The notes under the pieces: generated by a model
Databases searched by the model: none
The model's input: only the letters and a program-made list of their open reading frames with translations
What the model was told of the DNA's origin: nothing
Shown here: one piece after another, positions 1-64,000 of the stretch
Layout: every line of letters begins with the position of its first letter
How positions within the stretch are numbered: the first letter of the stretch is position 1
Assembly (NCBI GenBank): GCA_004764695.1
Contig: SMSO01000037.1
Span: 852,247 to 916,246 of the forward strand
DNA: 64,000 nt
DNA from: Schizochytrium sp. TIO01
Taxonomy: Eukaryota; Sar; Bigyra; Thraustochytrida; Thraustochytriidae
Direction: 5' to 3'
Made by a program: the position numbers and the translations under genes

Positions 1-498
1 CTTGAACTCAATTAAGAATTTTGTGGTACAACCTGGCTCTGCAAAAAGATCAAGAACCTCTTCAAGGAGTGGAATGTCCTCGCTCTCGCCAGGGTGATCT
101 TTGCCTTGGGGGAACCCCTCGGATGGCACCCGATGAACCTTTGGCAGATCTGCGTAGTCAAAGTCATGCACATGGCCATCTACGCCGCACATGCGCTGAA
201 GACTTCCGTCATGAAGGACGACTACTTTACGGTCTTTAGTGAGCCAGACATCAAACTCAAGAGAATCGAGCACCGCTGCTGCACGTTTAAAGGCCGGAAT
301 TGTATTTTCGGGTGCAGTTTCCCGCTCGCCTCGGTGTCCGCACGTCTTTCCAAAGGCAAATTGTCTTCGTTTGATATGTGGCAGGTCGGTCTGCTTCAGC
401 TCCTCAAGATGACTTCGATGTGCAATGCGTGCAGCGAGCAGACTGACGAGGTATAGACAAGCAAGTCCCCCCAAAACTGCGAGAACCTCAAACACCAT
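1..498 (-). CDS. Glycerophosphodiester phosphodiesterase (GDPD family), N-terminal part, truncated by window edge
   Basis: The minus strand reads open from an ATG at 498 to base 1 (166 codons, no stop), so the gene continues beyond the left edge. Residues 2-26 form a hydrophobic segment (signal anchor), as in membrane-bound GDPDs. The family core follows: GHRGE at 54-58 (catalytic His-Arg), PENT at 63-66, EFDVWLTKD at 81-89 (metal-binding Glu and Asp), VVLHD at 93-97 (second catalytic His), IPLLEEVLD at 142-150, and LIEFK at 162-166, matching the IE(L/I)K strand with a metal-ligand Glu. GDPDs hydrolyse glycerophosphodiesters to glycerol-3-phosphate and an alcohol; membrane-anchored animal types can also act on lysophospholipids. 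All catalytic residues expected in this half are present. Substrate cannot be told. The TIM-barrel second half lies outside the window. Confidence 0.9.
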   Translation of the reverse strand, partial: MVFEVLAVLGGLACLYLVSLLAARIAHRSHLEELKQTDLPHIKRRQFAFGKTCGHRGERETAPENTIPAFKRAAAVLDSLEFDVWLTKDRKVVVLHDGSLQRMCGVDGHVHDFDYADLPKVHRVPSEGFPQGKDHPGESEDIPLLEEVLDLFAEPGCTTKFLIEFK

Positions 499-2881
499 AT
501 TCACCGCAGGTGATGTTCGGCAAGGTGCGTCTGACTAATCGTATAGATATCGTCGGATGCCAGCACTGGCACGAGGTGGATCTCAGTTTTGGGTTAGGAT
601 CAAAGTTTGAGCTCAAAATAGTTGCGTCGTTGATCGTGGCCCAGGGAAGTATAAACCCCTATAGTTTTCAATAAGTAGGTCCTAACCCGTAGAAGGCTTA
701 CTCTGAGCACTTCCTAAGTGCGCTGAGTAGTTGACTCTCCAGGTTCGCAAGAATCCTGGAAACTCGTAAATGCACAACCTGCCTTCAGAGCGGCTAAAGA
801 GCAGTTTAAAACTGCAGGAGAGCTAGACTTATTTGCCCCCTTGGGTCCAGGTGTGATCAGAACTTTGTATTATGGCTCCAGAAATGATTGCATGCAAACC
901 TCCTGCACGAGTTCTTTCTCCCTGATTCGATTCTGCTTTTGCTTGTTCTTATTATTTTCAAGACACAAGAACTATGAGGACGTGGCTACCCTATTGTTTA
1001 CGCTATTCGGGCCTTTAGTAGCCCGAGAAAGTTTGCCTTTCGCTGTTATGTTATAAAATAGTACTGTGACACCAAAAACACTTTGAAAATAGAGAGAACT
1101 ACTAAGGTAGCTGCTAAATAGGCCTATGGCCTTTATTGCTGCTCCCTCGTTTCGTTCTCGTTTCCAATCTACGAAAGAAGTGATAAAGGAGCTCCAAGTT
1201 CTGGGGTCAAGAATTGCGAAGATGCGCAGCTGCTGCAAAGGTGCACACATAGACAGCATACTGAAGCGACTCTCCCTTTTGGCGCCACCCACAAAGCTAC
1301 TGGGGAGACCTTACGAAGGTGTGGGAGTTTCCTGATATAACGCACTGATGGGTGCCTTTTCTCAACGAGAGCACATCAACTACAGAAGCAAGATTCATTG
1401 TAAGTCTGAGAAGGGGTTCCTAGTGGGTTGGTTGGCAATGCGGTTGATAAGATGGAGGTATGCTTCTGAGAAAACAGCTCCTGTCATGGCACTTGGAATC
1501 AAGGGCAAGCATGCCAGCCAGCTCTAGCTTCTAAAATGTGGCCGAGGTCAGCTGGATTGTGACATAGTAGGAGCCTGTGATGGTTCAAGAGCCTGCCGTT
1601 GGGAAGCTAGATACCTGCTCTTTGCGAAGAATTCGTTGCTGCGAAGGATGTGCAGAATTGATATAGAGAATATGACAGGTACTTTTACGTTGAGAAATAA
1701 CTTTGGATTCAATAGAAGCCGCGTGACATAACGATTGGTTTATTGAACGATTGGCTGATAATTCTTTGTGCAGATCTCGATCTTCAGCAAAAATCAAAAT
1801 ACAGTAAAACTAGCAGGTGTGGCTTGCCAGACACAACAAATAACCGAGGTGTCCTGCTGCTCATCAAACTTCAAATTATATATTTATCAAATTTACACGG
1901 TATAATGACGATCGATCGACCAGCCGGTGCTAAAAATCGGTACAAAAACAAATCGTCGGACATTTAGAATAGGTGAGAAGGTACCAATTCCAACATAAGC
2001 ACGCATCTCAATTCTTATGAGATGCCTTCTCTAATCCAGCATTACCTTTTTAGACAACTGCTTCAAATTGCCATTTTCTTCATTCAAGCTTAGCGTATCT
2101 TCATCCCGAGCTGCCTTGAGAACCTGCACCTACTTTTTGCCAAACTCTCCTAAATATGTCAACCTTGGCCAGCGAGATCAACATGGGGCATCTCTCTTCC
2201 CCTCAGTTCTGCCCTACGAAGAGACCCTTATGAGTATGGCAAGCACACTGACGAAGCACTTATAGAGCCATTGATTTTCTAGTACCTAGAATCCGAACTG
2301 GAACTCAGGTTACGCTTGATGGTAATGGTTTTATTTTTTAGTTTTGCTTTGTTTAATTTATTTAAACAAAAATAAGGTACTCCTAATAATGTTTTTCAAT
2401 GATACTGAGCAATTATGGTCTTTCTACGTAGGTAATAGGTAGGTAAGGTACTACTTAGGATAGACAACAAATATATATTCAGTTTGCTTGCAACAAATCT
2501 CGAAGTCCGTGTCCCAGTTTCTACTCCGAGCGGCAAGAAGCTCAAGCAGTCAGGAGCACAGCTCAAATAATCTGTACGTGCGTTGTCTTCTGGTAGCCAG
2601 CAATCAATCAACACACTGCCCTTGTCGCGTGTCCCGACGTGGCGCTTGCGAGAGAGTGAAGAAGTGAGGCCGGTTTGGCTTTTGTTGATATCAATTTCGG
2701 TCAGGCAAACTCGGTTTCTGGGCGTGCTCGCGGAGACCAAAACCTCTTAAGCTCTACCAAGACTTGGCGAACTTGAGGAATCTTGGCGGTATTAAACCTG
2801 AGCTCTGGAAATCTCTCGAAGAGTATTACTCTTGAACAACTTTCTGCAAGAAGGTTTGAAGTACTTTCTATATAAATAAAG
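499..2881. other. Intergenic region between divergent GDPD and MORN genes
   Basis: This is 2.4 kb between two divergently transcribed genes, so both promoters should lie here. Short open frames occur on both strands but none shows a recognisable motif, a consistent splice pattern or a convincing start. The last 15 bases before the MORN gene contain TATATAAATAAAG, which resembles a TATA box but sits directly against the ATG. No tRNA, long repeat or transposon sequence was recognised. Confidence 0.5.
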
Positions 2882-3691
2882 ATGGGCCAAGAGCAATCAA
2901 GCACTCGCCGGCACCAGTATCCGTCAGGAAATGTGTATGAAGGCGGTTGGAAACGCAATAAGCGCAACGGAAAGGGTACCATGTGGTGGACCGATGGAAC
3001 AGAATACTCTGGAGATTGGGTGAACAACAAGCAGGAAGGCTATGGCACAATGAAGTTCAGGAATGGCAATGTCTACGAGGGCAACTTTTCTGACAACAAC
3101 TTTAGCGGCAACGGAACTCTCCGCACGAGCAACTCAGAAGTTATTTCCGGAAACTGGCATTTCCTAGGCCGCAATAACTCGAACTTGACTGGGCAACATA
3201 GCGTCATTGGCACATACCGCCTCAATGTTACTATCACAGATGTCTCCACGAACCAGACGCATGGATATAGCGGGGAGGCATCTGTACATTTGGATACAGG
3301 CCTTGTCGTGTTGCCCAATATGCCAAAGCCAGATATTGCACTTCTGCCGTACGCAGTAGCAGTCGCTGCTTATGAGGACGCAAGTCACCCCACTGCAACT
3401 GCCGAGCCATACTCGCAAGCTGATTCTTTCAACATGAATGCTCCGCAAGCTGCACCAGGCTACCCCACTGCTGCAGGCACTGGATATGCACAACCGCCGT
3501 CTTCCGGTCCGGGCAACGCTACCTTAGGTCAGCCTCTCCTTGCAGGTGAATCATATCAGGGAGCAGTCACAGCACCAGTTGCCGGATCGAACTCTGTTGC
3601 TTACGGTGTCAGTGAACCTGGCATGAACTTGAGCCGCCCAACGAACCAGCGAGGCAAGGTTGAGGTTTTCAATCCTCGCAATTATTTCTAA
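2882..3691 (+). CDS. MORN-repeat protein with disordered tail and possible N-myristoylation site
   Basis: This encodes 269 residues. Three MORN repeats, each 23 residues, run in tandem at about 19-41 (YEGGWKRNKRNGKGT), 42-64 (YSGDWVNNKQEGYGT) and 65-87 (YEGNFSDNNFSGNGT), with a weak fourth start at about 88 (ISGNW). MORN repeats bind phospholipids or act as scaffolds, often at the plasma membrane or flagellum. Gly2 in MGQEQSS fits an N-myristoylation signal, which would also favour membrane attachment (inference). Residues 100-145 are Ser/Thr/Asn-rich and may form beta structure. From about 165 the chain is rich in Ala, Pro, Gly, Tyr and Gln and is probably disordered. The ATG at 2882 is the first in frame and preserves the first repeat. 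The specific role is unknown; membership of the MORN family is secure. Confidence 0.85.
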   Translation: MGQEQSSTRRHQYPSGNVYEGGWKRNKRNGKGTMWWTDGTEYSGDWVNNKQEGYGTMKFRNGNVYEGNFSDNNFSGNGTLRTSNSEVISGNWHFLGRNNSNLTGQHSVIGTYRLNVTITDVSTNQTHGYSGEASVHLDTGLVVLPNMPKPDIALLPYAVAVAAYEDASHPTATAEPYSQADSFNMNAPQAAPGYPTAAGTGYAQPPSSGPGNATLGQPLLAGESYQGAVTAPVAGSNSVAYGVSEPGMNLSRPTNQRGKVEVFNPRNYF

Positions 3692-4679
3692 TACCCTGAT
3701 ATGCTTTTCTCTTTATTGCTTTGTTGCCTCAAGACCGTTTAATTTCCAACCCTACAAATAGATCTCTTATTTTAGTTTTTTTTTTTTTTTTAAGTTTTTT
3801 CAGAAAGGCTTTTTACACCCAGCCTTAGTTGTTACACTCTTCCGTCAAGTATCCCATTCTGATCTTTACAAATTAGATATATCAATCTCTTATCTCTAAT
3901 GCTGTTTACAATGGATGGTACTCAAGGGAATGATGTAAAATTCGAGAAAAGTTCTGCGATGTACTTTGATCCAATAATCTACTCGATCCCATATATTTAT
4001 GTTCAAATGAATTCCGTTGATGATGGGGAGACTAAAAGCTTAATTTGGTTGTTTTAAACCCCAACTCTTCCACACAAACGTTTTCTATATATGTATTTCC
4101 ACTCACATTGATTTTGTCTTATGAGACATTCTTTTCAAACAACAATTTTACAGTTGCTCTTGTTTGTTGAAGTGTGCGAACAAGTTCATTTCATACCCCG
4201 AGTCAGCCGTCCATCAATGAAAGGGTCATTTTAAAACAGCAATCATGAGCCCTAAACCAATTGCGCGATTTTCTGATAAAAGGTGAAACAAAGCGATAGG
4301 AAGTGCCAACTCTCACTGTGGTCATAAAATAATATCATCTGTCATTCGCAAAGAAAGATATCCTGTAATCCGTTCGGACAATTAGCCCAAATCATCTGGT
4401 CATTTCAATGATTTCATTTGAATGTACACCATCGAACCACCTCCTGTATAACTTGCATACATTAGTAGTGCCGACAATAGACTCAGCTTCTCTCGCAGTT
4501 GCCTTAAGTCAAATTTTGCAAGTAGACACCTATTAAAAAGCTGACAAGAGTCTCTAAACTATGATTACTGATAGCGTTGTAAAAAGAAAATAGAAGTTAA
4601 AATATAAGATTTAAAAATTAAAGATTAAAGATTAGCATCGAGTAGCTGTGGCAAGCAAACCTGGTTCGTTCTCAAGACC
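3692..4679. other. Intergenic region between MORN and NPRL3 genes
   Basis: This AT-rich stretch of about 1 kb lies between two genes on the same strand. It holds a T-tract at about 3776-3792 shortly after the MORN stop, plausibly part of the 3' UTR or polyadenylation region. No coding segment, RNA gene or repeat was recognised. Confidence 0.5.
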
Positions 4680-7493
4680 ATGCTTGGCATTGCTCTCGTG
4701 GTGGAGGACGTGACGAAGGGCCAAAAGGTTGCCTTCAGGTACCCTGGCCCTCGCCGCGTAGACCCATCAAGTCTTAGCCGGCCCGACGGCTCCCGACGGA
4801 GGTCCTCCGGGCACCAAAATCTCAATCCTGGCGATGCAGGCCAAGGCAAACCGCGGCGCAATTCGGTCTCCTCGTGGACAAGAGCGTCCAAAAACGATGG
4901 CACAGGACCACGTGGGCGGAAGGTTGGCCACGGAGGCGTTTATGCTCTTGACCGTGAGGCCGAGCATGACCTTCTTGCTTCGAACCGTCGCGATTCCAAG
5001 CGCAAGTCCACCGTCAGCAAGGATTTCTGGCGCCTGGAAACAGAGCTCTTCGCAAAACTGCTACGACCAACCCAAGCACAATGCGGCCGTATGCTTGAGC
5101 TTGTGATTGATAACCTTCGATTCCTCAGTTTCCCTGTGCAAGTGGACCGTCACCCGCACGCGGAGGCATCAAACAGAAACACCTCAAATTTGGATTCACA
5201 AGGCCCTGGGATTTCAGGAGGCAGCGGCGGTATTGATTCTGATGGAGCTGGCAAAGATTCATCTTCAGCAGCGGATGATGCTCATGAAGTGGCAATGTTC
5301 TCTCTCATATTTGTGCTTGACGCCGAGTCTGAAAAGATCTTGGAGCAATCTAGGTTCAAGCTTGCAGTGAAACCCGGCGCCAGAACCTATGGAGTTACCT
5401 ACCCAGGAAGCGCACAGTCTGTGGACATGTATCGGCGCGCGGCAATCAAGGTTGCACATGCAATGTTGTACGAGGAGCAACAGTGCAATTATATTAGTAC
5501 ACAGGTGCGGAAGATGATAAAAGCAGGAACTTTAAGTGTCAAAGATACAATTGATGAGATGCATGGTAATGCACTTGGGCTTGATGGCATGTCGGATGGA
5601 GACTCATCTGTGAACATACACAATGAAGTTCTTCGCTCACAAGGACTTACAGATATCAGCGAGGCCTCGTCGCAGCCCCATACCGCGTCACAGGGCGGTA
5701 GGTCCAACACAGAACATGTAAAAATGCGTCGCCGCAACCAGCACGATGTTCTACATCGACTCATACAAGCTGCGCTGGCACAGAGTCGTCTAGCACAGGA
5801 GCTGCGACAAATTTATGAAGGACTTTCTGAACATGGTATGGTCCATCTCACAATGAATGGGAAAGTAAATCTCACTCTCACATTGCAGCATCCTTTTCTT
5901 CATCCAGCTCAGGCCTTGCGTCCTTACCAAGCTGTACTCTTGCGGATTGACCAAGAAACAGAGGCCACGTCCCTGCTTAACGTTGATGCATCTGCACACA
6001 TCCAGCGCATCTGGAGGTACGCCCGTCGCCATGGCCCGCTTAAATCATTTGAGGAGATGGCACTCGACCTTGGTATCCCAATTGAGGAGATTTTCCGTGT
6101 TGCAGGTCACTTAGTGTATTGGCGCAGAGCGCGCGTTGTACACTCCGTGAATTTACGAAATGTTTACCGCGTAGCTCCTGGTGTAGACTTGGATCCATCG
6201 TCATCAATTCACTATGAATTCCAACGTCGCTTTGGCAATCCTGTTGTGATCCCAAAAAGTACATCTCGCCTTGTCGAGCATTCCTCGGAATCTGCATATG
6301 ATGAAATTGATGAAGTTGGCGAAAATGCAAAGGAGGTTCCCTTGGTCGTTTCACTAGCGCGTGTGCTTTCTTGCTTTTCTGGAACTCGAGAGAACAGCAA
6401 TGAGCCAGCACAAGTGAGTGATATTCAACGAAGTATTCTATCAAGCTTGGGTATTAGTCAAGAGTTATTTTTAGAGATGCTTGTTTGGCTGATGGAGCGG
6501 GGTCTCATTGCGGAGCTGCACCAATACCATTATTTCATTGCTCCTGCCCGTGGTGACTCAGGTGGCCCCAAAAAGGTCCGAGCAGGAGATACTCAGTCCA
6601 AGTTGGGCTCAACTCCAGCAGACATGGCTGCGGCAGCAGCACATGCTGCAGACCAAGCTGACTTCGCTGAGGCCGAGGCAGCGAAGACTCTTGCTTCTCA
6701 AACTACACAGTCTACACAAAGTCTGCAGAATATCCACGCTGAAGAAACAGTCTCTGCAATGTTGCTTCAGAATAAAACCGCTCAGTTGTGTATCGCCAAA
6801 AACTCAAATATTAGCCCATCCAGCCACACCAGCCCTGTACAACAAGTTCAATTTTTGCCGCACGTACCTCGTACATCTGCAATTACCTCTGCGGTGGACA
6901 ACCAGCTTCATTTTTCACAACAGCAACAACCTCAGCACACTGCCCACAGCGATACCCTACCAAATTCAGGAGCCCAATCACACACTCAAAGGCATGTAAC
7001 GTCTGATCCATCTTTGCGTAGCGATGTTCAAGGTGGCGCACCAAGTACTGAAACAGTATTACATGCGCCGACTCCAGAGAACCCAGATATTGATGTTGAA
7101 AGTCCTGCAGATGGCTTGAGCGCAGGCCGCGTCCTTCGGGAGACAGGCTATAGCCCAGCACTCCAACAACGAATCAATGAAGATGTTCAGGTGCTCGAAA
7201 CGAAGGATCTTAATTTGCAAAGTGAAACCTTGCATACTCAACATCTAGATGAGCAACAGAATCGCCGAGCTCAACACCGAGACATCTTGTTGCGAAATGA
7301 AGCTCTCTTTCTTGATGCTGTTGCAAGCGATACCGAGACATATCGCATTTTCCGCCGACTTGCGCCGTATTTACATGGTCGCCATCATTCTCGTGAAATT
7401 GTATGGCGGGAATGTATCACCTTTGAACAGCTCGAGGCAGTGCTATTGCAGTACAACGAATTTGTCGCTTCTTTCTGGGCACCATCACCTTGA
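4680..7493 (+). CDS. NPRL3: NPRL3-like GATOR1 complex subunit (nitrogen permease regulator 3)
   Basis: This encodes 937 residues. NPRL3 is a subunit of GATOR1 (with NPRL2 and DEPDC5), the GTPase-activating complex for Rag GTPases that shuts off TORC1 at the lysosome or vacuole when amino acids are low. Family marks are in order. The N-terminal strand (LGIALVVEDVTKGQKVAFRYPGP) matches the longin-like start with its FRYP motif. FAKLLRPTQAQCGRMLELVI (about 121-140) and the following NLRFLSFPV match the conserved ILRP...LELTIDNVRFVGHP segment. MFSLIFVLDA fits the longin core, ALRPYQAVLLRID the central motif, and LHGRHHSREIVWRECI near the C-terminus the HH..EI.WRE winged-helix ending. It is longer than human NPRL3 (569 aa) because of a Ser/Gly-rich insertion at about 165-195 and a Gln/Ser/Ala-rich linker at about 640-850. 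It converges with UBR4 downstream. Confidence 0.9.
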   Translation: MLGIALVVEDVTKGQKVAFRYPGPRRVDPSSLSRPDGSRRRSSGHQNLNPGDAGQGKPRRNSVSSWTRASKNDGTGPRGRKVGHGGVYALDREAEHDLLASNRRDSKRKSTVSKDFWRLETELFAKLLRPTQAQCGRMLELVIDNLRFLSFPVQVDRHPHAEASNRNTSNLDSQGPGISGGSGGIDSDGAGKDSSSAADDAHEVAMFSLIFVLDAESEKILEQSRFKLAVKPGARTYGVTYPGSAQSVDMYRRAAIKVAHAMLYEEQQCNYISTQVRKMIKAGTLSVKDTIDEMHGNALGLDGMSDGDSSVNIHNEVLRSQGLTDISEASSQPHTASQGGRSNTEHVKMRRRNQHDVLHRLIQAALAQSRLAQELRQIYEGLSEHGMVHLTMNGKVNLTLTLQHPFLHPAQALRPYQAVLLRIDQETEATSLLNVDASAHIQRIWRYARRHGPLKSFEEMALDLGIPIEEIFRVAGHLVYWRRARVVHSVNLRNVYRVAPGVDLDPSSSIHYEFQRRFGNPVVIPKSTSRLVEHSSESAYDEIDEVGENAKEVPLVVSLARVLSCFSGTRENSNEPAQVSDIQRSILSSLGISQELFLEMLVWLMERGLIAELHQYHYFIAPARGDSGGPKKVRAGDTQSKLGSTPADMAAAAAHAADQADFAEAEAAKTLASQTTQSTQSLQNIHAEETVSAMLLQNKTAQLCIAKNSNISPSSHTSPVQQVQFLPHVPRTSAITSAVDNQLHFSQQQQPQHTAHSDTLPNSGAQSHTQRHVTSDPSLRSDVQGGAPSTETVLHAPTPENPDIDVESPADGLSAGRVLRETGYSPALQQRINEDVQVLETKDLNLQSETLHTQHLDEQQNRRAQHRDILLRNEALFLDAVASDTETYRIFRRLAPYLHGRHHSREIVWRECITFEQLEAVLLQYNEFVASFWAPSP

Positions 7494-8281
7494 TTTTATT
7501 AGTTCTATATATACATTTCTCCTTTTTTTTTCGTCTTACTTCATCTCCTTCATTCATTTTTTTTTTTTTAATTACCTTGTAGTTCATGTTCGATTAGATA
7601 AACTTCACTTGCTCAGTTTGTTGAGAAGAAAACTCAGGGAAAATGGGAGACACCGACAATTGGATCAGCTTTCTACTTATATAGCATCTTTACTATTCAA
7701 ATTCTGCCTTGTACGCAAGCCTCTCTAATTTCTGCACTCGAGATTGTATACTGCATTTCTATTGAGTTCCCACAGAAGATTTATTAGAACCCAGAACTAA
7801 ACCTCCAATGAGAACTTGCAAAATCTTGTTTAAGAAGATCATTTATCAGCACAGTGATAATAATAAAAGGGTTATTATTTTCAAATTTAGTTCAGTTTTT
7901 AAAACTAATAGAGAAAAATGGTTGTTGTTATGGTTGTCGTTATTGTTCTTGTAAATACACAAAACACAGCGACAGATGAAGAAATAGATCTTGCAAGTAT
8001 ACATTCTGATGATAGGCACGGGCGAGGGAAATGCCAAAATGATGATAACATTGAGCCTTGGTTGCATATCATGCCACCATGGACAGATATTAATCATTGA
8101 TAGTTTGACGAAACCCTCCTCTTCAAAAGATTGATGTACCGTTTGCTGGACTACGCAATTTTCAGCTGTCCTTAACTTTTTTTCTTTTTCTTTTTGCTTT
8201 CATTTGTTTGCTTTAATTCTTCTTGTTTTATCTTTAAAGACTGAGGCTAACAATGTTGCTGAGCGCTTCAACTTCTTTTCT
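7494..8281. other. Convergent 3' intergenic region (NPRL3 / UBR4)
   Basis: This region of 0.8 kb lies between two facing 3' ends. It is AT-rich with T-tracts at about 7524-7532 and 7558-7569, consistent with 3' UTRs and poly(A) sites of both genes. Small open frames here have low complexity (for example a Val-rich one at 7918) and are not supported as genes. Confidence 0.55.
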
Positions 8282-11200
8282 TTATGAGGATGCCGGTGCG
8301 GAAGTAGGGTTGGCCTCTACTTGCGTGCTATCTTCGCCCATGCTAGTTGCCTGAGTAGAATTACGATTCAATAATTCAGGCTGTACGGGATGATGGAACA
8401 CCTGGGAATTCCACATTACCACTGCAGAATCAGAAAATCCACCAGCACGAAGAATCTCCTCCTCAGATTTAGCAGAAAGTAAATTTTGCTCAAAAAGATT
8501 GCAGATGTCTGAAACAACTTGGATAGCACCATGCTCATCCTGCAAGATGGTTTCAACTAGGCCATTAGGGCCCTTGCCGCGAAGCTGTCGAAGCTGGTCA
8601 ACCACAATCAAAATGCGTAAAGCTGGCATGGTTGCGTCGCGTACACTAGTCTCGCTACCTTGACCAAGGCTGAACGCAGAGGACAAACTGCTGCGGCGTT
8701 GATTGCTTATCACACCTGATCCAGCTGCCAAATGACCTTGGGCAACATCTTTGCCATATGTTGCCACACTCTGCAAGAATGCAAGTCGAGACGTTTGCCA
8801 TTGTTCATCCTCCATTAAAAAGAGTGAGACTACAGTATTGAAGCAAAAGTCTGGCAGAAGAGTTTTGGACTCACTCATGTCCTGCGGCGAGCTGGCCGCA
8901 GGAACAGATCCAGTTACACCGCTGGATCCACTATATTCCACATGCATTTCTTGTTGCTCGTCGGATACTTTCCCAACGTCTGCTGTCTTTCCTGACTTCA
9001 CTACTTGGCTACTAGCTTCGAGGAAGTAACAAGCACAGAACTCGTTAAGAGTGTCTTCGAGCGAGGTTCGTTGCTTACTTGACCCTGTTGCTAGAAGATG
9101 GGCTGCCATTGAAACTAATGGCACAAGAAGCTTGAAGTTGCTGTCATGACCTCCGCCATTCGTGTCCATGCTGAGAGACTCGTCCCAGCAGAGGCGCAAT
9201 AACAGCGACCGAATATCAAGCAAGACAATACTTAGAGCGCAAGGGCAATTCGAAGATGTCAGGGACGGGATGATCCGGCGCTGCAGCTTTTCAAAATACT
9301 GCTCTACTAGAGAGTTGTACCGTTCTGTAGAAATAGTTGCCGGGCCTCGCAAAGGAATAAGCCCATTTGTTTTTACATTGGTATTCCGCAATTCTGCGCC
9401 CTCCCATTCAGAGCGTTTGGCCTTGTCATGGGACAAGTCTACGCGGACCGCCTCGGAATGGCACGAGAAGTGTACAGCATTGAATGAAGTAACTGAGCTA
9501 GTGCCAATCACGCGTCGCCTACTTGAGCTTCCCAATGATGGAGAAACCAGATTGCCCTTGGAGCGCGTCACAGATACATCAGATAACGAGTCCTCGGCGT
9601 TTGAAGAGTCGGCAAGCTTAAACTGCAAAATAGAGAAAACACCGGGAAGATGTTCTTGTATCTTTGCCATGTCCAAGGTCGACAAAGCGTCAGGTTGTTT
9701 CGACAATGACATGAGATACTCCTTTATACCCACAATTCCAGAAGCATTTCCGTCCACATTGACGTAATTAATGTTCGAATCTACATCAGTTGCTTTACTG
9801 AAAATGTAGATACCCATGGCTTCTGAAGGGCGGTTAGTGTACCCTTCTTTACAAATAACACAAGGATGCTCTTCGTTAACGAGCTCTTCCATTTCTTTCA
9901 TCCAATCAGGCATTGAATTAGTTTTAGACTTCTTGGGCTTCTTGGGCTTCTTGGACTTCTTCTCCTTTTTCTTTTTCTTCTTTTCTGGCTCCACAGTACC
10001 TTCTGCAGAGTTCGAAGAGCCAGCTCCAACATCTTCGTCTGGGTTTTGCTGAGAATTGGCTCTGGAACCATAGGCGTCCGACGGAGCTCTAGCTCCAGTA
10101 GTTACACCTTCAACCTCTCCAGAACCGTCACCATCTGAATCCACACCATCACGTTTTCGTTTACGGGAGGTCTCAGGCTCGGCAGTTGACAAGCTGGATA
10201 CTGCACCCCGAAGCATCTGTTGCATCATCAACTTGCGTTTTGCTGATGCGCGAGTAAGTTTTGCCTTGCGCCGCTCGTCACGCAGCCCAGCCAAAAACTC
10301 CTGCTGAGCGGTGTTATCCGTACTTGCAGCATTCATAAAAGCGTCGGCGTACTCTCCAATGAAGGGAACTTCCTTTGCGGGGATTGTTTCCATCTCAAAT
10401 GCAAGTTCAAGGAGACCTTGCTGACGGACTAACTGTTGGGTAGGCTCATGCGATAGCGCAAGTCCTGTCAAGAGACGGAGCGCAAGCAATACAGAGGGTG
10501 TACTAGCAAGCTTTACATATGCATCACGCATTGATTTCTTCTTCCTCTTCTTTTCTTTGCCTGAAGAGGAGGAAGATGCATTGCCTCCCTCGGACACTTG
10601 CGACCAAATCTTAACAACATGATTTACAAGGGATGGGGTAAACCCAGTCTCTAGTGCCATGTCACGTAGTAAGGTTGCGTTTTTGTCCTTACCCATAGCC
10701 ATGACAGACCAGTAAACTGTTTTAAGATCGTCCTGCATCGAAACAGCTTCGTCCAGAGATTTGTCTACGCGTTCAAGGTCTACCATGCGCTGGAAGCGAT
10801 CGACAAGGATTTGCATTTCCTCGCGGCGACCAAAGGTCAAGAAAGGCAGGAGACGACAAAGAGCTCTTCGGTTTCGAATTGTTGTTTGTCGACTTGGGTC
10901 ATCAAGATGTTCAAGCGAGACTAACAATTGGCTACGTCCAAATCCAACGGTATCTTCTTCGCTGCCGGGGACAGGGCTTGATGTTGAGGATGATGCAGGC
11001 ACGCCCATACCTAGCGAACCAGCATCTGTAGAACTTTGCTTATCATCAATTCGTTCAACAACAAGACGCTCGAGAATGACAACAACCTGTTCGGCCAGGT
11101 CGCCAGCACTTGGTTCTTGAAACGAAGCTCGTAGAACACCGAGAAGAATACGAATACCACGAAAACTAGGTGACGCCAGCAGAGCGCGATTAGTTGAGCA

Positions 11201-14200
11201 GTTGCAAGCCAGCCCAATCAGGTTCACCATGCCTGCAACACACTCACGAGCAATCTTCGAGCTTAACGAAAAGTGTTTGCAAGCTGCTGTTAGGATAGAG
11301 AGTAGAGCAGCTAAGCCTTCGGTCTGTAGCATTTTAGTTTTAGCATAGCGGACCTCGGGGTCTTCATCATCATCTGTATCATCTTCCAATTTCTCAACAA
11401 AATCTTCCGTTGCCTCGCCATCAATGCCCATAAGCCGGTAGGTAACCTCCATGGGCCGGCCTACGTCATCTTCTTCGCCTTCCCCCATCTCGTCATCGGA
11501 GTCATCAGAGTGGGGCCAATCAGCCTCATGCATGTGTTCTTCGTTTCCACCATGCTCACGGAGATGGGGAAGCCACACCTTTTGATACACGAGACGAATT
11601 GGAAGGTCAATATTGATGATTTTACCAGCCACAAGAAATTCCATAATGTCCATTGCGTTGGTAAAGTTCAAATCCTTTGCGATCTTCATACGTAAATCGC
11701 GCATAGTTGGTTCCGCTTTCGCCTTCGCTGAACCGGCTGCGGCGTTTGTGGAGTGCAGAACGTTAGATCCGCTTACAACATCGAGACCAAGGACGCTCTC
11801 TAGAAATCCTTCCATAGTTTGTGGTGATTTTCGTATGTTCCCACCACCAGCGCTACCTTCACCTTGGTTATCATCATCATCGTTAGGTACAGGAATTTCT
11901 TCGATATTAATAGGATTGCTATTCAGATTCGATGAAAAATAATCTTCCTGCGAACGCAAGCGATTCATGAGGAGAAAAAGATTTGGTAGCTGTTTCACTG
12001 GTTCTACAATTCCAGCGAGCTCACCAACAAGTCTAATTAAACGTTGTACTAGAGCATGTGTCTGGTCAGGATCACTAGTCATGCTCTCAAGGATAGACGC
12101 ATTACTAGATAGCAAGCGAGTTGCTGCAGCGAAAATGTCCTTGTCAAACTCACGTTCGTCAGTAACCATCGTCATGACAAGTTGCAGATTATTCCGTGTG
12201 TTTTGGATACTATCTACGTTTGAAATACAACGTAAGGAGCTCAAAGTTACTTCAGCCTCCACGATGTCATCCAAATAGAAGCGAGCGAGAACACGTTTCG
12301 CTGGAGTAGGCTTCACTGCAATAAGAAGAATATCAGCAGCAGCATCTACCCATGCCATTGCTTGGTCCAAGCCTGTTGTAACAACGCCAGAGTCTGCTGG
12401 GTGCTGCAACATGGTTTGCTCAAAAATGGCAACCTGACGACATTCGGAGCGAATGATTGCACATATGTTCTTAAGGAAACCTCGTCCTGCAGCTAGATTC
12501 AATGTAACACCAGATTTTGAATGCATCACACTTTTAAGTAAACCAAAGACATTTCGCACGTTGGCAGGGTACATTGTTTTCCGCTCCGTTGTCCATAACT
12601 TCATAATATAAGTAGAAAGTCCAACATAAAGCTCTGCAAGTTCCATCGGCTCCATACAGATAATATTATCTGCAAGAAGTCTCTCAATCGCATTTTGAAC
12701 GCAGACTTGCGAGCTTCGACTTGCAACCGTCCAAAGCCATTTCCATGAAGACCCTGAAAAAAAAGCCTCGCTGAAAAGTGACGTGGGAGCCTCATCGCGA
12801 ACTACAAATTTGGATAAGCTCGAATGATATTTCTTCACAAACAATGTCACCCTACGAGCAGCAATGTTTCTTGCGTCCACACAAGAGTGCTTCGTCTCAA
12901 GAGAACGCAACAAGCCGATTTCGGCACTTCCCTGTAGATCTTCAGTACTGATTGAGAGGTTCAATGTGCGAATAAACGGAGCAAATATTGCACGACCAAA
13001 GGCAGCATAGGTCCAGCTCGAGGTATCTGTTTCTACAATGAAATGGCATAGCATGAGCATGTACTCACTCCCCCCATCATCAGGATTCTTGCATAAGCTT
13101 CGTAATACTTCTACTAGACCTATGAGCCAGTTGCAATTGTTAAGTGATTCAGGATGGTTTAAGACTACCAGAATACGCTTTTGTAACTCGTCACGAGTAA
13201 ACTCCAGTGCATCATGATCAAGATGAGCAATGCCTTGAATCGCAGGTAGCGAGCCAGTACCATATGCTCGAAGCAACTTGGACAAAGGAACTGTTCCCGA
13301 ATGATCTCCGTTTACAGATTTCACATCATCCTTGTCGCCTGCTTTTACCTTCACCATATCCAAGTCAGGATTTTGTTGGTCGCTGTGACCCCCAGACCTA
13401 CCAACTTCATCGTGTTCCTTTCCTGAACTAGATTTTGATTTCTTCCGCGATTCCCAGATCGCATTTGCGACAGCGCTATCAAACTGTTCATCTTCCTCGG
13501 CATCAGAGTCTACGGCGAGGATTTCCATAGCATTTATGCCGTGTCCAGCGCTTAGAGCTGCAGAGATGTCTTCGTGGCCATTGTCGCCGTCATGTTCATC
13601 CTGGTGCTCCTCCATGGCATGATCTTCATCATTTTCATCTGCAACCTCCTCGTTGTCATGCTCGTCACCTTCTTCTTCGTCGTCGTCTTCCTCATCTTCA
13701 TCCTCTTCTCCACCATTGCCACTTTCTAAAACATGGATCATATTATTATCCTCGCCATCTTCACCATGTTCATCTATATTATCTCCAGCAGAGATTTCCG
13801 ATGTTAAATGTTTACCATCGTCACCAAGATGAACAGTATAGCGATTGCCTTCATCATCTTCATAAATCTCAACCATGCCTTCAGCGTTAGCTTCATCGTC
13901 CTCCTCGTCTTCATCAACATCATCTCCTTCAATCACTTGTTGATTTGAGTTGATGGTCTCATCTAGTTCCTCGCAAGACTCCAAAACGCTTGCAACACCA
14001 AAATTTAGACACTGCCGCAATAAAGACGCACGCATGGGTTGAGGTACATCGCCAAACAGCCAGGGGGACCGCTTCAAAGACGCGACCAGTCGAAATAGAC
14101 TGTCCATAAATTCCGTTGCGCATGATTGGCAGGTATACAAGACAGCGCCTGGCTCTTGACGGTGACGTTCAGAAAGCATTGAGTAGATATGATCTCTAAA

Positions 14201-17200
14201 CGAACTTAATGATGTTGATCGGTCCGATTTCACCTCACTGTCTGAGTTCGATAGCATTGCTCTTGCATTTCGGCGACTGTACAAAGCCAGTTGACGTCGA
14301 ATTTCGCCCAATGCAAGACGGGTAGTGAGAAGCTTCTGATATAGAGCTTGAGACGACATGGAGTATACCTCTGGCGCTGAAATGAAATGGCGATGCAGAT
14401 CTGCGCTCACGCCATTTGGCTCGGAGCAGATCCGGTCAAATAATGATTGAACTTTGACAATTGACAGATCTGAATTATCTTTGTTCTCTTTGGATTTTGC
14501 TCTTCGGAATGAAGTTTTCTTAGCAGCTCCTGAGGAATCCTTCTTTGAGGTTGATGAAGAGTGAACCAAGGTCTGAGGATCTTGCAGGCCAAGCTCCAAG
14601 AGCTGCAGCATCTCGCCTGATTGCAAGTTGTTCTGGAAAGTATCCCCTAGAGCGAGGCGTTTTGCTTCGAGGGCCTTGCTTAGGTTCGGGTCCCCATTTG
14701 TATTGTTGCTAGTATTGCAGCTACTAGTAGCACTGCCTTGGTGCTTTGACCACTCGAGGCCACGAGCACGGTGTCTTGAGAGACTAATAGTAGAGTTTTC
14801 ACCAAGTCCTCGATGATCACGCAGTAATCCAATTGACCTGAGGAAATCTATAGAAGCGGTCTTTGGCTGTCCTCCAACTTCTGCGTCTTGAAACTTATTC
14901 AGTACCCATCGGGAGCTCTTGCCCCCGCGACGCTGGTCAGTGCTTGACTTTGCAAGTTTTGAAGAACTTTCATCACTTGGCCGTGGGGCCGGGGCAGCTG
15001 AAATGACGGCCCCGCACAAATGGCGGCCTTGTTGTTCCCACCACATAATCCCATCGTCCTCGGAGGATGAGGTCTGCTCCAAGATGCTTTCTCGAAGTTT
15101 AACTGCTGTGTCTTCAAAGGAAGCAATACTGCGATTGGCACACTCTCGATCCACTTCCGACTGAATAGGAGGATAGTCTGTCGAGACGCGTGCTTCCAAC
15201 GTATAGTTAAACTTTGCGTATCGACAGTAACCACAGTCTACACACAAAAATGCGTTGCGGTCCTCCTGATTAATTCGGCGACATTGACGGCATTGAAACA
15301 CTACTTCACCACAAGTACAAACGCCATTCTTGTTTGTCACAACGCGGTTGCATCGAGGGCAGGTTTGCCGCTCGCTGCTCTGGCTGAATTCCAACTCACT
15401 TGTCGTATGATATCTAAAGAGAAGATTAAATGTTGACACGGGAACAGGCAATCGTGCAGTCAAGCGAAAAGATGATTCCTTTCCCATTTTGAAAGTTGCA
15501 ATTTCATGCCACTGATTCTCTTGTGATTGCAAGACAGCCAAGTCGGCAGATGGGTTGCTATTGCAGAATACAGAAACCTTATCTACTCCGCAACCGAAAA
15601 CGGAAGACTGAGTTTGTACTGAAACATGAATTGCATTCACAGAATACATGCAATCCATCCGAACAAGCATTGAGTTGGATGTAAAACTTGATTCACGACG
15701 TGATGGTTGAAGTGCGAGCGTTTTGAACTCACGTCGAGGCGCACGACAAGTATTGCACGTGTGAAGAGTGATGGCACTAGACGCAACTGGTGGAAGTGCA
15801 ACACTACGGAGGGAGTTCTCTGCGGAGATTTTATAAGCTGGACTAGAATGCGAAGGTGTATTCTCAGTGGCAGACTTATCTCTTCCCGTGGCTGCTAGGG
15901 ATGAGGTGTTGATTTTGATGGTAGTCCCGTTTTTCATTAAAGACGCAGTACGAGTACCACTTTGAGAATCGCGCTGACCATGCTGTCGTTTGTTTTCACA
16001 TGCATCGCCGTGTTTAGTTTCTGATTCGGATGGAGATGTCATTGTGCAACTAAGATTCACTAGGTTTCCGAGTTGAACATTCCGAATGTGAGCCTCATCC
16101 GAAAGAACTAAAGGACCAAGGACCGACATCAAATTGCTAACTTTCGAACCTAAAGCTCGACTCACCACTGGCTGAAAATCGGCCTCTTTCAGTTCCCCGC
16201 GAGACGACATGATACGGATCATGTGAACAAGTTCAATACCGAATTGGACACCAGTATCAAGTAAAGTATCAAAACGGGAAACCATATGAGCAACCATAGT
16301 AGCACGAACCTCGTCGCGTGTTGCAACCCATGCTTCTGCCTTAACATCCTCTGCGACGTCACGTTTAAGTGTCACATATATACGACGCCATAGTACAGCA
16401 GCTAACAGGCGAACATTCTCCGAAACATGCTCAAGCATGAATGAATCCACGAGTTTATTTAAGAAAGCAGGTTGCAACGTTAACATGCGTACGAGCATAC
16501 GCTGTGTTGTGGAGGAATTCTCCTTTGAATGCTTCGTTTCAGTCTGCACTGCACTAGGGATAGCCCGAATCAACATTTCGAAGATCAAAACTGCCGAGCC
16601 CGAGGTTACAGAGCTAAGCGATGAAAACAGGCATCTAAAGCTATCAGCTTCGGCCGTGTAACGTTGCCAATGCTCAATAGCTCCAGATATACTTATGTGC
16701 AGCTTCTGAATAACCATGGTGCTTTGCGCCATATCCTCGTATGAGGCATCCCCTGGCAAGAAGCCGGGCATCAACCCGCCTCGGAGAACATGATCTGAGG
16801 CCATTGTTGGCTGAATCTTGCGCAAGACATCCCGTAACACGCGCATATTAGCTTCAAAAATTGCCTTGTCGCGATGCCAACTTAAAGACGGGTTTTTCGA
16901 GCAAAGAACCGATAAAGAAGAGCTGCAAGGGTCACGGAGAAAGCTGAAGCGCTGATGACTTACTAGGGGGATGATACCATGGAGCACCAGGTTTTCCTCT
17001 ACATGAACAGAATCTGTGATACACACAGAGGCTAGAGCAGCAATTGATTGAAGTAGGGCCCGTGGAAGGCTGGTGCCCTTACCTAACCCATACACTCCTT
17101 GCTCTGGAAGCTTCATTCGTGCCAAGGCAAGGATTGGGTTCCAGAATGCTGATTCAGCTGATATTTGTTTTTCAGAATCGCCAATACTGACCTTATCATT

Positions 17201-20137
17201 GGAAGATAATGCTGTCTCATTCTTGACGCTGCTACCGCGTGGAAGCTCGTTGGATATTGAAAACGAATTTTGAAACTTATCTTCCGTGTTTGATCCGAGA
17301 ATCATGTCAAGACTTCCATCATCGATTTCCGGGCACAGCGACAGAATGCGCAGAGCCGATTGCGCAACAGAAGATTGAATCTGCTTAGCGTCTGCACTTA
17401 GACTAATTTTCCCTGCTGAGTAGAAGAACACAACGCACGCGAGACATGTCATGAAGAAATGAGCAACTCCATCATTTTGAAGAGCCGTAACTAAATCAGA
17501 TGCGGTATCAATGGACTCAGACAATGCGATCATTTCTTTGGACAAAAGACTCATGAACAGCTCCAACAGGCGAGACGAAGATGAATCCTTGTGCTCAGCT
17601 TCGGCTTTGGCATTTTTCAACTCTGATGACTCTTTTTGGGCCACAACCTCATCCGATTCGCCCGTCTTCTTCTTTCCCCGCTTCTCCTTCTTTTCCTTTG
17701 CTTTAGAACCAGACATGGCAGACTCCCGACGAATAAAGTCTGCAGCGAGTCTACCAATCATTAATAATGGAAGGAGGTCATGAAGGCTACTGGATGGGCC
17801 AGCCGCATCAAGAGCCTGCTCCATTACTTCTTGCGTAAACTGAACTGCAAAAGCCCCAACACGAGCAAGATCAAATTTTCCTGTTGCAACTAACTGCTCA
17901 CGAGTGCGGGCTGCAGAGAGCACTGCATCGACATCATTAAGAGGAAGTTCAGTTGGTGCAATCTCTGCAACTTGCTCTTGTCCAGTAACGATTTCAGATG
18001 TTCTCGCAGAGCGGGTGGTTGCAACTGACCCTTTTGCGTTTGATGGTTTGTTTTCCTCCTCGATTTTGCGAAACACGAGCCTGTGATCAGGATCATGTTG
18101 TGCAGAACCTGAGAGAAAGCAATCATTGCAAAGATCAAAATCTTCACAATCCTGGCACTCATATCGACAACCAGAGACAAGAACTTTTTGACAGCCGTCA
18201 CAACGATACACAACTACATTAGAACTTGAGTTGCCAGCACCATCACCTTCATCACCCTCATCCATGTAATCTTCATTATCCGTTGGTTTCGCTTGTGCCT
18301 CTCTACCCAAGCTCGTGTTTCGAGAAGACTTTGAAGTTCCTGAGATTGATGTGGATCCATGTGCGGCTCCTTTCTCACTAATGTGCCAGAAGTTGGTTTG
18401 CACAGTTTTGAGTGCTAGGGTGACGAATTGGGCAACCGCGGCATGGCTTTGAGTGGTCATAGTAATAATGATACCAACTGACTTATGTAATTGAAAAGCG
18501 GCAGCCTCCTTATCACTCTTCTCTAATTGCCAAAATAACACAGCAGTAGCGTTGTAAAGGCATTGTATGAGTGTACATACGCTTCGCTCGAGTTTCATTA
18601 TCGAGTCATCACGAAGTTGCGGGTAGGAGCGTAACAACAAGACACCTTGATTTCTGACTGCAATCGCAAGAGGCTTAAAAACAGTTTCGAAACGATCTGC
18701 CTTTAACAACCAATCTTGAAAAGCGATACCATAGCGACGACGGGCCAGTTCGACAATGTGGCAGATCCGCATAGCCTTGGTAAGACTGGTGTTCGCCAGA
18801 GAACGATCACCTAGTTCACGTTCAAGACTTTCAAGGCACCCCACGACAAGAGACTTGGTCGCATGAGTACTGTCTAATTCTGTGATTGAACCACGTAGTA
18901 TTCCTGAGTTCCCTTCCTTACTCTCAGCTCGGAACTTTTCTAGGAGTGCAATCTCTGCAAAATGCATTGACGATAGTCCTTGTTCTTGTGACAAAAGGTG
19001 AGCCGAACACTTCTCAGAGAGTTGAGATACAAGATCCTTCCTATCGACTTCACTTACTTCTGAAGACAATTTCGGCAGGTAGATAGCAGCATCTACGCTT
19101 TGCATCCAGATAGCATGGAGTTCGCTTGTAAGGCCTGTATCAACTTGGTCAAGACTAGGCGAAGTTGACAAGATATAGCTTGTTAGATCCCAAGCGGGGC
19201 GCATAAAGTCAAACCAAAGTTGTTCCTTAGTGGACATCGCATAGGCTTCACCTGCTACAATGCTCGGAGTGGTCGTTATTTTTGAATTGTCTTTAACAGA
19301 CTCATCAGAAAAGACCACATCAATGCTTCCTGAGATCTGCGCAAAAAGAGTCTCTAAGGGGGTCAAAGGAAGGTCATACCATAGAGGTTTATCACGCTTG
19401 GAAAGGGCAACAGGTCGTTTAAAAGGACCCACATAGAAGAATTCTGTGCCTGCATTTGCATGTGAACTTCCTGAGAGCGCTTGTTTGTTGTATCGATCGT
19501 GCTTCTTCTTGACGTCCAAGACCTCGGCAGAAGCGCCACCAGAAGGGCGTTTGTGCTTGCTTGAAACTCCAGTGGAGGTTCTATTATCCTTGCTACGTTT
19601 GCTGCTTGCCACAGGGGGTGAAGGACCAAGACAGACCCTCAAAGCCACGATTGCATGATCAGGATTTGCGAATTGAGCTGTAAGAACTAGAGGCTCCTCA
19701 ATGCTCTGTTTCCGTCCAGGGCTTGTATCCTGACGTTTGTTTAGAAAAGCACCAAGACGTTGCGCACTACCTACAGATTTCAGCATCGAACCGCCCCATG
19801 AAAAGCTGGAGGTCAGAGGATGCTCGGGAGACAGAAGCACGAGTTGTTCGTAAAGAAAGGAAGTTGGAACCTGGGTGGATTCTGTTTGCGCAACAGAAAG
19901 CTTCTCTCGCACGAGAGCATCATCGGTCTTAATCGATATGTGACTCTCCAGGCTCGACCGTCTACCTCGGCTGGACCGTTTGGACAACTTACTGGATTTC
20001 GAAGACTGGACTGTCTTTTCTGTGCTTAATCCACTTTCCCTAGCGGTTGCATTGGCCACGCTCTGAAGCTTATGGGTTCCATCGACCAAAACCTTTACTT
20101 TGCTCTCCAAATTTTTTGCGGCAAGCTCGGTACACAT
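8282..20137 (-). CDS. UBR4: UBR4/BIG E3 ubiquitin ligase, C-terminal part (ZZ finger, discoidin-like/zinc module, hemiRING)
   Basis: This open frame has 3951 codons from an ATG at 20137, but that ATG is probably internal: the frame continues the beta-propeller of the upstream ORF after a one-base shift. Recognised parts are a ZZ-type zinc finger at about 640-690 (YRCDGCQKVL, CQDCEDFDLCNDC), as in plant BIG; a discoidin-like domain followed by a Cys-rich module at about 1590-1645 (CPRCNRV, CTCGEVVFQCRQC, FLCVDCGYCRYAKF), which matches the same order in animal UBR4; long armadillo-like helices; acidic runs at about 2050-2190; and the hemiRING near 3422 (HPCVICKEGYTNRP, GIYIFSK) with its following His/Cys segment HFSCHSEAVR near 3560. 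The hemiRING and its adjoining UZI domain are the ligase core that recruits the UBE2A-type E2. UBR4 works in N-degron and orphan-protein quality control in the cytosol. Confidence 0.88.
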   Translation of the reverse strand: MCTELAAKNLESKVKVLVDGTHKLQSVANATARESGLSTEKTVQSSKSSKLSKRSSRGRRSSLESHISIKTDDALVREKLSVAQTESTQVPTSFLYEQLVLLSPEHPLTSSFSWGGSMLKSVGSAQRLGAFLNKRQDTSPGRKQSIEEPLVLTAQFANPDHAIVALRVCLGPSPPVASSKRSKDNRTSTGVSSKHKRPSGGASAEVLDVKKKHDRYNKQALSGSSHANAGTEFFYVGPFKRPVALSKRDKPLWYDLPLTPLETLFAQISGSIDVVFSDESVKDNSKITTTPSIVAGEAYAMSTKEQLWFDFMRPAWDLTSYILSTSPSLDQVDTGLTSELHAIWMQSVDAAIYLPKLSSEVSEVDRKDLVSQLSEKCSAHLLSQEQGLSSMHFAEIALLEKFRAESKEGNSGILRGSITELDSTHATKSLVVGCLESLERELGDRSLANTSLTKAMRICHIVELARRRYGIAFQDWLLKADRFETVFKPLAIAVRNQGVLLLRSYPQLRDDSIMKLERSVCTLIQCLYNATAVLFWQLEKSDKEAAAFQLHKSVGIIITMTTQSHAAVAQFVTLALKTVQTNFWHISEKGAAHGSTSISGTSKSSRNTSLGREAQAKPTDNEDYMDEGDEGDGAGNSSSNVVVYRCDGCQKVLVSGCRYECQDCEDFDLCNDCFLSGSAQHDPDHRLVFRKIEEENKPSNAKGSVATTRSARTSEIVTGQEQVAEIAPTELPLNDVDAVLSAARTREQLVATGKFDLARVGAFAVQFTQEVMEQALDAAGPSSSLHDLLPLLMIGRLAADFIRRESAMSGSKAKEKKEKRGKKKTGESDEVVAQKESSELKNAKAEAEHKDSSSSRLLELFMSLLSKEMIALSESIDTASDLVTALQNDGVAHFFMTCLACVVFFYSAGKISLSADAKQIQSSVAQSALRILSLCPEIDDGSLDMILGSNTEDKFQNSFSISNELPRGSSVKNETALSSNDKVSIGDSEKQISAESAFWNPILALARMKLPEQGVYGLGKGTSLPRALLQSIAALASVCITDSVHVEENLVLHGIIPLVSHQRFSFLRDPCSSSLSVLCSKNPSLSWHRDKAIFEANMRVLRDVLRKIQPTMASDHVLRGGLMPGFLPGDASYEDMAQSTMVIQKLHISISGAIEHWQRYTAEADSFRCLFSSLSSVTSGSAVLIFEMLIRAIPSAVQTETKHSKENSSTTQRMLVRMLTLQPAFLNKLVDSFMLEHVSENVRLLAAVLWRRIYVTLKRDVAEDVKAEAWVATRDEVRATMVAHMVSRFDTLLDTGVQFGIELVHMIRIMSSRGELKEADFQPVVSRALGSKVSNLMSVLGPLVLSDEAHIRNVQLGNLVNLSCTMTSPSESETKHGDACENKRQHGQRDSQSGTRTASLMKNGTTIKINTSSLAATGRDKSATENTPSHSSPAYKISAENSLRSVALPPVASSAITLHTCNTCRAPRREFKTLALQPSRRESSFTSNSMLVRMDCMYSVNAIHVSVQTQSSVFGCGVDKVSVFCNSNPSADLAVLQSQENQWHEIATFKMGKESSFRLTARLPVPVSTFNLLFRYHTTSELEFSQSSERQTCPRCNRVVTNKNGVCTCGEVVFQCRQCRRINQEDRNAFLCVDCGYCRYAKFNYTLEARVSTDYPPIQSEVDRECANRSIASFEDTAVKLRESILEQTSSSEDDGIMWWEQQGRHLCGAVISAAPAPRPSDESSSKLAKSSTDQRRGGKSSRWVLNKFQDAEVGGQPKTASIDFLRSIGLLRDHRGLGENSTISLSRHRARGLEWSKHQGSATSSCNTSNNTNGDPNLSKALEAKRLALGDTFQNNLQSGEMLQLLELGLQDPQTLVHSSSTSKKDSSGAAKKTSFRRAKSKENKDNSDLSIVKVQSLFDRICSEPNGVSADLHRHFISAPEVYSMSSQALYQKLLTTRLALGEIRRQLALYSRRNARAMLSNSDSEVKSDRSTSLSSFRDHIYSMLSERHRQEPGAVLYTCQSCATEFMDSLFRLVASLKRSPWLFGDVPQPMRASLLRQCLNFGVASVLESCEELDETINSNQQVIEGDDVDEDEEDDEANAEGMVEIYEDDEGNRYTVHLGDDGKHLTSEISAGDNIDEHGEDGEDNNMIHVLESGNGGEEDEDEEDDDEEEGDEHDNEEVADENDEDHAMEEHQDEHDGDNGHEDISAALSAGHGINAMEILAVDSDAEEDEQFDSAVANAIWESRKKSKSSSGKEHDEVGRSGGHSDQQNPDLDMVKVKAGDKDDVKSVNGDHSGTVPLSKLLRAYGTGSLPAIQGIAHLDHDALEFTRDELQKRILVVLNHPESLNNCNWLIGLVEVLRSLCKNPDDGGSEYMLMLCHFIVETDTSSWTYAAFGRAIFAPFIRTLNLSISTEDLQGSAEIGLLRSLETKHSCVDARNIAARRVTLFVKKYHSSLSKFVVRDEAPTSLFSEAFFSGSSWKWLWTVASRSSQVCVQNAIERLLADNIICMEPMELAELYVGLSTYIMKLWTTERKTMYPANVRNVFGLLKSVMHSKSGVTLNLAAGRGFLKNICAIIRSECRQVAIFEQTMLQHPADSGVVTTGLDQAMAWVDAAADILLIAVKPTPAKRVLARFYLDDIVEAEVTLSSLRCISNVDSIQNTRNNLQLVMTMVTDEREFDKDIFAAATRLLSSNASILESMTSDPDQTHALVQRLIRLVGELAGIVEPVKQLPNLFLLMNRLRSQEDYFSSNLNSNPINIEEIPVPNDDDDNQGEGSAGGGNIRKSPQTMEGFLESVLGLDVVSGSNVLHSTNAAAGSAKAKAEPTMRDLRMKIAKDLNFTNAMDIMEFLVAGKIINIDLPIRLVYQKVWLPHLREHGGNEEHMHEADWPHSDDSDDEMGEGEEDDVGRPMEVTYRLMGIDGEATEDFVEKLEDDTDDDEDPEVRYAKTKMLQTEGLAALLSILTAACKHFSLSSKIARECVAGMVNLIGLACNCSTNRALLASPSFRGIRILLGVLRASFQEPSAGDLAEQVVVILERLVVERIDDKQSSTDAGSLGMGVPASSSTSSPVPGSEEDTVGFGRSQLLVSLEHLDDPSRQTTIRNRRALCRLLPFLTFGRREEMQILVDRFQRMVDLERVDKSLDEAVSMQDDLKTVYWSVMAMGKDKNATLLRDMALETGFTPSLVNHVVKIWSQVSEGGNASSSSSGKEKKRKKKSMRDAYVKLASTPSVLLALRLLTGLALSHEPTQQLVRQQGLLELAFEMETIPAKEVPFIGEYADAFMNAASTDNTAQQEFLAGLRDERRKAKLTRASAKRKLMMQQMLRGAVSSLSTAEPETSRKRKRDGVDSDGDGSGEVEGVTTGARAPSDAYGSRANSQQNPDEDVGAGSSNSAEGTVEPEKKKKKKEKKSKKPKKPKKSKTNSMPDWMKEMEELVNEEHPCVICKEGYTNRPSEAMGIYIFSKATDVDSNINYVNVDGNASGIVGIKEYLMSLSKQPDALSTLDMAKIQEHLPGVFSILQFKLADSSNAEDSLSDVSVTRSKGNLVSPSLGSSSRRRVIGTSSVTSFNAVHFSCHSEAVRVDLSHDKAKRSEWEGAELRNTNVKTNGLIPLRGPATISTERYNSLVEQYFEKLQRRIIPSLTSSNCPCALSIVLLDIRSLLLRLCWDESLSMDTNGGGHDSNFKLLVPLVSMAAHLLATGSSKQRTSLEDTLNEFCACYFLEASSQVVKSGKTADVGKVSDEQQEMHVEYSGSSGVTGSVPAASSPQDMSESKTLLPDFCFNTVVSLFLMEDEQWQTSRLAFLQSVATYGKDVAQGHLAAGSGVISNQRRSSLSSAFSLGQGSETSVRDATMPALRILIVVDQLRQLRGKGPNGLVETILQDEHGAIQVVSDICNLFEQNLLSAKSEEEILRAGGFSDSAVVMWNSQVFHHPVQPELLNRNSTQATSMGEDSTQVEANPTSAPASS
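20095..20137 (-). other. Frame break inside UBR4 at an A6 tract
   Basis: The two UBR4 reading frames overlap by 43 bases and differ by -1. A run of six A on the coding strand (T at 20112-20117 on +) lies in the overlap; one extra A there would fuse both frames without a stop. Splice alternatives were tested by eye: GT..AG pairs giving the needed length (2 mod 3) are either under 40 bases or would remove the conserved VLYEDGSL strand. The run does not form a canonical X_XXY_YYZ slippery heptamer in this frame. A sequencing or assembly indel is most likely; a real mutation cannot be excluded. Confidence 0.75.
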
Positions 20138-23100
20138 TTTGCCAAAGAGCCATCTTCATACAACACGAGAAGAACAGGGTTAGCTGCGGCTATGAAGGGT
20201 AGACACGAATCATTCAAAAGGCGATCTTCAGGATCTCTTCCGTACGCATAGAGGAGGTTTTTCACCGCAGGGACTGAACCAAAAAAAGAGGCAGATTGCC
20301 CAAACCTAAAATTCTCATAGCTGGAGCTCTTTGTCCAAACAGGGGGCCATACACACATATCTACAATATTCTTGGTGCGACTTTTATCTTCTGTAGAACC
20401 ATTCTGATTCTTATCACGTGCCAGTACACGACGCCTCAAACTTTCTAGAGGAGACACATTGTGACGGGTTCTACCATCGCCGATGCTTCCTTCATTGTCT
20501 TTTGCTGACGTGTACGTATGATTTACCACTAGATCAGATACAGAGTGAACCAGCAACGAGTTTTCAGATGATGGATTTTCCGTTACGACTACAACTCCAC
20601 TTGATGATGCCTGGCCACCTCGAGTAATACCAATTGACACCCACTGTCCATCATTCTGCGATGCCTTGTAAGATGTACCAGTGTTAAACCAATCAATCCA
20701 TTGAACTGCTGGGTTGGTTCGACTGGGGCCCTCAAGGGTGACAGGGGGAGTATTTGCTATAACATTACCAGCTGCACCAATGGAAATGTATCCGACAGAA
20801 CCATCCTGTAAGACTATAGTAAGAGTGTGCGCGCCGGATGCTTGAAGAGACGCTGGCGGAACATGCATTGAAACAATAGCTTGCCTATTCCAGCTGCACT
20901 CAATGTCGGCAGGCTCAAACTCAGAACTTGGGCTCGTTTGGTTCCGTTCAGGCAATCGAAAGTCTTGGGCCTTGAGGACACGTGATTGTGTAGAGACATA
21001 AACACGAACCTGGCGTTGGTCATTCGAGGAAGGCACGAGTGAGAACGTTTCGATTTGATCTCCAAACTCAAAAAACAGTGCTGGATACGTACAGTCTGCT
21101 GCATAATCAAACACTTTCATCCACAATGTTGATACAATAATTAGAAACTCCGGATACCCTGGGACCCAGGCAACACCCAAAATCTTGCCAACAATACCAG
21201 TCTGTAGTTCTACTTGTGTAAGTCCAAGCGCCAGTTCTAGTCTAATTTTGCTTTCAACATTTCCTCCAGCAGAAAGCTTTAACACAATGCAGTGGGATTC
21301 GCCGCAAACTGCAACGACATCATCCTCAAAGGGATTGAACTCAATTTGCCGTACCACGTAATTCAATGAAATTCGGTACGGAGCAAGCGCAGAATCTGGC
21401 ACACGAATCTCACTTGGGTTTGTAGAAGGGGTACGTCCATCTTGGTTTGTTATCCCATAATGACGGCCACTGTCATCACGCGATCCACTACAAAGAAGTG
21501 CGCCAGCATGTATGCAACGAATTCCTACACCTTCAGCAACAAAGACCTGGCCACGAGAGTTGGCAGCAATCAAACGGTCATGAGGTAGCACACGATTATT
21601 TCCCTGAGTTGCAGAACGTCCAGTCATTGCGAGGATAGCTGAGTTAGGGCCACGACCAATCGGCATCCTCTGAGCAGCTGAAAACGCAGCGAGCCCAGAA
21701 GAAATATCTGAGAAGCGACGGCGGATTTTGAAACAATCAACGGTAGTGCTTACTCGTCGCTCAAAAAATCCTGAAAACTTGCTTGATGATGTCTCCATCA
21801 CCTTGTGCTTTCGATGAATCCAGTTCAACGTGCCCACAATTGCAACATCGAAGCCGGATTGGCGAATAACATAGACTAGATCCTCATAGTTGGATAGATC
21901 AACATCCACCATCAGCTCTTTGAAGCAAGAGTCCACCATATCTCGCAGTACTACACTGTCTGCTCGCGAAGTTGTTTGAGAACCAAGAGTTCCGCCTTCC
22001 GGGCTGCGCGAGGAAGATGCTGCTTTAGCCTTGTCCGCACGCACAAAGCCAACATCATTTGAGACAGCGCGGGGTTTATGAGCTGAACATGAGTTTCCTG
22101 CACCACAATCGCAGAAGAATCGGGATCGCCGGGCGTAAATAATTTTATGGCCTCGATGACAAGTACGTGCACAAACTGTACAACAGCCTTTATCATCAAC
22201 CAAATTGCATGTAATGCAATGGTACCAGTGCTGTTCCTGGTAGCTTTCTCCTGTTGTCGAATATGTACAAAGCTGGCGTGATACGGTTTTGCCCTTTTTA
22301 CGTTTCGAAGAGGCAGCCATACGATCTGCATCTCGGAAGATGCGAGCTGCTTCTTGACGACCGCGCAGACGAGCTAGGACAGCACTTAAACGTTCGCTTG
22401 GAGTTTCTCGCAAAGAACCTGCATGGTTTAGTGCCAAGTTAACTCTTTGACTCGCAAAAGACGGGCTTTGTGGATGCTGACCACTACGGCTGTAATGCAA
22501 AAGGTCGCCAGCCGAAGCAAGAGCTTGGGCGTCAACATTGGTATCCATAATAGAAGAACTATGACGTTCGCTGGATACCTTATGAGTTGAGCTACGTTGA
22601 CCTTCTAGTGAGTGGGACGAGGATGAAGCATGTGATGAAGATGATGGCTTGTTCCCTTGAGTTTGTGAAGTTGATTCTGTTGCGTCCTTCATCTCTTGGT
22701 CCTTTTCATCATTATTGACTTCGGGTAGTACTTTAAACTGCCCATTGTCAGCACTGTCAATAGCATCCCCATCATCAATTTCATGATCCTCATCAATATC
22801 GAGAACCTCAACAGGGTCTTCGTCATCTTCATCTTCATCCTCGTCTTGATCTTCACACTCACCTTCATCTTCATCTTCTTCCACTTCTTCCGCTCCTTCC
22901 GCTTCTTCATCATTATCATTATCATTATCATTATCATTATCATCTTCTTCATTATCCTCTTCTTCTTCTCCCTCCACTTCTTCCTCTCCTACGCATAGCT
23001 CTCCTCTTTCAACTGCTCGGGCTCTTGCATCAGCAATAATAGCAGCTAGACCTTCGTCTCCGTCATCGCCATCATCATCATCATCATCGTCGTCATCGTC

Positions 23101-26100
23101 GTCGTCGTCGTCATCGTCGTCATCATCTTCGTCATCGCGTGTGTATTGTCGATGATAGAAATCGCGAAGACTTGGTGAGATACGGCGTACGCGTGTGTGG
23201 CCTGATCCATAATGACGTTGCACCTGCTGGAGGTCTTCAACGTTCAAATCGATATCGCTGGTATCCATAGATTGTTGCAGAAGCTCCGATATGAAACGAT
23301 CCCGACTACTACGTACACCTGAGTTTAACTGGACGTTGGCTGGATCTGGAGAGTCCCGCCTACTGCCACCTCCAGAACGCGGGGGCAGCCCACGACGGGC
23401 AGCACGAAGATCATCAATGTGTTGCATGAGACTTGAGTTTTGGCTTATCCACTGAGAGATCCCAGGGCCGCGTCGTGAACCACGATCACCGCGCCTTCTC
23501 GGAGTTGGGCGACCTGCAGCAGCAGAACTGCCAACTTCTGCTGTTGCTGCAGCAGCAAAGTCTCGCTTGTCATTTTGCTGTGAAGAAACAACTTTATCTG
23601 GAGTGTCACGATAAGCACTTTTAGAAGTTGATTTAGCTCGTCGTGCCCCTAACGCAAGTGACTCAGAAGCTCCGCTAAGAGCAATATTCACCAGTAAAAC
23701 GCATTTCTCCAGGTCCTGGGTTGAGTCAGAAGGAAAATTGCCACATTCGACGGCTCTCAATATGCTTGAACACAATCTTACAACGTCAACACTTGGGGCG
23801 GCGGGAATAAGGATTGTGATGAGTTCCTTAAATAGGTCCACATGCTCATAAAATTTGGGCGCCACTTCCAATGCAGCTTGAGCAAATGCCGTAGCATAGA
23901 GAGGAACGTCCATGGAAGACTCCAAGTTGAACAAAGGTACCAAATTGGAAAGTGAAACTGTGAAATGAGATTGCGACTCATCCAGAAGGTCCAAGAGCAC
24001 CACGGACGCTAGGTCCATGGGTAACGCTCTTCGCGTTTGCTGAACCTGATACGACCGCTCACACAGTACATTAGCTATGGCATGCACTACATTCCACAGC
24101 TTTCGTTTTAAAGCATCTAAACTAGAGGTTAGGACTGGATACAGGCGCAAAAGCTGATACAAGACAACCTCGCCCCGGAGTGAATGCCAGGCCTGCTTTG
24201 ACTGCGAAAGAGAAGCACTAAGCGCATCAAGCATTCCATTCAAGAGATCACATACTCCTTGAGCAACAAGCGTTGCACTCTCAGGATCTGCAAAAAACTC
24301 TCGAGCTTGAGAGATAAAGAGTGCTAGATCATCCCAACGTGCATTGGAGCGAATTTCATCAACGTTATGGAAAATTCCCAGGGCATGAAAAGCAGCGTCC
24401 AAGATAGGCTCAGTAGCACCTCTCGTGAAAATCTTGCCCAGAGCCTCTTGCAATGCACTTCTTTCGGATGTATTTACCTTTTGGAGGTCCATTGATGTGA
24501 CAAGCGCAATTAGGTTCGAGAGCGAAAGTTGTGTGAAACAGAGTGCCGAATTGAAGGATGACTCCATGATCGGTAATCCGCGCAATGTCAGATCTGTAAT
24601 AAATGCTGAACAAATAGTTTTGCACTCGGTTCTTGAAGTCATTATGGTGGGGGGGAAAGGACTAGCCCAGTCCATCTCTCTTAACAGTGTTAGACGAACC
24701 ATAAGAGTATCTGGGTCACAACCCCTTATAGTGGAAAGTAGGGCACATCGCTGCGAGAATTGAAGGACATTGAGGCGAAGAACCACTTCAAAAAGATTGC
24801 GGGACGTTCCTGATACACTGTTTTCTACGTCTTTTCGTAAAGAGTCTGAGATTGAATTTTCCAGCTTGGTTTGCCAGAATAACAAAAGATGTACAACAAC
24901 GTTGCTCGCCCTCGAAAACAAGTCGTCGGGAAGATGTGGAAGAAATGAAGCGAGTAGACGCACAAAGAAGTCACTAAAGATGGATAATTCCCGGGTTGAA
25001 AGGATCGAGTTTGTGGGTATTGTGGCCGCAATGTCAATAAACGATTCAATAGAAGCACATGTGTCCTGACATAGAGATCCACGAGATCCGAAAATATCTT
25101 GAGCACCTGATGAACAAGTGCTTTGAGCCATCAGCATAAGGTTTGTCACCTCCCCATCGCTTTCGGAGCCAAAGCGATCCAGTAATACATCCGTGTTGAC
25201 GCATTGGGTTAAACTCAGTGAGCTTAAGATGCGAAGACAAGCATGCTGAAGTTGTACACATTCAGCATTTTGCCTGATCTCCTGATGTCTCGAGAGGAAC
25301 TTTTGCTGGGACATCAAAGTTTGAGCAGCCTGTTCCGCAATTCTTTCAAGAACATCAACAGGAACCACAAGAGGGTGGAGCTTTGCAACTGGCAACGGAG
25401 TGCCCAAAGTCGGCAACATTTGTTGAACCTTGAACTCAGTCACGAACATGGCGAGACGGTGGACACGATCCTGATGAGCACGTAAGTACTCAGCCCCTTG
25501 GTGAGGGGATGATAAATTCAAGCGAGGTTCGAGAATATCACAAATGAGTCCTTCTGCAAGACTGAATAACCAGGCCTGATTTGCAACATCATCTTCAGGA
25601 GCCACCTTCAGAGTTTGCTCAAGTAGAAGGATCAGCTCGGACACCACCCTGGGTACTTCACGAGCAGTCTCGCGAACAATTTGTCCATATGTCGGGGCTT
25701 GTCTCAAAGGCTGTGGTGGGCTACTAACCGGGGTGGTGATTGCAAGGCGAGACAAAGGAACAAAAAGAAGTTCTACAAGTCTCGAGCCATCAGACTCAAT
25801 GCGAGTCTTAGAGGATTCGAATATGGCCTCAAGGAGGCTTGCCTTCCACTCTGAGTATATATGAGTGTACCTGTGCGAATCTTCCAAAGATCCAATAAGG
25901 TATGCAACCAGGGTTTGGAGCTCGGTATTTGAAAGGTGGTTGCGGACCACAGTCAGATAGAGCGGGTTACCCATCAAATCTTCTTCTGAAAAAGGGGTGT
26001 GTGTTGTTGCATTTTGTAAAGGTCTGGTTTGCCTGGTCTCGCTTGATGTGTTTATATGCCCACCAGTCTGGGTAAATCCTTGTCCGTATTGATGAAGACT

Positions 26101-28398
26101 CTGACGCTGTGAATAAAGAATCGGTAAATTCGCAAATGGAAGCAGTTGTGCAACATCGATGTGCAGTAGTTTCATCTTAGTAAAATCAGCACAAACTTCT
26201 GCAAGAAGAGACCGGGCACGCTCGGCAAGGATACACGACCATATTCTTTCACTCAGGTCCTGCAGCTGATTGTCTGCATTACCAGCTGCATCTTTGGCAT
26301 TTGTTGCCTGACCTAGGGATGTTTGGTTTTCAGTTCTTGAAGGTACCGTATGAGCTGAAGCGTGTGGTTTTCCAGTGCTAGCACTAGATAATGCAAAATC
26401 TAAGGGAACATGAGAGGAGTTATTGGGACCAGTCACGGAGGAGTTGGCTGAAGCCGAGGAGACTTTGAAAGATACGCCATGTTCACCAAGGTTCTCATTT
26501 GTTTTCCAGAGCTGTTGACGGCTCCCTTTCGGATCACAAGCCCAGCGAACCAACGCGCGTGTCCAAATTCCAATATCGAAATCTGGTGAGAATTCAATAG
26601 AGTTGGAACCAAGGGCCACCCCAAGCAAAAACACCATGCTACACTGCACCGACGGATGAACACTCTGGTCTTCAACAAGCCACTTGTGCGGAATTTCTTT
26701 GGTGAGAATGGAGAGAGCGAGGTGCGAAAATTGAGCAGGGCTCGGGCGACTCATTCCAATAAAGTTGGCAATAAGTTGTGGAGTAACAATCGTGAGTTGT
26801 TTTTGCAGTTGTAATGCTGACTTAATCTGATTGTTACCCTTTGTCTCGTCAGGGTTCTCCGTGGGCTGATCTGTAAATGTTGATGCCTGTCCTGATGTTT
26901 GGGGTGTTAATTCAGATTCCCCAACAGTTTTGCGAACCGCCGATGAGTGAACTGACAGTTTATGCTGGAGGAATTTTTCCTCGAAGAGACTCTGAAGGTG
27001 GAAAAGTTGAGATAAAACAGCAAAACTATGCCTCTGCATAGCACCATGCAAAGAGGCTGTGGTTTCTGGGTCTTCAATTGTTGACGCGTTGGAATCGTCA
27101 TTCGTAGAACCTTCCTGTTGATATTGGTGCTGGACTCGCTTATACGATCGCACTTTAGCATTGGCATGAGCTGTAGCGGTTGTCTTTGGTAAGTTCTTTT
27201 CCAGCGCACCTGTGAACATGATCACCCATAGCACGCGGAAGACACTAGCTAGCCAATTCGGACCCTGTTGCTCACCTGCAGTGGCTTCGGCAAATCCACG
27301 ATGGGCAGCTTCAATTTGCTCAAGTTCTGCAGTGAGACCTTCCTCCCGAAGCAGGTAGGCCTCCGAAATTGAGGACTGAAATAAGCGCAGATACTCAACT
27401 TGTTGCCATGCACTAGATACATCTGTTTCAAGCTGAATCGTAAATTGCCTTAATACATTGTCGCACCAGATTATCAAGGCCACTTGTTGCTCCATATTCA
27501 GTCTGACAGGATTCCGAGAAGAATCAAATTCGGAGTTACCTGTTGATCTTTCCTCCGCACGTCCTCCCGCGCTGGTCCATGTTGCTGAACTGTCAAAGTT
27601 TCCCTGCTTTGGGTGAGCATTTTCTTCACTAATGGATGAAGGACTGTTAACTAAGGTAGGCAAAGGACCACAATCAAGCACTTCCGCCGGAATCTGAAGG
27701 CAGTCCATGTTAGCACATTGTTTTGGCCATCGCGAAGCTACTCCAGCATTGCCTGCCGGCTGCTGGCTTTGATTTCTAGTTTCATTTTGTTGTTGCTCGT
27801 GCTGGCGCTGGAATGACGCCTGGTCTGGAAGACTAAGTCCAGCAAGCAAGCGCGAAATGATCTCAAGGCGGCCCTCCGCTTCCTGGGGATCTTGAATAGA
27901 AAGCAGTTCATGCACGAGAAGGGTTTTGATTGAAGAAATCATATCAGGTACAAGGTTGACCTCCTGCTGGGAAGTAAGAGTTGTCGTCATTGCTCTGTGT
28001 GCCAGTAAAGTAAGTGCTAATAAAAGGTCCTCAGATACAAGATCCACGGTAGCAAGCCGCCTAGCGAGCTCCTTGATGAAGTTTGAGTTTGCTAACACCT
28101 CATGATTGGGCGAGCGATCAAGTTTTTTAAGAGCATCTAAGATCTCTATTTCAGTGGCAGGTCCATTTTGATCGGTTTGGGATAGAGACTCATCATTCAT
28201 CTCAGATGCATTGTCACTGGCAAGATTCTGTTTGACAGGCGTCTGTGTTTGTTGTTGCTGTTGTTGTTGTGTTTGACTTGCAAATGATGAGGCCAGCGAG
28301 AATGCAATGTTCTCGAGTTCATCTGCATGCTGCTCAGTCATGGTAGATTTTCTGTTCAGCTCCTGCTGTGACAGGAGTTTGCCTTTACCTTGAGGCAT
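20095..28398 (-). CDS. UBR4: UBR4/BIG E3 ubiquitin ligase, N-terminal part (armadillo region, UBR box, beta-propeller)
   Basis: The frame opens at a TTG at 28482, but the first ATG is at 28398, giving 2767 codons. A Gln-rich stretch follows the start, then long alpha-helical armadillo-like sequence. A huge acidic block lies at about 1780-1900: an uninterrupted Asp run near 23064-23130, then Glu/Asp/Asn repeats. The UBR box is at about 2043-2113 (YHCITCNLVDDKGCCTVCAR, CHRGHKIIYAR, FFCDCGAG), the zinc-binding pocket for N-degrons in this family. Next comes a WD-like propeller (for example VGYISIGAAGNVI) whose last blade, FIAAANPVLLVLYEDGSL, is cut by a stop at 20095. Joined with the downstream ORF the protein would be about 6,700 aa, against about 5,100-5,200 in human UBR4 and Arabidopsis BIG; low-complexity insertions explain the surplus. 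Confidence 0.88.
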   Translation of the reverse strand: MPQGKGKLLSQQELNRKSTMTEQHADELENIAFSLASSFASQTQQQQQQQTQTPVKQNLASDNASEMNDESLSQTDQNGPATEIEILDALKKLDRSPNHEVLANSNFIKELARRLATVDLVSEDLLLALTLLAHRAMTTTLTSQQEVNLVPDMISSIKTLLVHELLSIQDPQEAEGRLEIISRLLAGLSLPDQASFQRQHEQQQNETRNQSQQPAGNAGVASRWPKQCANMDCLQIPAEVLDCGPLPTLVNSPSSISEENAHPKQGNFDSSATWTSAGGRAEERSTGNSEFDSSRNPVRLNMEQQVALIIWCDNVLRQFTIQLETDVSSAWQQVEYLRLFQSSISEAYLLREEGLTAELEQIEAAHRGFAEATAGEQQGPNWLASVFRVLWVIMFTGALEKNLPKTTATAHANAKVRSYKRVQHQYQQEGSTNDDSNASTIEDPETTASLHGAMQRHSFAVLSQLFHLQSLFEEKFLQHKLSVHSSAVRKTVGESELTPQTSGQASTFTDQPTENPDETKGNNQIKSALQLQKQLTIVTPQLIANFIGMSRPSPAQFSHLALSILTKEIPHKWLVEDQSVHPSVQCSMVFLLGVALGSNSIEFSPDFDIGIWTRALVRWACDPKGSRQQLWKTNENLGEHGVSFKVSSASANSSVTGPNNSSHVPLDFALSSASTGKPHASAHTVPSRTENQTSLGQATNAKDAAGNADNQLQDLSERIWSCILAERARSLLAEVCADFTKMKLLHIDVAQLLPFANLPILYSQRQSLHQYGQGFTQTGGHINTSSETRQTRPLQNATTHTPFSEEDLMGNPLYLTVVRNHLSNTELQTLVAYLIGSLEDSHRYTHIYSEWKASLLEAIFESSKTRIESDGSRLVELLFVPLSRLAITTPVSSPPQPLRQAPTYGQIVRETAREVPRVVSELILLLEQTLKVAPEDDVANQAWLFSLAEGLICDILEPRLNLSSPHQGAEYLRAHQDRVHRLAMFVTEFKVQQMLPTLGTPLPVAKLHPLVVPVDVLERIAEQAAQTLMSQQKFLSRHQEIRQNAECVQLQHACLRILSSLSLTQCVNTDVLLDRFGSESDGEVTNLMLMAQSTCSSGAQDIFGSRGSLCQDTCASIESFIDIAATIPTNSILSTRELSIFSDFFVRLLASFLPHLPDDLFSRASNVVVHLLLFWQTKLENSISDSLRKDVENSVSGTSRNLFEVVLRLNVLQFSQRCALLSTIRGCDPDTLMVRLTLLREMDWASPFPPTIMTSRTECKTICSAFITDLTLRGLPIMESSFNSALCFTQLSLSNLIALVTSMDLQKVNTSERSALQEALGKIFTRGATEPILDAAFHALGIFHNVDEIRSNARWDDLALFISQAREFFADPESATLVAQGVCDLLNGMLDALSASLSQSKQAWHSLRGEVVLYQLLRLYPVLTSSLDALKRKLWNVVHAIANVLCERSYQVQQTRRALPMDLASVVLLDLLDESQSHFTVSLSNLVPLFNLESSMDVPLYATAFAQAALEVAPKFYEHVDLFKELITILIPAAPSVDVVRLCSSILRAVECGNFPSDSTQDLEKCVLLVNIALSGASESLALGARRAKSTSKSAYRDTPDKVVSSQQNDKRDFAAAATAEVGSSAAAGRPTPRRRGDRGSRRGPGISQWISQNSSLMQHIDDLRAARRGLPPRSGGGSRRDSPDPANVQLNSGVRSSRDRFISELLQQSMDTSDIDLNVEDLQQVQRHYGSGHTRVRRISPSLRDFYHRQYTRDDEDDDDDDDDDDDDDDDDDDDGDDGDEGLAAIIADARARAVERGELCVGEEEVEGEEEEDNEEDDNDNDNDNDNDEEAEGAEEVEEDEDEGECEDQDEDEDEDDEDPVEVLDIDEDHEIDDGDAIDSADNGQFKVLPEVNNDEKDQEMKDATESTSQTQGNKPSSSSHASSSSHSLEGQRSSTHKVSSERHSSSIMDTNVDAQALASAGDLLHYSRSGQHPQSPSFASQRVNLALNHAGSLRETPSERLSAVLARLRGRQEAARIFRDADRMAASSKRKKGKTVSRQLCTYSTTGESYQEQHWYHCITCNLVDDKGCCTVCARTCHRGHKIIYARRSRFFCDCGAGNSCSAHKPRAVSNDVGFVRADKAKAASSSRSPEGGTLGSQTTSRADSVVLRDMVDSCFKELMVDVDLSNYEDLVYVIRQSGFDVAIVGTLNWIHRKHKVMETSSSKFSGFFERRVSTTVDCFKIRRRFSDISSGLAAFSAAQRMPIGRGPNSAILAMTGRSATQGNNRVLPHDRLIAANSRGQVFVAEGVGIRCIHAGALLCSGSRDDSGRHYGITNQDGRTPSTNPSEIRVPDSALAPYRISLNYVVRQIEFNPFEDDVVAVCGESHCIVLKLSAGGNVESKIRLELALGLTQVELQTGIVGKILGVAWVPGYPEFLIIVSTLWMKVFDYAADCTYPALFFEFGDQIETFSLVPSSNDQRQVRVYVSTQSRVLKAQDFRLPERNQTSPSSEFEPADIECSWNRQAIVSMHVPPASLQASGAHTLTIVLQDGSVGYISIGAAGNVIANTPPVTLEGPSRTNPAVQWIDWFNTGTSYKASQNDGQWVSIGITRGGQASSSGVVVVTENPSSENSLLVHSVSDLVVNHTYTSAKDNEGSIGDGRTRHNVSPLESLRRRVLARDKNQNGSTEDKSRTKNIVDMCVWPPVWTKSSSYENFRFGQSASFFGSVPAVKNLLYAYGRDPEDRLLNDSCLPFIAAANPVLLVLYEDGSLAKCVPSLPQKIWRAK

Positions 28399-29001
28399 TT
28401 TGAGAGCCCCAAAATTTCGCCCCCCCCCCTGGACTGATCCTGAGTCGTTTGAAATCTGTACAGCTGCGTTGAGCTCTGGCAAACCTCTTCGATCAATTTC
28501 CCGAAAGGATCTTAATCCTCAAGTCAATGGGAGTCAAGTCAGTTTCTAAACCGAATCGTCACAAGCAACGCACGAGTAAGATCTCTTGAATCTTAGATCC
28601 TACAACTTCTCGCAGCACCGTTCTCGTCGAAGCGAGTCTTCACTTCGCTCTTTCTTTATTTTTTTCAAGATCTCGGGCTCCGAGTTCGTACCGGATCTTA
28701 TCACCAATTTGCGGGTTCCAGTTTTAGAAGTTGAATTCGAGTTTGCAGCAGTGTTTCCAAAGCCGCCTTTTGCCACCTTCCGAGGCACCTTCTCGCTCGC
28801 TCTTCGAGGAATCCCTTCGCTCTCAGACGCAATAGCAGGCGTGGTTTGGCCTTTCGCCGCCACCCTGTCCCGCGAACCGCCCTGTGCCGACCGCGGCCTC
28901 CGCGGAAAGCCCCTCGCGTTCGCGAATCGCACGCAGCGCTCTCGGAGCACTCGCGCGACTTCGACTTTTGCTTGCTTGCTTGCTTCAATCGCTTCAAATC
29001 G

Positions 29002-29037
<36 letters not shown>

Positions 29038-29779
29038 ATCATTCATTCTCCTTTCTCACCAAGGAAAAGAAGCCTACTTGGAAACAAGAACATGCTACAC
29101 TCCAGAAACATTATACTCTATAGTACAGGACCTGCCTTCAAGTAGGAATAAGAATAACCCACTGTACGAACACAGGTCTCAGCACAGAATAAACAGAATG
29201 TTACGAGAAAGAGAGAGTGGCTGAGGCTGCCTACGCCAAACACTAGCCCAGCTCCACGCCCTCCTTCCTTAAGATTGAGCGTCGTCATGCCTACGAAGAC
29301 ATAGCCACTCTTAGCACTTCGAAGAAGAAGGCACCGGGGAATGGGATTTCATGCAGAGAGCGAAACTAACTCCACGGAAACCCTCATGGTGTTTACAGTC
29401 GGCGGGTTTGCCACAGCGGCATCCCCAGCTGAGGCGTCTTGCCCCTTGAGGCTTCCAAAACTGCCTGTCCAAGACGACTATCTCTGGCGCCTCCACGAGT
29501 GGCCCTGACGAGCGAGCGAGCTTTCGCAATAGACCGCTCTGTAAAGACTGCGCTGTTGGGACCAACCGCCGCTACTCACTCTCAGTGGCATCCGTAGGGA
29601 CCGCAGGGTGGCCATGCGCGTAACACCTGATACACGAGGAGCTGAGCAGCAGTCCATCAATCCTTCGAACCCAATCTCCTGACCTATAAGGTTTGCAAAA
29701 CCTGCGTTTCCCCAATCGCGGGATAGCTTTTAGCCCGCGACTCAAAGGCAGTTCTCAAACCATGTCCTTGGATGGATAC
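28399..29779. other. Intergenic region upstream of UBR4
   Basis: This is the presumed promoter side of UBR4, 1.4 kb long. 28580-29000 is noticeably GC-richer and open on both strands, but the open frames show no recognisable domain and one reads into a tetranucleotide repeat. It may be a 5' UTR or promoter island. 29040-29770 lies between that and the transposon fossil and may include its 3' flank; no coding motif could be confirmed there. Confidence 0.4.
29003..29036. repeat. (TCAA)n microsatellite
   Basis: About 8.5 perfect copies of TCAA lie upstream of UBR4, followed by degenerate TCGATCATTCATTC. It is a simple tandem repeat with no coding role visible. Confidence 0.95.
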
Positions 29780-29938
29780 TAGTAGGTGGCGCAAAAGCCT
29801 GGTTCTGGCGGCGTGGATGTCACAATCGCTTGCGTGTTTGCGTTTTTTGGGGGCACTTGAAAACCTTGGATGTTCCGAGCATGTCGTGGATGGTACTTGC
29901 AACATTCATTCACGGCATGGTTTTGAAGTGCAAGTCTC
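29780..29938 (-). pseudogene. TnpB/Fanzor-like nuclease remnant (C-terminal zinc ribbon and RuvC-III motif)
   Basis: Reading the minus strand, ETCTSKPCRE at 29938-29909 matches the TnpB/Fanzor zinc-ribbon entry (E-x-x-TSK-x-C-x-x-C). It is followed at about 29879-29850, in another frame, by LGTSKVFKCP, the LGGSKVF-x-CP strand of the ribbon. Back in the first frame, SDCDIHAARTRLLRHLL at 29830-29780 matches the closing DRD-x-N/H-x-ARN-x-LLR motif, which carries the last RuvC catalytic Asp. The three pieces are collinear and correctly ordered but broken by a stop at 29906 and local frame shifts. The N-terminal wedge, REC and first RuvC parts are missing: only about 290 bases separate this from the resolvase remnant. 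In IS607 elements tnpB follows tnpA on the same strand, as here. Fanzors are the eukaryotic RNA-guided homologues. The short, decayed match cannot separate TnpB from Fanzor. Confidence 0.72.
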
Positions 29939-30000
29939 TCGGCGAGTAACCAGTTTACATACACCATTGCCAAAGGGGGAAGCTCGGCTCTGCGGATGAG

Positions 30001-30145
30001 CCCTTGGCGAAAGCCATTGAATGACAGACACATCATTCGAGCTGCCTTGGTTTTGATCCACCTTGTTGTGCTCATCCCTTGGCGAAAGCCAACGAATGAC
30101 AGACACATCATTCGAGCTGCCTTGGTTTTGATCCACCTTGTTGTT
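30001..30145. repeat. 75-bp direct tandem duplication inside the transposon remnant
   Basis: CCCTTGGCGAAAGCCA starts at 30001 and again at 30076. The two units match almost completely through ATTCGAGCTGCCTTGG and GATCCACCTTGTTGT. The few differences (for example TTG/ACG after AAGCCA) show the duplication is not brand new. The period is exactly 75 bases, so it keeps reading frame on both strands. It sits between the resolvase and TnpB remnants. Confidence 0.93.
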
Positions 30146-30231
30146 AACTTGTTGAGGTTTCAAATTTAGGCAAGAGGATAACACGCTCGTTTTCTCAGAG
30201 CCACAGTGCAAGCTTGCGGTGAGTCTCAGTA

Positions 30232-30530
30232 GTCCAGCAGGACGCGCAAGCCAGGCCTTTTGACATTGGTCACTCTACCGATGTCTCTGTAGATGGTAGA
30301 GGCGTCTGGATAGGCACGCTGGAGGTAACCAATCTGGTATTTGAGATCCTCTTTTTGGAGACTAAGGCGTAGATGATGATGGTAAGGTCAGTGCTGTGGT
30401 TCTCGCGGCCGCCGGAACACACCGTAGTAGCTATTGGTGCGCTCAACGTCGTCACTTGCGTATATGCGATTGTCTTCGAAGAAGCTCCCGAAGGAGGGGC
30501 ACTTGCTGAGACGCCAAACTTCTGGTTGAA
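30232..30530 (-). pseudogene. IS607-family serine resolvase (TnpA) remnant
   Basis: The minus strand shows the pieces of an IS607 TnpA in the right order. KFGVSAS near 30521-30501 followed by SSKTIAYTQ resembles the MerR-like helix-turn-helix start (FGVS.sTLR.W...GKI...). TIIIYALVSKK at about 30383-30350 matches the catalytic strand IIYARVSSKKQ, with the nucleophile Ser retained and the usual Arg replaced by Leu. In a second frame LQKEDLKYQIGYLQRAYPDA and then IYRDIGRVTNVKRPGLRVLL (about 30360-30240) match the KQK.DL..QI.YL...YP and DI.SG.N.KR.GL..LL segments. At least one frame shift and several substitutions separate them, and nothing recognisable of the C-terminal half remains. IS607 elements occur in bacteria, archaea, giant viruses and some protists. 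The AT-rich flank at 30530-30700 contains imperfect TTTGA-rich repeats. Confidence 0.78.
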
Positions 30531-31157
30531 GTAGTTTGATAATTTGATTTGATTTGAAGGTTTGAAATCATTTGAAAACTTGAATTGAATGTATGAAGTA
30601 GTTTGATAGTTTGCATTGAATGTATGAAATAAATTGAATTGAAGGTATGAAATAATTCGATACACCAAAAAGCTTAAACTCTCTTTTTTATTCATTATTT
30701 TATTTTTATTTTTTACACTAAAAATTAAAATTAGAATAGTAACAAAGTCCAGAGTTAAAATTGAAGTTCAAGAGATTGCCTCTTTAATACTGAGTTCTTT
30801 TATTCTTTTACTATTTAATTAATAATAATAATAAAAGAATAAAAAAGAAGGTTATTAGGTATATTTTCTCAGAGATCTGTATGAGGGGATTACGAATCCT
30901 AGGGTATCCAGTAGGAATCTTTCATGCCTATACATAGCTAAACACATACATATATGCTGCCTTGTAAATGGTCTATCTCTAAATAGCCTCTTTCTTCAAA
31001 TTTCTGCCTGCTTTCTTTCGCAGCCTAGACTCGTTCAGATTCTCTATTGCTGGGCTGGGGTGAAGTTCCCCGCTAGGTTTTCGCGCGCCTGTCCTCTGTT
31101 TCGGTTTTACCCGTCTTCACGTGTCCGTCTGATTCCCATTGGAGTCCTGCATTCGCC
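30531..31157. other. AT-rich intergenic region
   Basis: This contains imperfect repeats built on TTTGATTTGA and TTGAATGTATGAA (about 30530-30660) and an (AAT)n tract near 30818-30835. 31020-31157 becomes GC-richer and is probably the promoter and 5' UTR of the gene starting at 31158. No coding segment was recognised. Confidence 0.5.
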
Positions 31158-31706
31158 ATGACGTCTCGACTTCGCCAACCACACATCGTGCGGGAGCTTC
31201 AAGACGGCAAGGTCTCTCCACAAGGCTCTCCGCAGCAGCTTGGGGGCGGTGGTGTTTCGCCTAACGCTCGTCTCACACCACTTCATGGTGGTCTCTCTCG
31301 CCCCGCCTCTATTCCCGAGAGTGGCGGCGGTCTCATCGCACAGCTTAGCGGCGGCGGTCGCCTCGCTCGTGGGTTCAAGTTTCTCACGTGGGGAATGGCT
31401 CTCACGACCGCCGGTGGCGTAGCTTTCATGAGCCAGCCTGACCATGCGCTCATTGGAACGGACAACTGCTTTAGTCGTGTGCACAAGTGGGCACTCGTGC
31501 GCCGTGACCGTTTCTTCGGCATCGAAACACCCGCCGAGATCCTCGCAAACCCTTCAGCCAATCTCGACGGTCCTCTGCCCACTGGGAAGGATAAGAGGTC
31601 TTACGAGGCCGCTGCAAGGGACTTTGAGATCGCACGGCTTAAAGCAATGCTTGCAAGAGAGGATGAAGCCGTTCAAGCGATAGCAGCACAGCGCCAAGAG
31701 CAATAA
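31158..31706 (+). CDS. Small single-pass membrane protein of unknown function
   Basis: This encodes 182 residues from the first ATG. I do not recognise the family. Residues 1-70 are rich in Gly, Pro, Ser and Arg and poor in acidic residues, compatible with a mitochondrial presequence or a disordered leader. One hydrophobic segment lies at about 72-91 (FKFLTWGMALTTAGGVAFM). A conserved-looking part follows (CFSRVHKWALVRRDRFFGIE), and residues 140-182 are charged and probably helical. Base composition is GC-rich with strongly preferred codons (many CTC and CGC), like the ferredoxin-like gene at 42721 and unlike the giant ORFs, suggesting high expression. A mitochondrial inner-membrane subunit is a possible but unproven reading. 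The antisense frames across it are shadows. Confidence 0.65.
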   Translation: MTSRLRQPHIVRELQDGKVSPQGSPQQLGGGGVSPNARLTPLHGGLSRPASIPESGGGLIAQLSGGGRLARGFKFLTWGMALTTAGGVAFMSQPDHALIGTDNCFSRVHKWALVRRDRFFGIETPAEILANPSANLDGPLPTGKDKRSYEAAARDFEIARLKAMLAREDEAVQAIAAQRQEQ

Positions 31707-32807
31707 AATGATGCTTCTCTTTCGAGAGGTTTGTGACGACTCCTGAGTTAGTCGCTGGCGATCGACACCTTTTGCGGAGTTTAGCGGTCTCTTGGAGAAG
31801 ACATACTCTCTAAAATCTCTACGGAGTTCTTGCTTCGGGCGCTCTCAGAAAAGGTTTAAAACTTTACAAACTAGCTAGAAAACGGGGTTGAGTAGGATTG
31901 TAAACAGGGTTCGCACCGTAAGGAGCGAATATGTCTTGATTATTGTGGGGATTCACAATGCGACGTGCGTGCGCTAGTTTCTTCATACCATCATCTTGCA
32001 GCGACATAAGACAGGTCCGGTGTGTTTGAGGCTGGGAAATCCTGGGTTATTGCAGACCTGTTGCTGGCGAGGAAGAAAGCGGAAATTTGCTATTTAACCC
32101 ATCATAATCAAATAGAAGCCGAAAGGCCCTGGGCAATGATTATCAGCGAGATTTCGAAATAGAATTCCTGTGTGCGACTAAAGCTGAACGAATGAACACC
32201 CGAACTCAATATATTACGTACATGCTTACACTCACTTATACATTAACCTAAGGACTGACGAAGATGAGAATACCAAGATTATATTCTAAATTCTTCTTCG
32301 TCTTCCCTGTCTGTCTTGAGCTTTGCGGGCCTCGACTACGCTTTCTCAGAAAGGGAGCTATATGGTGAAAGAGGCGTCCCAAGGCCAAAAAAGTAAATAA
32401 AATCATATCGAATAGAAAAGATTAAGAACACAAATTGTTAGTTATCAGTCTGTCCATGTACCCTGACTACCTCGTATGTACGGGATAGTCTTACCTCTAT
32501 CCTTTTCGAGCAAATTGTTATAAAGTTTGATTCCACTGTTGCTGATGGTTCCTCGTATCTCAGACGTAGGAATGATATGCAAACCCTAGTGAATATCCAA
32601 TAATGGCCCAGAGGCCTGCGGGCGCCAAGGCAACGCAAGCTGGAAAAAAAGTAAACAAGTTTAGAAACGTACGAGAATGGACAAGATCATAAAAACAACG
32701 TCAATAAGATCCTCTTTGTTTAATTACGTGTTGCTACATTCTTCAAGGTGATAAACAATCTTTTTACGTAGCGCGATCGAAAAGGTCTCGTTTGCTGGGT
32801 GTAGTCA
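31707..32807. other. Convergent intergenic region
   Basis: This 1.1 kb lies between two facing 3' ends (the small membrane protein and the ankyrin/LRR gene). Composition is AT-rich. Nothing recognisable as a gene, RNA or mobile element was seen; short open frames carry no motif. Confidence 0.5.
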
Positions 32808-34364
32808 TTACAGTTCTTCCATGGTGATATCAAAGGAGTCGTCAGACTCGAAGCCATCGTCCTCGCCGTCGTCCTCATCACCCTTGGCAGGAGCCTTAGG
32901 CGGCTTGACATCATCTTCATCATCGTCATCGCCGCCCTTCTTCTTGCCACCCTTCTTCTTGCCGCCCTTCTTGCCACCTTTGCCACCGGCCTGCTTCTGC
33001 AGATACTTCCACAAATCCTTGCGCTGGTTGTCTGCAGCACACATGCGTCTGACACGGGGGTCCTTGATCGGGTTGCCATCCATCTTAAACACGGTGATCT
33101 TCTTGAGCTGGGAGATTTCGGGCGGGATCTCCTCGATTTTGTTATTCTCTGCCATGATCTCCATGAGGCCAGGGAGCTGAGCGACCTCCTCGGGGAGGAC
33201 GACAATCTCGTTGTGGGAGACAATAAGGTCGTGAAGACGGGTAAGGTTGTCCCAGTCCAAGTCAAGGTTGGTGAGCTTGTTTTGGGAGAGGTTGAGGATC
33301 GTGAGAGCCTGAAGACCGTTCAAGGGAGAAACATCGGAGATCTTGTTAGATGAGGCATCCAGAACCTCGAGCGAAGTGCACTTGTTAAGAGACGCGGGGA
33401 GTGCCTCGAGCTGGTTGCGCGCTACCTCGAGCACCTTGAGGTGGCGAAGCTTGCCGATCTCCTCCGGCAGGGAGGTGAGAGCGTTGTCACTGAGAATAAG
33501 GGTCTGCAGCTTGCGCATGCGGGCAAGCATGCCTCCCTCAATACTGGTCAATACGTTGGGGGCAAGACGCAAGGCCAGGCGGTTCACAGTGCGCAGGTAC
33601 CAGAGTGCCGGGTCGATGGCTCCGGGAAGGTTGGCCTCCTCTTCGTCACGGACGACGCTGATCTCATGGACTGGACGCAAGGTCTCTACAGATTCAATGA
33701 CCTTGGAGACCTCCGGCCAGATAGGGGTAGGTCCTGGTGCTCCGTCGTCTTCGGTTTCCTCTCCGTCATCCTCGGCCTTTCCGCTGCCGTCGTTCTTGCG
33801 CTTGCCACGTCCCTCCTGTTCCTGAAGCATCTTCTTCTTGAGTTTGCTCCTCTCGCGGGAAGTCAGGCCGTCGCTAATAACATTTCCATCGTCATCCTCA
33901 ATGATCTCCTCCTCAGACTCTGCAGTCCACTCGTCGAACAATTTCAGAACATCGGCCTTCTGCTTCTTCTCCGCGTGGTCCCTCGCAGACATGCCATTAT
34001 CGTCCTTCAGCTCGAGTTTCGCATCTTTGAGCAGGAGGCTATACACAGCATCGGTTCTACCTGCAGCTGCTGCCATCATAAGGGCTGTACGCCCATTGTC
34101 GTCACGAATATCAATCCAACCTTTGCGTCTCAGCTCGCGGCGGCGCTCATAGTAGTCGAGAAGGGTATCGAGAGACTTGACCTTTCCGTTCAGGGCGGCA
34201 AGCATAATGCTGGTAAGGCCATCCTCGTTGCGGGTTTGCGCCTGCATACCGGTGTTCACGAGTCCCTCACGCACGTCGCGCTGCCGCTCCGTCAAGATGG
34301 CCGCCCAGAAGGCCGCCTTCTTCTGCTCGTACGTCATCTTATCTTTCTTGTGTGCCTTGCCCAT
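32808..34364 (-). CDS. Ankyrin-repeat plus leucine-rich-repeat protein
   Basis: This encodes 518 residues. The N-terminus is basic and helical (MGKAHKKDKMTYEQKKAAFW). Ankyrin repeats occupy about 46-75 (NEDGLTSIMLAALNGKVKSL), 88-118 (DDNGRTALMMAAAAGRTDAV) and 121-145. An acidic, Lys-rich linker spans about 148-215. About seven LRRs of the LxxLxLxxNxLxxLP type run from about 262 to 425 (for example LQTLILSDNALTSLPEEIGK, LKVLEVARNQLEALPASLNK). The tail has Lys/Gly tracts (KGGKKGGKKKGG) and then an acidic end. Both repeat types are protein-binding scaffolds; no catalytic domain is visible. Tails of this kind suit a nucleic-acid or cytoskeletal partner, but that is a guess. GC-rich codon use suggests good expression. 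Long open frames on the opposite strand are shadows caused by this composition. Confidence 0.85.
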   Translation of the reverse strand: MGKAHKKDKMTYEQKKAAFWAAILTERQRDVREGLVNTGMQAQTRNEDGLTSIMLAALNGKVKSLDTLLDYYERRRELRRKGWIDIRDDNGRTALMMAAAAGRTDAVYSLLLKDAKLELKDDNGMSARDHAEKKQKADVLKLFDEWTAESEEEIIEDDDGNVISDGLTSRERSKLKKKMLQEQEGRGKRKNDGSGKAEDDGEETEDDGAPGPTPIWPEVSKVIESVETLRPVHEISVVRDEEEANLPGAIDPALWYLRTVNRLALRLAPNVLTSIEGGMLARMRKLQTLILSDNALTSLPEEIGKLRHLKVLEVARNQLEALPASLNKCTSLEVLDASSNKISDVSPLNGLQALTILNLSQNKLTNLDLDWDNLTRLHDLIVSHNEIVVLPEEVAQLPGLMEIMAENNKIEEIPPEISQLKKITVFKMDGNPIKDPRVRRMCAADNQRKDLWKYLQKQAGGKGGKKGGKKKGGKKKGGDDDDEDDVKPPKAPAKGDEDDGEDDGFESDDSFDITMEEL

Positions 34365-36042
34365 CTTGCCTGCTGATTGTGCGAGGCTGACGCCTGCTAC
34401 TCCTCTACTGCTGCCTCGCGGCCTTCCTTCCTCACTGGAAACCTATCCCGTTGAGTCCTTCCACCCAGCCTGGGCTATTCGTCGTCTATGCCGCGTCTGC
34501 GTCTACTGCTCAAAAGCCGCCCGCGGCAACCTCCTCGCGCTCAATAACTCGTGCGAATGGTCCTCTCGTAGCTAGTGGAAATCCTAGCAACGTGTAGGTA
34601 AAATAAAGATTATTGTAGAGATAAAATGGGTAAATCTTCAGCTTCCAATCTCGTCTTAGCTACACAGACAGTTAGGAGCTCATAGTCCACACTATACTAG
34701 TTGCTTAATCTCGACCTAGGTATGCATAGCACCAGCCTTAAATCAAATAGGCAAGTAGCATCTCACCACTTACGGGAACTTCAATCTCGTCAGATAGAGT
34801 ACATATCCACTCATCAAGAAAACTAGTAAGTTCATGAACAGAGCGAAATGAAACCTTTGAAGATTCCTTCTGTGCACAGAGACGTGCAGAACTCTTGTTA
34901 ATCAACATGTTGTAAGATTGCGAATGCTTGCTTGGTATAGAAAGGAGGTTATGAAGATGAGTCTGCGAAGAGTTGAATATTCCTTTGGCTTAGGTAATAG
35001 TTTTTGATCTAGCGCACGATATTGAGCGTGGTACAGAGAAAAGTAAAAAAATGTTACATTCATGTTCAACATGTAGCTCTGTTGATAACTGGAGGCGAGA
35101 TAACCAAAAAGAGGAAAACTATGATGATCTGACTGTTCATGTTCACAGTAAGTAAGAAACTGAAAAGCTACTAGTACTAGTTTGACCTTTTTTTTTTGTA
35201 TTAAAAAAAGGAAGAATAAGGCGAAGCTGGGAATGCAGTGACGAAGGAAACGTCTAGGTGTTACATGGAGATGATCTTCAGGATTCTCGCGTTCATGGTG
35301 CAGCGAGACATCGTCAATCGTCATGTGTGGAACCAGAGAACGAGCAAGTCTTTTGCATTTATTCGCTGGTTTGGTGAATCAGAATTTAGGAGGTTCTTCG
35401 AATTGACAAATGCTAGGTATGTATGCATGTATGTATAAATCTCCTTGTCGACGAGGCAGAGAATCTCTACTCTACAGTACTACCTACTACTCGCCTCCGG
35501 CAACACAAGTTTACCTAGTGTGGTCTCCCGCTGCATACGCATGTTTTGTTATTTTAATCAAGCGATCATAGCAGAAGAAAGCCACGTAGCATAGCATACA
35601 ATAGCATTCATTTGTTCGTCTGTTTGTGTGGGGGTGTTTGTTTGTTTGTTTGGAAACTGTCTATCTGTTGGTTCGTTTATTGTTTGTTGCCAACTTGAAG
35701 TGATTGTGCTTGCAGAAAAGCGAGTGATTGGTGGACCCACCTACTGACAACAATACTGACAACAACATTTAAAAATCAGGTTGGGCGGCGAGAGTGGGTC
35801 TATCATATTATTACCCAAAGATCTCACAGTCCGGCCAAGTGATCAATGATGGCCGAGGACCACCTGTGTGAAATACTAGTACAATCCCTCATACGTAAGA
35901 AAAAGTAACGAAAAGAGAATGAAACGGAGAAAGATTGGGAGGGAGCCTTTCCCATTCGGGGAGACTTCCCCACAAAAAAGATTCGAATTTGCAAGAGATC
36001 GATCATGATCACCCGAAACGCGAGTGCACTCGAGAAATTTAT
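34365..36042. other. Intergenic region between LRR/ankyrin and kinase genes
   Basis: 34380-34570 is GC-rich and is probably the 5' UTR or promoter of the minus-strand ankyrin/LRR gene. The rest is AT-rich and includes a short (GTTT)n run at about 35635-35652. No gene was recognised. Confidence 0.5.
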
Positions 36043-37476
36043 TTATTCTCGGGCGCGCTTTCGGAGTTCCCTGAGTCTGCGCAGTGATTTGTTATCCTTA
36101 CGCATAAATGGGTGACTCTCGACCTGCGTGAGCGTGATTCGCTCCGAGGGGTCCTTGACAAGCATACGCTTAATTAAGTCCTTTGCATCATCAGAGACAC
36201 GAGACCATACCTTGCCGTCAAAACGAACCTCATCTCTTTGAGCAGCCCGCGCTACCTCAGCGTCAGATCTTCGACCTTCCAGATCGAACGGGTGAGTCCC
36301 ACTAAGAGCAACGTAGAGCACACACCCCAGGGACCATATATCGAGCGCCGAAGTAAGAGAGTTCGACTCTGTTTTGTTCTTGTTGTTGTATCCACTGCCG
36401 CTTTTAAGGAGTTCTGGGGCGCAGTAAGCAGCTGTTCCTGGCGCTGCGTCATCAGCCATGATAACAGTTGAGTCATCTTCATTGAGGGCCAACGCTGAGC
36501 CAAAGTCGCACACCTTGAGTTTGCCAGAGCGATCGATCAGGAGGTTCTCGGGTTTTAAGTCAGCGTGAACAAGACCGACTTCTTCATGGAGGAATCGCAG
36601 CGCACTGGTTGTCTGTTTGGCAAGGTCTACCACCGTGGACTCCATTAAGGGGCCATCCTCGACGATGCAATCGAAGAGCTCCTGGCCTGCGACGCGTTCA
36701 AAGAGAAGCATCGTGCTGTTTTGGAACGAGTGTTGCGCCTCGCCGGTACGAACCCAGTCAGCCATTTGGAAAACGAAGCTAGAGAGACTGCTTGCGAAAC
36801 TTTCCACCTCGTCAACCGTGGGCGGATTGATAACACGAATGAAGTGGACAATGTTTTCATGGCCTCCAGCGGCCTCGATTCGTTCAAGTGCATCAACTTC
36901 ACGGTCTGCCATGTGGCGGTATTTGTCCTGCAAAACCTTGACGGCTACATCTTGATGCGTCTCGAGGTCCTTGGCGGCTCGCACAACACCGAAAGTGCCG
37001 TGACCGAGCTCACCTTGGAATCTCAGAAGATGTTGTTGTTGCTGCTGCGAATGGTGAGAATGTTCGTCGTGGTTACTCAGCAAGTGGCCTGATGGCAGAG
37101 ATAGGGCAGGGTCTACGGTCTTGCACCTCGCGGCAGCGCCGAAGACGCAGAGCGCGAGAGCCACTGCTCCAAGGCTCACAGCGCTGTTGGCCCAACTGCT
37201 ATCACCCGAGCGGTCTTCGTAAAAGTGCTGCTGCTGCTGCTGCTGCTGCTGTTGTTGGTGGTGGTGATAGTACCCTTGACGCTCATTATTGCTGCGTATT
37301 GACTGCGGCGTGTGCAAGTTCTCCAGCCGAGAAGCCGCCCGCTTCGCAGCCACATGTGCGCGGCACGACCTCGAAAGAATCATCCTCGAACTACCGCGCA
37401 AGTCTCTTCGTCCCAAGACCGCGCGAGCTCGTTCTTGCAAAAGGTCTCTGCTGCCTGCAATAATTCCATTGCTCAT
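36043..37476 (-). CDS. Membrane-anchored Ser/Thr protein kinase with HAD catalytic motif
   Basis: This encodes 477 residues. Residues 1-60 are rich in Arg, Ala and Ser and resemble a mitochondrial or plastid-type leader. A His/Gln tract encoded by CAG repeats covers about 71-83. A hydrophobic segment lies at about 95-116 (SWANSAVSLGAVALALCVFG). The kinase domain runs from about 155 to 457: Gly-loop GELGHGTFGVV (155-165), VAVK with Lys180, the alpha-C Glu near 193, HADLKPEN (304-311; catalytic Asp306, Lys308, Asn311), DFG (324-326), APE (353-355), and DIWSLGCVLYVALSGTHPF. The loop organisation is like CAMK/CDPK-related kinases. The usual HRD Arg is Ala, but all residues needed for phosphotransfer are present, so it is probably active and independent of Arg-type activation-loop control (inference). 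Leader plus anchor plus kinase recalls PINK1-style topology, but the kinase domain itself is not PINK1-like. Confidence 0.88.
   Translation of the reverse strand: MSNGIIAGSRDLLQERARAVLGRRDLRGSSRMILSRSCRAHVAAKRAASRLENLHTPQSIRSNNERQGYYHHHQQQQQQQQQQHFYEDRSGDSSWANSAVSLGAVALALCVFGAAARCKTVDPALSLPSGHLLSNHDEHSHHSQQQQQHLLRFQGELGHGTFGVVRAAKDLETHQDVAVKVLQDKYRHMADREVDALERIEAAGGHENIVHFIRVINPPTVDEVESFASSLSSFVFQMADWVRTGEAQHSFQNSTMLLFERVAGQELFDCIVEDGPLMESTVVDLAKQTTSALRFLHEEVGLVHADLKPENLLIDRSGKLKVCDFGSALALNEDDSTVIMADDAAPGTAAYCAPELLKSGSGYNNKNKTESNSLTSALDIWSLGCVLYVALSGTHPFDLEGRRSDAEVARAAQRDEVRFDGKVWSRVSDDAKDLIKRMLVKDPSERITLTQVESHPFMRKDNKSLRRLRELRKRARE
37228..37251. repeat. (CTG/CAG)8 trinucleotide repeat coding for polyglutamine
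   Basis: Eight perfect CTG units on + (CAG on the coding strand) extend into GTT and GGT variants and encode the Gln/His tract before the kinase's hydrophobic anchor. The perfect run makes length variation likely. Confidence 0.93.
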
Positions 37477-37945
37477 TCGCTCCTCATATTACGAGCTTAC
37501 ATTCACTATATTACTTTTATTTTATTTATTTTATTTAAAATAAAATTAAAAGTTTTACTATCGCTGGTGACGCTGCTCTTTAAGTTCCTCGAGTCTTCTC
37601 ACTGATACCGCTATTTCTACCGGCCCGCCTAAGACTCCCAATACCCGCCCGCGCTTCCTTTCCAGAACCCTACTGCCTCCTACTCTAAACCTTAACACTT
37701 GTGGGCGGCGGCCTTTTGGTAGAAGTTCAGTGCGCTTCTGTGCTCTCTCTTTTTCTCTCTTTCTTTTTCCTGCTCAGCTAACCCAACAAATAGGACTGTT
37801 AAGTGATGCCATCTGTAAGACTTCTTCTTTTCAATTTAGATTAAAGAAGAAAGAATAAAGAAAATAAAGCAGAATGCTGAATAACAGATAAATTATGTTT
37901 ATGTCTACTAGTACTCTTCTAGTTTTGGGCCTATACTGTTCACGA

Positions 37946-37985
37946 TTAATTAATTAATTATTTAAATTAATTTAAATTAATTAAT
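37946..37985. repeat. AT-only palindromic tract
   Basis: Tandem AATT units give TTAATTAATTAATTA, then mirrored TTTAAATTAATTTAAATTAA. The stretch is self-complementary and could extrude as a cruciform. No gene is linked to it. Confidence 0.8.
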
Positions 37986-39269
37986 CTGTTCCACAAACAG
38001 CATCAAACAAAACAAACAGAACAAACAAAACAAAACGCTGTCATCGGCAACGATTCTGAGGCCTCGAATTGCCCGGAGGCGATGCTCGAAGCTGCTCGAG
38101 GCCGCGCTCCTCCGTGGCCGAGCCTTCGCACTGCTCAACCCTGGGCCGCTTGCCTTGGCCTGCGTGCGCTTCTGCAATTCACAACCTCCAGCGCGCCGCA
38201 CGTACGTACAGTGGAACCGGTGGAACTGGAGTACCTTCGCAGTAGTTCTATGAATTCTATGAGCGCCAACTTTCGCAGGTTTCCAACGACTATGGTACCT
38301 CTACCTATCTTCCTAAGTGCGCCAATACAGGAACAGCCTATGTCCCAACTACGGCATACCCTAAGAGCGGACGGCTGTTTCCAACATTGAAGAGGGAGGT
38401 TTTTCGTTAAAAGCGGACACAGGGCATGCCACTTGTTGTCCCTCTCTGTCTTACGCGTTCCGTTACTAATTCCGCAGACTGCCTGGCGGTGACTGATTGG
38501 TTCTCCAGAGTTGGCAGTCCTACCAGTTTCCGCTACCTGCGCTAGCACCCGTGATGATGAGGGACCGGCGGCGCTTCCCTTTCGCTTTTCAGCGCCACTC
38601 GTATAGTTTCGGGTAGATGGGCCGTACAGTATCGCATCGTCAGCGTCGTCGTTAAAACAGAGAAGCGAATGAATTGGCAATGATCCGAATTGGCAATTCG
38701 AGACATGATCCAAAGGAAGAACCGGCGGCGATCGATGACGGCCAGTCGGCCTTCGAGGCCCTCCATCCTCCGCCTTTCCGGCACCCTCCAGCGCCCACGC
38801 AGTGCCTCCATCGCGACTCGACGCGGATCGCCAGCCACGACCCCATCCATAACTTCTGGCGCAAAGGATCATTCCTTCGCTCCCATTGCTATCTATCCTG
38901 AGCAGTGAAGAACCGCCCTTGTCCCGCCAGCCTAGGAGTTGCTAGGATATGCCTACTGCCGCACACTGCCTAACTAACTACTACCAATCCAGAGATTAGA
39001 TTCCCTCCTCGCACCCCTAGCAGGGGGTAGCGTTTACGGTAGACACAGCCCGACCCTCGCTGACTCCCTGCTACGAGTCGCGTGGGCGGTGACTCTTATT
39101 CTCATGCTGAGGCCTGCAGTGACGATGATGGAGTTAAAACAATTTATTGTTGTCACTTAAATTAAATTGATGAAGATAGAAATAAAAGTCTTGAAGGTCT
39201 GCAGAATCAAGTGGGAATAGTGCATACGTAACAGGCCGTAGCTAGTTTTAGATTTAGTTTCTTCAATCG

Positions 39270-39270
<1 letters not shown>

Positions 39271-39304
<34 letters not shown>
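39271..39304. repeat. (GAT)n microsatellite
   Basis: Eleven perfect GAT units lie in non-coding DNA. The same trinucleotide family encodes the Asp runs of UBR4, but here it is outside any supported gene. Confidence 0.93.
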
Positions 39305-41651
39305 TATGAACTTTGAACCTGGAGAATGAAGAATCAATCATCACAGCACGAAAACGCGACTTGAGAGTTTATGATGGTGACGATGGCGATCAAGATGGCC
39401 TCCCTCACGGATCTTCGAAGATGAAGAACCAATCACGAAGACCGTGCAAGCCAGTTCCAGGCCAGAACCAGCCAGTCCTGCAAACAAAAGGACGCGGCGG
39501 ATTCTGAAGCGGCTACGCGAACCGCCGGAAACACGGAGTAGCAGGTAGGCAGGCAGGCAGGCACCAGCCAGCCAGCTGTCGCGAGGATGTGGGTGGTCCC
39601 GTGGCGGGGTTCTCGCCTGGGACCGTGACGCTTGTGGGATTGGGTGTAGGCCTGCATAGAAGGCTCTTATGTCATACTGGAGCATAGGCCAGGACCGTCT
39701 TGCTTGCGTTTCCATAATAGAGTGACGTGCGCGCGTGAGTGAGGTTCCGGGTCGAGTTCTCGAGTTCTTTGCCCTCAAGTTGGATGTTTCTGGGTTTTGT
39801 TGTTTGGGGGTGATGAACCTCAGAACAAGAGCAACACCAACATAAACAAGAACAGCTAAGTAGAGTAAAGTAAAGTATTAGAAGAGCAGCAACACCAACA
39901 CAAAGCAGAAGTAAAAACATTAAAAAGCAAAAACATTTAGTTTATCAAGACATAATATACTGGGGATCTCGGTATGGCGAGCCCTGCTTCGGAGAGCCTA
40001 TAGATCAATAATCAGCGCGAGGGACATAAATGCGAACAATGTTGTTCTTATTGTTGTTGTTGTTGTTGGCGAATATTCTACCTATACAACAGCATACAAT
40101 CGTTCAAGCAGCCCGATCTTTGCCTGCAAAGTCATTGTAGCACGAAAATCGCGATTGAATTAATGGGGGATCGAATCTGCTTATTCGTTGAAAGCTTGCA
40201 TGCATGAAATCGAACATTCCCAATCACGTCCCCGTGCCGAGTTAGTAAACAGCGAGGCAATGCGATTGTCGAAAGGTCCATTTATGCACATCACCATACT
40301 CAAAAACTTGAATTCTAGCAAATGCGGTATCGATGCCGCCTCGCATTTCTAACTTTCTACAAATCAGTCCTTTTTATCAACTAGGGGTGGTGTTGCATTT
40401 ACACCATAGCACTTCACGACACTTCAAACGGTTGTCCTGGGTAATCGAGCTAGATTAGTATTGATTTGCTTACCTTTAAACTCTACGTTGCAGGTGGAAC
40501 ACCACCCTAACATCAACGCCCCCAAGACAATGGAAACGCATGCGCAATACTACAGAATCAATATTATGTTCCAAGTTACAATATCGTGAAATCCGACGGA
40601 AACCCAAAACTGCAGCAATGTGAAAGCCTTCCAGTTTGATTAGAGATGTCTGAATGCTTGACCAAGTACTGCACCATCTAACATGACTATCTCATTGAGT
40701 CTTACCGCACTACGATAGTGAAAAAAGATATTTCTGCAGAATTCTGATGCACTCCAAGCGCCAGTACGATACTTTGATTCTAGTTAACCTCGATACAAAT
40801 AAAAGTGCAACCTTATCGAGCTTGGTTATCCGTGTACCGCAGAGAAGCCCTTGATAAAACTGAACAAAACTGAGCAAAATCAGACAAAAGAAGTCAATAC
40901 TGCATGCAGATGCAGTACACATGTTACACTTCATGTTGTGCGAATTAACATGCTTTATTTTTACTACAGCACGATAAGGTTCAAGCTAGAATTACGAGTG
41001 TCATGATGTAGGCACTAAAATCGATGATGCATAATGTTGCCAGAATGTTCAGATAGTGGCATAATACGTTTCATTTTTCTGACTTAAAAGCAACCAAACA
41101 AATTTACGTACCTATACTTTAACCACCGGCACGACTCTCATTGCGCCCCTTTTGCTACCATGGCAAACATTTCTTTGCGGGATCAATTTTGCCACCCCAG
41201 CAAGGCCAATCAGCTCCCTCAATATTGAATGTCCCTCTAGAGGTAGGTAGGTAGGTAACTAGCTAGAGCTAATTGCCGATAATAAGTACGGATCACTATC
41301 GTTCCCCATATTCCCGGTTTTGCGCCTTACTGCATTTACCCATTATATATTCACTAAATTAGCCCTTTAACCTCCCTTCTTATGAGCAGTACTATATCAA
41401 CTCCAAGAAACATTCTTAGTTATTTGCAGTATATCTATATAGGACTCGCTGCGCTGCAGCCGCCTCTGCCTTGTAGCCTAAGTCTGCGGCCATTAAGATG
41501 CTGACGAGCTTGAAAGAATAGGAAAAGGCAAGTGAAGATAGCAAGAAGCAACAAGCGCGACAAGTGCAGAATAGTTGGCCACAAGTGAAGCAAATGCAGC
41601 GAATGATCGAATAGTTCATTTGCTGCCACCATGGAATAAACTTATAATCAA

Positions 41652-41673
41652 TCACTCACTCACTCACTCACTC
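41652..41673. repeat. (CACT)n microsatellite
   Basis: About five perfect copies of CACT are followed shortly by CATTCATTCA-type repeats. It is a non-coding simple repeat. Confidence 0.9.
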
Positions 41674-42720
41674 GCTTTTCTTCCTTCATTCATTCACAGT
41701 ATCGCGAATGAGTGAATGAGTTAATTTAATGCTCTTCTGTTTTTGGCAGTGCGTACTATAGACTATATTGTTTGTTCTACTGTAATAAGTGAAAGTAATG
41801 GTGTTTATTCTTCTTTTGATTGCTTCTTTGTTGTCTTGTTTCATCTTCGTCTATCATCACTGCGTTTGCCGCGCTTCGATTGGCGCCCATTCGGGATTGA
41901 TCGCGCGGGACCTCGCACGGTCGGCAGTAGTAGAGCCCAGGGTCAGTAGCGTCGGAGTTGGACGCACGCAAACCCGCTCTTTGGGCGCGGAACAACGTAC
42001 GTGGGCTCAGAAGGCGACATCATGAGCTGCCATCCATGAGCGGCCTGGCAGCGTAGCTTATGGTTTGAAGGCGGGGAGAAGAGCGGAGAAGCCATGGGCG
42101 TAGGGAGGAGCCTTGCAGAGGCAGACTCAAACTCGTAGAGGTTCGGAGTTGAAATATGGACGACTGACGATAGATATACTTGATCAAACTATTGCTTCCT
42201 TACTTGTGCTGGGATATACATGTATTTTTGTGTAAATATGATGTCCATGCGAATCATCCTTCGGAATATCAATTCGTGCGGGCACAATACATTACGACGC
42301 GGCGTGGTACATATTTGTGGTCTGAAAACACTTTGTTCGTATGTGATCTTCATGGTTGGTTGACTCTTGCGTGGATGCGGTTATTCTATTTCTCGGGTTA
42401 TTTTTTTGGGCGACTCGCTGTGATTATGTGTGCGTGCAACGCGCTGGTCCGTCGTGATCACGATTGAATACATGGAAACTCTTCAAATTTTCTTCCTTGT
42501 GAATTCATGATCTTGCTGTGCAACTACTTGTGTTGAGTGGTGGATTTGATGTGCATGTGCGTATGTGCTCGTCCTACCTCTGCGGCTAATTATTGCGTTT
42601 GTAACGAATATGTGGAATACATGGGCTCTTTCCTTTACGGTGGATATTGATCAATGATTTGCGAATGCAGGTCAATTTAAGTTTCACTTTAGTCAGGTCA
42701 GACAACAAATACAGTATACC

Positions 42721-43329
42721 ATGTCTCTCGTTGGAGCTCTCCGCACCGCCTCCCGCGGCCTTGTGGCCCGCAAGATGGCCATGCCTGCTCAGCCCTCGTG
42801 GGCTGCTCAGACTGCCCGCACCTTCGCGGCAGGCCACAAGGTAGAGCCCACCTCCACCACCCCCCTTGTCCCCAAGCACAACTTCAAGCCTGGTGATGCC
42901 CCTCCCTCCGTTGAGGAGGCTGTTGTGACATTTACTCTCGTCAACGCCGACGGCGAGCGCACTGTGCTCTCTGGAGTTCTCGGCGAGACTGTTGCTGAGG
43001 TCGCTGCTCGCTACAACTACGACGAGCTTGCTGACAACACCGAGGCCCACCCGGTCCCCTCCACTCGCGTTGTGACCGACCTCTGGACTGAGGATATCTT
43101 CGGTGATGGCGTCATGAGCTACCAGACCCACGTCATGATCCCGCCCAAGTACCAGGCCCAGCTCCCGGAGATGACCAGCCAGGAGGACCAGTTGCTCAGC
43201 CTCATGGATCACCTCGGACGCGGCCCCCGCACCCCGGAGAGCCGCATTGCCTCTAACCTCATCCTCGAGAAGGGCATGGACGGCATTGTCATTTACGTTC
43301 CGGACCCATACCCTTGCAACGTCCCCTAA
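42721..43329 (+). CDS. Mitochondrial ferredoxin-like protein lacking cluster cysteines (candidate complex I subunit C1-FDX)
   Basis: This encodes 202 residues. Residues 1-36 form a typical mitochondrial presequence (Arg, Ala and Ser, no acidic residue: MSLVGALRTASRGLVARKMA). Residues 67-195 follow an adrenodoxin/ferredoxin outline: first hairpin VVTFTLVNADGERTVL, helix ETVAEVAARYNY, the loop where ligands should sit (about 115-140), the LPEMTSQEDQLLSLMDHL helix and a late GIVIYVPDPYPCNVP. The ending resembles the V.VPE.KPW.IP close of the plant complex I ferredoxin C1-FDX, a bridge subunit beside the gamma-carbonic-anhydrase module. The only cysteine is Cys199, so no [2Fe-2S] cluster can bind in the classical way. 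The role would be structural in respiratory complex I. GC-rich, highly biased codons suggest strong expression. The minus-strand frame across it is a shadow. C1-FDX assignment is from memory of the family's features. Confidence 0.72.
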   Translation: MSLVGALRTASRGLVARKMAMPAQPSWAAQTARTFAAGHKVEPTSTTPLVPKHNFKPGDAPPSVEEAVVTFTLVNADGERTVLSGVLGETVAEVAARYNYDELADNTEAHPVPSTRVVTDLWTEDIFGDGVMSYQTHVMIPPKYQAQLPEMTSQEDQLLSLMDHLGRGPRTPESRIASNLILEKGMDGIVIYVPDPYPCNVP

Positions 43330-44645
43330 ATGCTTTTTTACACAAGATTCCATCCCCAGAAATTTACCATTTTACCTTTCTATGTGAGTCATGCTCTATC
43401 TTAGTTCATATGCATTTCCTATCTTGCCCCAACTTGAAGTTACTCACAAATTTCTCAGCAATTTTATTATCGAATGATGGATACCTTGTGAGCTTTGGCC
43501 TCTTAAAAATACGAATTTGTGATAGATATTTGCGCTCATTGTCTTTTGCATAAAGTGCAATGACTCACGGGGCCATCTTGTAATGAATTCGCCATCTTTT
43601 TTTTAAAACCCGGATTTTTAATGGTTACCTGTGCTCATTGTCTAACATGAATTGCAATGACTCACGTTCTTGTGATGAATGCGCTGGCGTATCCAAATAG
43701 GAGGTATAATACCTTTTTCTTTAACTCGAAGAACCTCGCTATATACTTGAGACCTGTCGACAAAATGGTTTCAACTTGAGCTCTGGCACTATAATGACTC
43801 TCATCGCTCCGTTGAAAGGGCACCAGACATTACTATATATGTATAACTCTCCTTACTTAAATAAATCAAAGATCATTACGAGCAAAAGGACTTCTACCAC
43901 CCCACTTTCGATGTATTTGACGCTCTCCGAGTCTTTGAGATTGTATCCATTTTGCCTAATCTCTGTTTCATAGGGTTAATCGTTTTAGAAGTAAAATTTA
44001 CCCTTGCAGCTTCTTCCACGAATATTGAAGGACAAAGCAACTGGACGATGAACAATGAACCCTACTCCTTCATTATTTTTTTATTGCCAAAAGTAGAAAG
44101 GGAAGAGGATGAACTTCATATGAATTAAAACAATTAGTAGAAGCAGCCACAAAGGTTTCCACAATTTAATTTAATCTCTCGGAGGCTTCTTAAGTTGCCG
44201 TCATGATCGCTCGTTTCCACACGGCAAAGTAATTCCGATTTCGTCATTTAACTTTTACTAAACGTTTTAAAATTAATTAAAAAATAATATGAGAAATGAG
44301 GGTTCGACAAGCAATAAAATACACTAACAAAATACTTAATAGATATCTATATGAAACTGTAATAATACCACTTGTCTGCACTTCTTCGTCATCATTGAGA
44401 ACAAAGATCATCTCGATTCCGAGCGACGCTGAGGTATTTTAGGAATCAAGAACTATCCAACAGAGCCCAAACTACGCAAGTTTTGGGCGGTAGCTGCTGC
44501 TACACGGGCACCTGTTGCCCCGTATACTCGGTTAGCGCTGCCCATTCTTACTGGGCCTGCGCACTTGCTCTGAGTTGTGTTGCTTCTGCAGGGCTTTTGG
44601 GCTCGTTGAGGCGGAGGGAAGGACTCATTAAGCTTGAATTTGAGT
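43330..44645. other. Intergenic region between ferredoxin-like and ABCA genes
   Basis: AT-rich. The first 350 bases carry a repeated hairpin-forming unit listed separately. 44440-44630 is GC-richer and leads into the ABCA start; it may be its 5' UTR. No coding segment was recognised. Confidence 0.5.
43534..43685. repeat. Imperfect direct repeat with internal inverted repeat, downstream of ferredoxin-like gene
   Basis: Two units about 99 bases apart share GCTCATTGTC, then TGCAATGACTCACG, then CTTGT(A/G)ATGAAT. In each unit TCATTG (43536-43541 and 43635-43640) is followed 14-16 bases later by its complement CAATGA (43558-43563 and 43655-43660). The pairing arms are identical in both units while the loops differ. 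Both lie within 350 bases of the stop codon and could be 3' UTR structures. Confidence 0.7.
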
Positions 44646-47600
44646 ATGTCGCAAAGCACCAACGGTGATGGTGGCAATGGAGCCAAGAACAAATGGGTGC
44701 TGGTAAATCAAGTCAAATTGCTACTTTGGAAGAATTATGTTCTTAAAAAGCGACATTTGGTATCTACGCTCAGTGAAATCCTGCTTCCGATTGCATTTGT
44801 TTTGCTCGTGGTCTGGTTGCAGACATTAGACCCAGATAAGCAGCTTTCAGAGCAACATTATACTTGCCCGAGGAGAACTCCATTGAGTCCAACGGTGCTC
44901 TTCCCAGTTGACCCAGATGACCATGAAAACTTCGTTCTCGAGCTCAGCACGGAAGGCTTTGGACCGGGACTTATGACGGTGCCTCCACTAGCGTACTTGT
45001 CAATGATTGCAACTAAGATTGAACATGTTTTTGCATTAGTACCTGGTAACCCAAATGATCCTGAACAGCTAGCTTGGCTTGACCATTTTGAGGATCAGCT
45101 CGACAATTGGACGTCTGCTTTCGATGATGATGCATGGCAGTCTCTCTCAAACTTTTCCCGCCACAAGCTTGGATTTGGATTTTGCCGCTTTAAAAAACTC
45201 GTCAAACGCTTTGAATCTGCTGAAGCACTTGAAAAATATGTAAAGGGAGACTCATACGGCACAGCTGCTTGGCCACGGGGTCATATATGCCCTGATGATG
45301 AGTTCATGAAAAGCCCACGGCTCCACATGGCTCTCATCCTCGATAAGATCGGTACTGGTGACGATGATTGGGCGTACACCATCCAAACCAATTTCTCTGT
45401 TGTCCCTCTGACATACCCTAAGATTGGCCTCACAAGTCGAATCAACGTGGGCGTAAACGAACTGTACACTGACCAGTACATGATGTCTGGATTTCTCACC
45501 ATGCAACAGGCTGTAGACCGTGTTATCATCAACAAGCCAGTTGGAAGTGAAGAAGACATCAATGCCCTTGCACTGCAGCAGGTCTGTGACTCAATTGACC
45601 CTCTTCGCTCCTTGATTGAAAAGTACATCCCCTCAGAATTGCTTCATGATGCAAATTGCACGAAGCTCTTACGCTCGCTGCTTTCGATGCAAGACATAGA
45701 CCTGACCCCATTTACGGCTCCTGTGCGCTATGCTCCAAACAATCTACGCATCGCCGAGTTTCCTACACCAGCAATGATGGATCGCCCCTTTTATCGGAAA
45801 ATTAAAAACGTCTTTGGACTCGATTTGGTTTTGACCTTTCTGTGGCCAATATCTCGCCTCATTCGTGGTATTGTACACGAGAAGGAAACTCGATCCCGAG
45901 AAGGCATGCGGATGATGGGTTTACGATATTCCGCATTGTACTGGTCTTGGTTTTTGACTTACGGTTTGCTGTTTTTTGTCATTTCTGCAGCAATTACGGC
46001 TATCGCACATGTCCACTTGTTCTCAAGTAGTGATCCAATCCTCATCTTTGCTTACTTTTTCTTGTTTTGCATGAGCATTATCGCTTATTGCTTCATGGTG
46101 TCTGTGCTATTTAATCGTGCCAAAACAGCCTCAACGGCAGGCGTCGTTTTGTTTTTTGTTGGATTCTTCCCGTTTTTTGCAGTAAATAACAAGAATGCTA
46201 CAGCTTCAGCCAAGACGTTTGGTGCGCTTCTCTCTCCCACGGCTTTCGGTATCGGTGCTTCCACCATTGCAACATACGAAGCAGGTGGTCTCGGTGTGAG
46301 ATGGTCAAATGCCTTTGAAGCTCCGAATGAACAAGAAATCCCGTTCATGCAGATCCTTGGCACTATGGTGCTAGACCTTTTCATTTACCTTTTACTCACT
46401 TTCTACCTGGATCAGGTAATTCCTCAAGAATTCGGCGTAGCTCGTCCATGGAACTTTTTATGTACTCGCAGATTCTGGAGTGGTAGCTCACACAAGCCTC
46501 ATGTTGCAGTGGAAGATCTTGATCTCGAAAACGCCTCTGCACCAAGTGAATTCGTGGAGGATCTTGCAGGGGAACAAAAACGTCTTGAGTCCAGCGGTCG
46601 TTGTGTGAAACTTGATAAACTCACCAAAGTATATAACCCTTCAGGAGATGATCAAAAGGTTGCTGTTGACCAGCTCGATCTGACTATGCTTGAAGGGGAG
46701 ATTTTTGTTTTGCTGGGTCATAATGGTGCGGGCAAGACCACAACTATCAATCTACTAACGGGTCTTTTACCTCATACCGGGGGACGAGCCTCTGTTTTTG
46801 ATTGTGACATTGGTTCTGAAATGGACGAGATTCGACAAAAGCTAGGTGTTTGTCCCCAGCACGATGTGCTCTTTCCAGAACTGACTGTCGAGGAACACTT
46901 GCAGTTCTTTGCTTCTCTCAAACGCGTCAAAGATATTGGTGCTGCAGTTGATGCGCAAATTACACATGTTGGTCTTGACGAGAAGCGCCACGTTGCCGCT
47001 GCTAATCTTAGTGGCGGGCAAAAGCGGAAGCTTTCCGTAGCTATTGCACTTTTAGGAGATAGTAAATTTATTGTTGTCGATGAGCCTACGTCTGGCGTAG
47101 ACCCCTGGTCCCGACGTGCAATCTGGCAAGTTTTGCAGGAATCTCGTCAAGGCCGCGTGATTCTTCTCACTACTCACTTCATGGACGAGGCTGATATGTT
47201 AGGTGACCGAATTGCGATCATGGCTGATGGACGACTTCAATGCTGCGGAACGTCACTTTTCTTGAAGTCTAAGTATGGAATTGGTTACACACTCACATTC
47301 TCTACTTCCCCTGCCGATGCGGAGGACTCCGGTGCACGTAGTGTTCAGCAGGACAACGATCGAAAACGTCTTGGCAAGGCTATTCAAAAGCACATTCCTG
47401 ATGCTGAAGTTTATAGCAGTGTTGGGTCTGAAGTGGCTGTACGAGTCCCATTCAAAGCGTCCAAAAAATTCCCCGAACTTTTCGAAGATTTAGATTCTAG
47501 TCGAGAAGAACTTCGACTCGCATCGTATGGAGTCTCTGTGACAACTCTGGAGGAGGTTTTTCTCAAGGTCGCTTCGCAGAATTTTGAAAGCTCTGAAGGG

Positions 47601-50576
47601 TCTTCTCGCAGCAACGGCAATGTGCCTGCCCCATCCTCGAGTAGTATGATTGAAAACGGAGAGCATTCTGGTATGTCACATGGGACACAACAACAGCAAC
47701 AGGAGAACAGGTATCGCCGGATTTCTGTCGATGGCGATGATGCCGCTCATGACGGAGAGGACCTGGTTCAGGAAAATATTGGCTCTGGTGAAAAATTTGG
47801 ACGTCACTTCCGAGCACTTTTTCTCAAGAGATATCAGTACGCTAAGCGTGACAACAAGTCGCTGATTTGCAACACTTTCTTACCCATTGTTCTTCTTGTT
47901 ATGGGCCTTGCATTGCTCAAGGCCTTTCCCATGAAGACACCACCTGCGTTGGTATTGGACGTCGCTCAATTTAAGCAAGGATCTTCAAACATTGTTCCAT
48001 ACAATGCGACGAGCTATCGTGATGGTGACCTTCCTCTTGACTTTGGCGCTGATGTGCACCCCATCTCTGCCGCAATCAAGATGGATCGAAGCGGAACCTG
48101 CCCCGATGAGGAGGGTGGGGACATCCCTGATGGTGTTTCGTTAGCAGGTCTTTCGGATTGGGTTCTCGATCACCGTCACTCGTTTGATTCTTCCCTATAT
48201 GGGGCTGTGCATTTTGATCAAGCACGCGCAGACAAACCTATAGAGGTAACCCTGTTGGTTAATTCCACTGCGAAACACGGGCCTGCAGTATTTATGAATC
48301 TTATTGATCAGGCATTGGCTCGCCACATGTGGTCCTCGAGTAATGCCAAGATTCAGGTTACAAATCATCCGTTTCCATTCACCTCGAGATTTGTAGATCT
48401 TCTTGATAGTTTTTCTGCAGTGAGTGCAGCAATTAGCATCGTTATTGCGTTTTCTTTTGTGCCAGCCTCTGTTGCAATTTTTGTCGTCAAAGAGCGTGAA
48501 ATAAGCGCAAAACACCAGCAACTCATAAGTGGAGCGTCAACATTTGCGTACTGGCTCTCATCATACGTGTGGGATATGGTCATGTACCTTGTGCCTTGGT
48601 TTTTTTCGGTACTCGCTGTTTACGTGTTCAAGATTTCTGCTTTTGAAGGTGAAAACTTTGGGGCTGTGGCTGTTCTCTTCTTCTTGTACGGGTTAGCTGT
48701 TATGCCGTTCACCTATGTAGTCTCGTTTATGTTTGCTTCGCACTCGACGGCTCAAAATGTGGTTTTGCTTCTTAACTTTATCACCGGGCTTGTTCTCCTC
48801 ATTGCTTCGTTTGTAATGTCTTTCATTGATTCCACTCGTGATGTGAATCGCGTTCTCAAATATATTTTCCGCATGTTCCCTGGCTTTTGCCTCGGTAACG
48901 GATTGCTTGGACTCACAGTATCACATTCGGAAAAAGAATTTTTGCCAAGTGATTTTGCGAAGAGCTCTCCATTTGATTGGGATGTCACTGGCAAGGAAAT
49001 CGTTTATCTTCTTAGTTCATCGGTGTTTTATTTTAGTCTCACGATCTGCATTGACGTGGCATTAAGCTACCCGTGGGTGCGTGCAAATGTAAATGCTTGC
49101 CAACAAACCGTTGTGCGTATTGCTTCACAAGTCATTGACCCTGTTTATCGTGTTTTGTGCTGCTGTGGACTGTGCGCCCGCTCTCGTGGTGATAATTCTC
49201 GTGTTGAAGATTTGAGCACCACTAGCCCTATGTCAAGTCCCTTGCTTTCTGTATCTGATAATCGTCTTGATGTAGAAGATGAAGCGGAGGGCATAGAAGA
49301 TAAAGACGTAGCAGAAGAGCGGGACCGTGTAAACCGCGTGTATGATCAGTCCAACGATGTCATTCTGCTGAATCACCTCCGGAAACAGTACCCTGACGGC
49401 AAACTGGCTGTACGAGGTCTTAGTTTCGGAATCCCTGCAGGCGAGGTCTTTGGATTTCTGGGTTTGAATGGTGCTGGTAAAACAACAACCATGAAGATGC
49501 TCACAGGGGACATTTTACCCAGTAGTGGAACTGCTAAGCTTGTGGGTAAGGATGTTATTTATCAGCAAGGAGAATTGAGACGAATGATAGGCTACTGTCC
49601 GCAGTTTGATGCACTTTTAGAAAACCTAACGGTCCGCGAGCATCTAGAGCTATACGCACGCATTAAATGTATTCCAGAGGAGAATGTGGCACGCGTAGCA
49701 AAAACAAAGATGCGTCAACTTAACTTGGACGAGTTCAGTGAACGTACTGCAGGCAAGCTCTCTGGAGGCAATCGCCGCAAACTTAGTGTTGCTATTGCAA
49801 TGGTTGGTTCACCCCCTCTCATTTTTATCGACGAGGCATCAACTGGAATTGACGCCTACAATCGCAGGTTTTTGCTCGATGTCATAGCTGGTATTCCACT
49901 CGGAAGGCATGGAAGTCGTAAGGGTACTGTTGTACTGACATCCCATTCAATGGAAGAAGTTGAGTCATTGTGTTCTCAAGTGGGCATCATGGTAGGTGGA
50001 CAATTCTCCTGCTTTGGTTCTCTTCAGCATCTCAAGTCTCGATTTGGAAAGGGTCTCTTGGTGAATATCAAACTACGTGCACCCAGTAAAGATGAGCTGC
50101 AACAAAGCCGTGAAAAGATTAGCGCACTACTCGAGGATGAAAGTTTACCTCAGGATGCGCTTCAAAGCGCATGTGAACAATTGGGTCATGCAGACCTTGC
50201 TGCTCGCATTACTCCTTCTGATGAAACAGGCAGTTCAATTTGGTCAGCCTTAGAGCGTTCATCCAACGTTGATGTGATGTTCTTCTTAGATTGGTTCTTG
50301 GTCGAGGAGCTTCACCATGAACTTATGCAGTTTCTTCAGCAAGAGTTTACGAACGCTGAGTGTGTCGAGCGTCGTGGTCATCACTCTCGTTGGCGTCTTC
50401 AAACGGGCGAGAACAAATTGCAATTAGGCAAGGTTTTCAGTTCTTTGGAAGATGCAAAGGAGCAAACGGGAATCGTAGAATATGCTGTTTCAATGGCATC
50501 CCTCGAATCCATCTTTCTCTCGTTTGCTGCTCAGCAAGCTAGTTCGGAGCATGAGCAACACCAACACGAAAATTAG
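44646..50576 (+). CDS. Full-length ABCA-subfamily ABC transporter
   Basis: The frame opens at a TTG at 44634; the first ATG is at 44646, giving 1976 residues with two ABCA half-molecules. Half one has a first membrane helix at about 45-61 (LLPIAFVLLVVWLQTL), a large extracellular loop to about 385, a cluster of membrane helices at about 390-610, and NBD1 with Walker A GHNGAGKTT (691), Q-loop CPQHDVLFPEL, signature LSGGQKRKLS (about 788) and Walker B VVDEPTSGVDP. Half two has a helix near 1078, an extracellular loop, helices at about 1255-1470, and NBD2 with Walker A GLNGAGKTTT (1606), signature LSGGNRRKLS (about 1705) and Walker B FIDEASTGID. ABCA proteins move phospholipids or sterols across membranes in plasma membrane or endo-lysosomes. 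The EGMRMMGL coupling segment after helix two is typical. In NBD2 the usual EPT is EAS. The specific lipid is unknown. Confidence 0.93.
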   Translation: MSQSTNGDGGNGAKNKWVLVNQVKLLLWKNYVLKKRHLVSTLSEILLPIAFVLLVVWLQTLDPDKQLSEQHYTCPRRTPLSPTVLFPVDPDDHENFVLELSTEGFGPGLMTVPPLAYLSMIATKIEHVFALVPGNPNDPEQLAWLDHFEDQLDNWTSAFDDDAWQSLSNFSRHKLGFGFCRFKKLVKRFESAEALEKYVKGDSYGTAAWPRGHICPDDEFMKSPRLHMALILDKIGTGDDDWAYTIQTNFSVVPLTYPKIGLTSRINVGVNELYTDQYMMSGFLTMQQAVDRVIINKPVGSEEDINALALQQVCDSIDPLRSLIEKYIPSELLHDANCTKLLRSLLSMQDIDLTPFTAPVRYAPNNLRIAEFPTPAMMDRPFYRKIKNVFGLDLVLTFLWPISRLIRGIVHEKETRSREGMRMMGLRYSALYWSWFLTYGLLFFVISAAITAIAHVHLFSSSDPILIFAYFFLFCMSIIAYCFMVSVLFNRAKTASTAGVVLFFVGFFPFFAVNNKNATASAKTFGALLSPTAFGIGASTIATYEAGGLGVRWSNAFEAPNEQEIPFMQILGTMVLDLFIYLLLTFYLDQVIPQEFGVARPWNFLCTRRFWSGSSHKPHVAVEDLDLENASAPSEFVEDLAGEQKRLESSGRCVKLDKLTKVYNPSGDDQKVAVDQLDLTMLEGEIFVLLGHNGAGKTTTINLLTGLLPHTGGRASVFDCDIGSEMDEIRQKLGVCPQHDVLFPELTVEEHLQFFASLKRVKDIGAAVDAQITHVGLDEKRHVAAANLSGGQKRKLSVAIALLGDSKFIVVDEPTSGVDPWSRRAIWQVLQESRQGRVILLTTHFMDEADMLGDRIAIMADGRLQCCGTSLFLKSKYGIGYTLTFSTSPADAEDSGARSVQQDNDRKRLGKAIQKHIPDAEVYSSVGSEVAVRVPFKASKKFPELFEDLDSSREELRLASYGVSVTTLEEVFLKVASQNFESSEGSSRSNGNVPAPSSSSMIENGEHSGMSHGTQQQQQENRYRRISVDGDDAAHDGEDLVQENIGSGEKFGRHFRALFLKRYQYAKRDNKSLICNTFLPIVLLVMGLALLKAFPMKTPPALVLDVAQFKQGSSNIVPYNATSYRDGDLPLDFGADVHPISAAIKMDRSGTCPDEEGGDIPDGVSLAGLSDWVLDHRHSFDSSLYGAVHFDQARADKPIEVTLLVNSTAKHGPAVFMNLIDQALARHMWSSSNAKIQVTNHPFPFTSRFVDLLDSFSAVSAAISIVIAFSFVPASVAIFVVKEREISAKHQQLISGASTFAYWLSSYVWDMVMYLVPWFFSVLAVYVFKISAFEGENFGAVAVLFFLYGLAVMPFTYVVSFMFASHSTAQNVVLLLNFITGLVLLIASFVMSFIDSTRDVNRVLKYIFRMFPGFCLGNGLLGLTVSHSEKEFLPSDFAKSSPFDWDVTGKEIVYLLSSSVFYFSLTICIDVALSYPWVRANVNACQQTVVRIASQVIDPVYRVLCCCGLCARSRGDNSRVEDLSTTSPMSSPLLSVSDNRLDVEDEAEGIEDKDVAEERDRVNRVYDQSNDVILLNHLRKQYPDGKLAVRGLSFGIPAGEVFGFLGLNGAGKTTTMKMLTGDILPSSGTAKLVGKDVIYQQGELRRMIGYCPQFDALLENLTVREHLELYARIKCIPEENVARVAKTKMRQLNLDEFSERTAGKLSGGNRRKLSVAIAMVGSPPLIFIDEASTGIDAYNRRFLLDVIAGIPLGRHGSRKGTVVLTSHSMEEVESLCSQVGIMVGGQFSCFGSLQHLKSRFGKGLLVNIKLRAPSKDELQQSREKISALLEDESLPQDALQSACEQLGHADLAARITPSDETGSSIWSALERSSNVDVMFFLDWFLVEELHHELMQFLQQEFTNAECVERRGHHSRWRLQTGENKLQLGKVFSSLEDAKEQTGIVEYAVSMASLESIFLSFAAQQASSEHEQHQHEN

Positions 50577-51012
50577 TTACTCTAGTCTGCCACTGCAAAT
50601 AGTATACTCTTTTAAGTAGTAACATAATTCCTTAGAAGTTTGATCGTATGATTGACGCCCAATTTTATACCTTTAAAAAATTAAAATTTAGAATCATGGT
50701 CCTACATGATGTCGTGTTTTTTACTTGGAACGATATTTGAATGAACTTTATCGTATGGTTTTTTGTTTTTGTTTTTGTTTTTAAGCAACAGCATTTCTAC
50801 GAACTTGAAGGCCTTCTTTGGCGGGAATTTTATGTCTCAGGTATCAGAGTAAAAAATAATAAAAATTATAGGGAGTCTCTGAGTGTTAAATTTAAATACA
50901 AAAAGAAAAAAAAAGAAAAAGAGAAAGAATTGCACAAGAAACAGTGACCAACCCAGCAGATCACCTCAAGTTGATTTCTACACGAATAAAGCTACGTTGA
51001 CGTTGACACAGC
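50577..51012. other. Short intergenic region
   Basis: This is 0.4 kb of AT-rich DNA between ABCA and the SET gene, with a (GTTTTT)n-like tract near 50760-50782 and an A/G-rich tract at about 50896-50928. It serves as 3' UTR of ABCA and promoter of the next gene; no motif stands out. Confidence 0.5.
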
Positions 51013-52209
51013 ATGCGGTGTTTAAAGCGACGTCCACAATATCTAGGGTGTGTGTTTCTCCTTTTGCTCTTTGCGACTTTAACAGGGACAAAAGGATTAG
51101 CAACAACAAGTTCATGTTCTTTGACGAAGTTAGGAGACAACGTCATTCAGCCTGCTGAGCAAAACGAAGAAGAGACAGGAAAAGAACCTCCTGACCGGGT
51201 TTGCACAGGAAACAATCCGCATGTTCATATCCGAAACGATGAAAATGTTCTTCCTGTTAACGGTGCACTTCTTATTGAATTAGATCGTTGGTTTCGTTCT
51301 ATTGATAGTCATAGTGGAATTGATATGGGAGCGGTAGAACTTTCGGTACAAGAGTGCTGTGGTCGGGGGATTCGTACAAAACGAGCTTTGTCTGCAGGGG
51401 ATCGATTTGCTCGAATTCCTTTACAAGCAATGGTGAATATTGAGCATGCTGTGGCTAAATTTGGGGAGGACGGTTATACAAGTGCTGAGCTTGACACCCT
51501 CACCGATCTCGAGCTTATGGCTGCATTAGTTTTACGCGAGCAAGGTTTTCTTCCTAAGGATACTTCATTTTGGGCCCCACTGTGGCATAGCTTTCCTATA
51601 AATGTGTCCTCTTCGGCTTTGTTTATGTGTGAGAAACAGCTCAACGCTGTCTCAATGAGCGTGCCACAATTTACCGCTGAAATCCGTAGCCTCCGGAATC
51701 ATTTGAGAAGTCGTTGGCAAAATTCCAGTCTGTTAAAACGCTTGGCCCCTCAGTTTCCACTCATGCTGACCGCTATTTTACTTGTACAGAGCCGCAGTTT
51801 TGGAGTTCGTATCAAAAGGCAGCAGGATGGACAGTGGCATTCAGCGTCTTGTCTAGTCCCGTTCGCAGACATGCTCAATACTGCAAGCAAAAATTTGTTG
51901 AATGCAGATTGCGCAACAGATAGGGAAAGCAGATTTTTTGAGTGCTTTGCTACTACAGATGTGTCAGCAGAATCCTTTTTGTTAGCCCCATACCATGGTC
52001 TCTCATCTCGCAGTTCATGGATCAACTATGGTTTTGTTCTTGACCCTGAAGCCTCGGAGAGTTCAGATCCTGTTAAGAGACAAGCGAGTCATTCTGGAGA
52101 TTCAAAGTCAGATCAAGGAAGCCATAGCCAGGCTAGGAACTCAAGGGCTGCAATGAATCTTTTGTACAATGCATATGAGTCATCTCTGTCTGTGTTGTGT
52201 GACGATTGA
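51013..52209 (+). CDS. SET-domain protein of the Rubisco LSMT/SETD3 type, with signal peptide
   Basis: This encodes 398 residues. Residues 1-29 form a signal peptide or ER/plastid targeting signal (LGCVFLLLLFATLTGTKGL). The split SET domain begins with GRGIRTKRALSAGDRFARIP at 117-136, continues with a long helical insert (LMAALVLREQ, FWAPLWHSFP), and reaches the core motifs SRSFG (260-264), CLVPFADMLN (280-289) and WINYGFV (336-342). This order is that of the Rubisco large-subunit methyltransferase/SETD3 class, which methylates lysine or histidine of non-histone proteins using S-adenosylmethionine. The usual NH after the DM-x motif is NT here, and the segment before the YGF strand (SFLLAPYHGL) departs from the GE..(F/I)SYG consensus although a Tyr remains. 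The C-terminal substrate-binding domain is very short (about 55 residues, Ser/Gln-rich), so activity is uncertain. Confidence 0.8.
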   Translation: MRCLKRRPQYLGCVFLLLLFATLTGTKGLATTSSCSLTKLGDNVIQPAEQNEEETGKEPPDRVCTGNNPHVHIRNDENVLPVNGALLIELDRWFRSIDSHSGIDMGAVELSVQECCGRGIRTKRALSAGDRFARIPLQAMVNIEHAVAKFGEDGYTSAELDTLTDLELMAALVLREQGFLPKDTSFWAPLWHSFPINVSSSALFMCEKQLNAVSMSVPQFTAEIRSLRNHLRSRWQNSSLLKRLAPQFPLMLTAILLVQSRSFGVRIKRQQDGQWHSASCLVPFADMLNTASKNLLNADCATDRESRFFECFATTDVSAESFLLAPYHGLSSRSSWINYGFVLDPEASESSDPVKRQASHSGDSKSDQGSHSQARNSRAAMNLLYNAYESSLSVLCDD

Positions 52210-55200
52210 TAATCAAAATTCTATTATTTTTTCAATATGGTAGGTGCTTAATCGGTTGGAGGCTTAAGCAGCTATACCACGCGGTAGTTTGCTCATCAGA
52301 TTATGTACAACGACGAAAAATCACCCTGTATTTTACCTTCGAGTTGACTTTTACCAACCAGCTGTCTTCTAAAATCCAGTTGTCTTCTAAAATATGTACT
52401 TCGACTGTCGCCGTGTTGCAATATGAATGCGTGACACCAGTTCATTAGATACATCGTTGCGATGGTACTAATCTGTGCTAAACTAGGCAAACTGGAAGTG
52501 AGGAACGTCTAGGTGACAGTCGCGAGATGTCGTCCTTTTAGCTGATACATTGCAGAAACTAAAGTAGGAGAATGCACATTACCTTCTAAGATTGTGTTGC
52601 TGTGCAGAGAAGTATAAAAAAGGACTGGCTAGACTCTTTCCTTTCTCGGTGCAGTTCGTGCATGCAATGGGCTCTCACTGGTTTCTTTTTAGATTTAAAC
52701 GCGGTTTATGTCTCGCATAATTCTCGATTCCTGCCAAAGAATAAACTAGCAACTAATTTATTAATTTATATATAATTTTAATATAAGTTTTTAATGTAGC
52801 AGTAAGTTAGCAATAAAAACAGATCAAATGCGGAGCCTCTCCACCTAATGGGATGCAGGCGGAGTGCAACTACCCAAGCCTTCAGTTGCTTCCTCAGCCA
52901 AGCCGTCGCGAATCCATTCCTCGGCAGCGGAGCTCGTCCTTCGTGGAAGCGTGTTTGATTGATCCAAATTCCAATTTGTAGGTGCACCAGATGCAGGAAG
53001 AAGCAAAACAAAAAACTAGTTCCTGATATGATCATAAGAATGGAACGCATCAACGGCGCATTGTCGAGTATTTGATCTACAAACAGATCAGTACGCTTTA
53101 ATTTTGGTTCGCTCGACCATGGCATACAGGATTTCACGGACAGGAAGCATCGGACTTGCTGTTAGCGGTCCAGAAAAGAAAGTCGGCTCAGGCGATTCCT
53201 TCAAGTGCTAAAAACCAACAACACTCTCATTAGAAATGCATGCCGAAGTGCTCGTTCGCCTTCATAAACAATTGAAGTCCATGAGGCTAGTCATCGCGAG
53301 CATTCGCAAATTCATCGCGTTCGCAAAGCTGAGGGACACCATCAAAAGGAAGGTGGAGGTAGGTTAGGAGGAGGGAACAGTAGGAGGAGCACCGGCCGTC
53401 TAAATGTAAGTACTCAGGTTTGCAATTGCAATTACAACTGCAAGCGCAAGGGACCCATGAAGCAATGAAATTAACGGTATCCCTCCTGATCCTTGGGATC
53501 TTGCCTACTGACCTAGCTATCTATGCACCCAATGCAAGGAAAACAAGATCTTCGTCGCGACTCGAGAGGCGTCTGCCACGCCTTCCCAGAATTATAAAGC
53601 TTTCTGTTTTCCTCTTGAGTCTTCCTATTCCAAGGCGTTCTCTTAATTAAGTCTCTATCAGAGAATGAATGACTGTTCGAATGAATGAATGAATAACAGA
53701 GAAGAAAACACCACAAAAGTGTGCTTGCTCAGATCGGGCTCCTGTAGCTTTGATCGATTAAATCATCACTGCCAGCGCGAGTCATGCCGCCTTCCAGGCT
53801 AAACTTGCTTGCACTTCAAGTTGTGTCAAGTTATATGAATTACATTTCGATGTAAGCAAGGGCTCGGCACCCACTGCTGATGGCACTCCCTCACTCCCTC
53901 ACTCGCTCCTGAGTCCCCTAAATTCGTAGGCAGACGAATGAGACAGGAAGTTCACGTGCTGAAAATGCGAGGAGTTTAGTGAATTGAGCCATTCACGATC
54001 GTCCATGACTCCACGAGCAGCTTGATCGCCCGCTCCCTTAATTGCTTGATTGCAAAATGTTGCATAAACATGAAAATGGCCGAGCGAGCAAGCAGATTGA
54101 ATTGATCACTGCGCCAGGGATGATCTTCACGGTCTTCATCTCAGTGAAGAGCAAGTGGTTACCCAAGGTAGTTGTTGAATGCGTTCTCTAGACATGGCTT
54201 TCTCAGACAGCAGAGCTCACGTTACCGACAGAGAGAACAAAGCAATCATGACAAGTTAGGTGCTGTGCTTTACTAAAATTGAGCCCTTTTGTACGATTGA
54301 TTTCTTGCACATTAATCAGGTCGCGCGAAAGAGAATTTGGATGGCTCTCTGCAAGCTTCGGGCAATGTCTAAAGGAGAAAGCAGCCGCGAAAGTCTGCGC
54401 CCGCTCAATCGCCAACGCGATAGATTTTAGAGCCTTGAGGAACCCATTAAACACTCTATCATAGCTGAGTAACATCATAAAACAGCCGTCCCAGAGCTCC
54501 TGACAACGAGTGGCCATGGCAGCGCACAGACAGAGTCAGTCAATACTACCTAGCTATATCACATATTGAGGACTTGCGCGATTGCATTTCGCTTAACAGC
54601 TCTGGCACGAAGATGTTAAATACTAATGATCATCAAGCTCCGCACAATCATTCATTCATATCGTGGATTGTCATCGTCGTGCATAGATAGATATTCATAT
54701 TCCTTCAATCCAGACAGCCTTCAACTCGGTCTTCATGTTGGTCTGTTCGAAACGAAGCTTTCAGGTTGAGAATCCCAAGACTAATGATTTGAAGCTCGAC
54801 GATGTCATTGACGGCAGGAAAAGATATAGCGCACACCTCCTCTTAGAAATAACATCGTTAATCATAGGAACCGGTTTACCAAATCATTAACAGTTCAGGG
54901 TGCTCGCCAACCTATTAGGTAGGTTACTAAGGTGTGTTAAAAGTAATAAAAGTAATAAAATAATACAAGCATTTTATTTCTACTAACATACTAGTAGATA
55001 GCCCATTTCTATTTATTCAATTTCTTTCTTTACAAAAGTGCGTAGGGTCCCTTTTAATTGCTAAATTAAAAACAAAAAACAATGCCATAAAGTGGAGGCA
55101 GCAAAACTATTGAAAACACTCATTCTTGTCGCTAAAGACCTTGTTTTCAACGATGCGATCGTTCCATTGTGCGAGGGGAGAGGGTGGAGATCCCCCTGCG

Positions 55201-58200
55201 GGCCCGCGGCAGCGAGACCTGCTCTGCGATCGAGCCAACGGTCTGGGTGGTGGAGGCTTTATGCCTGGCAGAACCTTGAAGCAGGGGCTGAAAACTTTCA
55301 TTTTCACAGCCAGGCCAGGTACAAGAAGCAAATAGAGTTCTGGAAAGGTTCCATAATTGTTCTGCATCGCGTGCCGATGGTTTTCGATCTCAACCTCTGC
55401 ACATATACCTACTACAACTTCTGCACTTATTCACACGCTATTCTGTAGCTTCGCCAGATCAAGCGATACTGGACGAGAAAAAGGGACACAGCATCTGCCT
55501 GCGTGATACAAGTCGAAGCAGAGCTGTCAGGCTGGCAATCGATCCCTCCCTCGCACGCTTATTTCAGATAGACTTGAAAATTTTTACTTTTTACATTTTA
55601 TGAATCCTCGTCAAAATAAATTCATGTTTCTGGGGCTTACCAAACATTTCACCGCGGCATAGGTATCTAGTCTGTAGGCAGTGCAACTAGCCTCGAGTGC
55701 GAAGGAGCAAGTTTAATGAGATTGATGCTTTTAGGTGTATCACAGCTGTCATTCTGATCAGAGTATAACTTCAAGTTCTTGTAGACTCTACAAATGACGG
55801 GAGCTGTTGGTTGATTGGTAGAACCTATGCAGGTAGGTACCCTGTATGGTAGGAGCTCAAGCATTTGTTACATTAAGAATGATCCTGTTTAGCCAAGGAT
55901 GGAGCGGACCCGGACTCGATGTGGTTTCTGCCCAATACTTAGCTAGCTAGCTGAACGGGCCGCAGCCTCCTCTAATTCCAGAACATCGAGCAGCTTAACT
56001 TGAAGAAGATCAGCTACACATCTTATATTTTGCGAAACTGACGTGCGTTCGAGACTTTATTTTATTTTATTATTTTGCCATGGCCATGCGTTTATCTTAA
56101 GAGCACGTTCAAAACACTATCTATAGCCTCAAGAGTCTTTAGCAAGTGCTTGAGATACGTGCAAGTTGAACGGATTTAAGTATGTCCCTCTTCGTCAAAC
56201 TTTGAAAAAGTCAATGCAATGTGGTACAACATTACCCATCTACCTACCCCTCCATGCTTGTACCACATTTTTCTTGCCGACCAATGCATACTTCATATTC
56301 GACACGAGCAACACCATAGGCTAACTCACAGCCGCCCTTTAGAACACTGTGCTTGCTCGTCACCGCACTCTCGCGAGACATGCAGGCTCATCAGCTTGCC
56401 AAAACCCATTCTTTGATGCCACTTTCCCGAGCGATTTTATTAGTGCTGAGAGCTCGAAGGGCATGGAGCCCAAGAACTTGAGAAGACTGCTCTTCGCAAC
56501 CTGCGACAAGAACTTTTAGGCAGAGTAGTGCTCCGCTTCGCAGCGCGTGCACAGCACATTCATGGTATGAGACAAGTGCGAGGTGTCTTCCAATATATTA
56601 GATATTAGAAGAAGGTAGTAGGTATCGGGAATTATCCACTGCTATTGTTTATGATAGGTGTATCTCCTAACTGTTCGTAAAGGGAACAAAACTTGCTTAA
56701 AGAGGGGGACCCTGGAGTCGCTATGTTCAGGTTAAAGGAACCTCTGCATAGAGAAGAAACTTCCGGCAAATGTAAAACATGAAGATGATCGCCAAGCTCC
56801 TCCCTGAAGATTGGCATCCCTTCAGCCAGTCAAGCAGTCAGACATCTTTGTGGATATCGAGCCGACGTCGATGAGGGAGAAACGAGGGCCTTAGTCAGGC
56901 GACTGCACATCGTTTCAAGCCAGCAGCGGCAAACTATTGGTTAAGAATTGGTGCCGAGCGATCAGAAGACTTTCATTTTACTTTGCAGTCTATGTTATTC
57001 TCACAACTTGAAGGGCTCGATCTTCGATGTAAAGCATATTGCTGAAAGCCACTCGAAAGCCTTCAAGTTTGGGACACTCACCATGGCGTGCCTAGCTCCA
57101 CGGATGGTGGATGAGTACCTCGAGCGTGTTGGGCGACTCGAGTGAATAATCGTCAACTTGAACCTGAAGACCGATGGTTTTCTCTCTCAAATCTTACAAC
57201 TGACTGAACAACAGAATCAACAGAGAGGATGACGAAGTAAGAAAAAACGCGCGAATGAATACTTTTGTGGGCGGCGCGTTTTTGCAGATACGGGACCCGC
57301 GTACTCTGTTCTTCCTGCCTCCTCCTGCCTCTGCAACCTTATTGGAGATCGGCGTTTCGAGCGAGAAAGAATGTCGTCGCGACACAAATCAGTCAGTCCT
57401 CCCGACCGTTGGGGACGCAACGCAACGCAACCCAACGCAACTCACTCCACTGTGTCAGTTGGAGCGAGCGATCGATAGGTCATGGGCGGAGCTCTGCGTC
57501 TCATGTGTTTCTTTCCGGAGATGGGAGTGCTATCTTCGAGATTACAAATTTTTATAGAATCATTCATTCATTCTTTCTTTGTTTCTTTCTTGTTTCTTTC
57601 TTTCAGTAAGTCCTTTCTTTGTGTAGGCTCATTTCTTTACCAAATTGAAAGTGCTAAGGGAGCTCCTAATGCCATCCGTAGCAAGTCGAAGCCAAACATT
57701 AAACAAAAAAAAGAAAAAGTTTTTACTAGTTGTGGTTACACTGAAACATTAGAACAAAATTAATAACTTTGGAATGATAGAAATGGCAAAAGAGAGAGCA
57801 TTTGATTCACAATTTTTATACGAGTAGGGTTCTCATAACGATTACTAAGACCTCCTCTGGCGCACGCCACGGACCATAGTGGAGCGAGATAGGTGAAACA
57901 CGAACCAATATACATCTTCGACCAGACTGAAGTCGTGCCAGGACTTCCAAGCTTCTTGGAGTTGTTCACCTCTCCTCGTCGTTCGTCCCTCCAGGTTCTA
58001 GATCTGCAGTCTTGCAGTTCGTTCGTTGCTCGAGGCGAATAGAGACAGAAAGTTGTACCTAAAAAAAATTGATCGTAAACAATTTTTATGCACTACTACA
58101 TAGGATGTATATTTTTATAAACAAAAGTAAACACAAGAATTACACTAGTGTGCTTAGCCGGAGGCTACAGTAAGTGCTAGGACTCGGAATTATAGATGAC

Positions 58201-58328
58201 TAGGCCTTATAACAGGAGTGCGGGAAAGAGCAGCACGAGCAGACCGCCAACGCCAGCGAGACGGCACGTGCAGGCCTGCGAAGTTTGTATTTGCAGAGAC
58301 TCGTGGCGACTTTGAGGGCGCAGAGAAA
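52210..58328. other. Gene-poor region
   Basis: In 6.1 kb no gene could be supported. Short frames exist on both strands, the most protein-like being minus 52778-53137 (119 codons with one hydrophobic segment) and minus 54203-54517, but neither has a recognised domain. Simple repeats include (GAAT)n at about 53677-53693, (AGCT)n near 55938-55950 and TTTC-rich tracts at about 57560-57605. 55150-55330 and 57280-57500 are locally GC-rich. 58180-58328 is the probable promoter and 5' UTR of the LRR gene. Multi-exon genes with very short exons could be missed by eye. Confidence 0.4.
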
Positions 58329-61300
58329 ATGTCGATCGTTTCCAAGGTTTTCCATCCCATGTCATGGCGCCGCAGCTCGCGGATGTCTAGGACTGACGAC
58401 GGAGACGAGGGGGAAACGCCGGTTGTCAAGAGGGTGCTGAGCACCTTGCGGCAAGGAGGCAGTATCATCGAGTACGTTTTCAACGTCGGCAAGTCATCTT
58501 CAGGTGGGTCGCTATATTTCATGGTGCGACATAATTTTTAACAACTGCGAAGTGCTTGCTTTGGTTTTTCAGATTGCGTGCTCTGAGAATTTGGGATAGT
58601 AATGAGCTCAGGTTATTGACGACATTTACATGAACTTCTTTTCATTTTCTTGCTTTGCAATGTTGACTACAAACATTCGTGATTGGATCTCACTCTTTCT
58701 GCTGCAATAATATTCGACGTACCCAAACGCTGATCCTTTTCTGGGCTACCCTGCCTTATGTTGAACGTGGAAATTCCTGGCGTATATTGGAAATGTCATA
58801 GGCTTGCCTCGAGTAGTGTAGATGATGAGATTGCGACTGCCTTGAGTCGAGGAATCCCTGATGCGATTTCCCTCATCCACGTTAAGTGAGTTTGCCAGAC
58901 GAGTACTACTCTTTTTCATGTCACATTTACTAGCTTGCTACAACACCAGAGCGAAGGACACTAACATGAAGTTTTGAGATTGGCTCGGTTCGTTACATGT
59001 GGCGTCACACAATTTCACAAATAAGCCTTCGAGGAAATATTATAGGTGATGACGGCATTATCGCACTTGCAGCTGGATTGACCTCGTGCGATACTCTTGA
59101 AACCTTAGAGTAAGTTTCCGTATCCTCTTTTCCTGACCTTCTGTAATGATCCCTACCCGATCCTGACGCCTCAACCTATGTTTTATATGATTCTTTTACC
59201 AAAACAGCTTGTCATTAAACCAGTTTGGTCTTGATGGCTGCACCGCACTTGGTCAATGCATAAGCACTCTGAGCTCCTTGATTTCTCTTGAGTACGTTCG
59301 TAAAGAAGACACCAGTAACAAAATCGTATCGTATAGCAACTCAATCAATTTTGGCAAAACACTAATGTCGTGGTCTCTGTGCACTCCGATGTGAGCGATT
59401 CTGTCAACCTATCTCCTCCAAATATGACGAACCTCAAAAAATTACAGTCTCCATGGAAACGACTTCGGTGACGAAGGTATGGAAGCCATCGCAGTTGGTC
59501 TTCATGGCCATCCTTCCATTCAGATCCTCGAGTAAGTTTGCCCCCCTCTATCTGGCTCTGATGAACAAGTTTATCTGACATAATACCGCACGTGTGACGA
59601 ACACGAAAATAACATTCCCAACGCTAGTCTCTCCTGGGTTCATTTCGGTAACGCTGGCGCTATTGCGCTTGCTGATGCACTTAACGACAACCGCTCACTG
59701 CTTGAGCTGAGGTAAGTTATTCTGTTTGAACTCATTTGATTGGTCCTCATCCTAAAACGCAGATTCCTGACATGAATGTTCCTTTTTCGATCGTGCGTAA
59801 TTGATGCTGTGATAATGGGGACTACTGGGGCCACTTGTGTGCGCGCGCTTATACAGTCTTATGTACAATGAAATTAACCATGAGGGTATAGATGCAATTT
59901 TGGGAGCATTGGCACCAACTGATTGCCAGTTACAAATTCTCGAGTAAGTTGCTGTCATTGTTTTTCGGTGAACTCACAATTCTGGAGCAAAACTAACATT
60001 CTTTCTGCTTATACTGGTTCCTCATTATTGTTTTCTACCTTATTGGCATCAAAAAAATGTCTTTTTGTTATTCATTTGGTTCGCACAATTAGTCTCGAAC
60101 ATAACCCGATTGGCGATGAAGCTGCTGCATTTCAGCACCTCGCCAAGACACAGTCGCTGCGCATTCTTAAGTATGTTGTCTTGAATCTCATCAATCCATT
60201 CAAGTCTTTTCGAATTGGAAGTTTCAAACTTACTAACGTGCATATGCTCTATTTCGAGTATCAAAACATACAGTCTTGCCGACACTCAGATTGGAGATGA
60301 AGCCGTGACAGTTTTGGGGGCCGCCATCGCTGAAGCCCCATCGCTGCAAAGTTTGACGTAAGTGTTGTTTATGAACTATGCTAGATTCCATAACGAATGA
60401 CCTCTTGACTAACCCTGCATTAAAAAAAAATTGTTTTTGCTGATGTCCTAATATCTGGTTTTGTTTTCGTATGTAGTCTTCGAAGCAATAAAATCGGTGA
60501 CGTAGGTGCTAGCTCCATTGCTGAGGGCCTTGGACAGTCTCAATCGTTGCAGATTATTGAGTAAGTTTTCGAGCTCGGTCGCTCATATCAGGACCACGGA
60601 TGTGCTGACAATTGTATTTCATTTCTAATCAACAGTCTGTCTTCGAACAAAATTGGAAATACCGGTGCGGGTGAATTCGGTCATGCTCTCAATGACAACC
60701 AAACTCTGCAGGAGCTGAAGTAAGTTCGCTTTAAAATTCTGAGAACATTGGGTTAGCCCAGCAACTTTATATGAAAGTACTGACGATGTATTCGACATTG
60801 GAATTGGATAGCCTTGCTTCAAACCAAATCTCCGACATCTCTTCCATTGGAGTTGCCCTAGCGCAAAACTCCTGCCTCACCAAGCTGTCGTAAGTTCAAC
60901 GAGGAAGAAAAAGAATATCTTCATGCTGAGATGACACACTGTGCTACAAAAAGACAGCTCCTCTAACACGTACTCTACCTCATGCGACACATCTTAATAT
61001 ATTTTTTGACAGACTTCGGCAAAACAAGATCGGTAATAAGGGAGCTGAAATTCTTGGTACAGCCCTTACGCAAAATGAAACCTTGCTTGAGCTGACGTAA
61101 GTTTTACAAAGCTTGAATAGAGAACATGGTTTTCTGGTTTTCTGTTTTTCCAAGCACAAATAACTGACCTTTTATTCTTTACATGAGTAACAATCACACA
61201 GTCTCGAAGAGGATGCAGGGGATGATGACGGTGGTTTTGGTATTAGTGACGAAGGTGCTAAAGCGTTAGCTCTTGGCTTGCGCCAGAATACATCTCTTCG

Positions 61301-61652
61301 TTTCTTATAGTAAGTTCATCTGCTTTCTAACCACTTTTACAAATGATCTCTAAGCGAGTTGGTGTGTAAAAACAACATGAACAACTAACTTATGTCGCAT
61401 GTCACACAGTCTTGGCTATAACAACATCAGTGACGAAGGCGTTCAAGCATTCGCTGAGACCTTGGAGCAGCGCAACATGCATCTCAAGACTCTAGAGTAA
61501 GTGTCTGAATCTGTTTTTGTTTGTACATGAAACCCGACTTATCTAACATGTTTTACACTCCTTTTACACGATTACTTAGCTTGCGCAACAACCCCATCGA
61601 GGACACCGGTATTCTTGACTTGCTGAAAGATTACCTCGGCCAGCGCAGATAA
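58329..61652 (+). CDS. 16-exon leucine-rich-repeat protein (ribonuclease-inhibitor/NLRC3-like LRRs), one repeat per exon
   Basis: Exons deduced from splice sites and frame: 58329-58471, 58802-58885, 59026-59109, 59208-59291, 59448-59531, 59628-59711, 59857-59943, 60093-60170, 60274-60357, 60477-60560, 60636-60719, 60812-60889, 61013-61096, 61202-61309, 61410-61496, 61580-61652. They splice to 1410 bases (469 aa plus stop) with no internal stop. All 15 introns are phase 2; donors are mostly GTAAGT (also GTACGT, GTGAGT, GTATGT) and acceptors end in AG. Nine of the fifteen later exons are exactly 84 bases, that is one 28-residue LRR of ribonuclease-inhibitor type (for example LRSNKIGDVGASSIAEGLGQ); the others are 73, 78, 87 or 108. 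Exon 14 has an Asp/Gly-rich insertion. The N-terminus (MSIVSKVFHPMSWRRSS) is basic and short, with no NACHT or other effector domain. Such proteins are protein-binding scaffolds; partner unknown. A 39-base extra exon at 58573-58611 is possible. Confidence 0.85.
58573..58611 (+). other. Possible cassette exon in the LRR gene
   Basis: A TTTTTCAG acceptor precedes 39 bases that, in the phase-2 frame, read LRALRIWDSNELR, an LRR-like strand. It is followed by a weak donor GTTATT. Its length is a multiple of three, so inclusion would keep the frame. The weak donor makes constitutive use doubtful. Confidence 0.3.
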
Positions 61653-62186
61653 TCTGGCATGTGCCTACGTGCGCCTTACGCCTTTGCTTCTTTTAGCCTT
61701 TCTACGTATGGGAGGGAGGCGAAGCCTGATCATAAATGGCTCTTTGACATACATACCTAAATACATACATACAGTTTATATTCCTTTTATAAAAAAAGTA
61801 GCAACTAATCAGCATAACGTTTTCTCGGTTTTCAAGAAGATTTCAGATATTTATATAGCTCAGGCAGCATCACATCTTCCGCTAACGTACGCTCGTCGTC
61901 CATGTCCTTCGCTTGGTACCAGCCACACGCAGTGCTCAGTGTATGAGTGATGTACGTCAACCTGAGTTTTTATCCAAGTGAGAAGAAAGTATCAAAACCT
62001 ATGTTCCAATAAACACTCCTATAATAGAGTTTGATAAATTACTATCTGACCGATAGTGAAGACTCATTAAGAACTCACGTGTTGTGGCAAATGGATCAAT
62101 ACCTCCATCAACGCTCTTGACATCAGAGATAGAGTTTTCTTTCACGGATCAGAGGCGTGGCTCAGGAACAAGACAAAGCAATACCG
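61653..62186. other. Intergenic region between LRR gene and prenylcysteine oxidase
   Basis: This 0.5 kb AT-rich stretch contains short ACATACAT-type repeats near 61746-61772. It should hold the LRR gene's 3' UTR and the next promoter. No further feature was recognised. Confidence 0.5.
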
Positions 62187-63551
62187 ATGGCCCCACTCCG
62201 AGTTGCGATCGTGGGCAGTGGCGTAGGAGGGTGCGCGACAGCTCATTTCCTGCGTAAGGATCTGGGCCCGGAGGTAGAAATATCTGTTTTCGAGCAAAAC
62301 GACCGCGTGGGCGGGCGTGTTGACACGGTCGAAGTCGATGGACACGAGTACGAGGCTGGAGGTAGTATCATTCACAGCAGGAATGAGTATATGAAAGAGT
62401 TCACAAAAGAGGTTGGACTTGAAAGTCAGTCGACTCCAGACTCGGAACTTGGGCTCTTCGATGGCAAGGATTTCGTCTTTGAGACCAGTCCATGGCTCCC
62501 AATCACACTTGGCCGCCTCCTCTGGCGGTACGGTCTTGATAATATCCGGCTTTCAAAGTGGGTAAACTATTTACTGGAGTACTTTTCAAGAATCTACAGC
62601 CTCCAGGATCAAGGGAAGGCCTTTGAAACACCTCGTGAATTAGTAGCTGCAATGAACCCTGAATTTGTTAGGCTCTTGGATATTCCATTGGAAAAGGTCT
62701 TGCTGGAGCGCGGTTTCTCTCAAAGATTCATTGATGAATTCGTCATGGCCATCGTAAGGGTTAACTATGGACAGTCACCCCTAGTTCCAGCCTTCGTTGG
62801 ATCTGTTGCTCTTGCTGGTACTGGTGGTGATTTATGGTCTGTGAAAGGAGGTAATCGTCTTGTTCCGGAGAAGCTACTTGCTCAATCTAAACCGTCTCGA
62901 ACACTTTTTGGATATCGTGTGCATACTATTGAGCGTACTGCGGAAGGCGAATACTGGATGGAGGTGGCAAACTTGTTTGGTCGCGAACCCTCGAAGACAT
63001 TCAAGGAAGGACCTTTTGACATGATCTTTCTCGCATGCCCGATGATGTCTAATGCAAGAACCACAAACATTAAGTTTGTGAATCTTGAAACTCCGCAGTA
63101 TAAGCCGTATCATCGTACTGTGGCAACCTTCGTCCCTGGGAAACTTCAAGCACTTAGCAAGACTCAGCCAACTCCCGGAATGGTACTTACAACGTCTGCA
63201 AACCTGTACTTCAATTCTGTTGGTGAGTATGGAACTTCAAAGAAGGAGACAGTTTCCGAACCTGTCCATAAAGTTTTTTCTAAAGAAATCTTAGAACATG
63301 ATAAGCTAGGAGAGCTCTTCCAAGAGTTAAACCAAACAGAGACGAAAGTTCGTGATTGGCTAGCATATCCAGCGTATGAGGAAGCCACATGGTCTGGAAC
63401 GAACCCCTTCTCCCTCGATCCAAAGGGTCACTTGTACCTCGTCAACTGTATTGAAGAGGTTGCAAGCTGTATGGAGATGAGCTGCATCGGGGCTAAAAAT
63501 TGTGTCCTTTTAGCAAAGTCTCGTCTCACGATCCCGCAAGCCAAGCTTTAA
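62187..63551 (+). CDS. Prenylcysteine oxidase-like FAD enzyme
   Basis: The frame opens at a GTG at 62157; the first ATG, at 62187, gives 454 residues and starts directly at the FAD-binding Rossmann strand RVAIVGSGVGG (GxGxxG at 10-15), with the second dinucleotide-binding motif DRVGGR. Family-specific segments are YEAGGSIIHSRNEYM and VNYGQSPLVPAFVGSVALAG then LWSVKGGNRLVPEKLL, which match the core of prenylcysteine oxidase 1. That enzyme oxidatively cleaves the thioether of farnesyl- or geranylgeranyl-cysteine released from degraded prenylated proteins, giving cysteine, a prenyl aldehyde and hydrogen peroxide, usually in the lysosome. Animal PCYOX1 is about 505 aa with a signal peptide; none is visible here, so either an upstream exon is missed or the enzyme is cytosolic or targeted otherwise. 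Confidence 0.88.
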   Translation: MAPLRVAIVGSGVGGCATAHFLRKDLGPEVEISVFEQNDRVGGRVDTVEVDGHEYEAGGSIIHSRNEYMKEFTKEVGLESQSTPDSELGLFDGKDFVFETSPWLPITLGRLLWRYGLDNIRLSKWVNYLLEYFSRIYSLQDQGKAFETPRELVAAMNPEFVRLLDIPLEKVLLERGFSQRFIDEFVMAIVRVNYGQSPLVPAFVGSVALAGTGGDLWSVKGGNRLVPEKLLAQSKPSRTLFGYRVHTIERTAEGEYWMEVANLFGREPSKTFKEGPFDMIFLACPMMSNARTTNIKFVNLETPQYKPYHRTVATFVPGKLQALSKTQPTPGMVLTTSANLYFNSVGEYGTSKKETVSEPVHKVFSKEILEHDKLGELFQELNQTETKVRDWLAYPAYEEATWSGTNPFSLDPKGHLYLVNCIEEVASCMEMSCIGAKNCVLLAKSRLTIPQAKL

Positions 63552-63662
63552 ACGATCAATTGAGAAGTTATTAGGTTAAAAAATGCATTTTTAATAATTA
63601 AAGCTGTGCTTTCAAAGGATCAAATATAAAGATGCCACGTTGATGTGTAGTTTCATTTAGCT

Positions 63663-64000
63663 TTACGACTGCATGGAGACAGCAAGGCTTTGAGCCAGTT
63701 CTGCAGATGGACGGTTGCAATTCGCAAACATGGGCCACGTGGCAATAGAGAGAAGGCTCTCAGGTATTTCGAGGGCCCTGCACGCTTCAGGAAAGCTTAA
63801 AAATCCAAGAACTTGACGGCGTCGTAAGTCTTCCATAAGGAAAACTTCTACAACTCGGAGTGGCAACAAAAGACTTTGCTCCACATCTTCAGCCTCCTGG
63901 TCTTCCTTTAGCATTCCATCCTGAGCCAACTGGCGAAGGTAACTTGCTACACCTTCTAGTGCACCTCGTTCTGCAAGATCGACTATGGATTTCATGTCAA
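63663..64000 (-). CDS. C-terminal end of an unrecognised protein, truncated by window edge
   Basis: The minus strand is open from the right edge to a TAA at 63663 (about 112 codons). An ATG lies at 63995, but the frame stays open before it, so the real start is probably outside. The sequence is helical and Leu-rich (LLLPLRVVEVFLMEDLRRRQ, VLGFLSFPEACRALEIPESL) with an acidic patch KEDQEAEDVEQ. I do not recognise a family. It converges with the prenylcysteine oxidase gene, the 3' ends being about 110 bases apart. Confidence 0.45.
   Translation of the reverse strand, partial: DMKSIVDLAERGALEGVASYLRQLAQDGMLKEDQEAEDVEQSLLLPLRVVEVFLMEDLRRRQVLGFLSFPEACRALEIPESLLSIATWPMFANCNRPSAELAQSLAVSMQS

Follow-up and report, generated by a model that had tools for sequence, protein, structure and literature searches.

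A decayed locus in a thraustochytrid genome, very probably a dead ghost copy descended from an IS607-type Fanzor2 transposon

We found that the window (the whole 64,000-nucleotide stretch of DNA analysed, on contig 36 of the 64 Mb eukaryotic host genome) contains, on its minus strand, what is left of an IS607-type Fanzor2 element. The initial annotation had reported a TnpB/Fanzor zinc-ribbon and RuvC-III remnant at 29780-29938. All three of its peptides occur on the minus strand, where they occupy more than one frame: TSKPCRE (29909-29929), LGTSKVFKCP (29850-29879) and SDCDIHAARTRLLRHLL (29780-29830). That interval covers the zinc-ribbon end only; the full remnant extends from approximately 30546 to 29684 (Table 1). 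At the left end of the window copy, the first ~175 bp are unrecognisable. An AT-rich minisatellite (31-bp and 23-bp units) lies at 30549-30655, in the place of a left end. Elsewhere in the window, two adjoining giant ORFs of 3957 and 2807 codons (8282-28518, minus strand) have UBR4 and UBR-box matches and probably belong to a single UBR4-like E3 ligase gene that has an intron or a frame change near 20.1 kb. Very long uninterrupted ORFs also occur in the host genome.

Table 1. Features of the remnant (window coordinates) and of tnpA in related copies (copy coordinates)
Feature	Position	Strand	Evidence
Whole remnant, very probably a non-autonomous (ghost) IS607-type Fanzor2 derivative	29684..30546	-	blastn blocks vs intact copies; divergence from consensus sequences
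tnpA 5' part, reference positions 1313-1365	30494..30546	-	79% identity, E 3e-6 to 4e-8
Resolvase remnant, N-terminal part of IS607 TnpA catalytic domain (LQKEDLKYQIGYLQRAYPDASTIYRDIG...RPGLRVLLD)	30232..30493	-	tblastn 70.9 bits, blastn 69%
Deletion junction CTGGAC|TACTGAG, ~1.2 kb absent	30231..30232	-	20-copy alignment and junction pattern search
Fanzor fragment THRKLALWL*ENERVILLPKFETS, 5' of zinc finger, one in-frame stop	30154..30231	-	88% amino-acid identity, 47.4 bits
75-bp tandem duplication (1.9 copies) within Fanzor remnant	30001..30144	-	Tandem Repeats Finder; self-matches of copy L037
Zinc ribbon and RuvC-III remnant (RETCTSKPCRE / LGTSKVFKCP / SDCDIHAARTRLLRHL), frame-shifted	29783..29959	-	peptides, blastn, tblastn
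Right-end region, counterpart of intact elements' expected guide-RNA (reRNA/omegaRNA) scaffold	29684..29770	-	right-end alignment; blast 29710-29684 to reference 3301-3327
Putative scaffold stem P1, intact, GTCGCGGGCTAAAAGCTATCCCGCGAT	29715..29741	-	folding; pair counts over 41 right ends
tnpA with open +1 Fanzor frame	copies L017-L033, e.g. L017 1254-1949		reduced synonymous change

The TnpB/Fanzor identity of the remnant was borne out by collinear blastn and tblastn matches to intact Fanzor elements in the same genome. Twenty copies fetched from the genome matched the window at a single locus (29711-30564), in collinear blastn blocks. These blocks were 30493-30223 (TnpA; ~69% identity, E ~1e-25), 30230-30154 (the Fanzor region 5' of the zinc finger; 87%, E ~1e-20) and 29959-29711 (zinc ribbon to right end; 66%, E ~1e-12). 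In tblastn, the intact TnpA matched the window with 70.9 bits (E 4e-19) and the intact Fanzor with 47.4 and 33.1 bits. The association with IS607, the strand, the order and the decay all agree with what had been claimed: they match the intact tnpA-Fanzor elements, and the window copy has a stop and frame shifts. Pfam found no match in the broken ORFs of the window, whereas Pfam and NCBIfam models matched the intact relatives; the TnpB/Fanzor peptides missed by Pfam were nevertheless detected by comparison with the genome's own intact elements. A functional Fanzor has an ORF with RuvC-I, II and III. In the window copy RuvC-I is deleted and the rest is interrupted by the stop and frame shifts; the copy is incapable of making the nuclease and is inert.

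Active relatives had been expected elsewhere in this genome or its viruses, and intact elements are indeed present in the same genome. The Pfam TNB (zinc-ribbon) model matched 36 places genome-wide, approximately 17 of them with similar scores near 55 bits, in open frames of up to 682 codons. The Pfam resolvase model matched 29 places, mostly paired with TNB places. Approximately 20 elements are young (at least 94% identical), and the parent element is ~2.2 kb long. Of the 20 fetched copies, nine combine an open TnpA (232 codons counted from the ATG) with an open Fanzor frame. In six others Fanzor is open and TnpA truncated, which makes 15 fetched copies with an open Fanzor gene. The viral part of the expectation fared less well: a single query of viral contigs with the intact Fanzor gave five pattern matches, none of which was confirmed, and no close relative.

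The intact genes are an IS607-type serine recombinase (TnpA) and an adjoining Fanzor2. TnpA scored 144.9 bits with the NCBIfam model transpos_IS607 (NF033518; cut-off 110) and 72.5 bits with PF00239. Fanzor scored above the cut-offs with PF07282 (51.1 bits) and PF12323 (OrfB HTH; 37.7 bits), and slightly below the cut-off of 100 with the guided TnpB model (95.8 bits). Among solved proteins, its top match by sequence is mimivirus TnpB-like L79 (E 3e-19). The published Fanzor fingerprint includes a DPG motif and a glutamate six residues ahead of the zinc finger (PMC10711439). The intact protein has DPG at RuvC-I, the glutamate at that position, a D after the zinc finger, and RuvC-III, in the arrangement DPG-x145-E-x6-CxxC-x14-C-x4-C-x6-D. 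The sole mismatch to the strict published pattern is at the second knuckle, which is CxxxxC and not CxxC.

Four near-identical copies (L021, L023, L026 and L036) have a common ~320-bp insertion in the 5' part of tnpA (oriented position ~1030-1350), and their tnpA is truncated. Because these copies with a broken tnpA share the insertion, copies without full TnpA must also have spread, which suggests that this subfamily was mobilised in trans. The insertion contains (CCTAA)n telomere-like repeats. In the host genome, TTAGG repeats were seen at one contig end, and 18S rDNA copies, located with a short 18S pattern, are spread over many contigs, often near ends (C31:9028416, C36:46823 and 4993271, C35:2658612). 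Some are facing pairs within contigs and are possible chromosome-end joins. Together with the very long ORFs, these traits of the host genome would fit a thraustochytrid. CAG is frequent as the left flank of the young elements, whose right end is GAG; we suspect an AG crossover dinucleotide, in contrast to the GG reported for IS607.

The full-length copies fall into several waves, since the young copies differ from their own consensus by 1.6-3.2% and the other full-length copies diverge by 6-27%. Between the old and young consensus sequences, Fanzor differs by 0.385 at third codon positions, 0.142 at first positions and 0.099 at second positions. From this excess at third positions we conclude that the master Fanzors were under purifying selection, which indicates that Fanzor stayed functional for a long time.

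We found that the window copy also has many short relatives. A DNA search with the window sequence identified approximately 40 other short copies, roughly 70-80% identical and distributed genome-wide; the number is a lower bound, as it rests on this search (40 of 197 candidates scored) and on the junction pattern described below. The short copies differ from their own consensus by a median of 13.0% (38 copies), and those aligned to the window sequence do not have its 75-bp duplication. As in ghost elements, they are repeated copies without a Fanzor ORF that keep both ends and the structured right-end RNA region, although the window copy itself has no left end. The short copies are thus a non-autonomous "ghost" family of at least about 50 copies, and probably more. 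Some copies may have multiplied by segmental duplication, although the flanks observed around copies are different.

The right end has a structure common to both kinds of copy. Approximately 110 nt 3' of the Fanzor stop are shared by all young copies and end in CTAAGAG, and the short copies have a related stretch that mostly ends in CTAAGTG; in each case the sequences diverge beyond this point. The fold of this stretch has three parts: P1, which is a GC-rich stem, then a small hairpin, and a third stem. Pairs of P1 and the third stem are kept in 88% of cells over 41 right ends, compared to 36-50% in slid controls. Covariation was modest: 10 pairs had changed on both sides, as many as were reached by 4 of 500 shuffles (12/500 for the score), and related sequences can exceed shuffles. 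The omegaRNA or reRNA of TnpB and Fanzor systems occupies the corresponding position (PMC10432273, PMC10711439), and the right end of the intact elements is expected to be the guide-RNA scaffold. Many old copies still have a recognisable right-end structure, which might indicate that the short family is retained as a source of guide RNA, or that its right end serves another host purpose, and that it is not a parasite of TnpA. We consider this very improbable, because the copies are scattered and ~13% from their consensus, and they carry a selection signal only as inherited from the master. Since the short copies decay neutrally, the retained structure is no proof of continuing RNA production.

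The short copies also share one deletion. In all 20 aligned short copies, the window copy included, the junction is identical and the same 1.2 kb is absent relative to the intact element; the missing sequence comprises the TnpA C-terminus, the Fanzor N-terminus and RuvC-I. A 22-base junction pattern, allowing up to three mismatches, had 59 matches genome-wide (the window copy among them) compared to none for the reversed control. About five of the 59 look like old undeleted copies, leaving ~54 places with the junction. The Fanzor remnant had been described as directly downstream of the resolvase remnant. The adjacency is real, and it stems from the ~1.2-kb deletion common to the short family rather than from decay of a complete tnpB on the spot. 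A rival reading is an IS607 tnpA-tnpB (Fanzor) copy of full length that decayed where it stood and lost its middle through an independent local deletion; this would fit the order, the strand and the decayed state of the copy. It would not account for the shared junction, nor for the distances of the window copy, which lies 11.7% from the short-copy consensus but 24.3% from that of the young intact elements, and we regard it as very improbable. Overlapping blast blocks had hinted at an 8-bp microhomology at the deletion, but the alignment gave it no support. Chance likeness of short peptides in intergenic DNA might be entertained because the peptides are short, lie in different frames and escape Pfam, but it is refuted by the collinear DNA matches to intact elements (115, 95 and 67 bits for the three main ones), compared to a top score of 32.8 bits (DNA) or 28.5 bits (tblastn) in 500 dinucleotide shuffles of the region, a control that had been proposed with the initial annotation.

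Based on these results, the locus very likely belongs, as a dead copy, to a ghost family that arose from an IS607-type Fanzor2 transposon. That transposon encodes the TnpA serine recombinase and the Fanzor2 nuclease, and its structured right end is expected to provide the guide-RNA scaffold. A single internal deletion would have removed the middle of this element and left both ends. The deleted product would then have multiplied, presumably mobilised in trans by the TnpA of intact elements, and ghosts possibly provide Fanzor with guide RNA of their own. The window copy would have decayed afterwards, through loss of its left end, the 75-bp duplication, frame shifts and right-end deletions. TnpA most likely excises and inserts elements through recombination at the element ends. 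Fanzor with the right-end RNA would cut unoccupied sites and favour retention of the element, as has been shown for a bacterial TnpB (PMC11870625). Ghosts with intact ends could exploit both activities. We infer trans-mobilisation, guide-RNA production, RNA-guided cleavage and homing from the copy families.

The tnpA and Fanzor genes might overlap more than their order implies. In intact elements the Fanzor frame (+1) is open across the whole of tnpA (0 stops in 232 codons). Pooled over the young copies, there are 0 stops in 3638 codons, compared to 80 stops in the third frame. Random synonymous versions of tnpA had an open +1 frame in 0.1% of cases with host codon usage and 2.3% with tnpA's own usage, and synonymous change between the old and young consensus reaches 0.48 in Fanzor but only 0.26 in tnpA. 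These results suggest that the two genes may overlap fully. We do not take the overlap as established, because simulated evolution of tnpA leaves a probability of chance openness of 0.06 (old copies) and 0.17 (short copies). It is possible, though doubtful, both that Fanzor is translated in the +1 frame through all of tnpA, which would give it a long, probably disordered N-terminal extension, and that the ghosts donate guide RNA to it in trans.

IS607-type Fanzor2 elements are known in protists and giant viruses, for example ACa-1/-2 and ISvMimi_1 (Bao and Jurka 2013, PMC3627910; NAR 2023, PMC10711439). The elements described here resemble them in having a serine-recombinase TnpA, a Fanzor2 with DPG, relocated glutamate, C4 zinc finger and RuvC-III, and a structured right end. 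They differ in their second zinc knuckle, in the Fanzor frame that is open across tnpA, in the presence, within a single genome, of ~20 young copies and a graded series of older ones, and in the large internally deleted family alongside. Ghosts were described for Spu-1 of Spizellomyces punctatus, with 134 ghosts that keep the omegaRNA and 19 full-length copies (Nature 2023, PMC10432273). There too, many copies without a Fanzor ORF keep the ends and the right-end guide-RNA region beside full-length copies. However, Spu-1 has terminal inverted repeats and a Fanzor1, whereas here the parent is of the IS607 Fanzor2 type and carries a TnpA of its own, and part of both genes survives in the ghosts. 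A literature search with little coverage of subscription papers found no description of an IS607 Fanzor2 ghost family or a thraustochytrid Fanzor. Fanzor2/IS607 and ghost elements are thus of a known kind, and the possible novelty is the Fanzor frame open through all of tnpA, for which our results are suggestive only.

With approximately 20 young IS607-Fanzor2 elements, older full-length waves and ghosts together in one genome, the role of Fanzor in its host is directly testable. One can ask here whether Fanzor helps IS607 elements to persist, whether ghosts are subject to its action in trans, and how the nuclease changes from one burst to the next.
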